Assembly (NCBI GenBank): GCA_947649125.1 | Contig: CANSQL010000021.1 | Location: 1 to 42,368, forward strand | DNA length: 42,368 bases | Origin: an uncultured Erysipelotrichaceae bacterium | GTDB lineage: Bacteria > Bacillota_I > Bacilli_A > Erysipelotrichales > Erysipelotrichaceae | Direction of reading: 5' to 3' | Shown: piece after piece, positions 1-42,368 of the stretch | Position numbering within the stretch: the first letter of the stretch is position 1 | How the letters are laid out: every line of letters begins with the position of its first letter | Notes under the pieces: generated by a model | What the model was told of the DNA's origin: nothing | Database searches by the model: none | What the model saw: the letters and a program-made list of their open reading frames with translations, nothing else | Translations under genes and position numbers: made by a program

Positions 1-2754
1 CAAGGAAGCATTTAATATCGTTACTAATCCACTCGCATCTACCGATATCACATCGCTAGGACTGCCTGCCTTTAGCTGATACGTTACTGTGGAACCGTTT
101 GGATTTCCTGCCGTATAAAGCTGAAAGGTTTTATTTGGTGCATATACTTCGCTGTATGCCTTATAACTGCTTCCATCTTTTGGTAGCTCATTTCCTGCAT
201 CATCTGTATAGATGAAGTTTTGTGTTCCCGCTGTGACTGTAAAGGTAAGCTCCGCTACCGCCTTTGCCTGTCCGACTCCGCCTTCCTTTTCCGCTACGAT
301 CGTTATCGTTCCGACACCGTTGATTGTCACTACTCCGCTGTTTGGATTGATCGTGATGATATTTGTGGAACCGTCCTTGATTCTATAGGTCACAGGATTA
401 TTATTGGTGCTTCCTTTGACTGTCGCATAGACACTCACATTCGTATCTGTTACCTTCACACTTTTTTGACTTATCATATTAACGGCAGCGCTTGTTTCAT
501 AAAATCTTAAATCCTCTGCACTCGCTACTCCGACATTAATTGTCACCGGGATTTGTTTGGTGCTCCATTTATCAGATACTGTTACCGTGATATGATAGCT
601 TTGTACTCCTAGATTTCCTGTTGTCTTAATGACTCCTGTATTGGGATCAACAGTGAATAAGCTCGAATCTCCGCCTGTTTCTATTCCGTATTTATAAGTA
701 ATCGTTGACGAACCACCGATATTATCTGGTGTTCCTGTCGTACCTTGAATAGTTCCGATAATTCCGTTTGTCTTTACATTGGTATCTGTTGCGGTAAAGG
801 TAGGTATGATACTATCAGATGAATTCGCATGCGGTGTTACACTTCCGTCTACTTGTTTATAAATGATAATTTCCTTTTCTGTGAAAGCTGAATTATAATT
901 ATCATCTCCACTGTTAGGATCATCATCTGCGGTTGCCTTTATCTTAACTTTACCAAATGCTCCGTTACCCTTATAAGTAATCGCTCCTGTATCAGAATCA
1001 ATATCAATCAAGTAGGTATCACCGCCGCTCACACTATAGGTTACTTTAGTTCCTGTATTAGGGTTCGCTGTCGCTGTTTCATTCCAAGCTGTTGCGGCAT
1101 CCGCTACTGATTTCTTTGTTTGATTCGGATCATCAAAAACTACCGTTAAGCTTGTCTTTTCTACTGTGAATGAGGTACATACCTTTTGTGTCGGATTTCC
1201 ATTCGTATCCACAGGATCACCATTCACATCCACTGCAGTAATGCAGAATTTATAACTTCCTGCTTTTAATCCCCCGTTCATTAAATCAGGCGCATTACTT
1301 TTAATCTTTACATTTAATGAGGTACTGCTTGAAGCTCCGCCGCTTAAACCATCGACTTCGAAGTTTTGATAAGTATCATCACCGTTTGCTTCTACCGTAT
1401 ATGTAAGCGGCATAACTCCTTGCGGGTTTACTGTTATCTTACCTACTGTTTGTCCTGCATTTACATTCTTACTGAACTCATAATCCTTGCCTGCACTTGC
1501 CCCGCTTTGCGGTTGTTTCGTATAAGTAAGTCTATGTGGCTCTACGATTTCAAGCGGCAACAGCTCGGAAATCGGAGAACTTTCTACCGATAACTGTGAT
1601 GATGAAACATATTCCTCATTAATCACCGCAAGCTTATATTTACCCACCGGAATACCGCTTAAATCTATTGAATAATCATGTGTGCCGCTTTTCGTAGCGT
1701 TTCCCAACTTGTAATATTGAATCTGAGTTCCTGCATCATTATATAAAATTGTTGAAATCCTTGTATTGACTCCTGTGTTCGCACTTACTGTTACGTCTAC
1801 ACTGCCATCTTTAACAACCTTGCTTGTGCTACGATTGTTTCTTTTAATATCCTGTAAATTAACTGTTAAAGATGATTGGATTCTTAATTTATTAGGATTC
1901 AATTCATTGTTTGCATTTAAATTGCTTGTATCTATTGTATAGCTATGCCATTTACCATCTGTATAAGAGGTATTTGCGGCAAACATAATTTCAGCAGGGC
2001 TTATAATCGCAAAAGGTCGTAAAGAATGGTCAATACCCGCACTGCCGGAGGTATTACTTGAAAAACCTATTGCGATTCTTTCGATTGGCTGAATCTTTAC
2101 AGATGGTGTATCAACATCATTCGTAGGATGTGCAAACAGTGCACGAGCCAGGTCAACTTGAAACGCATTTAAGTGTAATCCTCGATATCCGCCGTTTATC
2201 GAATCATAGGAAGATAAATAGCCGTCCAACCAATATACGACATCATTTTTAAAAGCTCGATCGTTCACCCCAAGTCCGAGCGTACCTCCATTTTTGATAT
2301 CATTGAAATGCGGTAAGAACGGCTCTTTAACCATCAAACCATTTTCCGTATTGTTCAACGAAATTCGGTTTATTTCATTTTTCAAACTGGTGGTCGGACA
2401 AAATATTGAAGCGATACCATCATTCGTTTGCATGTTCAAACAATAATTATCTCTTTCTTCCAACGGAATCGGAGTAGCCAATTTAGATGGTATACTGGGA
2501 TCGTAATTACTGATTTCCTTAATTGACATACTGCTCATCAACACATAATTTCCGTTATTATTGTTATTACCGATATCCCATACAACTTCTTTATTGTTAT
2601 ACTTTCCTAAAACAATCTTTGAACCTTTTGGCAATTGAAAGACAGGAGCAGATTGTGCATTTAAAGTAGTCAGCATATTACTGTTTGTATAAATATAAGC
2701 TACAGCAAATACAACCAATGTCGCCGTTAGTGCTGTAATCATTTTCCTAAACAT
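1..2754 (-). CDS. Large exported cadherin-like repeat surface protein, 3' end outside window
   Basis: An open frame of 918 codons runs from an ATG at 2754 off the left edge without a stop. The start has a good ribosome binding site (AGGAAAGG, spacing about 9). Residues 1-25 form a signal peptide or membrane anchor (MFRKMITALTATLVVFAVAY). Residues about 30-270 are a globular N-terminal domain I do not recognise. From about residue 430 the protein is built of Ig/cadherin-like beta units; four contain the same edge motif, (I/V)(D/N)xx(T/S)G(V/A)(I/V), near residues 583, 705, 803 and 905, roughly 100-120 residues apart. Such proteins are typically cell-wall adhesins; the C-terminal anchor would lie outside the window. 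The sigma factor gene just upstream, same strand, is a plausible regulator (inference). Surface location is likely, the ligand unknown. Confidence 0.85.
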   Translation of the reverse strand, partial: MFRKMITALTATLVVFAVAYIYTNSNMLTTLNAQSAPVFQLPKGSKIVLGKYNNKEVVWDIGNNNNNGNYVLMSSMSIKEISNYDPSIPSKLATPIPLEERDNYCLNMQTNDGIASIFCPTTSLKNEINRISLNNTENGLMVKEPFLPHFNDIKNGGTLGLGVNDRAFKNDVVYWLDGYLSSYDSINGGYRGLHLNAFQVDLARALFAHPTNDVDTPSVKIQPIERIAIGFSSNTSGSAGIDHSLRPFAIISPAEIMFAANTSYTDGKWHSYTIDTSNLNANNELNPNKLRIQSSLTVNLQDIKRNNRSTSKVVKDGSVDVTVSANTGVNTRISTILYNDAGTQIQYYKLGNATKSGTHDYSIDLSGIPVGKYKLAVINEEYVSSSQLSVESSPISELLPLEIVEPHRLTYTKQPQSGASAGKDYEFSKNVNAGQTVGKITVNPQGVMPLTYTVEANGDDTYQNFEVDGLSGGASSSTSLNVKIKSNAPDLMNGGLKAGSYKFCITAVDVNGDPVDTNGNPTQKVCTSFTVEKTSLTVVFDDPNQTKKSVADAATAWNETATANPNTGTKVTYSVSGGDTYLIDIDSDTGAITYKGNGAFGKVKIKATADDDPNSGDDNYNSAFTEKEIIIYKQVDGSVTPHANSSDSIIPTFTATDTNVKTNGIIGTIQGTTGTPDNIGGSSTITYKYGIETGGDSSLFTVDPNTGVIKTTGNLGVQSYHITVTVSDKWSTKQIPVTINVGVASAEDLRFYETSAAVNMISQKSVKVTDTNVSVYATVKGSTNNNPVTYRIKDGSTNIITINPNSGVVTINGVGTITIVAEKEGGVGQAKAVAELTFTVTAGTQNFIYTDDAGNELPKDGSSYKAYSEVYAPNKTFQLYTAGNPNGSTVTYQLKAGSPSDVISVDASGLVTILNASL

Positions 2755-2991
2755 ACGAATCTTTCCTTTCCTTCGATAAATCAAAATTACGTATTTTAAT
2801 ACACCGATGATATTAAAAGCCTACTTCATAAGCATAAAACAGAAATAAACTTTTAATAGAACGATTTTGATTCATTCAATCAAATAAACAAAAGCATACT
2901 ACAAAAAAGTGCTTTAAATACACTTGCCCCATTGTATATTCACTGTAAGACACATAAAAATCATATTGCGTTCACTTAAAATCAAAAAAAA

Positions 2992-4032
2992 TTAAAAATT
3001 TTTTAAACGCTGTTCATAGCTGTCTGTCCAACCGCTTGTTTTCAGCACATGATAAAAACTTCCGTCACACTCTTTTAACGCTTCATATAACGGCTTCATC
3101 TCTATAATCAAGCGATCGCTGATCACCTGTAAAGCTTTATCATCATACGCATAATTTCTAAGTAAATAATACGCATCCTGTTCATTATTGATTGCATAAG
3201 TATCGATCAAAACAGTAGGAAAAGCTGTTTGTTTTGCATTATTCGGCTTTTGATATTCATGATAGATCCCTAATGCACTGAGGGTAACAACACAGCTGCA
3301 TGCCCCGATTGCATAATTCATTGTCGTTTTGCTCATAAGGTTACCGAGCTTATCCGATAAAGAAGGCTGAATCAATACAAGCCCCTTTGTCCAAGCTGCC
3401 TGTTCCTTTAAAAAATACATTGTAAAAAGCATCGGTAAGCTTGAAAAGTAAAAATTCAGCTTTACCTGTTCCCGCTGTTCATATTCCTCAATTTTTAAAC
3501 GCAATGCCTTTCTTGCGGCAAAGGCACGGCTTTTTACCGTACCGATCGGAATATTCAATAGGTCGGCTGTCTCCTCCTGCGAGCATTCCTGATAATACAA
3601 ATACTTGATGATATCCTGATGCTCCTTGCTTAAGGATTGTATTAACTCCGTTAAAACCGCTTGATCGCTGTTAAAGCGTGCATTGGCTTCACTGAGATAT
3701 TCTCGTCTGTTTTCGGTAACCGAATTAAAATACTTCACGTATTCATCGTCATATAAATCACTCTTATTATCACGAAACAGATTTTTACATTTATTCACAC
3801 AAATACGATTGATCCATAACGGAAAATAATGCGGCTTTTCCAAATGATGAATCGATTTGCGTACTTGAAGAAAGGTAAGCTGGGCAATGTCCTGTGCATC
3901 TGCATCATTACGACAAAGCTTCATCGCAGCCTTATAAACGCTCGGATAGTATTCCTTAAACAATTCCTCAAAGGCTTCCTCATCATGTGCTATCGTTTGT
4001 TTCACTAAATAGGTTAAGCGATCATTGTCCAT
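2992..4032 (-). CDS. ECF-type RNA polymerase sigma factor with C-terminal membrane segment
   Basis: The protein has 346 residues from the ATG at 4032, chosen because AAAGGGG lies 7 nt upstream; a longer frame starting at a TTG at 4056 has no binding site. Region 2 covers about residues 15-90 (motif DAQDIAQLTFLQVRKS at 45-60). Region 4 covers about 130-180, with a helix-turn-helix at 151-177 (SQEETADLLNIPIGTVKSRA). Typical ECF sigma factors end near residue 180. Here about 165 residues follow, including a hydrophobic stretch at about 239-256 that should cross the membrane, and an approximately 90-residue tail that would then be extracytoplasmic. No separate anti-sigma gene is adjacent. The giant surface protein gene lies 237 bp downstream on the same strand and is a candidate target. 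The sigma fold is certain; tethering or self-inhibition is inferred. Confidence 0.88.
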   Translation of the reverse strand: MDNDRLTYLVKQTIAHDEEAFEELFKEYYPSVYKAAMKLCRNDADAQDIAQLTFLQVRKSIHHLEKPHYFPLWINRICVNKCKNLFRDNKSDLYDDEYVKYFNSVTENRREYLSEANARFNSDQAVLTELIQSLSKEHQDIIKYLYYQECSQEETADLLNIPIGTVKSRAFAARKALRLKIEEYEQREQVKLNFYFSSLPMLFTMYFLKEQAAWTKGLVLIQPSLSDKLGNLMSKTTMNYAIGACSCVVTLSALGIYHEYQKPNNAKQTAFPTVLIDTYAINNEQDAYYLLRNYAYDDKALQVISDRLIIEMKPLYEALKECDGSFYHVLKTSGWTDSYEQRLKNF

Positions 4033-4156
4033 AATCATGCCCCTTTCTTTATTCAATCATATGTGACATCAGCAGAAAAGTCAATATATAAATTATGTAA
4101 AAATACAATTATATTACAAAATTCAGTCTTTGGTAGTGCAAACAGAGTAAAAACGT

Positions 4157-4191
4157 GATATAGCTTACGGGTATTTCCGATTATTAAACTG
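4157..4191. repeat. 35-nt direct repeat, copy 1
   Basis: This stretch and 4695-4729 match at 32 of 35 positions, both beginning GATATAGCTT and both containing GGTATTTCCGATTATTAA. The copies flank the small antitoxin-like gene at 4345-4548 and have the same orientation, 538 bp apart. They may be traces of a small mobile insertion or a duplicated regulatory site. Confidence 0.8.
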
Positions 4192-4344
4192 GTGTAACCG
4201 TATGATCCTACTAAATAGTTTTTTGTTTCTGATAATTTCAACTGATATCTGATTGAAAAAAGCTTTCTTTTTGTTTAAACTATAAATTGTATTAAATAGT
4301 CTGTGTCAAGCAAATTATTCACAATAAACGAAAGGAGCATAATA

Positions 4345-4548
4345 ATGAAAATCAATAAAACCGAGAATAAGCAATCCACTGTTAAAGCAGCTGGATTTGC
4401 AGAGATATCAATCGATAAAGGAAATGCGGCGATTACAGCAATCGCAAAGAAGCATTCATCACTTGCGAAACGCTTTGCGAATTTTGAAGGCGAATCAAAA
4501 CAAGAAGAATTTTGGAGCGACAGCCCGGTCGGAAAAGAAAATTTATGA
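4345..4548 (+). CDS. Small orphan protein with MazE-antitoxin-like C-terminal tail
   Basis: The protein has 67 residues. The ATG at 4345 is chosen because AAAGGAG lies 7 nt upstream; a longer frame from 4303 has no binding site. The C-terminal part (FANFEGESKQEEFWSDSPVG, about residues 44-63) has the spacing of the toxin-wrapping tail of many MazE/AbrB-type antitoxins (FxNYxGxYxxxExDxGxPVGKE). The first 40 residues do not look like an intact AbrB DNA-binding swapped hairpin. No mazF-like toxin gene follows: the frame ends in a hairpin and the next gene is a DUF234 ATPase about 300 bp away. The gene sits between two 35-nt direct repeats. It could be a solitary or decaying antitoxin, or an unrelated small protein. 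The gene is probable; the function is not established. Confidence 0.6.
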   Translation: MKINKTENKQSTVKAAGFAEISIDKGNAAITAIAKKHSSLAKRFANFEGESKQEEFWSDSPVGKENL

Positions 4549-4553
4549 GAACG

Positions 4554-4606
4554 AAAAGCTTACATGAGTTATTCTTTATGTGATTTCATACTCTATGTAA
4601 GCTTTT
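4554..4606. terminator. Long hairpin, likely bidirectional terminator
   Basis: Arms AAAAGCTTACAT (4554-4565) and ATGTAAGCTTTT (4595-4606) are perfectly complementary, and pairing continues inward through GAGT/ACTC with one bulged A. A-rich and T-rich outer ends make it a possible terminator in both directions. It starts 6 nt after the stop codon of the preceding small gene. Confidence 0.6.
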
Positions 4607-4694
4607 ACTCAAAACAATAAGACAAGCGTTTTAATTAATAATTCTATGATGAAAAAAATGTATACTCATATGTATACTGCTCGTAATCATATAA

Positions 4695-4729
4695 GATATA
4701 GCTTCCAGGTATTTCCGATTATTAAGCTG
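4695..4729. repeat. 35-nt direct repeat, copy 2
   Basis: This is the second copy of the repeat at 4157-4191, with three mismatches in 35. It lies between the hairpin behind the antitoxin-like gene and the promoter of the ATPase gene. Confidence 0.8.
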
Positions 4730-4782
4730 TATCCGATAATATCAAGCATATGAATCTCTGCATTTTAACGAATTACAGGCCG

Positions 4783-4828
4783 TTGACTATTTGTATATTT
4801 TAGAGTATAATACTCGTGAGTATACAAA
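4783..4828 (+). promoter_or_regulatory. Sigma-A promoter with overlapping inverted-repeat operator for the ATPase gene
   Basis: TTGACT at 4783-4788 and TATAAT at 4806-4811 are separated by exactly 17 nt. Three alternating half-sites overlap the -10 and likely start point: GAGTAT (4803-4808), ATACTC (4810-4815) and GAGTAT (4818-4823). An outer pair of arms, TTTGTATA (4790-4797) and TATACAAA (4821-4828), encloses them. A related element, GTATACTC, occurs upstream at 4660-4667. This arrangement suggests tight repression by a dimeric regulator not identified here. Confidence 0.75.
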
Positions 4829-4844
4829 TTAGGAGTGATGAAAT

Positions 4845-6233
4845 ATGCTTGGAAGAACAAGTGAATTAGCCTATTTGAATGAATTATATGAAAGTGATAA
4901 GTTTGAGTTTTTAGTTATGTACGGCAGAAGACGCGTCGGTAAAACAACACTGCTTCAAGAGTTTTCTAAGCACAGCAATACAATATTTTTTCCTGCTCGT
5001 GAAAAAAACGATTCATTGAATTTAGCGGATTTTTCCAAATCGGTACAGCTGCATTACAATCAATCATTTATAGCTCCGTTTCCCTCTTGGGAAGCAGTCT
5101 TTGACTATATCGGTGACAATACAATAGAGCGAACCGCTATCATAATTGATGAATTCCCGTATATCATTGAAGAAAATCCTTCAGTAAAATCAATCTTACA
5201 GCATGCGATCGACCACAGCTTCAAGCATAAGAATATTTTTTTGATTCTTTGCGGATCATCAATCAGTATGATGGAAAATGAAGTCAAGGGAAGAAAAAGT
5301 CCTTTGCATAATCGTCAAAGTGCTACTTTAGAAATAAAGCCCTTTGATTATTTAGAAGCAAGCGAATTCTTTTTAAATTACAGTAATCAAGATAAGCTGA
5401 TTGCTTATGGGATACTGGGAGGAATTCCGAGATATTTGGAAGCATTCGATCCCGGTCGATCAATTCAAGAGAATATCGCCGCAAGGATTATTCGCAACGG
5501 CGCCTATTTATATGAAGAACCTGAAAATCTATTAAAAGCCGAGCTTCGTGAAACAAACATCTATAATTCTATCCTGTCGGCAATCGCATCGGGAAAAAAC
5601 AGGATTGTCGACATTGCCGATTTTATTCATGAGGATCGAACAAAGGTATCAAAGTATTTGGCTACCCTGCAGACACTTAGATTGATTGAAAAACGGGTTC
5701 CATGCGGAGAAAACGAAAAATCAAAGAAATCGATTTATATCATAAAAGATAACTTTTTAAAGTTTTGGTTTCGATATGAATTTACAAACAATGCGTATTA
5801 TGCCATGCTTGGGGCAAATGAAGCCGCAAAGGAAATTATGGCAGATATTTCCAATTTGATGGGAGATGCATTGGAAGGCATCTGTAAGGAATATTTAATC
5901 AGACAGGCAAAAAAGCGCCGATTGCCGTTTATTCCCTATTCAATCGGTAAATGGTGGGGTACAAATCCGATATTAAAAGCACAGGATGATGTCGGTGTTT
6001 TAGCGCTTGATAAAAGTCAAAGTCAAGCAATCTTTATGGAGTGTAAGTTTACCGGTACTCCTATGCCTTTAAAAGAATATGAGGATTTAATAAATGCGAC
6101 AAAAGCATTTCCGAAAATCAAAAAGAAATATTTATATTTTGTGAGTAAATCAGGTTATACGGAGCCGGTAAAAAGACAAGCGCAAATTGATCAAGCAATA
6201 CTTTTAGAAATCGATGATTTATTTACGGAATAA
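4845..6233 (+). CDS. AAA-type ATPase, archaeal-ATPase/DUF234 family
   Basis: The protein has 462 residues; the start follows AGGAGTG with 7 nt spacing. The N-terminal half is a P-loop ATPase of the archaeal ATPase type, with Walker A GRRRVGKTT at 27-35, Walker B AIIIDEFP at 98-105, and a sensor-like LILCGSS at 133-139. A winged-helix segment follows at about 240-290 (DIADFIHEDRTKVSKYLATL). The C-terminal DUF234 region (about 305-462) has D381/D382 and E399-x-K401, the layout of a PD-(D/E)xK nuclease core. Family members are widespread in bacteria and archaea with poorly known roles, often thought to be defence- or mobile-element-associated. The gene stands alone behind its own strong regulated promoter and is convergent with rarA. 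Confidence 0.9.
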   Translation: MLGRTSELAYLNELYESDKFEFLVMYGRRRVGKTTLLQEFSKHSNTIFFPAREKNDSLNLADFSKSVQLHYNQSFIAPFPSWEAVFDYIGDNTIERTAIIIDEFPYIIEENPSVKSILQHAIDHSFKHKNIFLILCGSSISMMENEVKGRKSPLHNRQSATLEIKPFDYLEASEFFLNYSNQDKLIAYGILGGIPRYLEAFDPGRSIQENIAARIIRNGAYLYEEPENLLKAELRETNIYNSILSAIASGKNRIVDIADFIHEDRTKVSKYLATLQTLRLIEKRVPCGENEKSKKSIYIIKDNFLKFWFRYEFTNNAYYAMLGANEAAKEIMADISNLMGDALEGICKEYLIRQAKKRRLPFIPYSIGKWWGTNPILKAQDDVGVLALDKSQSQAIFMECKFTGTPMPLKEYEDLINATKAFPKIKKKYLYFVSKSGYTEPVKRQAQIDQAILLEIDDLFTE

Positions 6234-6252
6234 AAAACAGGTAATGATTTAT

Positions 6253-6302
6253 ATGGTATTTTTACCATCAGCAGCAGTTATTAAGTATTTCTAATAACTG
6301 CT
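6253..6302. terminator. Tandem hairpins between convergent genes
   Basis: Two hairpins lie after the ATPase stop. The first has arms ATGGTA (6253-6258) and TACCAT (6263-6268) around TTTT. The second has an 11-bp perfect stem, AGCAGTTATTA (6273-6283) and TAATAACTGCT (6292-6302), around an 8-nt loop. Neither is followed by a strong T-run, so termination activity is moderate at best. The downstream neighbour rarA converges on this spot. Confidence 0.5.
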
Positions 6303-6435
6303 TTCCATCATTAAAAATGCTATTCAAATGCTAATTGATAGCTGATACAGAAACATCATATAAAACCACCATCATTTCTTGAGAAAGCCATATGTTTTCA
6401 TTTTATAACCGATAATTTATCGTTCATTAGCATAT

Positions 6436-7752
6436 CTAGCCATGCTTCTTTTTCCACGCATCGATCTGCTTCATACGCTCCTTTACCCTTGCCTCACTGC
6501 CCATATCGGTAGGCTGATAATATACTCTGCCCTGCATGGATTTTGGCAGGCATACCATCGTTGTAAGCTTATCCTCGCTTTCATGTGCATACTCATAGCC
6601 CTTCCCGTAATCAAGCTGCTTCATTAAACCGGTAACGGCATTGCGAAGCTGTAACGGAACCGGCTCTGCTATTTCACTTAACGCATCCTGCTTGGCCTTT
6701 TCATAAGCCAAATAAAGGGCATTGGACTTCGGTGCCAAAGACAAATACGTAACCGCATGCGTCAGATGGACACTGCACTCCGGCATTCCGATATCATGAC
6801 ATGCATCAAATACAGCCGTTGTGATTTCAACAGCACGAGAATCCGCCATACCGATATCCTCAGAGGCGAAGCGAATCAAGCGCCTTGCGACATACAACGG
6901 GTCCTCTCCCGCCTCTAACATGCGGGCAAGCCAATAAATTGCCGCCTGTACATCACTGTTGCGCATTGATTTATGCAGCGCACTGATTAAATTATAATGC
7001 TCCTCTCCCTTTTTATCATACAAAAGGGATTTTTTTGAGATGCACTGTTCAATGATTTCCTTATTAACTATAATACTTCCGTCCTGAATCGCACCGTTTA
7101 AAATCACCATTTCCAGCGTATTCAAGGCCGTTCTTGCATCACCGTTCGCAAAGCCGGCAATCATATGAAGCGCTTCCTCATCGATCGTTATATCGACATT
7201 GGCAAACCCTTGCGGAGCATTCAGCGCATGCTTCAGCAAATCAGCGACTTCTGCTTCACTGAGCGCATGTAACACAAATACCTTGCATCTTGACAACAAC
7301 GCACTGTTGATTTCAAACGAGGGATTTTCCGTTGTAGCACCGATCAGCACAATGCTTCCCTTTTCCACATACGGCAAAAAAGCATCCTGCTGCGCCTTGT
7401 TGAAGCGATGAATCTCATCGACGAATAAAATTGTTCGCTCCCCCATTCGCCGCGCACTCTCCGCTTGATTCATCACCGCTCTGATTTCCTTGATTCCGCT
7501 TGTTACGGCACTGAAATCGATAAAATTTGCCTGACTGTGCTTTGCGATGATCCGAGCGAGCGTTGTTTTTCCGACTCCCGGCGGTCCCCAAAATATCATC
7601 GAGGGCAAATGATCACTCTCAATCAGCCGTTTTAAAACCTTATCCTCACCGAGAATATGCTTTTGTCCGATATAATCCTTCAATGTATTCGGCCGCAAAC
7701 GATTTGCCAAAGGCTCATTCATTAATTCATCATCAAATAGACTTGTCTGCAT
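6436..7752 (-). CDS. rarA: Replication-associated recombination protein A (RarA/MgsA)
   Basis: The protein has 438 residues, the usual length for this clamp-loader-like AAA+ ATPase acting at stalled replication forks. The N-terminus (LANRLRPNTLKDYIGQKHIL) is the family signature. Walker A is GPPGVGKT at 56-63, Walker B lies in FVDEIHRFNK at about 109-118, and sensor 1 in GATTENPSFEIN. The C-terminal half (LARMLEAGEDPLYVARRLIR and on) is the tetramerisation domain. GAGGG lies about 7 nt before the start at 7752. The gene is divergent from the TIM-barrel gene, with about 95 bp between starts. Confidence 0.96.
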   Translation of the reverse strand: MQTSLFDDELMNEPLANRLRPNTLKDYIGQKHILGEDKVLKRLIESDHLPSMIFWGPPGVGKTTLARIIAKHSQANFIDFSAVTSGIKEIRAVMNQAESARRMGERTILFVDEIHRFNKAQQDAFLPYVEKGSIVLIGATTENPSFEINSALLSRCKVFVLHALSEAEVADLLKHALNAPQGFANVDITIDEEALHMIAGFANGDARTALNTLEMVILNGAIQDGSIIVNKEIIEQCISKKSLLYDKKGEEHYNLISALHKSMRNSDVQAAIYWLARMLEAGEDPLYVARRLIRFASEDIGMADSRAVEITTAVFDACHDIGMPECSVHLTHAVTYLSLAPKSNALYLAYEKAKQDALSEIAEPVPLQLRNAVTGLMKQLDYGKGYEYAHESEDKLTTMVCLPKSMQGRVYYQPTDMGSEARVKERMKQIDAWKKKHG

Positions 7753-7848
7753 GATAATCCCTCACAATCACTTTTATTATAGCATTTTTTATGGTAAAAT
7801 TATGAAAAATCGTACTATACGTTAGGGAAAGAGGAAAAGGAGAATTTT

Positions 7849-8910
7849 ATGAGCTATCAATATACATTACAGCTGCACAGCGGTTCCTTTCAAAAAAGCA
7901 ATTATACATGGGAGGAAATCAAAGCAAAATGCGAACATATTTTAGCGCATATTCAAGTAAAACAAATGATTATCGGATGGAACAGTGATCCCGTGCTCAA
8001 TCAAAAGCTGTTGGATTATTTCCATGAAAAAGGAATCAGAGTACTGTTGTGGTTTCCGCTTTTATTACAGGAGAATGATGAGCGTGAATTAAAAAAGATG
8101 ATTGCCTGTGATGACAGTGAATCAGATTTTTGTTGTCCTACACATTTACATAATGCTCATGCATGCATCGCTTTATATGAAAAATATTTTGCGAAGCTGC
8201 CCTTTGACGGTGTATTTTTAGATAAGATTCGCTATGCGTCATTTTCACAAGGCTATGAGGCAGGCTTCGGCTGCTTCTGTGAGGAATGTAAAAAACAAAT
8301 GCATTCGGTTGATATCGATTATATCAAGACATTGATCGAAACGCATGATCTTCGTTTACTGCGCGGTGAATATGACCGTTACGGCAGATATCATTTCGCC
8401 GATTCTCAGGTGAATGCGTTTTATAAGCGCCGAGCACAGTTGATCAGTGATTTGGTATTTAAGCTTGCCGCCTATTTCAATTCCCGCAAACTGATTGTCG
8501 GAGCTGATTTGTTTGCGCCGATATTAGCCTATCATGTCGGACAGAATATCAAGGAAATTGCGAAGTATGTTGATTTTATAAAACCGATGATGTATACACA
8601 TACCAATGCACCGGCGGCGATTCCTTATGAGTATAATGTCTATTTGCGCAATTTTGAACACGCAGAGCCTTTTTCAAAGCATTTTCCGGGCGGTCCGCTT
8701 TCCAATAAATCACTGCGTTATCAGATGGATTTCATCAAAAATGTGCCGGCTACGGTGATTCCCGGCATTGAAATCAATCCGATTTCAGGTGTATGCGATG
8801 TGAATGCCGATTCCGTAAAGGAGCATTTGCGTATCTTTAATGAATTTCAAAATATTGCGCTGTGTTGGGACGTTATGCGTATGGATGATGCGATTCTGAC
8901 GGTTCTGTAG
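7849..8910 (+). CDS. Putative TIM-barrel glycoside hydrolase-like protein, cytoplasmic
   Basis: The protein has 353 residues; the start follows AAAGGAG with about 7 nt spacing. There is no signal peptide. Alternating strands and helices such as KQMIIGWN, IRVLLWFPLL, FDGVFLDKIRYAS and VDFIKPMMYT, with acidic residues at strand ends (FLDKIRY near residue 125; CWDVMRMDD near the C-terminus), fit a TIM barrel like the hypothetical glycosyl hydrolase families with the 'FDGIxLDxIRYP' signature. A CFCEECKK pair of cysteines near residue 143 may bind metal or be structural. Substrate and reaction cannot be read from the sequence. The gene is monocistronic and ends in a strong terminator. Confidence 0.7.
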   Translation: MSYQYTLQLHSGSFQKSNYTWEEIKAKCEHILAHIQVKQMIIGWNSDPVLNQKLLDYFHEKGIRVLLWFPLLLQENDERELKKMIACDDSESDFCCPTHLHNAHACIALYEKYFAKLPFDGVFLDKIRYASFSQGYEAGFGCFCEECKKQMHSVDIDYIKTLIETHDLRLLRGEYDRYGRYHFADSQVNAFYKRRAQLISDLVFKLAAYFNSRKLIVGADLFAPILAYHVGQNIKEIAKYVDFIKPMMYTHTNAPAAIPYEYNVYLRNFEHAEPFSKHFPGGPLSNKSLRYQMDFIKNVPATVIPGIEINPISGVCDVNADSVKEHLRIFNEFQNIALCWDVMRMDDAILTVL

Positions 8911-8948
8911 AGCGCTGTAACAGCAGTAAGTCTTATTATAAAAAATGC

Positions 8949-8975
8949 GGAAGGATGCGAATCCTTCCTTTTTTT
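8949..8975 (+). terminator. Rho-independent terminator of the TIM-barrel gene
   Basis: Stem GGAAGGAT (8949-8956) and ATCCTTCC (8961-8968) around GCGA, followed by seven T residues. Confidence 0.92.
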
Positions 8976-9015
8976 ACCGATAATGGATGGATGATGAAAT
9001 ACAACTTGAACCGTT

Positions 9016-9058
9016 TTAGGGAATTTTTGAGCATTGATTTATAAAATAAATTCCCTAA
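9016..9058. repeat. Inverted repeat with GGGAAT core at the 3' end of the fic gene
   Basis: Arms TTAGGGAATTT (9016-9026) and AAATTCCCTAA (9048-9058) are perfect complements 21 nt apart; the right arm contains the fic stop codon. The core TAGGGAAT is the same as in the inverted repeat at the gene's promoter (10009-10053). It lacks a T-run, so a regulatory or protein-binding role is as likely as termination. Confidence 0.75.
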
Positions 9059-9996
9059 TCAAACTTTCTCCATGCCTTATTACGCAGGAAATCATAAATT
9101 TCTCCGTTATCCTTATCCTCATAGTAACGAATCAATAATTGTTTAAATTCAGATACACTTTGATTGGGAATCACAAGTAATCCGCTTCCCTTCGATATTA
9201 AATAATGATTGGCAAATAACACTGCGCTGCGCTTATTTCCATCATTAAAAATTTGTGTTTTCATACAATAAAGACATAAAGAAATCGCAATATCGACAGG
9301 CTCCTTATTCGCTTGAACAAGCGCATTCAACTGTTCCTTTACCTGTGCTTCTATCGGCAGCGGCGGGATATAAAAGGTACCGCCGATCGTTACGGGAACA
9401 CCGCGAATACGCCCGCCGTACTGATAAAATCCTTCATTAACCAATCCGGCGATATGTGACAACAAAGAGTAGTCACTGGGATAGCTTAAAACATCCGGAT
9501 CCATAATGAATTCCCACGCATGTTTTAAATTAAGGATTTTTTGTACATCCTGTGCAGCAACACCGTAAATAAGACCGTTTTCTACGATATCCTCAGTTTG
9601 CGAAAAAGTCGTGCCGATTCCTTCCAACGCCGCTTGATCATAAATACTTGTCTTCATATTGATACGCGCAAACTGTATATTCAGCATCACTCGATTTGAT
9701 AATTCATTATCAGAATAGCCCATGAAAGCAAGCTGTTTTTCAATTTTACGTATTTGTTTTTTCAATTCCTTTGCCTGTTGCGCATTTTTCAGTAAAAAGG
9801 CATAAAGGTCCTCATTGTATACATCGATATACTCAGAAGTCAGCTTACCGGCTACACGTTTACGAATATATAAATACTTTTTATCATGGTTCGTTTTTAC
9901 TTCGGGTGTGCCGTCATAAGGCAGAAGCTTTAATCTTGCGTATAAATCTGCTTTTTGATGTAAAAGCTCTTGTATTTCATAATAATTATTATCCAT
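9055..9996 (-). CDS. Fic family protein with glutamine in place of the active-site histidine
   Basis: The protein has 313 residues from the ATG at 9996, which follows AGGAGG with 7 nt spacing; a longer frame to 10029 has no site. The Fic core is seen at 248-256: QIFNDGNKR, where the canonical motif is HPFx(D/E)GNGR and Doc has HIFNDANKR. Residue 248 is Gln, so ordinary AMP-transfer chemistry may be lost. An upstream ALEGIGTT at 123-130 resembles the (S/T)xxxE(G/N) inhibitory helix of class II Fic proteins. The N-terminal about 95 residues are a charged, coiled-coil-like helical region. The gene is monocistronic, with the same GGGAAT inverted repeat at its promoter and at its stop codon. The family is certain; activity and target are unknown. 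Confidence 0.88.
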   Translation of the reverse strand: MDNNYYEIQELLHQKADLYARLKLLPYDGTPEVKTNHDKKYLYIRKRVAGKLTSEYIDVYNEDLYAFLLKNAQQAKELKKQIRKIEKQLAFMGYSDNELSNRVMLNIQFARINMKTSIYDQAALEGIGTTFSQTEDIVENGLIYGVAAQDVQKILNLKHAWEFIMDPDVLSYPSDYSLLSHIAGLVNEGFYQYGGRIRGVPVTIGGTFYIPPLPIEAQVKEQLNALVQANKEPVDIAISLCLYCMKTQIFNDGNKRSAVLFANHYLISKGSGLLVIPNQSVSEFKQLLIRYYEDKDNGEIYDFLRNKAWRKFD

Positions 9997-10008
9997 AACA
10001 CGACCTCC

Positions 10009-10059
10009 TATAGGGAATATATTTAACAAAAATATAGCATATTATTCCCTATATAGCAA
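10009..10059 (-). promoter_or_regulatory. fic promoter with interleaved GGGAAT inverted-repeat operator
   Basis: On the minus strand TTGCTA (10059-10054) and TATATT (10036-10031) have 17-nt spacing. An 11-bp inverted repeat, TATAGGGAATA at 10009-10019 and TATTCCCTATA at 10043-10053, places one arm exactly within the spacer and the other between the likely start point and the ribosome binding site. This is the geometry of a repressor or autoregulator site. The same core recurs at the 3' end of the gene. Confidence 0.75.
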
Positions 10060-10069
10060 GTGAATAATG

Positions 10070-10090
10070 AAAAAGCATCACTAAGGATGC
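10070..10090 (-). terminator. Terminator of the ABC permease gene
   Basis: On the minus strand GCATC-CTTAGT-GATGC is followed by TTTTT (plus coordinates 10090 down to 10070). A larger alternative stem uses AGCATCA/TGATGCT with the copy near 10114-10121. It separates the permease from fic. Confidence 0.75.
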
Positions 10091-10124
10091 TCATTTCAAT
10101 CTCTAATTATGTCTGATGCTTTTC

Positions 10125-10865
10125 TTATGATTCGTTTTTTTCAAACAACCGCTTCATTTCCGTCAACAAACGATCTGCCGTAAACAGCAAGACAATGATC
10201 CAAACTGTCCACGCAAAGATACCTGCCGTATCTAAATCAAGCCGACACAGATTTAACTGTCTTCCGATGCCGTCATTGGCCTGTCCGAGAATTTCCGCCA
10301 TGATACCGACCTTTAACGCTAAGGAAATACCGATGGAAGCAGATGTATATAAACACCCTCTCAAATACGGCAAATAAACGTGTCTGACATCGAAAAGACG
10401 TGAACCCGGGTACAGCTTCATCACATCCGAATATTCCTTAGGACAGGCGCACAGGCCTTGATACAGATTCGTATACACGGTCGGAAACAAAATCAGAAAG
10501 CTGATTACAATCACACTTGTTTTCGGTGAGCACCAAAACAACACAATCAGTATATAAGAAATATTGGGAACACTTCTTGTGAGTAAAAGCAGCGGATATA
10601 AGTAATCAGCGATAACAGGATACAAATAAGTCAAAAGCGCTGTAATCAATGCTGTCAAAAGGGCAATGACAAAGCCGCTCAATACACGCAGAAAGGTAGA
10701 AAAAACCGCTGTATAAAACAGTTCATTTTGAAGCTGATTCAGCATTTTACTGCCTACAGCCATCGGTGAGGGCAATAAAACATCGTTAGCCAAGCCGACA
10801 GACAGTACTTGCCACAGCAGCAACAATATTACAAATGATAGTGTAATGCGTATTTTTCTGTTCAT
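10125..10865 (-). CDS. ABC transporter permease, SsuC/TauC-like (nitrate/sulfonate type)
   Basis: The protein has 246 residues. The ATG at 10865 is chosen because GAATGAGG lies about 6 nt upstream; the frame extends to 10925 but runs through the promoter. It shows about six hydrophobic segments, starting with ITLSFVILLLLWQVLSVGL, and the permease coupling-loop region near YSDVMKLYPGSRLFDVRHVYLP (the EAA-like sequence before the last segments). Such permeases import sulfonates, nitrate, thiamine precursors or similar small solutes with a lipoprotein binding protein and an ATPase. A binding protein gene lies just upstream, behind a terminator; no ATPase gene is in the window. The substrate is unknown. 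Confidence 0.85.
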   Translation of the reverse strand: MNRKIRITLSFVILLLLWQVLSVGLANDVLLPSPMAVGSKMLNQLQNELFYTAVFSTFLRVLSGFVIALLTALITALLTYLYPVIADYLYPLLLLTRSVPNISYILIVLFWCSPKTSVIVISFLILFPTVYTNLYQGLCACPKEYSDVMKLYPGSRLFDVRHVYLPYLRGCLYTSASIGISLALKVGIMAEILGQANDGIGRQLNLCRLDLDTAGIFAWTVWIIVLLFTADRLLTEMKRLFEKNES

Positions 10866-10888
10866 ATCGAGCCTCATTCCATAACAAT

Positions 10889-10917
10889 AGGATAGCAGTT
10901 TTTCATTTATTTGACAA
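10889..10917 (-). promoter_or_regulatory. Promoter of the ABC permease gene
   Basis: On the minus strand TTGTCA (10917-10912) and TATCCT (10894-10889) are 17 nt apart, between the terminator of the binding-protein gene and the permease start. The permease can therefore be transcribed apart from the thrS operon. Confidence 0.6.
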
Positions 10918-10930
10918 GTAAACATTCCAT

Positions 10931-10969
10931 AAAAAACAGATACAGTCGCATAAATAACTGTATCCGTTT
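10931..10969 (-). terminator. Terminator after the binding-protein gene (end of thrS operon)
   Basis: On the minus strand AAACGGATACAGT (10969-10957) pairs with ACTGTATCTGTTT (one G-T pair) around a 10-nt loop and runs into a T-tract at 10936-10931. It should end most transcripts that began at the T-box promoter. Confidence 0.85.
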
Positions 10970-10974
10970 AATTG

Positions 10975-11856
10975 TTAGATCAACATACTCTCATCAAAGA
11001 CGATCTTAAAAAGCTTTAAGAACTCCGCAATATCATTTGTTACTTCATCTGCCTTCACAAACTTAAGATTTTGACGCTGCCAAGAGGCAAGCGCAATTTT
11101 CGCATTAGGAATGCCGAGCTGATCGGCTCCGATCTTTTCGATATATGCACTCACCTTTTGTTCATCCTTACAGCCTTCATTCAAGAAAGCTTCAATATCC
11201 TGCAGAACAGAAGCAGTCTTATCTTTATCCTTCACAAAGATTGCCGCCTGCGGATAACCCTTTTGATGATCCTTGGACTCCTTTTCCTGCAGATCGATCA
11301 AAACCGAAAGCTCGATTCCCTTTTCCTTTGCCTTTGCGATCGTGGCGGTTGCGGCAGGCTCCGCCAAAAGTCCGGCCTTTACCTTACCGCTCAACAGCTG
11401 TGCCTGTACATCCTGAACACTGCTGAGATAAGTGACATTATCAATATTCGCATAAGTGCTCAGAATTTTACCGGGAACGGCATTTTCTCCGAAGGCTGCG
11501 AAGGAATCGCCGTTTTTATACGCTGCATCACCGACGACATAAAGATTTCCCCATGTGATGACGGCAGCCAAGCGATAAGGTGTAGCTTCTTTTTCCATCA
11601 GCTTCGCCCCCAAATTGATCGGTGCGATAATTACATCATAGCTGCCGTCGCTCTTGATCAGTTCTGCGCTTAACGGATCACTGCCCGAAACAGTGTCAAC
11701 AGTTACATTTTCCTTGTCGCTTAAAGAAAGTGTTGCCAAAGCAGGTGCTCCCTGCGGGGCAAGGACAGAAATCGGCTCCTGCTTATTATCCGCCTTCGTA
11801 CAAGCACAAAGCGTGATAAGCAAGCAAGCTGCCAGTAATTTACCTAAACGCTTCAT
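10975..11856 (-). CDS. Lipoprotein substrate-binding protein of an ABC transporter, NitT/TauT-like
   Basis: The protein has 293 residues. A lipoprotein signal peptide ends in LCAC, making Cys19 the likely lipid-modified residue. After it come alternating segments typical of the SBP type II fold (ISVLAPQGAPALATL, YDVIIAPINLG, YRLAAVITWGNLYVVG, KAGLLAEPAATATI). The start codon overlaps the thrS stop in TAATG, with GGAGG 9 nt upstream, so the gene is translationally coupled to thrS and should be under the thrS T-box. The cognate permease is likely the next gene, which has its own promoter. The ligand cannot be read; control by threonyl-tRNA charging hints at an amino-acid link (inference). Confidence 0.85.
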   Translation of the reverse strand: MKRLGKLLAACLLITLCACTKADNKQEPISVLAPQGAPALATLSLSDKENVTVDTVSGSDPLSAELIKSDGSYDVIIAPINLGAKLMEKEATPYRLAAVITWGNLYVVGDAAYKNGDSFAAFGENAVPGKILSTYANIDNVTYLSSVQDVQAQLLSGKVKAGLLAEPAATATIAKAKEKGIELSVLIDLQEKESKDHQKGYPQAAIFVKDKDKTASVLQDIEAFLNEGCKDEQKVSAYIEKIGADQLGIPNAKIALASWQRQNLKFVKADEVTNDIAEFLKLFKIVFDESMLI

Positions 11857-13586
11857 TATCGTTTTTCCTCCGCCTCTGCTTGAAGCAGCGCTACACAGTC
11901 CTTCAATGAAACCGTAACACTGTCCTTAGACATCGCACGACGAATCGTCACTGTTTCGTCCTGTGCTTCCCCGTCGCCGACAACGATTTCCACCGGAATT
12001 TTATTCATCTGTGCCTCGCGGATACGATAACCCAGCTTTTCATTTCTGGCATCTACACTGCTTCTGAAGCCGTTATTTAACAGCACCTCATTCACCTTGT
12101 TCGCATAGTCCGCATGGCGTTCATGATGCACCGGCACAACGACAACCTGCTTCGGTGCCAGCCATAACGGAAAATGTCCCGCATAATGCTCAATCAAAAT
12201 ACCGATAAAGCGCTCGATCGAACCGAAAATAACACGATGCACCATGATCGGACGCACACGCTTGCCGTCCTTATCCACATACGTAATATCAAAGCGCTCC
12301 GGCAGATTCATATCAAGCTGAATCGTACCGCATTGCCATACACGCCCCAAGGAATCCTTGATATGGAAATCCAGCTTAGGACCGTAGAAGGCACCGTCAC
12401 CCGGATTCACTCGATAGGACTTGCCTGCATGCTCACAGGCAGCCATCAAAGCCGCTTCACTTTTCTCCCATACCTCTAAAGAACCGATATACTTTTCCTG
12501 CGGACGAGTGGAAAGCTCAATTTCATAAGTTAAATTAAAAATCTTATAGAAGCTGTCAATGAAATGAATCAGCTCAATGACCTCACTTTCAATCTGATCC
12601 TCACGCATATAAATATGAGCATCATCCTGAGTGAAGGTTCTGACTCTGAACAAGCCGTTTAAAGCGCCGCTTGCCTCATGACGGTGCACCTGACCAAGCT
12701 CACCCATGCGCATCGGCATGTCCTTATAAGAATGCAGACCGTTTTTAAACACCAACAAAGAACCCGGACAATTCATCGGCTTGATCGCAAATTCACGCTC
12801 ATCAACCGCTGAGGTATACATATTCTCTGCATAGTTCTGCCAATGTCCGCTCGTTTCCCAAAGCTCCTTGCTCATCATGATCGGCGTCTTGATAAACGTA
12901 TAGCCGCGCTTTGTATGCTCCTCATACCAAAACTGCTCCAAAATATTACGAACGATCATCCCGTTTGGTAAAAAGAACGGCATACCGGGCGCATACTCGC
13001 TCATCATAAATAAGCCCATTTCTCTGCCGAGCTTTTTATGATCGCGCTTTTTCGCTTCCTCAAGCAGCGTCAAATGCTCCTCTAGCTCCTCTTTGGTTTC
13101 AAAGCATACACCGTAAATACGCTGCAGCATTTTATTATTCGCATCCCCTTTAAAATAAGCACCGGAATGCTTTGTCAGCTTAAAGTTCTTACACAGCTTC
13201 ACGCTTTCGACATGCGGACCGCGGCATAGATCCACAAACTCACCTTGGCGATATGCAGTAATCGTACCGTCCTCTAAATCCTGAATCAGCTCCAGCTTGT
13301 AAGGATCATCACCGAACAGCTCCAATGCCTCTGCCTTCGTAATCTCCTCACGAATGATACGCTTCCCGTCCTTGGCAATCTTTTTCATTTCCTTTTCGAT
13401 TTTCGCCAAATCCTCGTCCTTGATCACATCATCGCCTAAATCAATATCATAGTAAAAGCCCTCAGATACAACAGGCCCTACCCAAAACTTTGCCTGCGGA
13501 TACAGGCGCTTTACTGCCTGCGCCATCATATGTGCACAGGAATGATTCAAAACACTCAGCTTTGCATCTTCTTTAAAATCTACCAT
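11856..13586 (-). CDS. thrS: Threonyl-tRNA synthetase lacking the N-terminal TGS domain
   Basis: The protein has 576 residues from the ATG at 13586, preceded by AAGGAG at 6 nt. The open frame continues upstream but that stretch is the T-box leader. The editing domain comes first: HSCAH at 15-19 and CRGPH at 121-125 are its HxxxH and CxxxH elements. The class II catalytic core follows, with zinc ligands C273, H324 and H450, motif 2 around FRVRTFTQDDAHIY (313-326) and motif 3 around HRVIFGSIERF (450-460). The anticodon-binding domain spans about 475-576. Typical bacterial ThrRS is about 640 residues and starts with a TGS domain of about 60 residues; this one begins directly with the editing domain. 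It is first in a two-gene operon. Confidence 0.97.
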   Translation of the reverse strand: MVDFKEDAKLSVLNHSCAHMMAQAVKRLYPQAKFWVGPVVSEGFYYDIDLGDDVIKDEDLAKIEKEMKKIAKDGKRIIREEITKAEALELFGDDPYKLELIQDLEDGTITAYRQGEFVDLCRGPHVESVKLCKNFKLTKHSGAYFKGDANNKMLQRIYGVCFETKEELEEHLTLLEEAKKRDHKKLGREMGLFMMSEYAPGMPFFLPNGMIVRNILEQFWYEEHTKRGYTFIKTPIMMSKELWETSGHWQNYAENMYTSAVDEREFAIKPMNCPGSLLVFKNGLHSYKDMPMRMGELGQVHRHEASGALNGLFRVRTFTQDDAHIYMREDQIESEVIELIHFIDSFYKIFNLTYEIELSTRPQEKYIGSLEVWEKSEAALMAACEHAGKSYRVNPGDGAFYGPKLDFHIKDSLGRVWQCGTIQLDMNLPERFDITYVDKDGKRVRPIMVHRVIFGSIERFIGILIEHYAGHFPLWLAPKQVVVVPVHHERHADYANKVNEVLLNNGFRSSVDARNEKLGYRIREAQMNKIPVEIVVGDGEAQDETVTIRRAMSKDSVTVSLKDCVALLQAEAEEKR

Positions 13587-13823
13587 AGCTATCTCCTTCC
13601 AAAATAAAAAGACTGAAAGTAAAGGACGATCAGTCTGACTCGTGGTACCACCTTTGTTCATAGATTGCTCTATGCACTCATTCATTGTAACGGAATTACC
13701 GGCACACCCTTTCAGGGGCAGCTCCAAGGGAGTAAGCAATAAGCTTTTCAATGGTTTTACACCGACCAACCATCTCTCTGTATCAAGGGATTATCACTCA
13801 TATCCTTATCATAGCTTTTATTT
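13587..13823 (-). ncRNA. T-box leader (threonine) upstream of thrS
   Basis: The leader has the T-box sequence AAAGGTGGTACCACG (about 13655-13641), which forms the antiterminator and contacts uncharged tRNA. A competing terminator follows, AGACTGA/TCAGTCT then TTTTT, ending near 13605. In the 5' part, ACAGAGAGATGG (about 13782-13771) and GGTGTAAAACC match the distal stem I elements of T-box RNAs. An ACT triplet at 13733-13731 lies about where the threonine specifier is expected; this assignment is tentative. Uncharged tRNA-Thr should allow read-through into thrS and the transporter binding protein gene. Confidence 0.9.
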
Positions 13824-13829
13824 ATAACA

Positions 13830-13858
13830 TTTATACAACAAAACCGTTTATTTGTCAA
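13830..13858 (-). promoter_or_regulatory. Promoter of the thrS operon
   Basis: On the minus strand TTGACA (13858-13853) and TATAAA (13835-13830) are 17 nt apart, placing the start of transcription just ahead of the T-box stem I. Confidence 0.88.
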
Positions 13859-14211
13859 TGGATTGGCATTTTATTTCGATGAAAGTCTTGATCAGCAATG
13901 ACAGAAATGCCTTTACTTAAAAAATACTTGTCACTACGGTCCTTCCTCATGCAATATCAAAATCGCTGTCATCGATTGCTTTATCTGCTTTTTACTTCCC
14001 TTTTTTGATTATCCTTTAAAATACACAGATTATTGTTTTAGCTATTTTCACTGAGATAGTGAAAAATTAAGAATTTGATAAAATATAATTTTTATGTTCC
14101 AAATTATACAATTTAATTATATAATATAGAGTATAATAATATAAATATAATTATTATACATAAAGATAAAAAAATTCAACATGAATACTGTATTTTTTTC
14201 TGATTATTAAT
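13859..14211. other. Gene-free AT-rich stretch
   Basis: No convincing gene is seen here on either strand. The part from about 14050 to 14200 is extremely AT-rich, with runs such as ATAATATAAATATAATTATT. A 31-codon minus-strand frame ending beside the thrS promoter has no ribosome binding site and is not called. The stretch separates the minus-strand thrS operon from the plus-strand recombinase gene. Confidence 0.6.
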
Positions 14212-14260
14212 TGTAACATCACAAAAAATGTTACAGTTATCCATAAAAAAGTGATAAAAT
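14212..14260 (+). promoter_or_regulatory. Probable recombinase promoter with inverted repeat
   Basis: TGTAACAT (14212-14219) and ATGTTACA (14228-14235) form an 8-bp inverted repeat. A candidate -35 TTACAG overlaps its right arm, and TAAAAT follows 18 nt downstream, near 14255-14260. The repeat may be an operator or recombinase-binding site. Confidence 0.45.
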
Positions 14261-14349
14261 AGTAGCGAAAGCGATTCAGCGCAAGCAATGTCTGTTACAG
14301 GAATATGAAATACGGTGTATTTGGTATCGTATAAGTAAAGAGGTGTCTT

Positions 14350-14985
14350 ATGAGAAAAACGTATGGTTATGTTCGTGTATCCTCAAAGGATCAAAATGAA
14401 GCAAGGCAATATTTGGATTTGATTGAATTCGGAATCGATGAAAAAAATATCTATATGGATAAGCTCAGCGGTAAGGATTTCAATCGTCCCTCTTATCATC
14501 GGCTAGTCTATAAGAAGCTGAAATCAGGCGATCTGTTGGTAATCAAAAGCATCGATCGTCTGGGCAGGAATTATAATGAGATTCTGCAGGAATGGAAGTA
14601 TATCACAAAGGAAAAAAATGTCGATATCAAAATACTGGATATGCCGTTATTGGATACGGACCAAAATAAGGATTTGATCGGTACGCTGATCGGTGATATC
14701 GTATTACAGCTGTTGTCTTTCGTGGCTGAAAACGAACGTGTCAATATTCATCAGCGACAGGCGGAAGGAATCAGAGCGGCAAAGCTGAGAGGAGTTCGCT
14801 TCGGACGTCCGGAAATTGAGCTGCCGGATGATTTTGAGGATATCTTGGATACATGGCAAGGCGGAGGTTTGGCTTCTAAGGATGCAATTGCGATATCCGG
14901 TTTAAAGTACAGCACCTTTTATAAGAAAGCGAAAATCGTTCGTGAGCGAAAAGAAAAAGAAATCGAAATACCTACACAAGGGTAA
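14350..14985 (+). CDS. Serine recombinase of the resolvase/invertase family
   Basis: The protein has 211 residues, a typical small serine recombinase. The N-terminal catalytic domain begins YGYVRVSSKDQNEARQ (residues 5-20), with the nucleophilic serine in the VSS motif and the conserved DRLGRN arginine region near residues 75-80. The long E helix covers about 115-150 (IVLQLLSFVAENERVNIHQR). A C-terminal helix-turn-helix is seen near 170-195 (GLASKDAIAISGLKYSTFYKKAK). AGAGGTG precedes the start by about 4-5 nt. No inverted repeats of a transposon and no transposase are nearby, so its substrate, whether inversion, resolution or a lost mobile element, is unclear. Confidence 0.93.
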   Translation: MRKTYGYVRVSSKDQNEARQYLDLIEFGIDEKNIYMDKLSGKDFNRPSYHRLVYKKLKSGDLLVIKSIDRLGRNYNEILQEWKYITKEKNVDIKILDMPLLDTDQNKDLIGTLIGDIVLQLLSFVAENERVNIHQRQAEGIRAAKLRGVRFGRPEIELPDDFEDILDTWQGGGLASKDAIAISGLKYSTFYKKAKIVRERKEKEIEIPTQG

Positions 14986-15005
14986 ATCGATTCCTTTTTT
15001 TATGA

Positions 15006-16916
15006 TTACCAGCTTCCGCCGCCACCGCCGCCGAAGCCGCCGCCTGAGAAACCGCCGCCGCCAAAGCCGCCGATGCTTCCGCCGCCGCGTCCGCTTGAGC
15101 CCTTCGGTTCAATATAAGAGGCTGCCGAGGAGAAGCTGCGGAAGGAATGATGGAAGCTTCCCCACCACAGCCATGCCGAGAAGCTGCTGCCGTAGGAGCG
15201 AGAGGATACATACCAATCCGGCTGCGGTATGATCAGTTCTTCAAAGCGACTCGCCCATACATCACTGACTCCCAGTACATAGGCATAAGGCAAAATCTCA
15301 TAGAAAGCACTCGGATTTTCTGCCACCAAAAGTTCTAAGCGTTCCTTTTCACAATTCAGAATAAATTCACGCAGGCCGAGAATCTGTCCCAACCAACGAT
15401 TTCCCTGTTGCGTCCGCTTATCCATAAACATCAAAATTACCATCAACAAAAGCTCGATTGCGATATAAAGAATCGCATAAAGCCATGCCAAGGCAGTCTG
15501 TGAAAGCAATATCACCGCCGCAACGACGGTAAACAGCACCGCGTTTAGGAAAAAGCACAGTCCCCAAAGCAGAAACAACAATGATTTTTTCAGTACGAAT
15601 CGCTTACGCATCAAGAAAATCCACGGAGCTGCGAAAAGTAAAGCGAAAATACCGCAGAAAATTGACGGGAATAAGGCAGGCTCCATCATGCCGTATTTCG
15701 CATACATGGACGCGAATACACAGATAACGCTAGGTAATGCCATAAGCACACACATAAATGCTTGAAGTCCTATGCTTGAGCTTGTGAAAATACGATTCTT
15801 TTTCGTATGGAAATGCTTGGAAAGCTTGTTGCAGGACTGAACCAATGCGTCTCCTACATGCGCTTTTTTCAAATCGGCCTCATCAACGAAATCCTCATTT
15901 TTGAAAATGGCATGGAAGAAGGTGCGCTCATAGGGCTTCATGTCAGAATCATCATCCTTGATTTTTTTCAGTTTCAGCGCTTTATCATCATCCTCATGGA
16001 TTTCAATATAGCCGCGATTTGCCCAATCGATGATCAGTGATAAAATATCCTTGCGATCGACCGTTGCGTCAACGACATAGCCCACACCGGCACTGTCCAA
16101 GCCCTCCGGTGCTTGGAATTCAACCGTTACGACTACCTCATCATCCTTGCCGAAGCGATAGAACAGCACAACTGCGACAATCGCGATCACACCGCTTGCG
16201 ATCAGCGCATACAACAGATAATCAGGCAGCGGCGGAAAATTGAAATAGTCCTTTTCTAACGGTACCATGATCGTAGCCGACTCGTAATTATACAGCGGCT
16301 TTAACAGCTCACCCTTGATGACATTGCCCTTTGTCTCTACCGAAAGATTTTGAAAGGCTGAGCCATAGGAACCGGTATAGGCACTGATTTTTGATGAGTC
16401 AAAGGCCTTCGGCATATGAATTTCATAGTTCATACTCTTTATCGTAGTATCAAATCCGTTGCCGATCAAATTCCAATACAGCATCTGCATATCGTTATAA
16501 TCTAAATCTCTTGTGTGAACACGATAAGAAATCGTATATTTCTGTAATCCGATGACCGTTTCATCCGGATCACCGATTTTGATTACCACCATACCGCTGT
16601 CAACATCGATATCGCACGTATCGGAATCACCGCAGGAGATATCATCAATCGGAAAATAATAATTTTTTGTTTGTGAACCGCCCTTTTCATCTGTCCACTC
16701 CATCTCATACTTTGTCGGAATATTACGATAGAAGCCATGACGATATTGACTGAAATCAAGCAGATAGCTCTCCTTTACCAAGTAGGTCCCATCCTCCTCG
16801 ACATCGATGGTGATTGCCAGATGATCGACCGTAAAGGCCTCCTGTGCGCTTGTCGGTAAAATCATACCGGTCAAAAGAGTAACACACAGTAATAAAAATA
16901 AACCTGTTTTTTTCAT
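15006..16916 (-). CDS. DUF2207 membrane protein with glycine-rich C-terminus
   Basis: The protein has 636 residues if translation begins at the ATG at 16916, with GGGAG 8 nt upstream; an ATG two codons earlier (16922) is possible. A signal peptide comes first (LFLLLCVTLLTGMILPTSA). The extracellular DUF2207 beta domain spans about residues 25-225, then a transmembrane helix near 230-250 (YLLYALIASGVIAIVAVVLF). A cytoplasmic winged-helix-like part follows, then further hydrophobic segments at about 385-480. The tail is GGFGGGG-type repeats ending GGSW. The family is commonly found next to LemA, as here (41 bp downstream of lemA, same strand). The function is unknown; envelope stress or maintenance is the usual guess. 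Confidence 0.9.
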   Translation of the reverse strand: MKKTGLFLLLCVTLLTGMILPTSAQEAFTVDHLAITIDVEEDGTYLVKESYLLDFSQYRHGFYRNIPTKYEMEWTDEKGGSQTKNYYFPIDDISCGDSDTCDIDVDSGMVVIKIGDPDETVIGLQKYTISYRVHTRDLDYNDMQMLYWNLIGNGFDTTIKSMNYEIHMPKAFDSSKISAYTGSYGSAFQNLSVETKGNVIKGELLKPLYNYESATIMVPLEKDYFNFPPLPDYLLYALIASGVIAIVAVVLFYRFGKDDEVVVTVEFQAPEGLDSAGVGYVVDATVDRKDILSLIIDWANRGYIEIHEDDDKALKLKKIKDDDSDMKPYERTFFHAIFKNEDFVDEADLKKAHVGDALVQSCNKLSKHFHTKKNRIFTSSSIGLQAFMCVLMALPSVICVFASMYAKYGMMEPALFPSIFCGIFALLFAAPWIFLMRKRFVLKKSLLFLLWGLCFFLNAVLFTVVAAVILLSQTALAWLYAILYIAIELLLMVILMFMDKRTQQGNRWLGQILGLREFILNCEKERLELLVAENPSAFYEILPYAYVLGVSDVWASRFEELIIPQPDWYVSSRSYGSSFSAWLWWGSFHHSFRSFSSAASYIEPKGSSGRGGGSIGGFGGGGFSGGGFGGGGGGSW

Positions 16917-16956
16917 AAACATCACTCCCTCTGTAAAAAGGACAGCTTATGCCGTC

Positions 16957-17514
16957 CTAGAAAGATACCTTCACATTCTCACGCTCTGCGCTGTCGGTAA
17001 TCTCATACAGCGGCTTACGGCTGAAGTGGAAGATACCGGCAAGCAGATTGCCCGGGAATACCTCAACCGCATTATTGAATTTCATTACGACGGCATTGTA
17101 GAACTTGCGCGCATTGGCAATTTCCTTTTCAATGCCCTGCAGCTGCGTCATCAATTCCCCGTAATGCATATCAGCCTTTAAATCGGGATAAGATTCCGCA
17201 ATCGCAAAGAATGAGCCCATCATTGTCTGAAGGTGCTTATCGGAAGCAATACGCTCGTCCATACCCTTTGCGGATACAGCCATATTACGTGCCGCAACCA
17301 CCTTTTCCAAGGTTTCACTTTCATGCTTCGTATAGCCCTTGATCGTTTCCACTAAGTTAGGAATCAAATCATAGCGCTTTTTCAAATACACATCCATCGT
17401 TGAGAATGCTTCCTCAACCTTATTACGAAGCCGTACAAATTTATTGTAGCTGCTGATGATCCACAATACGAGAATCACCGCAATCACAATACAAACAATC
17501 GCCCAAATCGGCAT
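16957..17514 (-). CDS. lemA: LemA family protein
   Basis: The protein has 185 residues. A single N-terminal membrane helix (WAIVCIVIAVILVLWIISSYN) is followed by the LemA signature NKFVRLRNKVEEAFSTMDVYLKKR (shown in part) and DLIPNLVETIKGYTKHE, forming a long helical bundle. LemA proteins are membrane-anchored with the bulk on one side and of uncertain function. The gene lies between the M29 aminopeptidase (22 bp upstream) and the DUF2207 gene, probably in one transcript that begins at the ROK gene. Confidence 0.95.
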   Translation of the reverse strand: MPIWAIVCIVIAVILVLWIISSYNKFVRLRNKVEEAFSTMDVYLKKRYDLIPNLVETIKGYTKHESETLEKVVAARNMAVSAKGMDERIASDKHLQTMMGSFFAIAESYPDLKADMHYGELMTQLQGIEKEIANARKFYNAVVMKFNNAVEVFPGNLLAGIFHFSRKPLYEITDSAERENVKVSF

Positions 17515-17535
17515 AATAATTCCTCCTTTATACTA

Positions 17536-18768
17536 TTATATGACAAAGCTGCCGTTTTCAAATACGGAAACCCAATCACCGTTTTGTGTTTCACCCTTTA
17601 CATTCATATCAGCTGTTCCGAACATAAAATCGACATGAATCAGTGAAATATTGAAGCCGAGCTGCTTCAGCTCTTCTTCGCTTTTTGTCAATCCGTCCTT
17701 CAAAGTGGAAGGATACGCATTTCCCAGTGCCAAATGGCAGGACGCATTTTCATCAAACAGCGTTGTATAAAACAACAGCTGACTTTGTGATATCGCTGAA
17801 TCATACGGTACCAAGGCAACCTCACCTAAGGATTTACTGCCTTCATCCATTTCCAGCATTTCCTGCAGTACCGATTTCCCTTCCTTCGCATCATATGCGA
17901 CGACTTTTCCGTTTTCAAAGGTAAAATGAAAATCCTTGATCAGATTACCGTTATGAAGCAGCGGACGGCTTGCGTAAACGATGCCGTTGACGTTATTACG
18001 ATCGGGTGCGGTAAACACTTCCTCAGTAGGAATATTCGCATTAAAGCGGATTTGACTTTGTGATAAATCGCTGCCGCCGCCCCAAATATGATTCTTAAGC
18101 AGACCGACATGAAGATCGGTTCCCAGCGCATTTGTGAAATGAAGCTGTTTAAAATTCAGCTCGTTCAGCTTTTTGATTCGAGACTGAAATTGTATATCAC
18201 GCTGTTCCCAAACCGCAATCGGATCGTTGGTTTCATCAATATAAACGCACTTCATGATTTCATCCCATAAGCGCTCGACTGCCGCTTCATTTTCTAATTC
18301 AGGGAACATGAGCTTGGCCCATTCCTCATTCGGTACCGCAACGATTGCCCACTGGGTCTTAGAGGCCATCGTATATTCGCGCACTTCCTTTGAAGCTTCA
18401 CCGAATGCCTTTTGACGAATTGCCATTTTTTTCGGATCGCATTCTTTAAGTACACCGGCTCGCGGAGAGATGATCGACATCGTACAGGCACCTGCCTTAA
18501 GATAATCTAAATGACGCTCAACCTGCCAGTCATGTACCTCACCTAAGACCTCATCGCTTAGATAATTATAATTAAGTTTATCCAAGAAAGGATCGCGATA
18601 ATAAACGAGCACTTCTCTTGCGCCTGCCTTATAGGCTTCCTCACTGACTAAGCGCGTAAAGGAAACAGTATCGATATCGGCTTGAATGATCAGGGTTTGA
18701 TTCTGCGCCAGATTGACGCCGCTGCGCACTGCCAGCTGCGCATATTTTTTTAACAGCTTTTGATTCAT
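17536..18768 (-). CDS. M29 family aminopeptidase (AmpS/PepS-like)
   Basis: The protein has 410 residues, the full family length. The start MNQKLLKKYAQLAVRSGVNL is the typical M29 opening. Metal-site regions are visible around FTAPDRNNVNGIVYASRPL, GSKSLGEVALVPYDSAIS and LFDENASCHLALGNAYP, which hold the conserved Glu, Glu, His and Asp ligands; near the C-terminus IHVDFMFGTADMNVKG carries the last ligands. It releases N-terminal residues from peptides in the cytoplasm. The start codon overlaps the stop of the ROK gene in TAATG, so the two are coupled. Confidence 0.95.
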   Translation of the reverse strand: MNQKLLKKYAQLAVRSGVNLAQNQTLIIQADIDTVSFTRLVSEEAYKAGAREVLVYYRDPFLDKLNYNYLSDEVLGEVHDWQVERHLDYLKAGACTMSIISPRAGVLKECDPKKMAIRQKAFGEASKEVREYTMASKTQWAIVAVPNEEWAKLMFPELENEAAVERLWDEIMKCVYIDETNDPIAVWEQRDIQFQSRIKKLNELNFKQLHFTNALGTDLHVGLLKNHIWGGGSDLSQSQIRFNANIPTEEVFTAPDRNNVNGIVYASRPLLHNGNLIKDFHFTFENGKVVAYDAKEGKSVLQEMLEMDEGSKSLGEVALVPYDSAISQSQLLFYTTLFDENASCHLALGNAYPSTLKDGLTKSEEELKQLGFNISLIHVDFMFGTADMNVKGETQNGDWVSVFENGSFVI

Positions 18769-19676
18769 TAGTTACCTCCTGCATAGGCCATCACAAGCAT
18801 TGCCGCACCGACGATTCCCGGCTCCTCAAGCTGTGCTTCCTTGAATTCGACCGCTCTCATTCCTTCATGTACAAGCGTTTTAAACTGCTCGATCAATTGA
18901 TCAAGAAATACATCCTTGCCCTTCATCAAGCCGCCGCCCAATACAAATACCTCAGGATCGCAAATATGCGCAATGATCGAAAACAGCTGTGCCAAATCAT
19001 AGGTCGCTGCCTCACATAAGGAAATTGCCTGCGGGTTTTTCTCGCGTGCCAAATCAAATACATCACCGGCATGATTGATGCGATTACCACCGAACAATTC
19101 CTTGCCCTTACGGGTAATTGCGGTACCGCTCGCTTCATTTTCAACCGCGCCGACATTTAAATGACTGATGTCCTCACGATTGCGGTCAATGATCACATTG
19201 CCGATCTCACCGGCAAAGCCGTGAGCGCCCGATACGACTCTTTTATCAATCACAAGCGCACCGCCGACACCGGTGGAAAGCGTTACGTAATAAACGGAAT
19301 CATGATTTTTTCCGGCGCCCAGCATCGCTTCGCCCATACATGCCACATTGACATCATTATCCATATAAACAGGCATTTGAAAATGATCACGAAAATGTTT
19401 GACAAGCGGATAGCCCTCAAAGCCGGGCAAAAAGGATGCCAGCATCATCTTACCGTTTTTAGTATCCACAGGTCCCGGTACTCCCATACCGATGCCCTCA
19501 CATTCTTGATAGCCGTCAATCGATTCAATCATTGAAATTATCTTTTGTATCACATGGTCAACGCCCTGATCTATTTCAGTCGCTTCCTTAACTACCTGAA
19601 GCAGTTGTCCTTGTTCATCAACCTTAGCAGCACGTACATTGGTGCCGCCTAAATCGACTCCGATAAATGTTTTCAT
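18768..19676 (-). CDS. ROK family sugar kinase without the usual zinc-binding motif
   Basis: The protein has 302 residues; AGGAGG precedes the start. The phosphate-binding opening is FIGVDLGGTNVRAAK (4-18), and the second glycine motif is FVLGGGLMKG near residue 247. The catalytic Asp lies in MDNDVNVACMGE (near residue 103). Where most ROK proteins have CxCGxxGCxE after GHI, this protein has ISHLNVGAVENEASGTAI: the cysteines are absent but the following ExxASGTAI is intact. It probably phosphorylates a hexose such as glucose, and the position beside pyk/pfkA fits glycolysis (inference). The first gene of a ROK-M29-LemA-DUF2207 run. Confidence 0.88.
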   Translation of the reverse strand: MKTFIGVDLGGTNVRAAKVDEQGQLLQVVKEATEIDQGVDHVIQKIISMIESIDGYQECEGIGMGVPGPVDTKNGKMMLASFLPGFEGYPLVKHFRDHFQMPVYMDNDVNVACMGEAMLGAGKNHDSVYYVTLSTGVGGALVIDKRVVSGAHGFAGEIGNVIIDRNREDISHLNVGAVENEASGTAITRKGKELFGGNRINHAGDVFDLAREKNPQAISLCEAATYDLAQLFSIIAHICDPEVFVLGGGLMKGKDVFLDQLIEQFKTLVHEGMRAVEFKEAQLEEPGIVGAAMLVMAYAGGN

Positions 19677-19758
19677 GAAATATCCTCCTAGATATATAGT
19701 CTATTGTATCATAAATCTGTTTTTTTTACACGCAGAATCACGATTCTTTCCGAATAAG

Positions 19759-19779
19759 AAAAAAGACACCGCAGTGTCC
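19759..19779 (-). terminator. Terminator of pyk
   Basis: On the minus strand GGACAC-TGCG-GTGTC is followed by six T residues (plus coordinates 19779 down to 19759), beginning at the pyk stop codon. Confidence 0.85.
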
Positions 19780-21197
19780 TATTTAACTTCAATGATTTTC
19801 ATTGTATTGGTTGCGCCGCAGCCGACCGGATAACCGGCAACCAAAAGAATCGTTTGTCCCGGTAGGATACCGTGTGCCTTGGCAATATTACGCGCCAGCT
19901 CACACTCATTGTTTGCGGTATTCGCAATATCGGATTTATAGGTGATAACACCCCAGTTTGCGGCCAATGAACGCTGTGTTTTATCGTCAAAGGTAACAGC
20001 GATGATCGGTGCCTTCGGACGGAATTTAGATAAACGACGCGCTGTATTGCCTGATTGTGTAAAGGCCACGATAGCCGCTACATCAAGCGCTAATGCCGTA
20101 TCCGCAACCGAAATACCGATCGCATCGTTATTCGTGCGCTGTGAGGTGCGAACCTGCTTATACAGCACTTCCTTATACGGATAAAGCTGTGATTCGATCG
20201 CCGTTGCGATTTTAACCATTGTCTGAACCGCTTCAATCGGATAGTTTCCGGCCGCAGACTCACCGCTCAGCATGATTGCATCGGTACCGTCTAAAATCGC
20301 ATTCGCAACATCGCTTGCCTCTGCACGCGTAGGACGCGGATTGCCCTGCATACTTTCCAGCATATGGGTAGCCGTAACGACCGGCTTGCCCATTTCATTC
20401 GCAGTACGAATGATCTGCTTCTGATAAATCGGTACAAGCTCTAAAGAAACATCGACACCCAAATCACCGCGGGCACACATCACACCGTCTGAAACCTCTA
20501 AGATTTCACGCAGATTATCGAAGCCCTCTTGGTTTTCGATTTTCGGGATAATACGAATATCCTCTCTGCCTTCTTCCTTTAAAATTTCACGAATCGCTAA
20601 AATATCCTCTTTACGACGTGTAAAGGATGCGGCAATATAATCGATTCCCTGACGGCAGCCGAAGCGAATATCCGCTTCATCCTTTGCGGAAACAAACGGC
20701 ATCGATAATTTAACACCCGGTAAATTACAGCCTTTCTTGCTTTTTAATACATGCGGATTTTCAACACGGCAGGTCAATTCTCCGTCTTTTTTATCAATTA
20801 CCGTTAAACGGCATTTTCCGTCGTCTACCAAAATAGTTCCGTCAATGCTTAAATCATCAAAGATTTCCGGACATTGAATATGAAAGCGCTCCTTTGTACC
20901 GAGGATTTTTTCTCTTACGATCGTAACGATATCCCCTTTTTCAAAACGCTCAGAGTCGTTTTCAAATTCACCTAATCTTACCTCAGGTCCTTTGGTATCC
21001 AACAAAATAGCGATATTCGTGCCTAATTCCTTATTTACCTCACGAATGTTGTTAATACGATTTCCGTGTTCCTCAAAATCACCGTGAGAGAAATTCAGAC
21101 GAATGATATCCATTCCGTTTTCTGCCAATTTCTTCATCATATCCTTGTTTTCCGAAGCGGGACCGATGGTACAAATAATTTTTGTTTTCTTTTTCAT
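19779..21197 (-). CDS. pyk: Pyruvate kinase
   Basis: The protein has 472 residues and converts PEP and ADP to pyruvate and ATP. Seen: the opening KTKIICTIGPASENKDMMKKL, the substrate and cation region IRLNFSHGDFEEHG, the DTKGPEVR motif, the active-site signature IIPKIENQEGFDNL, VMCARGDLGV and TATHMLESM, and the C-terminal allosteric domain. It lacks the PEP-utilising C-terminal extension seen in Bacillus pyruvate kinase. AAGGAAA is the likely binding site with slightly long spacing. It follows pfkA by about 28 bp and is co-transcribed with it. Confidence 0.98.
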   Translation of the reverse strand: MKKKTKIICTIGPASENKDMMKKLAENGMDIIRLNFSHGDFEEHGNRINNIREVNKELGTNIAILLDTKGPEVRLGEFENDSERFEKGDIVTIVREKILGTKERFHIQCPEIFDDLSIDGTILVDDGKCRLTVIDKKDGELTCRVENPHVLKSKKGCNLPGVKLSMPFVSAKDEADIRFGCRQGIDYIAASFTRRKEDILAIREILKEEGREDIRIIPKIENQEGFDNLREILEVSDGVMCARGDLGVDVSLELVPIYQKQIIRTANEMGKPVVTATHMLESMQGNPRPTRAEASDVANAILDGTDAIMLSGESAAGNYPIEAVQTMVKIATAIESQLYPYKEVLYKQVRTSQRTNNDAIGISVADTALALDVAAIVAFTQSGNTARRLSKFRPKAPIIAVTFDDKTQRSLAANWGVITYKSDIANTANNECELARNIAKAHGILPGQTILLVAGYPVGCGATNTMKIIEVK

Positions 21198-21225
21198 AAT
21201 AAAGCTGATTTCCTTCCTAATCTAA

Positions 21226-22188
21226 CTACACAAGACGATCGAATAAATTCTGAAGCTGTTTGCGTGAAGCACGCGGTATATTCAGGGCTTCCTCAATCGG
21301 TGTAGAGATGATGCGGTTATCTTTAATACCCACACACTGTCCGCCGATTCCCTGCATCAGCAGATCTACCGCTTTTTCACCCATGCGTGAAGCCAATACA
21401 CGATCGCTCGGAGTTGGCGAGCCTCCGCGCTGTACGTGACCGAGTACAGTTGCACGACCGGAAAAACCGGTATTTAAGCTGATTTTACGCGCAAACTGAT
21501 GAACATCTGTCATTTTTTCCGAAATAATCACAATCGCATGACGCTTCTTTCGAATGACATCTAAATCACGCAGGCGCTCCAAAATTTCTGTTTCCTCAAA
21601 GCCTGTTTCCGAGGTACATACGATTTCCGCACCGCAGGCAATTCCGGCCCAAATAGCCAAATCACCGCAGCGATTTCCCATGACCTCTACTACTGAACAG
21701 CGATGGTGTGAGCTTGAGGTATCACGCAGCTTATCCACCGCATCGACGATCGTCATCAATGCCGTATCAAAGCCGATTGTATAATCGGTTGAAGTGATAT
21801 CGTTATCGATCGTACCCGGCAAGCCGATACAGTTGATTCCCATATCGGTCAGCGCCTGTGCACCGCGATAGCTTCCGTCGCCGCCGATTACGACAATCGC
21901 TTCGATGCCTCTTTTATGAAGCTGCTCCACCGCTTTTAAACGAACGGATTCATCCTTAAACTCCGGCAAACGTGCCGAGCCTAAAATCGTTCCGCCGCGA
22001 TCGATAATATCACCTACCGCAGCCTTGGTCAACGGTTCAATATAGCCCTCTACCATACCCTTATAGCCGTTATAAACACCGAATACTTCAAGTCCGCTGT
22101 TTAATGCGACACGCGTAACGGCACGAATAGCCGCATTCATTCCCGGCGCATCACCGCCTGATGTTAAAACTCCGATACGCTTTACCAT
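21226..22188 (-). CDS. pfkA: ATP-dependent 6-phosphofructokinase
   Basis: The protein has 320 residues, the standard length, from the ATG at 22188 (GGAGG 8 nt upstream; the frame extends five codons further). It has IGVLTSGGDAPGMNAAIR at the N-terminus, VIGGDGSYRGA for ATP binding, GLPGTIDNDI with the catalytic Asp, and the effector and substrate residues typical of the bacterial homotetramer (VLGHVQRGGSPTPSDR). It phosphorylates fructose-6-phosphate and is followed by pyk, the common glycolytic pair in Firmicutes. Confidence 0.98.
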   Translation of the reverse strand: MVKRIGVLTSGGDAPGMNAAIRAVTRVALNSGLEVFGVYNGYKGMVEGYIEPLTKAAVGDIIDRGGTILGSARLPEFKDESVRLKAVEQLHKRGIEAIVVIGGDGSYRGAQALTDMGINCIGLPGTIDNDITSTDYTIGFDTALMTIVDAVDKLRDTSSSHHRCSVVEVMGNRCGDLAIWAGIACGAEIVCTSETGFEETEILERLRDLDVIRKKRHAIVIISEKMTDVHQFARKISLNTGFSGRATVLGHVQRGGSPTPSDRVLASRMGEKAVDLLMQGIGGQCVGIKDNRIISTPIEEALNIPRASRKQLQNLFDRLV

Positions 22189-22211
22189 AAGCATTTCCTC
22201 CATTCTGTAAC

Positions 22212-22240
22212 ATTATACTCTACAATGAAAAATTTTTCCA
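22212..22240 (-). promoter_or_regulatory. Promoter of pfkA-pyk
   Basis: On the minus strand TGGAAA (22240-22235) and TATAAT (22217-22212) are 17 nt apart, in the 53-bp gap after the dnaI stop codon. It separates glycolysis genes from the replication operon. Confidence 0.7.
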
Positions 22241-22241
22241 G

Positions 22242-23141
22242 TTATTTTCGTCTTGAATTACCGCTCATAAACACTTCCTGTGCCAGTGTGCGGATGCGCT
22301 CCTCGATTCGTTCTGCCGCCATCGGCTCATTCAATGTATAGCGCTGCTTCAATTCGGGCAGCTTATAGTTACTCGTAAAAAACGTCAACAGCTTATGCTC
22401 CATACGATAATCCAAAAGCGATAAAAGCACTTCATCACGGCTCCATGCCGTTACACTTTCCCCGCCGATATCATCAAGCACTAATACCGGCACATTGCGA
22501 ATGCGATTCAAATGCTGCTCCTGTGCTTCACGATCATGAAACATCAGCTTCAGATCACCGATCAAGGTCGGTACATGAATAAAGCCGACACGACATTTCT
22601 TACGGGCAAAATGATTCGTTATACCTGCTGCAAGATAGGATTTACCGACACCGGGCTTACCGCATAAATAAAAACCTTTTTGATGCTCTTCGCTCATCAA
22701 TAAAGCAGTGATATCCATCAACAGCCGTTTATAAGCAGCTTGTTCTTTTGAAATATCCATAGTTGTTAAATCAATCAACAGCTGTCCCTCACTGAGCTTT
22801 GGATCGATATAACAGCTTTGATGCGCCAAGGCTGACGCATGCTCCCTTAAATAATGACAGCGATGAATGCCGCTCAGCAGTACCCCATCCATATATAAAT
22901 CGGTATAGTGTCCCTTGACCTTTTGGGTACAATAGGCAAGTCCCTTACAGTTTTCACACTTTTCCACGGCCTTGAGCCAATCACTGAAGCGACCGACATT
23001 CGCATAAACGATCGTTTCACTTTCATTGTACTCTTTTAACCATTGCTGAATATGCTTATTCTTGATCAGTTTCGCAAAGGTATGCTCCTTCCACTGCTTC
23101 GCTGTTTCATTCCACTCTGTCTCAAATGATATTTTATCCAT
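22242..23141 (-). CDS. dnaI: Primosomal protein DnaI (helicase loader)
   Basis: The protein has 299 residues. The N-terminal zinc-binding domain has C62, C65, C71 and a H93/C95/H96 cluster (CENCKGLAYC, HRCH), which binds the replicative helicase. The C-terminal AAA+ domain has Walker A GKPGVGKS at 161-168 and Walker B VLVLDDIGGE (D223, D224). It loads the DnaC-type hexameric helicase at the origin and at restart sites. The start overlaps the end of dnaB by 8 nt, so the two are coupled. Confidence 0.96.
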   Translation of the reverse strand: MDKISFETEWNETAKQWKEHTFAKLIKNKHIQQWLKEYNESETIVYANVGRFSDWLKAVEKCENCKGLAYCTQKVKGHYTDLYMDGVLLSGIHRCHYLREHASALAHQSCYIDPKLSEGQLLIDLTTMDISKEQAAYKRLLMDITALLMSEEHQKGFYLCGKPGVGKSYLAAGITNHFARKKCRVGFIHVPTLIGDLKLMFHDREAQEQHLNRIRNVPVLVLDDIGGESVTAWSRDEVLLSLLDYRMEHKLLTFFTSNYKLPELKQRYTLNEPMAAERIEERIRTLAQEVFMSGNSRRK

Positions 23142-24312
23142 GCTGTTCCCTCAACTTTCGCAGCTGTTCCATCAATTCCTCATCATTCACAGCTTCCTCT
23201 TGATTTTTTTGTTCACTCGTATCCTGTTCATAAAACCATTTAGGCAGCTGCTTCGTCTTTTTGTTCGTATACGTTTGCGTATTCTCTTTTTGACTTTCTG
23301 CTAACGCCTTTTCCTTTGTGTCGATGCCTAAGCGAACCCATGCTGCCGCAATCTTTTCTACGTATTTGCGTGCCAATGATTGATTGTTTCGCTCCAGCAC
23401 ATAGTTAAGTAACACATTGATGACCTGTGGATTGAGCTGATATTTTTCATTCAACAGCTCGATCAGTTCCTGATCGCTTTTGGAAAGGGCAATGCCGTTT
23501 TGTTTCTGTTGTAAAAACAAGGCTGAAGGCATATCATACGGATCTGTTGCCTGTACCGCCTTCTTATCTTGGCTTTTTTGCATCCATCCTACCAGTTTTT
23601 TACGATCTAAGCGATTTGTTTTTAAATTGATGCTTTTGCCTACAAGCTTCTGCATTGCGATTTCATCAATTCCGTAAAGATCGCCCTTTTCCGCAATAAA
23701 ATCAAGATTATCCTTTGTACGCTCACTTAACGGCAGTATCATCGGTGATAAATTGTTTAAAAAGCGCTCAAAGCGAAAATGAAAGCTCTTTTGCGGTGTA
23801 CGCGGCTTATTTAAAATAAACTGTGCCTCTTGTTCCTCATTCCAATTCTGCAGCATATCACTCATATGTGCACTGATATTTTGATAATCTGTTTTAGCTT
23901 CAATCATCGGCACAAAGCTTTTTTTCATAAATTCAAATACCTGCTTGCCCAGCTTTTCCATATATAAGCGACCGAACACCTCATGAGCTAAAAACTCACT
24001 GCCGATTTTCGGAGGCATAAGCTCATATAAATACGTATTCTTAGCACCGTCATAATAGGTTTTCAACAGTAAATACCGTTCCAAAACCATGCGCTTTTGT
24101 TCTAAGAACTCAGCCTTCAGCATGCACAGCTTACAGATCAGCAGATGATTTTTGATTCGCTGCGGCTGCTTGGACAGTGCATAAAGCGTTTCATACAGTG
24201 ACAGTGCTTCATTCCCGATCAACGGATAATAAAGCATTCTCAATGCTTGAAAATGCGCATGACTTAAGGTATGCGTACATTCTATTTTTAAGCGATCTTC
24301 CTTTTGTAGCAA
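23134..24312 (-). CDS. dnaB: Replication initiation and membrane attachment protein DnaB
   Basis: The protein has 392 residues and starts at a TTG at 24312, supported by GGAGGG 6 nt upstream; no ATG lies nearby. It has an N-terminal DnaB_2 region and a DnaD-like C-terminal segment (LNYVLERNNQSLARKYVEKI then AAAWVRLGIDTKEKAL, the YxxxIxxxW element). This is the Firmicutes primosome protein, not the DnaB helicase of E. coli. The 5' end overlaps coaE by 25 nt and the 3' end overlaps dnaI. Confidence 0.93.
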   Translation of the reverse strand: MLQKEDRLKIECTHTLSHAHFQALRMLYYPLIGNEALSLYETLYALSKQPQRIKNHLLICKLCMLKAEFLEQKRMVLERYLLLKTYYDGAKNTYLYELMPPKIGSEFLAHEVFGRLYMEKLGKQVFEFMKKSFVPMIEAKTDYQNISAHMSDMLQNWNEEQEAQFILNKPRTPQKSFHFRFERFLNNLSPMILPLSERTKDNLDFIAEKGDLYGIDEIAMQKLVGKSINLKTNRLDRKKLVGWMQKSQDKKAVQATDPYDMPSALFLQQKQNGIALSKSDQELIELLNEKYQLNPQVINVLLNYVLERNNQSLARKYVEKIAAAWVRLGIDTKEKALAESQKENTQTYTNKKTKQLPKWFYEQDTSEQKNQEEAVNDEELMEQLRKLREQHG

Positions 24313-24911
24313 GTGAATCCCTCCGTTATCCGTGTTAGCTCCTTTGTTAATTGCTTGTCTAACTGCTCCATACTGCCGTTATTATACAATATTACATCTG
24401 CTCGTGCACATTTTTCTTCCTGTGATAACTGATGCTTCATTCTTTTCAATGCCTCTTTGGCATCAATGCTTCGATATTGCTTCAAGCGCTGTAATAAAAG
24501 CGCATGCTCACAGGCAACGACCCACAGCTCATCGAAAAAAGCCTCCCAATGAACCTCAAATAAAAGCGGTACCTCGACAACGACGATGGTTTTATCGCAT
24601 TCCTCTACATAACGCTTGATTTCCTGTTGAATCAACGGATGCAACAAGCTCTCTGCCTGCTTTTTTTTCTGCGTATCGCTGAAAATAAAATCACTCATTT
24701 TTTTGGTATCTAAAGCACCGTCTTGATCTAACAGTCTTTTCCCGAAGGCATCCGTAATTGCCAAATACCCTGCATTGCCCTTTTTTAACAGCTCTCTGTT
24801 GATTTCATCACAATCAAGCACATCGATGCCATGCTGCTTCAAAAGTCGTATCACACTTGATTTTCCGGCTCCCATCACACCGGTCAAGCCGATTTTTACC
24901 GTATCCTTCAT
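24288..24911 (-). CDS. coaE: Dephospho-CoA kinase
   Basis: The protein has 207 residues. The ATG at 24911 is chosen because the family opening KIGLTGVMGAGKSSVIRLL starts there and AAAGGAAG precedes it; the upstream extension overlaps mutM. The P-loop is GVMGAGKSS at about 11-19; the DxD-containing VLDCDEINRELL and the lid region QRLKQYRSIDAKEAL are present. It performs the last step of coenzyme A synthesis. It begins 1 nt after the mutM stop codon. Confidence 0.96.
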   Translation of the reverse strand: MKDTVKIGLTGVMGAGKSSVIRLLKQHGIDVLDCDEINRELLKKGNAGYLAITDAFGKRLLDQDGALDTKKMSDFIFSDTQKKKQAESLLHPLIQQEIKRYVEECDKTIVVVEVPLLFEVHWEAFFDELWVVACEHALLLQRLKQYRSIDAKEALKRMKHQLSQEEKCARADVILYNNGSMEQLDKQLTKELTRITEGFTCYKRKIA

Positions 24912-24912
24912 A

Positions 24913-25746
24913 TTATCGCTTCCTTTGACATTTCGGACAATAATAGGTGCCTCTTGTCGCAACTGTTTTTTTGATAATGGCTGTGCCGCAAGTCGGACAT
25001 GGCTGATCCTTTCGCGCATGGACCTTCAGCTGCAGCTGAAAGCGGCCGTCTACGCCTAATGAGGAGGTATAAGAGCGAATCGTAGTACCGCCTGCCTTCA
25101 TCGCACCGCCCAAGATTCGTCTTGCCTGTGCCAAAAGCTCGGTATAGTCTTTTTTCCGCAGCCTTTTGATACTGATTTCCGGGTCATACCCGAGTGAAAA
25201 ACAAATTTCATCGGCATAGATATTACCGACACCTGCCATGACACTTTGATCCAACAGTGCCTGTTTTAAGGTAATACGGCGCAGATGCAGCTTTTCGTAT
25301 AAATATTGCGGTGTTAAGCTCTCATCAAACACATCAAGACCGCAATGCTGAAAGGCCTTTTGTGCCTTTAAATCAACTCCGCGCTCATATAAATAAAAGC
25401 GACCGAATTTTCTTGTATCATGATAACGCAGCTGAACACCGTTGTTAAAGGTAAAGATCGCATGTGTATGCTTAGCGTCATACGGTTCATTTTGCGACTG
25501 TACATAATATTTGCCCTCCATGCGTAAATGTGATACGAGCACATTTCGATCTAAGACAAAAATCAAATACTTGCCGATTCTTTGATAATCATTGATCTGT
25601 TGCCCCTGAAGTGCTTCACAAAATTCCTTCGGCGTACAATTATCAATCAGCCGCGGCCAAAAAATATCCACTGTTTCAATGATCGGATGTGCAAGCTGCA
25701 CCTCTAATGTTTTTCTTACTGTTTCTACCTCAGGTAATTCCGGCAT
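24913..25746 (-). CDS. mutM: Formamidopyrimidine-DNA glycosylase (MutM/Fpg)
   Basis: The protein has 277 residues. The N-terminus PELPEVETVRKTL carries the catalytic Pro2 and Glu3. The beta-lysine lies in HLRMEGKYYV. The H2TH helix region is LLDQSVMAGVGNIYADEICF. The C-terminal zinc finger is CPTCGTAIIK ... YYCPKCQRK. It excises 8-oxoguanine from DNA. The gene is 8 bp downstream of polA in the replication and repair operon. Confidence 0.97.
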   Translation of the reverse strand: MPELPEVETVRKTLEVQLAHPIIETVDIFWPRLIDNCTPKEFCEALQGQQINDYQRIGKYLIFVLDRNVLVSHLRMEGKYYVQSQNEPYDAKHTHAIFTFNNGVQLRYHDTRKFGRFYLYERGVDLKAQKAFQHCGLDVFDESLTPQYLYEKLHLRRITLKQALLDQSVMAGVGNIYADEICFSLGYDPEISIKRLRKKDYTELLAQARRILGGAMKAGGTTIRSYTSSLGVDGRFQLQLKVHARKDQPCPTCGTAIIKKTVATRGTYYCPKCQRKR

Positions 25747-25754
25747 ATCCTCAC

Positions 25755-28331
25755 CTACTTTGCTTCATACCAGTTATCGCCGTAGGAAGCCTCTGCGACT
25801 AACGGCACACTGAGCTTCATCGCTTCCTGCATGCCTTGTTCCACAATTTGCTTCATCTGTGCGATTTCCTGCTTCGGTACTTCAAAAATCAATTCATCGT
25901 GAATCTGCAGAATCATTTTAGCCTGTACCTTTGCCTCTTTCATCGCTTGATAAATATGAATCATCGCCACCTTGATCAAATCGGCGGCACTTCCCTGTAT
26001 CGGTGCATTCATTGCGGCACGCTTGCCGAATTCTCGCATCATATAATTTTTATCCTTGATTTCCTTGATATAACGTCTGCGCTGAAACAGGGTTTTTACA
26101 TAGCCGTGCTCCTCACAGTATGCAATCGTAGCTTCCATAAACTGTTTGATGCTCGGATAGGATGCAAAATATTTTTCGATAAAATCATGTGCTTCCTTGC
26201 GGGTAATTCCAAGCTGTTCACTTAAGCCGAAATCACTTTGACCGTAAACGATTCCGAAATTGACTGTTTTCGCTGTTCGGCGCATAGAATCATCGACCTG
26301 TTCCTTATCCACATCAAATATCTGCATGGCCGTTTTCGTGTGAATATCGATTCCTTGATTAAAGGCTGCGATCATTTCTGCTTCATTTGCCATATGCGCA
26401 AGCATTCTCAACTCAATTTGTGAATAATCGGCACTCATCAAAACGCAATCCTTCGGCGCAACAAATGCCTTTCTGATTTCCTTGCCCTGTTCATCACGAA
26501 CCGAAATATTCTGCAGATTCGGCTCACTCGAGGATAAACGACCGGTCTGGGTCTGTGTTTGATTGAACAACGTATGAATTTTACCGTCCTTATGCACATG
26601 CTTGCTTAAGCCGATCGCATAGGTGGAATACAGCTTCGCATATTTTCGATGCTCCAACAGTAATGCGATAATCGGATGCGTATGGATCAGCTTTTCTAAT
26701 ACATCGGCTGAGGTACTGCGTTTTTTTCCGGCCTTTAAACCTAATTCATCATATAAGACCACAGCTAACTGCTTCGGTGAATTGATATTGAATTCATAGC
26801 CGGAAATGCGATAAATCTGCGCCGTAAGCTCATTGATTTTTGTTTCGGTGGCAGCTGCGATCTGTGCCAAGACTTCAAGGTCGGTATAAACACCGTTTTT
26901 TTCCATTTCGAACAGCACACGCACTAACGGCATTTCAATCGTTTCAAACAGCTCCTGCATCTCTTTGTCCTTCAGCTCCTGCTTCATTTCGGCAGCTAAG
27001 GAATACATATTGGTACACTGTGTACAGACATAGGTAATGCGCTCCTGTTCATCTGTCAGCTTCGGCTTACCGCTCTTGCCGTAGATTTCCTCTTTCGCGG
27101 TTCCTTCGATATCGTATTTCATCAACAGCTTATCGTAATCATTTACGCTCGCATCTAACAGAAAGGCAGCGATCAAGGCATCAAAGGCTGCATCTTCAAA
27201 GGCAATATCAGCCTTATGCAGCGCATGATATACGTCCTTTGCCTTAGTCGTTTGCCATATCGGCTGTTTCAAATAGTCTAAAAATGCCCGATCGCTCAAC
27301 GCATCGCTCAAATGAATATATTCACAGCCTGTATCATTCGCAAGCGCGAAGCCGTACAGTGTCGCATCGTAATAGTTCTCACAATCGATATCTGCCCAAA
27401 GCATACTCTCACTCGTCAATAAGTTCGCTGAAAGCTTGTTTACTACATCGCACTTGACCTCGCGCACGATTTTTGGCTTTGCCTGTTTTTTCAACAAGCT
27501 GTTCATTTCATATTTCACATAAAAATCATGTAAAGAGGCCTCTTTCTTCTCATACAGTAAATCCTCGGCTTGAAACGGCAGAGTTAAATCGGTTTTGATC
27601 GTTGCCAGCATTTTAGATAAAAAAGCCTGTTCCTTATCTGTTTCCAGTTTTTCCTTCAGCTTTCCTTTGATTTCATCTAAATGCTCATACACGTTATCTA
27701 CCGTTTGATAATCGGCCAAAAGCTTTAACGCTGTTTTTTCACCGACACCCTTGACACCGGGAATATTATCGGAAGAATCCCCCATCAAAGCCTTTAAATC
27801 AATGATCTGTGCCGGAGTGATTCCCTTTGTTTCCATCAGCTTCGCTTCATCGATGACCTCGATTTCACTTAAGCCCTTTTTCATCACATACACATTGGTA
27901 GTCGGATCGATCAGTTGCCATAAATCCTTATCACTGGAAAGAATATGAATCGTATGATCGGGATAACGCTTTGCCATTGTACCGATAATATCATCGGCTT
28001 CGATACCGTCCTCCTCATAGCGATAAATACCTGCAGCATCCAAATATTCTCTTGCCATCGGCATCTGAACGATTAATTCTTGATCCACTTCTTTTCTTGT
28101 GCCCTTATATGCTTCATATACCTGATGGCGAAAGGTAGGCTTACCGCTGTCCCATGCCACCAAAACCTCATCCGGCTGAATCATGGATAAGGCCTTTTCG
28201 ATCATCATCACAAAACCGTATACCGCATTGGTCGGTATACCGTTTGAGGTTTTCATCATCATGCCGTAGCTTGTCGCATGATAAGCCTTAAACAACATAT
28301 TATTGCCGTCAATCAGTAACATTTTTTTCAT
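25755..28331 (-). CDS. polA: DNA polymerase I
   Basis: The protein has 858 residues. The N-terminal 5'-3' nuclease domain spans about 1-285, with acidic clusters such as LLIDGNNMLFKAYHA, EEDGIEADDIIGT and LSSDKDLWQL. The middle domain at about 295-470 has lost the DxE pair of a 3'-5' exonuclease (LWADIDCENYY at that position), as in Bacillus. The polymerase domain has motif A SADYSQIELRMLAH, motif B RRTAKTVNFGIVYGQSDFG and motif C LQIHDELIFEV. It processes Okazaki fragments and fills repair gaps. It is first in the polA-mutM-coaE-dnaB-dnaI operon. Confidence 0.98.
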   Translation of the reverse strand: MKKMLLIDGNNMLFKAYHATSYGMMMKTSNGIPTNAVYGFVMMIEKALSMIQPDEVLVAWDSGKPTFRHQVYEAYKGTRKEVDQELIVQMPMAREYLDAAGIYRYEEDGIEADDIIGTMAKRYPDHTIHILSSDKDLWQLIDPTTNVYVMKKGLSEIEVIDEAKLMETKGITPAQIIDLKALMGDSSDNIPGVKGVGEKTALKLLADYQTVDNVYEHLDEIKGKLKEKLETDKEQAFLSKMLATIKTDLTLPFQAEDLLYEKKEASLHDFYVKYEMNSLLKKQAKPKIVREVKCDVVNKLSANLLTSESMLWADIDCENYYDATLYGFALANDTGCEYIHLSDALSDRAFLDYLKQPIWQTTKAKDVYHALHKADIAFEDAAFDALIAAFLLDASVNDYDKLLMKYDIEGTAKEEIYGKSGKPKLTDEQERITYVCTQCTNMYSLAAEMKQELKDKEMQELFETIEMPLVRVLFEMEKNGVYTDLEVLAQIAAATETKINELTAQIYRISGYEFNINSPKQLAVVLYDELGLKAGKKRSTSADVLEKLIHTHPIIALLLEHRKYAKLYSTYAIGLSKHVHKDGKIHTLFNQTQTQTGRLSSSEPNLQNISVRDEQGKEIRKAFVAPKDCVLMSADYSQIELRMLAHMANEAEMIAAFNQGIDIHTKTAMQIFDVDKEQVDDSMRRTAKTVNFGIVYGQSDFGLSEQLGITRKEAHDFIEKYFASYPSIKQFMEATIAYCEEHGYVKTLFQRRRYIKEIKDKNYMMREFGKRAAMNAPIQGSAADLIKVAMIHIYQAMKEAKVQAKMILQIHDELIFEVPKQEIAQMKQIVEQGMQEAMKLSVPLVAEASYGDNWYEAK

Positions 28332-28479
28332 TTGAATAACCTCTCAATCCCTATTATTTTACCACATATTTGTGTGCTTACGTATGCTTTTTGCATAATA
28401 TGAACAGATTATTTTGATCTGATCTGAAAAAGCTTGCTTCCGATTCATCGACTTAACGCTTTTCTTTTAAAAACTCATG

Positions 28480-28504
28480 AAAAAAGCGCATGGTTTTCAT
28501 GCGC
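28480..28504 (-). terminator. Terminator of the ZnuA-like lipoprotein gene
   Basis: On the minus strand GCGCATG (28504-28498), a 5-nt loop, CATGCGC (28492-28486) and six T residues. Confidence 0.92.
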
Positions 28505-28512
28505 ATGATTTC

Positions 28513-29472
28513 TTAATCCGCCATTTCCTCTAATACCTTTAAATTCTCATACATCAGTGAGCGGTAATCAACACCGTTTTCCTTTTCCTCCTCGCTCAAT
28601 GAAGAAATATTGCTTAAGCTTACCGATATCAAGCCCAATTCACTGACAAGCTGATCATGAAGCTTCAGCATATCCTCAGGCAGATTCGGTTCCTTTACGA
28701 TATAGCGAACACCGTCCTGTTGAATACGATCCTTCATTGCCTTCAGCTGTGCACTTGTAGGCATCGCTCCGTATTTCGATAAACAAATCGGATATACTTT
28801 GATTCCGTAGGATTTCTGCCAGTTGCCGAAGCTCGGTGTTACGGAAACAAAGCTGATTTTCAGACCTTCATCCTTGATTGATTGATAATCGGCATCAATA
28901 CGCGCCAAGTCATTCATCAAGCTGTCAAAATTCTGATTGAATATTTTCGCATATTCAGGATATTTATCACTGAGATAGGAACAGATAGAAGAACCCATAG
29001 AACTCATGGAAATAGGATCGATCCATAAAATCGGGTCCTTATCGTACATATCGATATTTTTAAAGCTGTCTCCTTCATACCACGGAGTTTCCGCCGTCAC
29101 AAGCTTTCCGTCAAGACTTATCGATGTATAGCGCTTAAACTGATTCAAGGCACTGATTGAACTCAAATCAATCATTTTGATGCGCGCAGAGCGAATATCA
29201 TCTAAATACAGCTCCATATACGGCTCTAATCCACCGATATAAAACAAGACATCGGAAGCATCTAAAACAGCCTCATAATCGTCCTTGATCGTCGCTCGCT
29301 GAATCAAGCTGTCCGATGATATATTCGTAACACTGACATAATCACCGCCGATTTTCTTAACGAGATATTCAACGGGATAGCTCGTTACCGCAACCTTAGG
29401 ACTGCTCGGCCGACAGCCGCTCAACAAGCTCGCAAATAAGAATACAGAAATTAAAATCAGTCGCTTTTTCAT
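28513..29472 (-). CDS. ZnuA/TroA-fold lipoprotein lacking metal-ligand histidines
   Basis: The protein has 319 residues with a lipoprotein signal peptide (lipobox LSGC, Cys20). The order of elements matches metal-binding ABC lipoproteins: VAVTSYPVEYLVKKIGGDYVSV, ASDVLFYIGG, DPILWIDPISMSSM, the central helix, and IVKEPNLPEDML. Yet the positions that carry the three histidines in ZnuA/TroA are changed: the SLVPPGxDPHxYEP loop reads SSDSLIQRATIKDD, DPHxWLxP reads DPILWIDP, and the HxAFxYF segment reads TPSFGNWQ. Metal import is therefore doubtful; a different ligand or a structural role is possible. No permease or ATPase gene is adjacent. It is monocistronic. Confidence 0.8.
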   Translation of the reverse strand: MKKRLILISVFLFASLLSGCRPSSPKVAVTSYPVEYLVKKIGGDYVSVTNISSDSLIQRATIKDDYEAVLDASDVLFYIGGLEPYMELYLDDIRSARIKMIDLSSISALNQFKRYTSISLDGKLVTAETPWYEGDSFKNIDMYDKDPILWIDPISMSSMGSSICSYLSDKYPEYAKIFNQNFDSLMNDLARIDADYQSIKDEGLKISFVSVTPSFGNWQKSYGIKVYPICLSKYGAMPTSAQLKAMKDRIQQDGVRYIVKEPNLPEDMLKLHDQLVSELGLISVSLSNISSLSEEEKENGVDYRSLMYENLKVLEEMAD

Positions 29473-29492
29473 ACACTCTCTCCTTGTGCTTC

Positions 29493-29501
29493 ATTATACC
29501 A
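29493..29501 (-). promoter_or_regulatory. Extended -10 promoter of the ZnuA-like gene
   Basis: On the minus strand TGGTATAAT (29501-29493) has the TGn extension before a perfect -10; no good -35 is seen at the right distance. It is 20 bp before the start codon. Confidence 0.5.
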
Positions 29502-29530
29502 TAGATTTCCGCAAAGGGGTAGTATTTCAG

Positions 29531-30304
29531 CTAAAGCATTATTTGAAGTCGATTTGCTTTCGGTGTTTCATGAAAAACCGTTTTCAGCCATTCATCTTCT
29601 AAAATCCAGCCGTTTTTCGTTTCTATCACATTCGTATAGGCACGAAACAGATCGTTTTTACGATTCATACGTAAAAAGCCCTTGGCAGGATGAAGCATAC
29701 GATAATGATAAAAGGCCATGCGCTCATAAGCAAGCTGCTTCCAGCACATTAAAATCTGAAGCAGTAAAAAGCTCATGACAAGATAAGCACTCGCTGTTTG
29801 AATAATGCGATAATGCCATAATAAAAACAGATTGATGATTCCCGTCAGATAGGTAAGTATTTGTGCACTCGTATAACGAAACACAAGATGAAACAACGAT
29901 TGTACGATACGTCCGCCGTCAAGGGGAAAGATCGGCAACAGATTAAACACAAGAATCGATGTATTCAGCTGACATAAGTAATTCATATACGGCTGTGATA
30001 TAAGATTTGCCGCTGCCATAAATGAAAATACATACGGAAATAAGACATGCGTTGCAGGTCCGGCAATAATGATCAAAAGCTCTTTCCAAATGCTGCCCAT
30101 TCCGATACAGTGCATTTGGGCGCTTAAGCCGAACGGATAAAGAATCACCTTATCGATCGGATAATGAAAGCAATGCGCGACAAGCATATGTGCTCCCTCA
30201 TGAATCGTCAGCATAAAAAACAAAATCAACAGTGTTTTTCTCATATGAGATGCCAGTAACAGCGGAAGAAACGCAAGCCACAGCCACGATATTTTCAGTT
30301 TCAT
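29531..30304 (-). CDS. spoIVFB: Site-2 intramembrane metalloprotease, SpoIVFB-like (M50)
   Basis: The protein has 257 residues with about six hydrophobic segments. The zinc-binding motif is HEGAH at 35-39, and the third ligand lies in NLLPIFPLDGGR at 121-132 (D129). In Bacillus this protease cuts pro-sigma-K in the mother cell during sporulation. The start overlaps the upstream gene by 4 nt (ATGA), and that gene is SpoIVFA-like, so the gene pair is conserved. The wider mreCD-minCD neighbourhood is also as in Bacillus. Whether this organism sporulates cannot be judged from the window. Confidence 0.85.
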   Translation of the reverse strand: MKLKISWLWLAFLPLLLASHMRKTLLILFFMLTIHEGAHMLVAHCFHYPIDKVILYPFGLSAQMHCIGMGSIWKELLIIIAGPATHVLFPYVFSFMAAANLISQPYMNYLCQLNTSILVFNLLPIFPLDGGRIVQSLFHLVFRYTSAQILTYLTGIINLFLLWHYRIIQTASAYLVMSFLLLQILMCWKQLAYERMAFYHYRMLHPAKGFLRMNRKNDLFRAYTNVIETKNGWILEDEWLKTVFHETPKANRLQIML

Positions 30305-30870
30305 GGAGTAATTGCCGTATGATAATCAACGCTTTGTTTATTTTTAAGCATTGTCAGCTGTATATATTCATTGTAGTCGGCGATCACATCACCGGCTTTC
30401 AAGCGCTCGTCCTGCTTCACCTGAACCTGATTCAAATGACCGTAGGTAACGATCACGCCGTTGTCCTGTCGAACGGTAACACTGCTTTTTTCAGCATCCT
30501 TCGCTTCCACATGCAGTACAACACCGTTCATCATCAATCTTGCCTGATTGGTGCCGTTCGCATATTTATTGCCTTCTAACAGCGAATAGGTCGGTAATGA
30601 GGAAACTGCCGTGTCCTCCTCTTTATCCTTTGAAAACCAGCCCTCAAACGGCAGCCATTCACTGACATCCGTGAAACTCCAGTTTTTAAAGGCCGCAGGT
30701 ACATCGATAATTCCCAGCTTATCATTCACAAGATAAGTCAACGCACAAATACCGCAGGCCATTGCCAGCATCAGTGTATGATATAATAAGCGAAAAAACA
30801 CCGGCTGATGCTCATCGGCTTTATTTTTCCGCTTTTGGATTCGTTTGCGAATCGCTCTTTGATCCACCAT
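30301..30870 (-). CDS. spoIVFA: SpoIVFA-like membrane protein with degenerate LytM/M23 domain
   Basis: The protein has 189 residues; AGGAGG precedes the start. A basic N-terminus (RKRIQKRKNK) is followed by one membrane helix at about 27-48 (LLYHTLMLAMACGICALTYL). The external part ends in a beta-rich M23-like domain: VTVRQDNGVIVTYGHLNQVQ and KAGDVIADYNEYIQL. Only one histidine of the M23 zinc site (YGHL) is present, so it is probably not an active peptidase. It would hold or inhibit the SpoIVFB protease encoded next. The symbol is assigned by domain layout and gene order. Confidence 0.72.
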   Translation of the reverse strand: MVDQRAIRKRIQKRKNKADEHQPVFFRLLYHTLMLAMACGICALTYLVNDKLGIIDVPAAFKNWSFTDVSEWLPFEGWFSKDKEEDTAVSSLPTYSLLEGNKYANGTNQARLMMNGVVLHVEAKDAEKSSVTVRQDNGVIVTYGHLNQVQVKQDERLKAGDVIADYNEYIQLTMLKNKQSVDYHTAITP

Positions 30871-30934
30871 ATGCTTCCACCTCCTGTTTTTATCATATGC
30901 ACAAAAGGGGCAGCTTTAGAATGAAGGGCAAAGG

Positions 30935-30959
30935 AAAACAGGCCTACAGCGCCTGTTTT
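30935..30959 (-). terminator. Terminator overlapping the stop of the first PerM-type transporter gene
   Basis: On the minus strand AAAACAGGC (30959-30951), GCTGTAG, GCCTGTTTT (30943-30935). The loop includes the stop codon. Confidence 0.75.
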
Positions 30960-32059
30960 TGTTCGTCATGATTCGTCATTTCCTGATGCTTGGGATCCCT
31001 CGCATATACCTCACAGATCGCCTTGATCGCAATCGCAAGCGGAATCGAGAACATAATTCCCAATGCCCCGTATACCACACCGCCCGCAAATACCGCAAAC
31101 AATGTGACAAGCGGTCCTAAGGAGCTGCGCTTTTCATGGATCAGCGGTGATATCACATAGGCATCGACATTGGATAAGACACAGATACCGGCAATCAGAA
31201 AGAAAATGCGGATCGGTGATAAAGATAATGCGGTTATGATGCCGATACTGTTGGCAAGCGTTCCGCCCAAATACGGCACGAGCTGTCCCACAGCTGTAAG
31301 CAATCCGATAATCACCCAGTCCTCATGTCCGATCAAGAAATAAAATAAGCTGTATTCCACAAACTTGATGGCCATAATAATCAACAAGGATTTTAAATAT
31401 ACACTGACCTCTTCATCAATCTTAAACAGATAAGGATCGGCTTTTTCATAGAACATACGTGCAAATTTACAGATATAGCCCTTCACTCGTTCAAAATCCG
31501 ACAGCATATAAATAGCGATGATGACCGTAAACAGTGCATTTGTGATTACATTTAAAAACGAATTCATAAAGCCCGGCAGTGAATTCATAATATTAGGCAA
31601 CCAAGCATCATAAGAGGACAGATATTTCGTAATACTGTTTGTGATACTGTCTACTAAATCAAAGTTTTCAAAATCACCGTATTGAATGATTTTATCACTG
31701 ATCCAGTGTACTCCCCATATTAAATTACTGATAAAGCCCGATATCTTATCATACAGCATCGGCATCAAGACCAAGCATAAAAGCACGATTAATATAATAA
31801 TACAGATCCAAAAAATCAAGATTGCGAGTGTTTTATTGATTCCCTTTTTCTCCATCCATACGATTAACGGATGAACGATATAAGCAATCAAAAAGCCCAT
31901 AAAAAACGGTGTTATGATGCTTTTCAGCATGGATAACCAATTTCCCCATAAAGGAAATGTCATTTTTAAGAGGTATACGATCAATAAGACAAGAACGATC
32001 TTGCTTAACAGCTTTAGATTGATTTGATCATCTAATTGCTTTAAAAATCTACGAAACAT
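30944..32059 (-). CDS. AI-2E family transporter (PerM/YdiK-type membrane protein)
   Basis: The protein has 371 residues; AGGAGG lies 8 nt upstream of the start. It shows paired N-terminal helices, a long amphipathic middle region, and C-terminal helices with GLLTAVGQLVPYLGGTLANS, which corresponds to the conserved PYxG family motif, and GVVYGALGIMFSIPLAIA. The family exports small signals or acts in ion homeostasis, mostly uncharacterised. It interrupts what in Bacillus is a direct minD-spoIVFA junction. A paralogue is at 36706-37806. Confidence 0.88.
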   Translation of the reverse strand: MFRRFLKQLDDQINLKLLSKIVLVLLIVYLLKMTFPLWGNWLSMLKSIITPFFMGFLIAYIVHPLIVWMEKKGINKTLAILIFWICIIILIVLLCLVLMPMLYDKISGFISNLIWGVHWISDKIIQYGDFENFDLVDSITNSITKYLSSYDAWLPNIMNSLPGFMNSFLNVITNALFTVIIAIYMLSDFERVKGYICKFARMFYEKADPYLFKIDEEVSVYLKSLLIIMAIKFVEYSLFYFLIGHEDWVIIGLLTAVGQLVPYLGGTLANSIGIITALSLSPIRIFFLIAGICVLSNVDAYVISPLIHEKRSSLGPLVTLFAVFAGGVVYGALGIMFSIPLAIAIKAICEVYARDPKHQEMTNHDEQKQAL

Positions 32060-32195
32060 ACCGATATCCTCCTTTGTCTAATATTCTATCATAGAAGCAG
32101 ATAAAAAAGCTATCAGACAACGGATTTTTCGCTGAATTTTCACATTTGCGGTGATAGGGACCGCGCTGTTGATCTATGTGTTCGGGATTGTTTGA

Positions 32196-32363
32196 TTATC
32201 CGCGGCAGTTTTTCTTATGTGCCTTCAGCTTTTTTACGGCCCATTCATAATGACTTGCCGTTAATGGTACATTCATTAAAATCAAAATGCTCCTGACGAT
32301 AGGCTAAAGCCGCTTGTTCATCGCTGAAGTCGGTTTTACCAAACGAAGCTGTTCATCCTTCAT
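32196..32363 (-). pseudogene. Decayed N-terminal fragment of a GNAT acetyltransferase
   Basis: An ATG at 32363 has a good site (AAAGGAG, 7 nt). Reading MKDEQLRLVK, the first frame meets a TAG after 19 codons. One base later in frame it reads DFSDEQAALAYRQEHFDFNE and CTING, which resembles the start of GNAT family acetyltransferases, then stops. A third frame continues SHYEWAVKKLKAHKKNCRG to a stop at 32196. At least two frameshifts and loss of the catalytic domain make this a pseudogene. Confidence 0.6.
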
Positions 32364-32474
32364 AATGCTTCTCCTTTTACTGTTTCATACAGTGAAATAA
32401 TCGTTTGTAATAAGTAAACCCATTATAACGCAGTCTGAGATGCAATACAACTTTCATAAAATAATAATGACAAA

Positions 32475-32500
32475 GCAGTGAAGCCTTACAGCCTCACTGC
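32475..32500 (-). terminator. Probable terminator of the mreC-minD operon
   Basis: On the minus strand GCAGTGAGGC, TGTAAG, GCTTCACTGC form a 10-bp stem with one G-T pair, 40 nt after the minD stop; the T-run is weak (TTTGTC). Confidence 0.6.
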
Positions 32501-32541
32501 CCGTTATGGATATGAAATTTCACTCTATGTATGGATTACCC

Positions 32542-33318
32542 TTATCCGAACAGCTTCTGCAGGAAACGCTTTTCACGATATTTCGGCAATGCCGCATTTT
32601 CTCCGTTTAATCGCTTCGCAATCGCCGCAAAGCAGTCATATACCTGCGTATGCTTCGCTAAGGATATCGGTGCACCGCGATTATTACTGCGGATCACACT
32701 TTCATCATCAAAGACATAGCCCAATAATTCAATTCCCAGCCAATTCATCGCATCCTCTAAGCGAATGGAAATACCCTTATCGATAAAATGCGGATTCAAA
32801 CGATTCACAATCAAGCGAATTGACTGCATTTGTTCCTTCATTAAGATACCGATGACACGATCTGCATCCTGCATTGATGTAATATCCAAATTTGATACAA
32901 GAATCACATCATCGGCACAGGCAATACTGTATAAAAAGCCTGATTCAATGCCTGCCGGAGTATCTAAGAAAACAAAATCAAAGCTTTGTTTCAGTTCATT
33001 TACGACAAGTTGAAGATCACTTCCTTTAAAATAATGAATATTCACCGATTTACAAGCCGGTAATAAATACAGATTATTTTCACGCTTATCCTTAAGAATC
33101 GCTTTATTTAACGGACAGATTCCCTCCATGACATCACGAAGATCATAAATCACACGATTTTCCAGTCCCAGCATTACATCTAAATTCTTCAAGCCCAAAT
33201 CAACATCAATCAAACATACCTGATATCCCATCTGTGCCAATACTATGCCTAAGTTGATACACACACTGCTTTTACCTACGCCGCCCTTGCCCGACGTTAT
33301 CGCTATTGCACGACCCAC
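32542..33318 (-). CDS. minD: Septum site-determining ATPase MinD
   Basis: The protein has 258 residues and starts with GTG at 33318, preceded by AAGGAGG. The deviant Walker A KGGVGKSS lies at 10-17, followed by CLIDVDLGLKNLDVMLG and VFLDTPAG. The C-terminal amphipathic membrane-targeting helix is visible as REKRFLQKLFG. It works with MinC to block Z-ring assembly away from mid-cell. The start overlaps minC by 16 nt. Confidence 0.96.
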   Translation of the reverse strand: MGRAIAITSGKGGVGKSSVCINLGIVLAQMGYQVCLIDVDLGLKNLDVMLGLENRVIYDLRDVMEGICPLNKAILKDKRENNLYLLPACKSVNIHYFKGSDLQLVVNELKQSFDFVFLDTPAGIESGFLYSIACADDVILVSNLDITSMQDADRVIGILMKEQMQSIRLIVNRLNPHFIDKGISIRLEDAMNWLGIELLGYVFDDESVIRSNNRGAPISLAKHTQVYDCFAAIAKRLNGENAALPKYREKRFLQKLFG

Positions 33319-33875
33319 GATTTTTCCTCCTTCAATTCCTTCAGTTGAAGTTTCCGTTCTTTATAGTAAACCTGAGCGGGCGCAAAACTTGTCAGATTCT
33401 GATAATGGGAATCACATATGCGAATATTTGCCTGAAAAAAGCCGGATGCCGTGATTCGACAGTCCTCATGAAAAAGATCGATATTTCCACCGACACTGCC
33501 GATACAATAGATGCTTTCACTGCTTGAAACAAAGGCCTCTGCCTGAATTGAACCGAGCAGCAGCACCTCACGATCAAATTCATACGTCTGTCCGCTGTGT
33601 AAATTCTCCTCAATGATCATCAAATCACGTCGATTCGTCTGATCGATCAAGCCGAGAACGATCGTGCCTGTTTCATTCGCACATTGTAACAACTGAAGCA
33701 GTTCCTTTTCCTGTAATTCCGACTGAATATGAAAAAAAGCCTCAAATCTACCGCTGTGTCCTTTAGCGATCGTATTGAGTCTTTCCTTAAGCATTGTTAA
33801 AAATGACGGGAAGTCATCATAGAAACAGCATACCGTATAAGTATGATTCACCGCTTTGATCTTAATCTGAACCAT
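33303..33875 (-). CDS. minC: Septum site-determining protein MinC
   Basis: The protein has 190 residues, slightly short for MinC (usually about 220). The N-terminal FtsZ-inhibiting domain covers about 1-85. The C-terminal beta-helix domain contains VLLLGSIQAEAFVSSSESIYCIGSVGGN (shown in overlap as VLLLGSIQAEAF and IYCIGSVGGN) and CRITASGFFQANIRICDSHY. GAGGAG is 9 nt before the start. It overlaps mreD by 28 nt and minD by 16 nt. Confidence 0.86.
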   Translation of the reverse strand: MVQIKIKAVNHTYTVCCFYDDFPSFLTMLKERLNTIAKGHSGRFEAFFHIQSELQEKELLQLLQCANETGTIVLGLIDQTNRRDLMIIEENLHSGQTYEFDREVLLLGSIQAEAFVSSSESIYCIGSVGGNIDLFHEDCRITASGFFQANIRICDSHYQNLTSFAPAQVYYKERKLQLKELKEEKSWVVQ

Positions 33876-34405
33876 TCTACCTTCTCCTCTTTTCTGATCT
33901 GCCGTTCTTTTTTCTCAATATAATCTTCCTTTAATCGAAGCAAAGAGATCAGAATCAAGACCAGAATTGCATTAGCTAAAATGGTTAGAAATTCTACCTT
34001 GATAAACCATGTCTGTATGCTTAAACCGGCCATTTGATTAAAGAACATACAGAAATATACCACACAATCCTTCACAAATATTGTCGAAATACAGAGAATC
34101 AACGATTCTAATACCGTATCAGTCATATGTTTCGACCAAAAATGCACGACAAATGCGCTGCAGCAATAAGCAATCGCATAAATCAACAACGTATTGGCAA
34201 AGTAATAGTCATACAGCATACCGAAGCAGATCGCAAATAAACAGCTGTCGATCAGGCTGAATTTACGAATCGTTAAGATCAAGGCACAAAAGCCGAGATT
34301 GGAGATAAACATCAAATCGGTAAATGAAGCATTATTCGGAAATAATACCATCAGTACGCCGTCAATCAAGAAGCATGCCGCGACGAACAGCGCATGGATC
34401 ATCAT
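33848..34405 (-). CDS. mreD: Rod shape-determining membrane protein MreD
   Basis: The protein has 185 residues with five or so hydrophobic helices, beginning MMIHALFVAACFLIDGVLMV and including LLIYAIAYCCSAFVV, and a basic cytoplasmic C-terminus. The sequence is poorly conserved in this family; position between mreC and minC is the main support. The start overlaps the mreC stop (ATGA). It helps position cell-wall synthesis during elongation. Confidence 0.85.
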   Translation of the reverse strand: MMIHALFVAACFLIDGVLMVLFPNNASFTDLMFISNLGFCALILTIRKFSLIDSCLFAICFGMLYDYYFANTLLIYAIAYCCSAFVVHFWSKHMTDTVLESLILCISTIFVKDCVVYFCMFFNQMAGLSIQTWFIKVEFLTILANAILVLILISLLRLKEDYIEKKERQIRKEEKVEWFRLRSKR

Positions 34406-35241
34406 GGCTGTTTCACTTCCTTAATGACCTGTACAAAATCAAAGTTTTGAAAATCAGCCGCAGGCTTTACATAGATCGTTTTACCGATTGAATTGCTTAA
34501 TTCTTCGATCGTATTGACCTTGCCGATCAAAAGACCGCTCGGATAAACACCGCCTTTTCCCGACGTAACGATCTGCATATCCTCTTTGATATCATGATTG
34601 CCGTCAAATACATGAATAACGAATACGCCGCGGTTGGCATCATAGTTCTGCAGGATGCCCTCGGTTGATTCCTTAGCCGAAATCGATACCTTGACCGCAA
34701 CATTGTTTTGACGATCCTCACTTGTTAAAAGCTTCACCTTACTGGTGAATTTAGAAACCTCATTGATTTTGCCGACAACACCTTTTCCCGATAATACGAT
34801 CATATCCTTTTTTACACCGTCATCGCTTCCGATATTGATCGTAAACTGATTGTCCCAGGAATCGGCATCACGAACAACGACCTCAGCGGCCACTGTTTCA
34901 TATTGCGACAATGAATTTTTCATATTCAGCTGTTCCTTTAATTCGGCGATTTCACGCTGTGCCTGCATGAGCTGTGCCTCATATAACGGCTGCATCGAAA
35001 GCTGATAACGAAGGCTGTCGTTTTCTTCCTTTACCTTCCATAAATCAGAAAAATCCTTTGTCCAGCCTTGAAAGGAACGCGCAGGCTTTTCCAACAGGCT
35101 GTAGCGAAGCATACTGAATGCGTCATAGCCTAAATCTGCCATACTGCCCTTTGACTGAATTCCTTTGGCAAGAAAGCCTAATAAAATAAATAGGCCGATA
35201 AAACTGATAATTATTTTTTGTGTACGGGTAAATCTTGACAT
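34402..35241 (-). CDS. mreC: Rod shape-determining protein MreC
   Basis: The protein has 279 residues from the ATG at 35241; the frame extends to 35304 but the family opening SRFTRTQKIIISFIGLF begins here, with a modest GGTGATT site. One membrane helix at about 8-26 is followed by a coiled coil at about 65-108 (EAQLMQAQREIAELKEQLNM), then two beta domains with VVRDADSWDNQFTINIGSDD, LTSEDRQNNVAVKV and GKGGVYPSGLLIGKV. It scaffolds the elongation machinery on the outer face of the membrane. No mreB is adjacent: the upstream gene is degV. Confidence 0.94.
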   Translation of the reverse strand: MSRFTRTQKIIISFIGLFILLGFLAKGIQSKGSMADLGYDAFSMLRYSLLEKPARSFQGWTKDFSDLWKVKEENDSLRYQLSMQPLYEAQLMQAQREIAELKEQLNMKNSLSQYETVAAEVVVRDADSWDNQFTINIGSDDGVKKDMIVLSGKGVVGKINEVSKFTSKVKLLTSEDRQNNVAVKVSISAKESTEGILQNYDANRGVFVIHVFDGNHDIKEDMQIVTSGKGGVYPSGLLIGKVNTIEELSNSIGKTIYVKPAADFQNFDFVQVIKEVKQP

Positions 35242-35319
35242 GTAATCACCACACATTTCCGTTGTCTTTATTTCGATGCTTATTGAAGCATTCGCTTTCA
35301 GCATATTACAAGCATGTAT

Positions 35320-35348
35320 ATTATATAAAGAAACCGACGCGGTTTCAA
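35320..35348 (-). promoter_or_regulatory. Promoter of the mreC-mreD-minC-minD operon, hairpin in spacer
   Basis: On the minus strand TTGAAA (35348-35343) and TATAAT (35325-35320) are 17 nt apart. An inverted repeat, GAAACC (35346-35341) and GGTTTC (35335-35330), overlaps the -35 and spacer and could be an operator or the second hairpin of the degV terminator. Confidence 0.75.
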
Positions 35349-35362
35349 TAGGAAGCGAAAGA

Positions 35363-35380
35363 AAAGCCCGCTGAAGCGGG
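35363..35380 (-). terminator. Terminator of degV
   Basis: On the minus strand CCCGC-TTCA-GCGGG then CTTTTC, two bases after the degV stop. Confidence 0.8.
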
Positions 35381-35382
35381 TA

Positions 35383-36228
35383 CTAATATTTAATTTTCTT
35401 AATGCGACCGAAGCCGATCGTACCGGGACCTGTATGAGCCAGTAAAACAGCCTTAAACACACACTGTTCCACGCTTTGATGACATGCCTCCTCCAACATG
35501 CCCTTAAGTTCATCACTTGCCTTGCGGTTATCGGCATCTATGATCATCCATAAATAATCATCGGGATTAATACCCTTTACACAGGCTTCAATTCCCGCTT
35601 TATATGCTTTTGACAAGGTACGTACCTTGTCCTGTACATCGATTGCGCCGTTTTCTACCTTCAATAACGGATGGATTTTTAAAAGTCCTGCGAGAGCCGC
35701 AGCTGCCGGTGAAATGCGCCCGCCGTTTTTTAATGCGTTGAGATTTTCCGGAATCAGGATTGCGAAAAGCTCCCCTTCTTCCTCGATTTTACGCTTTATT
35801 TCAGCGCCGCTGTAGCCCTTCGCATACATATCGCGTGCCATCTCCAGCATTTTTACGATCGGAAAGCAGGCAAAGGTGCTGTCTACTACGATAACCTTGC
35901 CGCAAAACGGCTCCTGTGAGGCTAATTGAATCGCATTGCGGCATGTTCCGCTCAGTTCCCTGGAAAGCGGTAAATAGAAGACCTCGTCATGTGTTTCTAA
36001 CAGCTTCTCCCACATCGTCATGATTTCCCCGAGGCTCGGCTGTGTGGTCGTTATCTTCTTATTTGCCTTTAATGCCTCAATCAAATCTTGATCCTGAATC
36101 GTTTCTGATTCTGTATAGCTTATGCCGTCGATGATGATCGGCATTCTGATTACGTGAATATCTAAAGCCTTTGCCTGTTCCGCCGATATATCAGCACTGG
36201 AATCGCAAAGAAAGGCTACCTTTTTCAT
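35383..36228 (-). CDS. DegV family fatty-acid-binding protein
   Basis: The protein has 281 residues; AGGAG lies 7 nt before the ATG. Seen: the N-terminal FLCDSSADIS, the ligand motif TTTQPSLGE (usual TSQPS) near residue 60, LPLSRELSGTCRNAI and VVDSTFACFP, and a C-terminal domain with AHTGPGTIGFG. DegV proteins bind fatty acids; in Gram-positives the FakB members feed acyl chains to a FakA kinase. The gene has its own promoter and terminator. Confidence 0.93.
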   Translation of the reverse strand: MKKVAFLCDSSADISAEQAKALDIHVIRMPIIIDGISYTESETIQDQDLIEALKANKKITTTQPSLGEIMTMWEKLLETHDEVFYLPLSRELSGTCRNAIQLASQEPFCGKVIVVDSTFACFPIVKMLEMARDMYAKGYSGAEIKRKIEEEGELFAILIPENLNALKNGGRISPAAAALAGLLKIHPLLKVENGAIDVQDKVRTLSKAYKAGIEACVKGINPDDYLWMIIDADNRKASDELKGMLEEACHQSVEQCVFKAVLLAHTGPGTIGFGRIKKIKY

Positions 36229-36248
36229 ACTATCACTCCTTAACGGTC

Positions 36249-36277
36249 ATTATATCAATTTATCATAAAAAATTCAA
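36249..36277 (-). promoter_or_regulatory. Promoter of degV
   Basis: On the minus strand TTGAAT (36277-36272) and TATAAT (36254-36249) are 17 nt apart, 20 bp before the degV start. Confidence 0.78.
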
Positions 36278-36285
36278 TAAAAGTA

Positions 36286-36314
36286 TTTACAAACCTACGT
36301 TCATCAGTTATAAT
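36286..36314 (+). promoter_or_regulatory. Promoter of the tRNA-His gene
   Basis: TTTACA (36286-36291) and TATAAT (36309-36314) are 17 nt apart; the tRNA begins 19 nt downstream. It is divergent from the degV promoter with only about 8 bp between the -35 boxes. Confidence 0.8.
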
Positions 36315-36332
36315 ATTTCTTGCTTGACAAAC

Positions 36333-36409
36333 GGCGAACGTGGTGAAGTGGTTAACACAGCGGGTTGTGGTCCCGTCATTCGAGGGTTCGATCCCCTTCG
36401 TTCGCCCCA
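36333..36409 (+). tRNA. tRNA-His (anticodon GTG)
   Basis: The acceptor stem GCGAACG pairs with CGTTCGC, with an encoded extra G at the -1 position (36333) facing C73, the tRNA-His identity pair. The anticodon GTG is at 36367-36369 in the loop TTGTGGT; the T arm is GAGGG-TTCGATC-CCCTT. CCA is encoded at 36407-36409. Confidence 0.95.
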
Positions 36410-36422
36410 AGTAAAAAAAATC

Positions 36423-36442
36423 AACCCCTGTTTCAGGGGTTT
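36423..36442 (+). terminator. Hairpin terminator between the two tRNA genes
   Basis: Stem AACCCCTG (36423-36430) and CAGGGGTT (36434-36441) with a TTT loop, followed by TTAAAT. Confidence 0.7.
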
Positions 36443-36466
36443 AAATATAAGCGGCAATATCTATCC

Positions 36467-36554
36467 GGAGTCTTGTCCGAGTGGTTTAAGGTGCAGTCTT
36501 GGAAAGGCTGTGTGGTTCACGCCACCATGAGTTCGAATCTCATAGACTCCGCCA
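36467..36554 (+). tRNA. tRNA-Ser (anticodon GGA)
   Basis: A class II tRNA of 88 nt with the long variable arm typical of serine (TGTGGTTCACGCCACCA). The acceptor stem GGAGTCT pairs with AGACTCC; the anticodon GGA is at 36501-36503 in loop TTGGAAA. The discriminator is G and CCA is encoded at 36552-36554. It reads UCC/UCU codons. Confidence 0.95.
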
Positions 36555-36565
36555 TACAATCAATT

Positions 36566-36590
36566 AAGCCTTTGAATAAAGGCTTTTTTA
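36566..36590 (+). terminator. Terminator after tRNA-Ser
   Basis: AAGCCTTT, GAAT, AAAGGCTT, then a run of T residues. Confidence 0.9.
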
Positions 36591-36705
36591 TTTGTTTCGC
36601 ATGGCTGTAACGCACCATATAACGAAAAAAAACACTGCATTACAAACGCTTCGTTCCCTATCAAAGCGATATGTTAATTCAAATACTTCTCATTCATGAG
36701 ACTTC

Positions 36706-37806
36706 TTATTCCTGCGGCGGCACCGGTATGCTTTTCATCGCATCGTCAAAGTCATACCAAATATCCTCCCACTCGCCGACCGTATCCTTGGTTTTCGCAT
36801 GCAGATAAGAGCGAAACGCAATCTGCATAATGCTCGCTAAAATCGGTGACAACAAAATACCCGGAATACCGAATAAAGCATCCGCAATAAACAAAGCGAC
36901 AAAGGTCAAAATCGGACGTACATCCATCGTTTTATTGAAAATCATCGGCTGTACGATATTAGATTCAATCTGTTGAATCGTCCATATCAATACAATCGTA
37001 ATGAAAGGCAACTGCTCATAGCTCAGCACCCCGACCAATATCACAAACAATAAACCGATTGTCGGACCGATATACGGAAACAGGTTACTTAAAGCCAATA
37101 TGATCGCATACAACAATGCGTTCGGGAAAGCTGCCGCATATAATACGACCGCACTTGTTACACTGACAAAGATCAAATCTAATAAGGTTCCGGTCAAATA
37201 CTGAAATACGATATTGCTCATTGTCTTATAAAACGTAACAAAGCGATGATAATTTCGGAACAGCTTTTTTGCGCTGCGCTTACAGAATTCAACATCGATA
37301 GAAATAAAGAAAGCAGTCATATACGCAATCGCATAATCCATTGCCGTACCGAAAAAAGTTCGCAGCGAATCCAGCATGAACATGGTCCCCTCCTGTAAAG
37401 CCGAATCCTCAACATTTGCCAAGCGCTCCGTTACGATATGATGCTCATTTAAAAAATTTTTCAGCTTTTCAAGCCAATCAGGCAGCAGAGATACGAAATC
37501 AACGATTTGACGATAAAGAATCGGTAATAAGATCATCAGTAACAGCACACCGACAGCCAGTATACCGGCATACACCGCTATAACGGCTGTTTTCACCTTC
37601 ATATGCTTGGCTAAGCGATCGATGACAGGCTGTAATAAAAACGCAATCACAATACCGCCGAATACGGGAAACAGTGCATGATATAAATCAACCAGTTTCT
37701 CATAAAGAGAAAGCTGCTTTAATAAAAGTACGAGTATAAAGAGTGATAATAATGCCGGAATCGCAAATAAAGGAAAGCGAACCAGCTCCTTTTGATACTT
37801 CTTCAT
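36706..37806 (-). CDS. AI-2E family transporter, second copy (PerM-type)
   Basis: The protein has 366 residues. Paired N-terminal helices (FPLFAIPALLSLFILVLLL), a soluble middle part, and a C-terminal core with LALSNLFPYIGPTIGLLFVI and ADALFGIPGILLSPILASIM. The C-terminal helices carry the family motif FPYIGP. The only ribosome-binding-like sequence is GGGG, which forms part of the 3' arm of the terminator just upstream; no room remains for a separate promoter between that hairpin and the start. Expression may therefore depend on read-through from recD2 and the small gene. The gene is last in the mnmA transcript. Confidence 0.88.
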   Translation of the reverse strand: MKKYQKELVRFPLFAIPALLSLFILVLLLKQLSLYEKLVDLYHALFPVFGGIVIAFLLQPVIDRLAKHMKVKTAVIAVYAGILAVGVLLLMILLPILYRQIVDFVSLLPDWLEKLKNFLNEHHIVTERLANVEDSALQEGTMFMLDSLRTFFGTAMDYAIAYMTAFFISIDVEFCKRSAKKLFRNYHRFVTFYKTMSNIVFQYLTGTLLDLIFVSVTSAVVLYAAAFPNALLYAIILALSNLFPYIGPTIGLLFVILVGVLSYEQLPFITIVLIWTIQQIESNIVQPMIFNKTMDVRPILTFVALFIADALFGIPGILLSPILASIMQIAFRSYLHAKTKDTVGEWEDIWYDFDDAMKSIPVPPQE

Positions 37807-37810
37807 AAAT

Positions 37811-37832
37811 GAAAACCCCGAAATTCGGGGTT
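37811..37832 (-). terminator. Hairpin between the small membrane gene and the transporter gene
   Basis: On the minus strand AACCCCG (37832-37826), a 5-nt loop, CGGGGTT (37820-37814), then TTTC. The stem overlaps the stop codon of the upstream small gene and contains the only Shine-Dalgarno-like GGGG of the downstream transporter gene, so it may attenuate transcription and translation. Confidence 0.7.
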
Positions 37833-38007
37833 ATTCCATGTCCATGCAGTCGCACATCGTATCATAAGCCTTATGAAGCTTACGAGCTGCTTTACGCTTT
37901 GTACGCTGACCCTGACGGCAGATATCATGAAGCTCATCCTCATTATGATAACCTACATATAAGCCTGCCATAAAGCCGATTGCGGCTGTCATCATAATTT
38001 TATTCAT
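37831..38007 (-). CDS. Small single-helix membrane protein of unknown function
   Basis: The protein has 58 residues. The ATG at 38007 is chosen because AGGAG precedes it by 7 nt; the frame extends upstream without support. One hydrophobic helix with glycine spacing (MTAAIGFMAGLYVGY, about residues 6-20) is followed by a basic stretch (RTKRKAARKLHKAY) and a Cys-containing acidic end (MCDCMDME). It resembles YtxH-like small proteins in layout. The start codon lies within a 10-bp inverted repeat. Unknown function; real because of its site, length and place between recD2 and the transporter gene. Confidence 0.7.
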   Translation of the reverse strand: MNKIMMTAAIGFMAGLYVGYHNEDELHDICRQGQRTKRKAARKLHKAYDTMCDCMDME

Positions 38008-38035
38008 ACTATCACTCCTAACTAATGATAGTATG
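38005..38035 (-). promoter_or_regulatory. Inverted repeat pairing the start codon of the small membrane gene
   Basis: On the minus strand CATACTATCA (38035-38026) and TGATAGTATG (38014-38005) are perfect 10-bp complements. The 11-nt loop contains the AGGAG site, and the ATG is at the 3' end of the stem. In RNA the start codon would be paired; in DNA the palindrome could be an operator. A TATAAT (38056-38051) just upstream could be a promoter for this gene. Confidence 0.65.
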
Positions 38036-38067
38036 TGCGATACAGAATGAATTATACGCAATGAGAA

Positions 38068-40233
38068 TTAACGAAATGCTTTAAGGATACGCTGCTTCAA
38101 GGTACTTTTCCTCGGCTGTTCCTCACTATGTACGCCGCGATGAAGTGCCTCCTGCTGTCCCAATAAAACCAATGATTTTTTGGCACGTGATACGCCTGTA
38201 TAAAGCAAACGACGCTGCAGCATATGGCGATATTCATTCACCAACGGCATAATCACGATCGGATATTCACTTCCCTGTGCCTTATGAATCGAAATACAAT
38301 AGGCATGTGTGATATGATGAAGCATATCCTGTGTATACTCTACAATAACATCATCATAAGCAGCGACGATACGGTTTTGTTTGCTGATGTCCTCATTCGC
38401 ATAGATGATTTCAATGATAGAACCGATATCACCGTTATAAACGTCCTCCTCGGGCTGATTTTTCAGCTGCATGATTTTATCCCCTTCACGAAAGATCCGA
38501 TAGCCGCTCGAAAGCTCACGCTTATCCTGCTGGGGCGGATTCATCAGCTCTTGAAGTGAACGATTCAAGGCATCAATGCCCGCAACACCCTGATACATCG
38601 GCGCCAGCACCTGGATATCTTGGTTCTCATAGCCCTTATGATAAGCACTTTCAACGATTTGTCTTACTCTGGCGCAAATTTCATAGGCAGGACAGTTGAA
38701 AAACGCCGCTTCCTTCGCATACTGCAGACTTTGATAGCTTCCCTCATTGATTTCATGCGCCAACGTAACCACATCACTGCCCTCACTTTGGCGAAATATC
38801 TTATCAAGACATATGACGGGAAAGCATTCACTGCTTATCAAATCACGCAGAACACTGCCCGGAGAAACACTGGGCAGCTGATCTTTATCCCCGATCAAAA
38901 GGATTTTCGCAACCGGCTTACAGGCCCTTAACAAGCAGTAAAATAACCATGCGTCGACCATTGAAAATTCATCAACGATCAAAATATCACAATCTAACGG
39001 ATCATCAAACCCCTTCACAAATTGATTCGATTCCAAATCCCATTTCAACAATGAATGAATCGTCATTGCCTCGCGATCGCTCAGCTGTGCCATTCGCTTC
39101 GCTGCTCTTCCGGTCGGTGCACATAGAGTAATGCCTGCCTGTGGATAGAGCTTTTCGGCCAATGCCAGGATACCCTTTACAATTGTCGTTTTGCCGGTAC
39201 CCGGACCGCCGCTGATAATCGCAAACGGCTCTTGAAAAAAGGTCATGATTGCCTGCTTCTGCTTATCCTCATAGGAAATATGAAATGCTTCCTCGATCAG
39301 TGCTATTTCATCGGTAAGCACAATATCCGGCTGTTCCATCTCCATATACGGATACTGAGCCAAAAAAGCTGCGGTTCCGCACTCCGCATCATATTGCGTA
39401 TGATGATAGATACGCTCCTCCTCAATTATAATACTGCGCTCCATGACAAGCTCATCTAAGATTGCGTCAATATCTGCGGGTTCCTCCTTCATCAAGCGCT
39501 TTGTCTCATGATAAAGACGCTCCTTTGAAACAAAGCTGTCCCCGCTTGCCATACAACAGGCCATGACCGAAGCCAACAGCGCTGCCTTTGAACGATACGG
39601 CTGTTCAGCCTCAAAGTGAAGTGCACCGGCAAGCTTATCCGCCGTATGAAAGCCGATTCCGTCCACCTCGGAAACAAGTCGATAGGGATTCTCCTTGACC
39701 TTAGAAACAGCTTCATCACCGTATGCCGATTGAATTTTCGCAATCATCTGTAATGACAGGCCATGCTTGGTAAAGAAAACCACACTGTCATCTAAATCCT
39801 GAAACTGATTGACTCCCTCAATAATTACAGCTTTTTTCTTATCCGAAAGTGACGATATCGTATGTAAGCATGAAGCATCCTCAAGTATTTTATCGATTGC
39901 ATCCTCACCGAGCGCATCAACGATTTGTTGCGCCAGCTTTTTACCGATCCCGGGAAACATCGCACTGGAAAAATAACGCACCAATGAGGATTCATCATTA
40001 GGGCGCATCAGCTCATAGGAGCTCACCTGAAACTGCATTCCGTAACGATAATGCTCCTCATAATGACCGCTTAAATTATAAACACGTTCCTCCTCCAAGC
40101 TGCCGAAAATACCGGTTGCGGTAAATTCCTTTTCTTCCTTATCATAGCTGATAAAACGCGCCACACCGTATCCGTTTGACGGATTATGATATATCATCAA
40201 TAAAAATCTTGCCTGTAGCTTTAATTCTTCCAT
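38068..40233 (-). CDS. recD2: RecD2-type ATP-dependent DNA helicase
   Basis: The protein has 721 residues, the normal length for the RecD2 form found without RecBC. The N-terminal OB and helix-hairpin-helix-like part (MFPGIGKKLAQQIVDALG) is followed by the SF1 core: Walker A SGGPGTGKTTIV near residue 340, motif II ILIVDEFSMVD, LIGDKDQLPSVSPG, and the motif V/VI region THAYCISIHKAQGSEYP, then LYTGVSRAKKSL. It unwinds DNA 5'-3' and acts in repair and mismatch tolerance. AAGGAG precedes the start. It is 33 bp downstream of the CPBP gene. Confidence 0.95.
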   Translation of the reverse strand: MEELKLQARFLLMIYHNPSNGYGVARFISYDKEEKEFTATGIFGSLEEERVYNLSGHYEEHYRYGMQFQVSSYELMRPNDESSLVRYFSSAMFPGIGKKLAQQIVDALGEDAIDKILEDASCLHTISSLSDKKKAVIIEGVNQFQDLDDSVVFFTKHGLSLQMIAKIQSAYGDEAVSKVKENPYRLVSEVDGIGFHTADKLAGALHFEAEQPYRSKAALLASVMACCMASGDSFVSKERLYHETKRLMKEEPADIDAILDELVMERSIIIEEERIYHHTQYDAECGTAAFLAQYPYMEMEQPDIVLTDEIALIEEAFHISYEDKQKQAIMTFFQEPFAIISGGPGTGKTTIVKGILALAEKLYPQAGITLCAPTGRAAKRMAQLSDREAMTIHSLLKWDLESNQFVKGFDDPLDCDILIVDEFSMVDAWLFYCLLRACKPVAKILLIGDKDQLPSVSPGSVLRDLISSECFPVICLDKIFRQSEGSDVVTLAHEINEGSYQSLQYAKEAAFFNCPAYEICARVRQIVESAYHKGYENQDIQVLAPMYQGVAGIDALNRSLQELMNPPQQDKRELSSGYRIFREGDKIMQLKNQPEEDVYNGDIGSIIEIIYANEDISKQNRIVAAYDDVIVEYTQDMLHHITHAYCISIHKAQGSEYPIVIMPLVNEYRHMLQRRLLYTGVSRAKKSLVLLGQQEALHRGVHSEEQPRKSTLKQRILKAFR

Positions 40234-40266
40234 TCAAGTCTCCTTCATATAAGCAATAATTCAATT

Positions 40267-40977
40267 TTATAATACAACGATCAAAAAGGCAAACGCATTA
40301 TTGAAAAAATGCAGCAGCATACTGCCGAATATCGTCCCGCTTTTTTCATATGCAAGAGCGAGAAAAAAACCGATCAGACCATACGACAACAAATATATCA
40401 AATCATTAAAATTTCCTGTCAAAAAGGAAAACATCACATGGATAAAACCAAAAAGAAACGCACTGATCAGTGCTGATAACAGCCAATGAAAATGCGGACG
40501 AAGTGCACGATAAAAAATGCCGCGAAATACAAGCTCCTCTACGATCGGTGCATAAATCAAGGTAGAAAACATCGTTAAATACGGTGATACGTTGATTGCC
40601 TCAATGATTTCCGTCTGATTCGCACTTGTTTCTGTTTCACTGAGCAATAATACAATGATATTGACAGCCAAGGAGCAGACATAATAAGCCGCAAATAAAA
40701 GCAAACAAAGCTTAAAAAGCTTCCAACCGAAGGATTTCAGCCTTTCTGTCGACTCTTTTAATAAGGGCATTGCCAACCAAGCAGCAACTGCCATCATAAA
40801 ACAATAAAACAAAAACTGCAGCCATTCGGAGACTGAGCGTGCCGAAGGATTCAGCCATAATGTAAATGACTTTAAAAGCATCGGATAAATAAATTGATAG
40901 CCGAGAAAATAATGGAGAAATAAAAGCACCATTCTAAGTCCGGATAACGGACATGACCTCTCAACGCATTTTTCCAT
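40267..40977 (-). CDS. CPBP family intramembrane glutamic protease
   Basis: The protein has 236 residues with about six hydrophobic helices. The active-site motif is EELVFRG at 147-153 (E147, E148, R152), with the second-motif histidine H180 in LFGFIHVMFSF. The family (CAAX protease/Abi) cleaves membrane-associated peptides and often gives bacteriocin self-immunity, but no bacteriocin genes are nearby. The start overlaps mnmA by 17 nt with GAGGTG upstream, so it is co-transcribed. Confidence 0.9.
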   Translation of the reverse strand: MEKCVERSCPLSGLRMVLLFLHYFLGYQFIYPMLLKSFTLWLNPSARSVSEWLQFLFYCFMMAVAAWLAMPLLKESTERLKSFGWKLFKLCLLLFAAYYVCSLAVNIIVLLLSETETSANQTEIIEAINVSPYLTMFSTLIYAPIVEELVFRGIFYRALRPHFHWLLSALISAFLFGFIHVMFSFLTGNFNDLIYLLSYGLIGFFLALAYEKSGTIFGSMLLHFFNNAFAFLIVVL

Positions 40978-42127
40978 TTTCGCACCTCATCGCTATTTTC
41001 TGTTCAACGCTGATATCGTTGATAAACACCTCATCAATGACGCCGCCGCCAAGACAGGTCTCCCCTTGATAGAATACAGCCTCCTGTCCTGCGGTAACTG
41101 ACATTACACCGTTTGGATAGGAAACGAAAACCGTTGAGTCGTCCGCAAAGCGTAAGCTAACCTCATGATCTGTCTGACGATAACGAAATTTCGCCGTACA
41201 AGCATATTCCCCCTGCGGTCTATGCTTAGAGAACCAATTTACATCAGAAACAATACAGCTTGTCGATAAGAGCCATTCCTTATCATCACCGTTTGCCACA
41301 TAGAGGACGTTCCTTTTTACATCCTTTCCGATGACAAACCAAGGTCCTTTGGTTCCGCCGATACCGAGTCCCTTTCGCTGTCCGATCGTATAATATATGA
41401 CTCCGCTGTGCTTACCGAGTATTTGTAAATCAGCGATATTGACAATATCACCCTCCTGCATCGGTAAGTAATTTTTTAAAAATTGCCTGAAATTCCGTTC
41501 ACCGATAAAACAGATTCCGGTCGAATCCTTTTTCTGTGCCACACTTTCTAACTGCAGCTCATCAGCAATCCTTCGTACCTCTTGTTTGGTAAGCTCACCG
41601 ATCGGAAAAACAGCATGTGACAGCGCAGCTTGAGAAATCTGACAAAGGAAATAGGTCTGATCCTTATTCATATCCTTTCCTCGCAGCAGCACGCTTTCCT
41701 CACCTTCATGATTAACCCGCGCATAGTGACCGGTAGCCACTGTATCAAATCCTTGTTGATGCGCAAATTTCATAAAGGCATCAAATTTGATATACTTGTT
41801 GCATAAGATATCGGGATTCGGTGTACGGCCTCGCTCATATTCCTTTAAAAACGTAGTAAATACATCATCCCAGTATTCCTTTACGAAATCAACTCTCAAC
41901 AACGGTAAACCGAGCTTATCGGCAACCGCCTTCGCATCCATATAATCCTGTTCTTGAGGACAAACATCATCCTGTATCGTTGGATTGCCTAATATATCAT
42001 TATTCGCATAAGCATCCCAATTACGCATAAAAGCGCAGGTTACATCGTAGCCCTGCTCCTTTAATATATATGCCGCAACAGCGGAATCTACACCGCCGGA
42101 CAGTCCTAATAATATTTTTTTATTCAT
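40961..42127 (-). CDS. mnmA: tRNA-uridine 2-sulfurtransferase MnmA (TrmU)
   Basis: The protein has 388 residues from the ATG at 42127 (AGGTGATG upstream; two extra codons possible). The PP-loop SGGVDS is at 10-15. Catalytic cysteines are C109 (NPDILCNKYIKF) and C206 (STGICFIGERNF). ATGHYAR and DQTYFL are further family motifs. It thiolates U34 of tRNA-Lys, Glu and Gln. It is first in the mnmA-CPBP-recD2 transcript. Confidence 0.97.
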   Translation of the reverse strand: MNKKILLGLSGGVDSAVAAYILKEQGYDVTCAFMRNWDAYANNDILGNPTIQDDVCPQEQDYMDAKAVADKLGLPLLRVDFVKEYWDDVFTTFLKEYERGRTPNPDILCNKYIKFDAFMKFAHQQGFDTVATGHYARVNHEGEESVLLRGKDMNKDQTYFLCQISQAALSHAVFPIGELTKQEVRRIADELQLESVAQKKDSTGICFIGERNFRQFLKNYLPMQEGDIVNIADLQILGKHSGVIYYTIGQRKGLGIGGTKGPWFVIGKDVKRNVLYVANGDDKEWLLSTSCIVSDVNWFSKHRPQGEYACTAKFRYRQTDHEVSLRFADDSTVFVSYPNGVMSVTAGQEAVFYQGETCLGGGVIDEVFINDISVEQKIAMRCENGKMR

Positions 42128-42145
42128 AAACATCACCTGACTACT

Positions 42146-42151
42146 ATTATA
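42146..42151 (-). promoter_or_regulatory. -10 box of the mnmA operon
   Basis: On the minus strand a perfect TATAAT (42151-42146) lies about 20 bp before the mnmA start; a TTTCAT 17 nt upstream is a poor -35. Confidence 0.5.
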
Positions 42152-42183
42152 ACGTAAAAGGTAATGAAATGAAATGTTGAATC

Positions 42184-42205
42184 AAAAAAACATGCTTAAT
42201 AGCAT
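42184..42205 (-). terminator. Weak hairpin terminator upstream of mnmA
   Basis: On the minus strand ATGCT-ATTA-AGCAT is followed by G and seven T residues (plus 42205 down to 42184). It could stop residual transcription coming from the rRNA operon. Confidence 0.6.
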
Positions 42206-42258
42206 AAAACAATGATGCGGGTTAGAGGATTAAATTTCATTATTACTAATCACTCATT

Positions 42259-42298
42259 CTGATTTTTAAAAGAAACACCTGATTTTTAAAAGAAACAC
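42259..42298. repeat. Tandem duplication of a 20-nt unit
   Basis: CTGATTTTTAAAAGAAACAC occurs twice head to tail (42259-42278 and 42279-42298) with no mismatch, between the 5S terminator and mnmA. Confidence 0.95.
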
Positions 42299-42319
42299 AA
42301 AAGTGATTGATGGAAACAT

Positions 42320-42344
42320 AAAAAAAGACCCTTTATCAAGGGTC
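42320..42344 (-). terminator. Terminator of the rRNA operon
   Basis: On the minus strand GACCCTT-GATA-AAGGGTC is followed by seven T residues, a few bases after the presumed 5S rRNA 3' end. Confidence 0.9.
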
Positions 42345-42346
42345 AA

Positions 42347-42368
42347 TGCCCGGCAACGTGCTATCTTC
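42347..42368 (-). rRNA. rrf: 5S rRNA, 3' end only
   Basis: Read on the minus strand the last bases are GAAGATAGCACGTTGCCGGG followed by CA. This matches the usual 5S ending (GAAGATAG-ACGTTGCC-GGC) and is directly followed by a strong terminator. Only 22 nt are in the window, so the assignment rests on pattern recognition. Confidence 0.65.

Follow-up and report, generated by a model that had tools for sequence, protein, structure and literature searches.

Parallel sigma systems that are wired to adjacent surface functions are known from SigI/RsgI and from the trans-envelope ECF systems of gut Bacteroides, and in both cases the anti-sigma protein is separate from the sigma factor. Single chains that hold both activities have also been described. 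In Pseudomonas putida, IutY (ECF243) is a sigma and an anti-sigma factor in one polypeptide, released by Prc and RseP; it serves iron cell-surface signalling, and its C-terminus is the anti-sigma part (PMC8999054). The actinobacterial groups ECF48, ECF52, and ECF53 (e.g., SCO4117) have a C-terminal membrane helix with an outside extension, proteolytic release being expected, together with a zinc-finger anti-sigma domain and other extensions (PMC8999054). Among switches that govern surface proteins, CwpV of Clostridioides difficile relies on one switch for one gene: the segment of 195 bp lies between 21-bp repeats and can invert, and its OFF orientation is proposed to set an intrinsic terminator before the large surface-protein gene (PMC2784873).

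Here, we analyzed a stretch of 42,368 nucleotides from an uncultured Erysipelotrichaceae bacterium (contig CANSQL010000021.1 of assembly GCA_947649125.1; hereafter, the window), in which an ECF-type sigma factor gene lies beside a giant surface-protein gene (Table 1). We consider it probable that this protein unites an ECF sigma factor and its membrane tether in one chain and serves the adjoining surface-protein gene alone, through a private promoter. Like IutY, it joins an N-terminal ECF sigma factor and a C-terminal membrane segment in one chain without a separate anti-sigma factor, and like ECF48, ECF52, and ECF53, it carries a C-terminal membrane helix followed by an extension that is predicted to lie outside. 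Because IutY is known and the three actinobacterial groups have been proposed (PMC8999054), the layout is already known in kind, and the protein is a variation on known single-chain tethered ECF factors. It departs from them in other ways. Unlike the anti-sigma C-terminus of IutY, its tail matches no known domain, and it has none of the zinc-finger or other extensions of the actinobacterial groups; each genome has about 25 copies, and the genetic partner and apparent output is a giant surface protein. An array of about 25 sigma-promoter pairs, with a residue-84 series and exchangeable, apparently invertible surface loci, is not described among the literature matches listed (titles and abstract starts), which covered tethered sigma factors, erysipelotrich ECF factors, invertible terminators, sigma factor recognition and rewiring, and antigenic variation involving ECF factors.

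Table 1. Features of the window that bear on the tethered sigma factor and its surface-protein partner
Feature	Position	Strand	Basis
Giant surface-protein gene, cut off by the contig end (first 928 codons present)	1..2784	-	Signal-type N-terminus, cadherin-like repeat
Intergenic private promoter of ECF type, ahead of the surface gene: -35 GTGAACGC, -10 GTGTCTTACAGTGAA	2939..2975	-	Kept in all 5 orthologues identified
Gene of the ECF-type sigma factor, predicted to be membrane-tethered	2992..4032	-	Translation (ATG 4032 to stop 2992, 346 aa; alternative upstream ATG possible at 4038), Pfam/NCBIfam
Tail domain, residues 281-346, predicted outside, conserved	2995..3192	-	Orthologue identity 61%; all-helical in a low-confidence model
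Membrane segment, residues about 239-257	3262..3318	-	Hydropathy and flanking charge across 145 homologues
Sigma region 4, residues 127-178	3499..3654	-	PF08281, E 5.2e-11, above gathering score
Sigma region 2, residues 24-90	3763..3963	-	PF04542, E 1.3e-11, above gathering score
Asn84 codon, region 2.4 helix; residue predicting two private -10 bases	3781..3783	-	AMI 0.85; SigH N92 equivalent
Housekeeping-type sigma-gene promoter: TTGACT (4079-4084), 17 bp, TATGAT (4056-4061)	4056..4084	-	Family-wide scoring
Serine recombinase, candidate inverting enzyme	14350..14985	+	PF00239
M50 site-2-type protease, one of several possible releasers of the tethered sigma factor	29531..30304	-	PF02163

Layout of the sigma factor and of its family

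The window protein matches the NCBIfam model for the sigma70-ECF superfamily (TIGR02937) at 86.3 bits, against a cut-off of 42.9. The original prediction had the sigma regions ending near residue 180, in agreement with the Pfam boundaries of regions 2 and 4, and it had the chain continuing to residue 346 through a membrane segment and a tail of some 90 residues, as translation and hydropathy confirmed. It had also found no anti-sigma gene beside the sigma gene, and there is none among its neighbours, which are the large surface-protein gene downstream and a divergent 81-aa ORF upstream. As to the wider claim of a sigma factor with its control on board, the part that stood is the tethered single-chain layout with a predicted outside tail and no separate anti-sigma factor, which is common to all 145 homologues examined (none of them has a soluble extension instead). 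The other part, that the tail may keep the sigma factor inactive until it senses a signal or is cleaved, stays a proposal. Past region 4, the window protein has no Pfam domain above cut-off, zinc fingers included; we take the anti-sigma C-terminus of IutY to be FecR-like, and no such match follows region 4 either. A single-sequence AF2 model of the tail is all-helical, with a pLDDT of 68, which is low confidence (43.6 for the full-length protein), and a fold search of the PDB with this low-confidence tail model gave no matching solved structure (22 matches, best E 3.0). Neither Pfam nor this fold search thus revealed a recognizable anti-sigma or sensor domain in the window protein's tail.

The membrane segment and its topology are predicted from hydropathy and charge only. 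The window protein has a single 19-residue peak of at least 1.1, starting near residue 238, and its value (1.55) is among the lower ones of the family. Across the 145 members, the best 19-mer before the tail never fell below 1.32 (mean, 1.92) and was at least 1.6 in 135, compared with a mean best of 0.87, and a maximum of 1.71 in one protein, inside residues 1 to 185. The idea that the segment is a chance feature was ruled out, since every one of the 145 family members has one. Within the family, the N-terminal flank of the segment carries on average more lysine and arginine than the C-terminal flank (2.79 versus 1.17) and less aspartate and glutamate (0.41 versus 3.15), and net charge is greater on the N-terminal side in 139 of 145 members. 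In the window protein, the flanking charges are equal, with 2 K/R and 1 D/E on each side. Given this distribution of positive charge on the N-terminal side and negative charge on the C-terminal side, we predict for the family an N-in/C-out topology, with the sigma regions inside and the tail outside.

The tail is well kept. Between orthologues, identity is 76% in region 2, 74% in region 4, and 61% in the tail domain, but 45% in the juxtamembrane linker, 40% in the membrane segment, and 36% in the stretch just after it. When the tail alone was searched against 118 genomes of the order, 6 genomes matched; 5 belong to the same genus, and the sixth match, outside the genus, was weak and frame-broken (E 7.8e-4).

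The window sigma factor is one of many, a wider picture that the original prediction had not drawn. Its own genome (2.41 Mb, 98.7% complete) gave 27 family matches, of which 25, including the window sigma factor, are full length; six sister species gave 16 to 32 matches each, and the same search gave 0 to 15 weaker ones in each of 34 further genomes from the family and order. The 145 members analyzed come from seven genomes (25 from G000, 12 from G001, 26 from G002, 16 from G003, 22 from G004, 25 from G005, and 19 from G006) and fall into 34 reciprocal-best-hit groups, 27 of which are present in at least three genomes. Paralogues within one genome are distant (median identity, 32%; maximum, 47%), whereas orthogroup means between species run from 49 to 86%, and, judged by these identities, the repertoire is therefore old and stable.

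A scan of other genome contigs listed 80 loci, all of them ECF relatives at 22 to 34% identity; none is evidently a member of the genus, though the scan may omit near records. Two further loci were noted. One (L032, 7184-8971) encodes a divergent 595-aa relative that consists of a sigma factor, a membrane segment, and a weak Ig-like match; its C-terminal stretch resembles an NlpC/P60 peptidase by eye (Pfam made no call), and it sits upstream of ribosomal-looking genes. The other (L033, 7618-8851), in the same genome as the window, encodes an ordinary short ECF sigma factor of 160 aa followed by a separate RsgI-like anti-sigma factor (PF23750). This pair lies outside the tethered family and provides a contrast within the same genome.

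Private promoters and residue 84

Just upstream of 117 of the 145 sigma genes lies a TTGACA-17-TATAAT-like promoter that scores at least 10 of 12, a score reached by 8.6% of mononucleotide shuffles. Autoregulation through the private promoter was considered as a general rule and ruled out by these mostly TTGACA/TATAAT-type upstream promoters. Separately, in orthogroup 22 (L027), an unusual promoter, GCGCACGTTTT ... GTGTC, was seen by eye before both the sigma and the surface gene, which suggests autoregulation in this one group.

Between the sigma gene and the surface gene, an ECF-type site was judged confident in 20 of the 27 orthogroups found in at least three genomes. The sequence pattern in these 20 is an AAC-containing -35 element and a short -10 element before the surface gene, and its recognition by the sigma factor is predicted. 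The private promoters share a common -35 and carry a cassette-specific -10, which is kept between orthologues and differs between paralogues. In 204 orthologous pairs from the 20 orthogroups (near-identical species pairs excluded), identity was 0.91 in the -35 (its AAC being fixed by the anchor), 0.57 in the spacer, 0.83 in the extended -10, and 0.48 downstream, while 799 pairs of paralogues from one genome gave 0.62 for the -35 and 0.35 for the -10. A C stands at position +23 in 18 of the 20 orthogroups, a position whose identity across groups was left unscored. Controls matter here, because the sites were anchored on AAC and chosen for conservation. Of 22 orthogroups, 15 reached a score of 20 in the promoter search; 2 of 22 did so when the reverse strand was searched and 4 of 22 when the anchor was TTG, and none did with CAA as the anchor (0 of 19) or with shuffled sequence (0 of 20).

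The private promoter of the window cassette occurs exactly once in each of G000, G002, G003, G005, and G006 and not at all in G001 and G004; likewise, no orthologue of the window sigma factor was found among the sigma genes fetched from these two genomes (12 from G001, which is 66% complete, and 22 from G004). The orthogroup 3 pattern is found once in each of six genomes and is missing from G001, whose copy has a variant -10.

Within a genome, distances between paralogues in region 2.4 track the distances between their -10 elements, both in G002 (Mantel r, 0.39; P = 0.0002; n = 19) and in G000 (r, 0.37; P = 0.0018; n = 17). Region 4 showed no correlation with the -10 in these genomes (r, 0.00 and -0.03, respectively), and a link between the tail and the cassette's own -10 was ruled out (r, -0.18 and -0.27). 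With the 2.4 helix removed, the remainder of region 2 still follows the -10 to a lesser degree (r, 0.23 and 0.26; P about 0.015), and the linker and juxtamembrane segments in G000 reach P values of 0.04 to 0.05, so that shared descent evidently contributes to the correlation.

One residue stands out. Among 344 residues compared across 22 orthogroups, residue 84 matched the bases at +20 and +21 with an adjusted mutual information (AMI) of 0.85, the next-best residue reaching 0.26; the permutation maximum over all residues was 0.56, and none of 300 permutations reached 0.85. Besides the 20 confident groups, the test set included groups 12 and 25, brought in once they had been seen to fit, and it left out five groups without a confident site (13, 19, 21, 22, and 24). 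AMI was used because an earlier maximum-statistic permutation on z-scores had been swamped by near-invariant columns (top residue, 21; 2/100).

Counted per sequence in the 20 confident groups (104 sequences), N84 goes with TG in 33 of 34 cases, R with GT in 18 of 18, D with CG in 13 of 17, M with CA in 8 of 8, and H with GC in 6 of 6; K is loose, going with GA in 11 of 21. Residue and dinucleotide also change together inside orthogroup 15, where four members have K84 with AT and the fifth has R84 with GT. Exceptions to the code are orthogroup 23 (D), which has mainly GG, and one member of orthogroup 26 (N), which has CA. Two groups lacking a confident site fit on reinspection, group 12 (R) in 4 of 5 sequences and group 25 in 3 of 3. 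Orthogroup 21 (R84) shows TA, against the code; orthogroup 13 (R) fits in 1 of 5 sequences and has no convincing common site; orthogroup 22 (N) fits in 1 of 4; and orthogroups 19 (T84) and 24 (K84) fall outside it. On a tree built without residues 74 to 92, residue 84 requires 14 parsimony steps and the dinucleotide 15, and their match is therefore more than one inherited event. When one site per sequence was chosen blindly and without regard to orthology, the rule held for 76 of the 97 sequences whose residue 84 is N, R, D, M, or H, versus 23.5 expected, although this test lacks independence, since the -35 weights and the rule derive from the same family.

Residue 84 lies 11 residues past the conserved Trp of region 2 (Trp+11), as does N92 of SigH. 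Read from the alignment, Bacillus subtilis SigW has D at this position, and its -10 element, which we take to be CGTA, fits the pairing of D with CG. Part of the residue-84 rule may be contained in the work of Todor et al. 2020 on ECF specificity. In the promoter-bound structure of Mycobacterium tuberculosis SigH, N92 touches the G:C pair at -11, two positions ahead of the -9 base, which is flipped out into the specificity loop (PMC6411747), and N84 of the present family pairs with G at the equivalent base, so that N goes with G in both. Unlike in SigH, position 84 varies across the paralogues, with N, R, D, K, M, and H as its six main residues, most of them with a dinucleotide of their own.

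Partner surface-protein genes and the elements between them

The pairing of sigma and surface genes is close to universal in the family. A same-strand ORF of at least 150 aa follows the sigma gene in 137 of 139 testable cassettes, its median start lying 253 nt past the sigma stop; the contig ends at 799 and 939 nt in the two cassettes without one, and less than 700 nt from the sigma stop in the 6 of 145 that were untestable. Most complete partner ORFs (56/72) are 1,500 to 1,900 aa long, 24 of the 30 C-termini printed consist of GGAxTGD, a hydrophobic helix, and a basic tail, and MBG_2 scored above cut-off in 4 of the 5 complete surface proteins scanned. The surface gene of the window itself, which likely starts at an ATG at 2754, encodes a protein that matches PF00028 (cadherin) at 32.0 bits against a cut-off of 28.8; its complete orthologue in G002 is 1701 aa long and ends in GGAITGD, a hydrophobic helix, and a basic tail.

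Twenty regions of G002 and G004, each up to 20 kb long, show arrays with one to three surface genes in tandem. An earlier reading, in which partial head cassettes lie silent behind the surface genes, was ruled out, since the tandem genes in these regions are complete. A repeated gene family containing the stretch NLEVADAIENNDLNKAYDEYCKKILSNKQ was also noticed near several surface-gene arrays (L010, 7794-8189; L015, 7281-8078; and, in oriented coordinates, L023, 9517-10536, and L251, 7647-8642); the two members scanned had no Pfam match at E 0.001.

The N-terminal heads of the surface proteins are often exchanged while the sigma factors stay put. Between G000 and G002, sigma identity is 94 to 99% (22 of 23 pairs computed), yet the surface head (first 400 residues) is clearly better matched in another cassette in 12 of 23 pairs and has no orthologous match in 7. 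Between G005 and G006, where sigma identity is 90 to 99%, the corresponding counts are 8 and 6 of 18. The remaining pairs span 39% to 100%. Several of the better matches are weak (24 to 40% identity), and the donors of the heads are therefore often not traceable. We compared the DNA of 12 swapped and 2 unswapped pairs. In the 12 swapped pairs, the DNA is 92 to 98% identical from about 600 bp upstream through the sigma gene; in 10 of them, this upstream homology ends less than 200 nt from the start codon of the surface gene, and in 10 a long similar block (67 to 90%) returns about 1.2 to 2.0 kb further on, the other 2 having too little sequence or a short matching piece only. In L028/L140, L019/L127, and L017/L129, heads of about 1.2 to 2.0 kb are wholly different between sister species, with homologous sigma factor and stalk. 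The window's own cassette is unswapped relative to G002 (95% over 4.2 kb). The assemblies are drafts and the genes repetitive, yet the same pattern is seen in many cassettes and for both species pairs.

After and between the surface genes lie elements whose core measures 88 bp in 27 of 29 cases (87 bp in one and 89 bp in another), flanked by GTAGAC and GTCTAC sites, for example, at 7462-7599 and 12841-12985 of L243 and at 2855-2974 and 3609-3728 of L267. The window contains none, its contig ending inside the surface gene. The site pattern was matched in 6 of 7 genomes, and the reversed control gave no match. Of the 29 elements, 19 are in orientation A and 10 in orientation B. The predicted hairpin is -11.5 kcal/mol, followed by 6.5 T of 8, when read in orientation A, and -7.7 kcal/mol, followed by 3.1 T of 8, in orientation B (means of 29). 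On contig 45 of G004, two copies have exactly inverse cores (88/88); the left flank and site are identical at 216 of 216 positions, and the right flank is identical at 152 of 200. To us, the elements look like an invertible terminator switch. The likeness to CwpV lies in a segment between inverted repeats that occurs in both orientations, and the predicted hairpin and T-run of orientation A recall the intrinsic terminator proposed there before a large surface-protein gene (PMC2784873). Unlike the single CwpV switch, the 88-bp elements are repeated in many cassettes, where they separate surface genes in tandem and lie behind private sigma promoters.

The serine recombinase encoded in the window has orthologues at 92 to 100% identity in 6 of 7 genomes, all six of which have element matches, and its conservation within the genus exceeds that of most of the sigma factors. 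It was not found in G003 (86% complete), which is also the genome without element matches. The enzyme of a CwpV-type switch is presumably a RecV-type tyrosine recombinase, to which the serine recombinase would be an alternative, and tyrosine recombinases are also numerous here, with 3 to 14 matches per genome. As the enzyme that inverts the elements, the window serine recombinase is a candidate only.

How the cassettes may work

Each tethered sigma factor most likely drives its own surface gene, given the private promoters found in most orthogroups, the residue-84 correspondence, and the SigH contact at the equivalent base pair. The sigma gene would be expressed from its housekeeping-type promoter, and the protein would sit in the membrane with the sigma regions inside and the tail outside, from where it might be freed or made competent by tail-triggered proteolysis or by a conformational change. 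Region 4 would then read the -35 element common to the cassettes, and region 2.4, chiefly through residue 84, the private -10 element before its own surface gene; some 25 sigma-promoter pairs would thus be kept apart within one cell. The layout, the gene pairing, the private promoters of most orthogroups, and the residue-84 correspondence can be read directly from the sequences, and from these we infer the membrane location, the inactivity while tethered, a signal, the release, and the actual transcription. The housekeeping-type promoters before the sigma genes fit posttranslational control of the sigma factor. The M50 protease of the window is one of several possible releasers; M50 proteins occur in 7 of 7 genomes of the genus, but also in 14 of 14 control genomes. 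For the genus as a whole, a broader picture seems to us evenly poised between right and wrong: about 25 mutually insulated sigma-promoter channels, separated mainly by residue 84 and a two-base -10 code over a common -35, would drive fixed, tethered expression sites whose heads are exchanged and whose tandem genes are phase-switched by invertible terminators, yielding a combinatorial, separately addressable surface coat.

Other readings have to be weighed against the dedicated, tether-controlled sigma factor. The sigma factors may be active while tethered, the tail serving only to position the protein or to sense the cell wall, in which case the cassettes would be constitutive and variation would come from head exchange and the invertible elements. 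The housekeeping-type promoters before 117 of the 145 sigma genes would suit such an arrangement, as would the separate, inversion-type control that seems to be present for the later genes of an array. So would the frequent exchange of heads behind sigma factors that are 90 to 99% identical, which also makes it unlikely that the tail senses the head of its own cargo. We nonetheless find constitutive activity rather unlikely. An outside domain of about 65 residues has been kept at 61% identity, against 36 to 45% for the linker, the membrane segment, and the stretch after it, which suggests a specific job outside; 25 always-active sigma factors would presumably leave 25 private specificities without a point; and IutY, a studied single-chain ECF factor with a membrane segment, is activated by proteolysis (PMC8999054). 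A reading that we rate as far less probable still is that the sigma factors are largely interchangeable, the conservation of the private -10 elements reflecting common descent of the intergenic regions. Orthologous intergenic regions are related in any case, the -35 is common to the cassettes, and parts of the sigma factor beyond the 2.4 helix correlate weakly with the -10. Against this, the spacer (0.57) and downstream sequence (0.48) have diverged around a -10 that stays at 0.83, and the parsimony counts are 14 steps for residue 84 and 15 for the dinucleotide, the two having changed together once within orthogroup 15.

A more serious contender, to which we give somewhat less than an even chance, views the sigma factor and its promoter as an unchanging expression site under selection for escape from immunity or phages, with a reservoir of variants behind it and sigma factors that switch stochastically rather than in response to specific signals. 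The head counts given above for both species pairs (12 of 23 and 8 of 18 better matched elsewhere; 7 and 6 without an orthologous match) speak for such a reservoir, as do the runs of up to three tandem surface genes behind elements in both orientations. Several of the better head matches are weak, however (24 to 40% identity), this analysis turned up no sequence sign of stochastic sigma switching, and 25 specificities exceed what a single-antigen switch would need. This explanation is compatible with, and not exclusive of, a tethered sigma factor dedicated to its neighbouring gene.

The natural series at residue 84, in which one sigma residue changes with two promoter bases, even within one orthogroup, makes the specificity rule directly testable, and insulated sigma-promoter pairs of this kind would be useful parts for synthetic gene control. 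If the dedicated, tether-controlled reading is true, the tail would represent a novel form of built-in sigma control, restricted to the genus in the sample searched (one weak hit aside). A single cell would then have about 25 dedicated sigma factors, each wired to one surface locus and together amounting to about 25 separate switches, and these bacteria would have solved the display and variation of surface antigens differently from a single switch or a global regulator.
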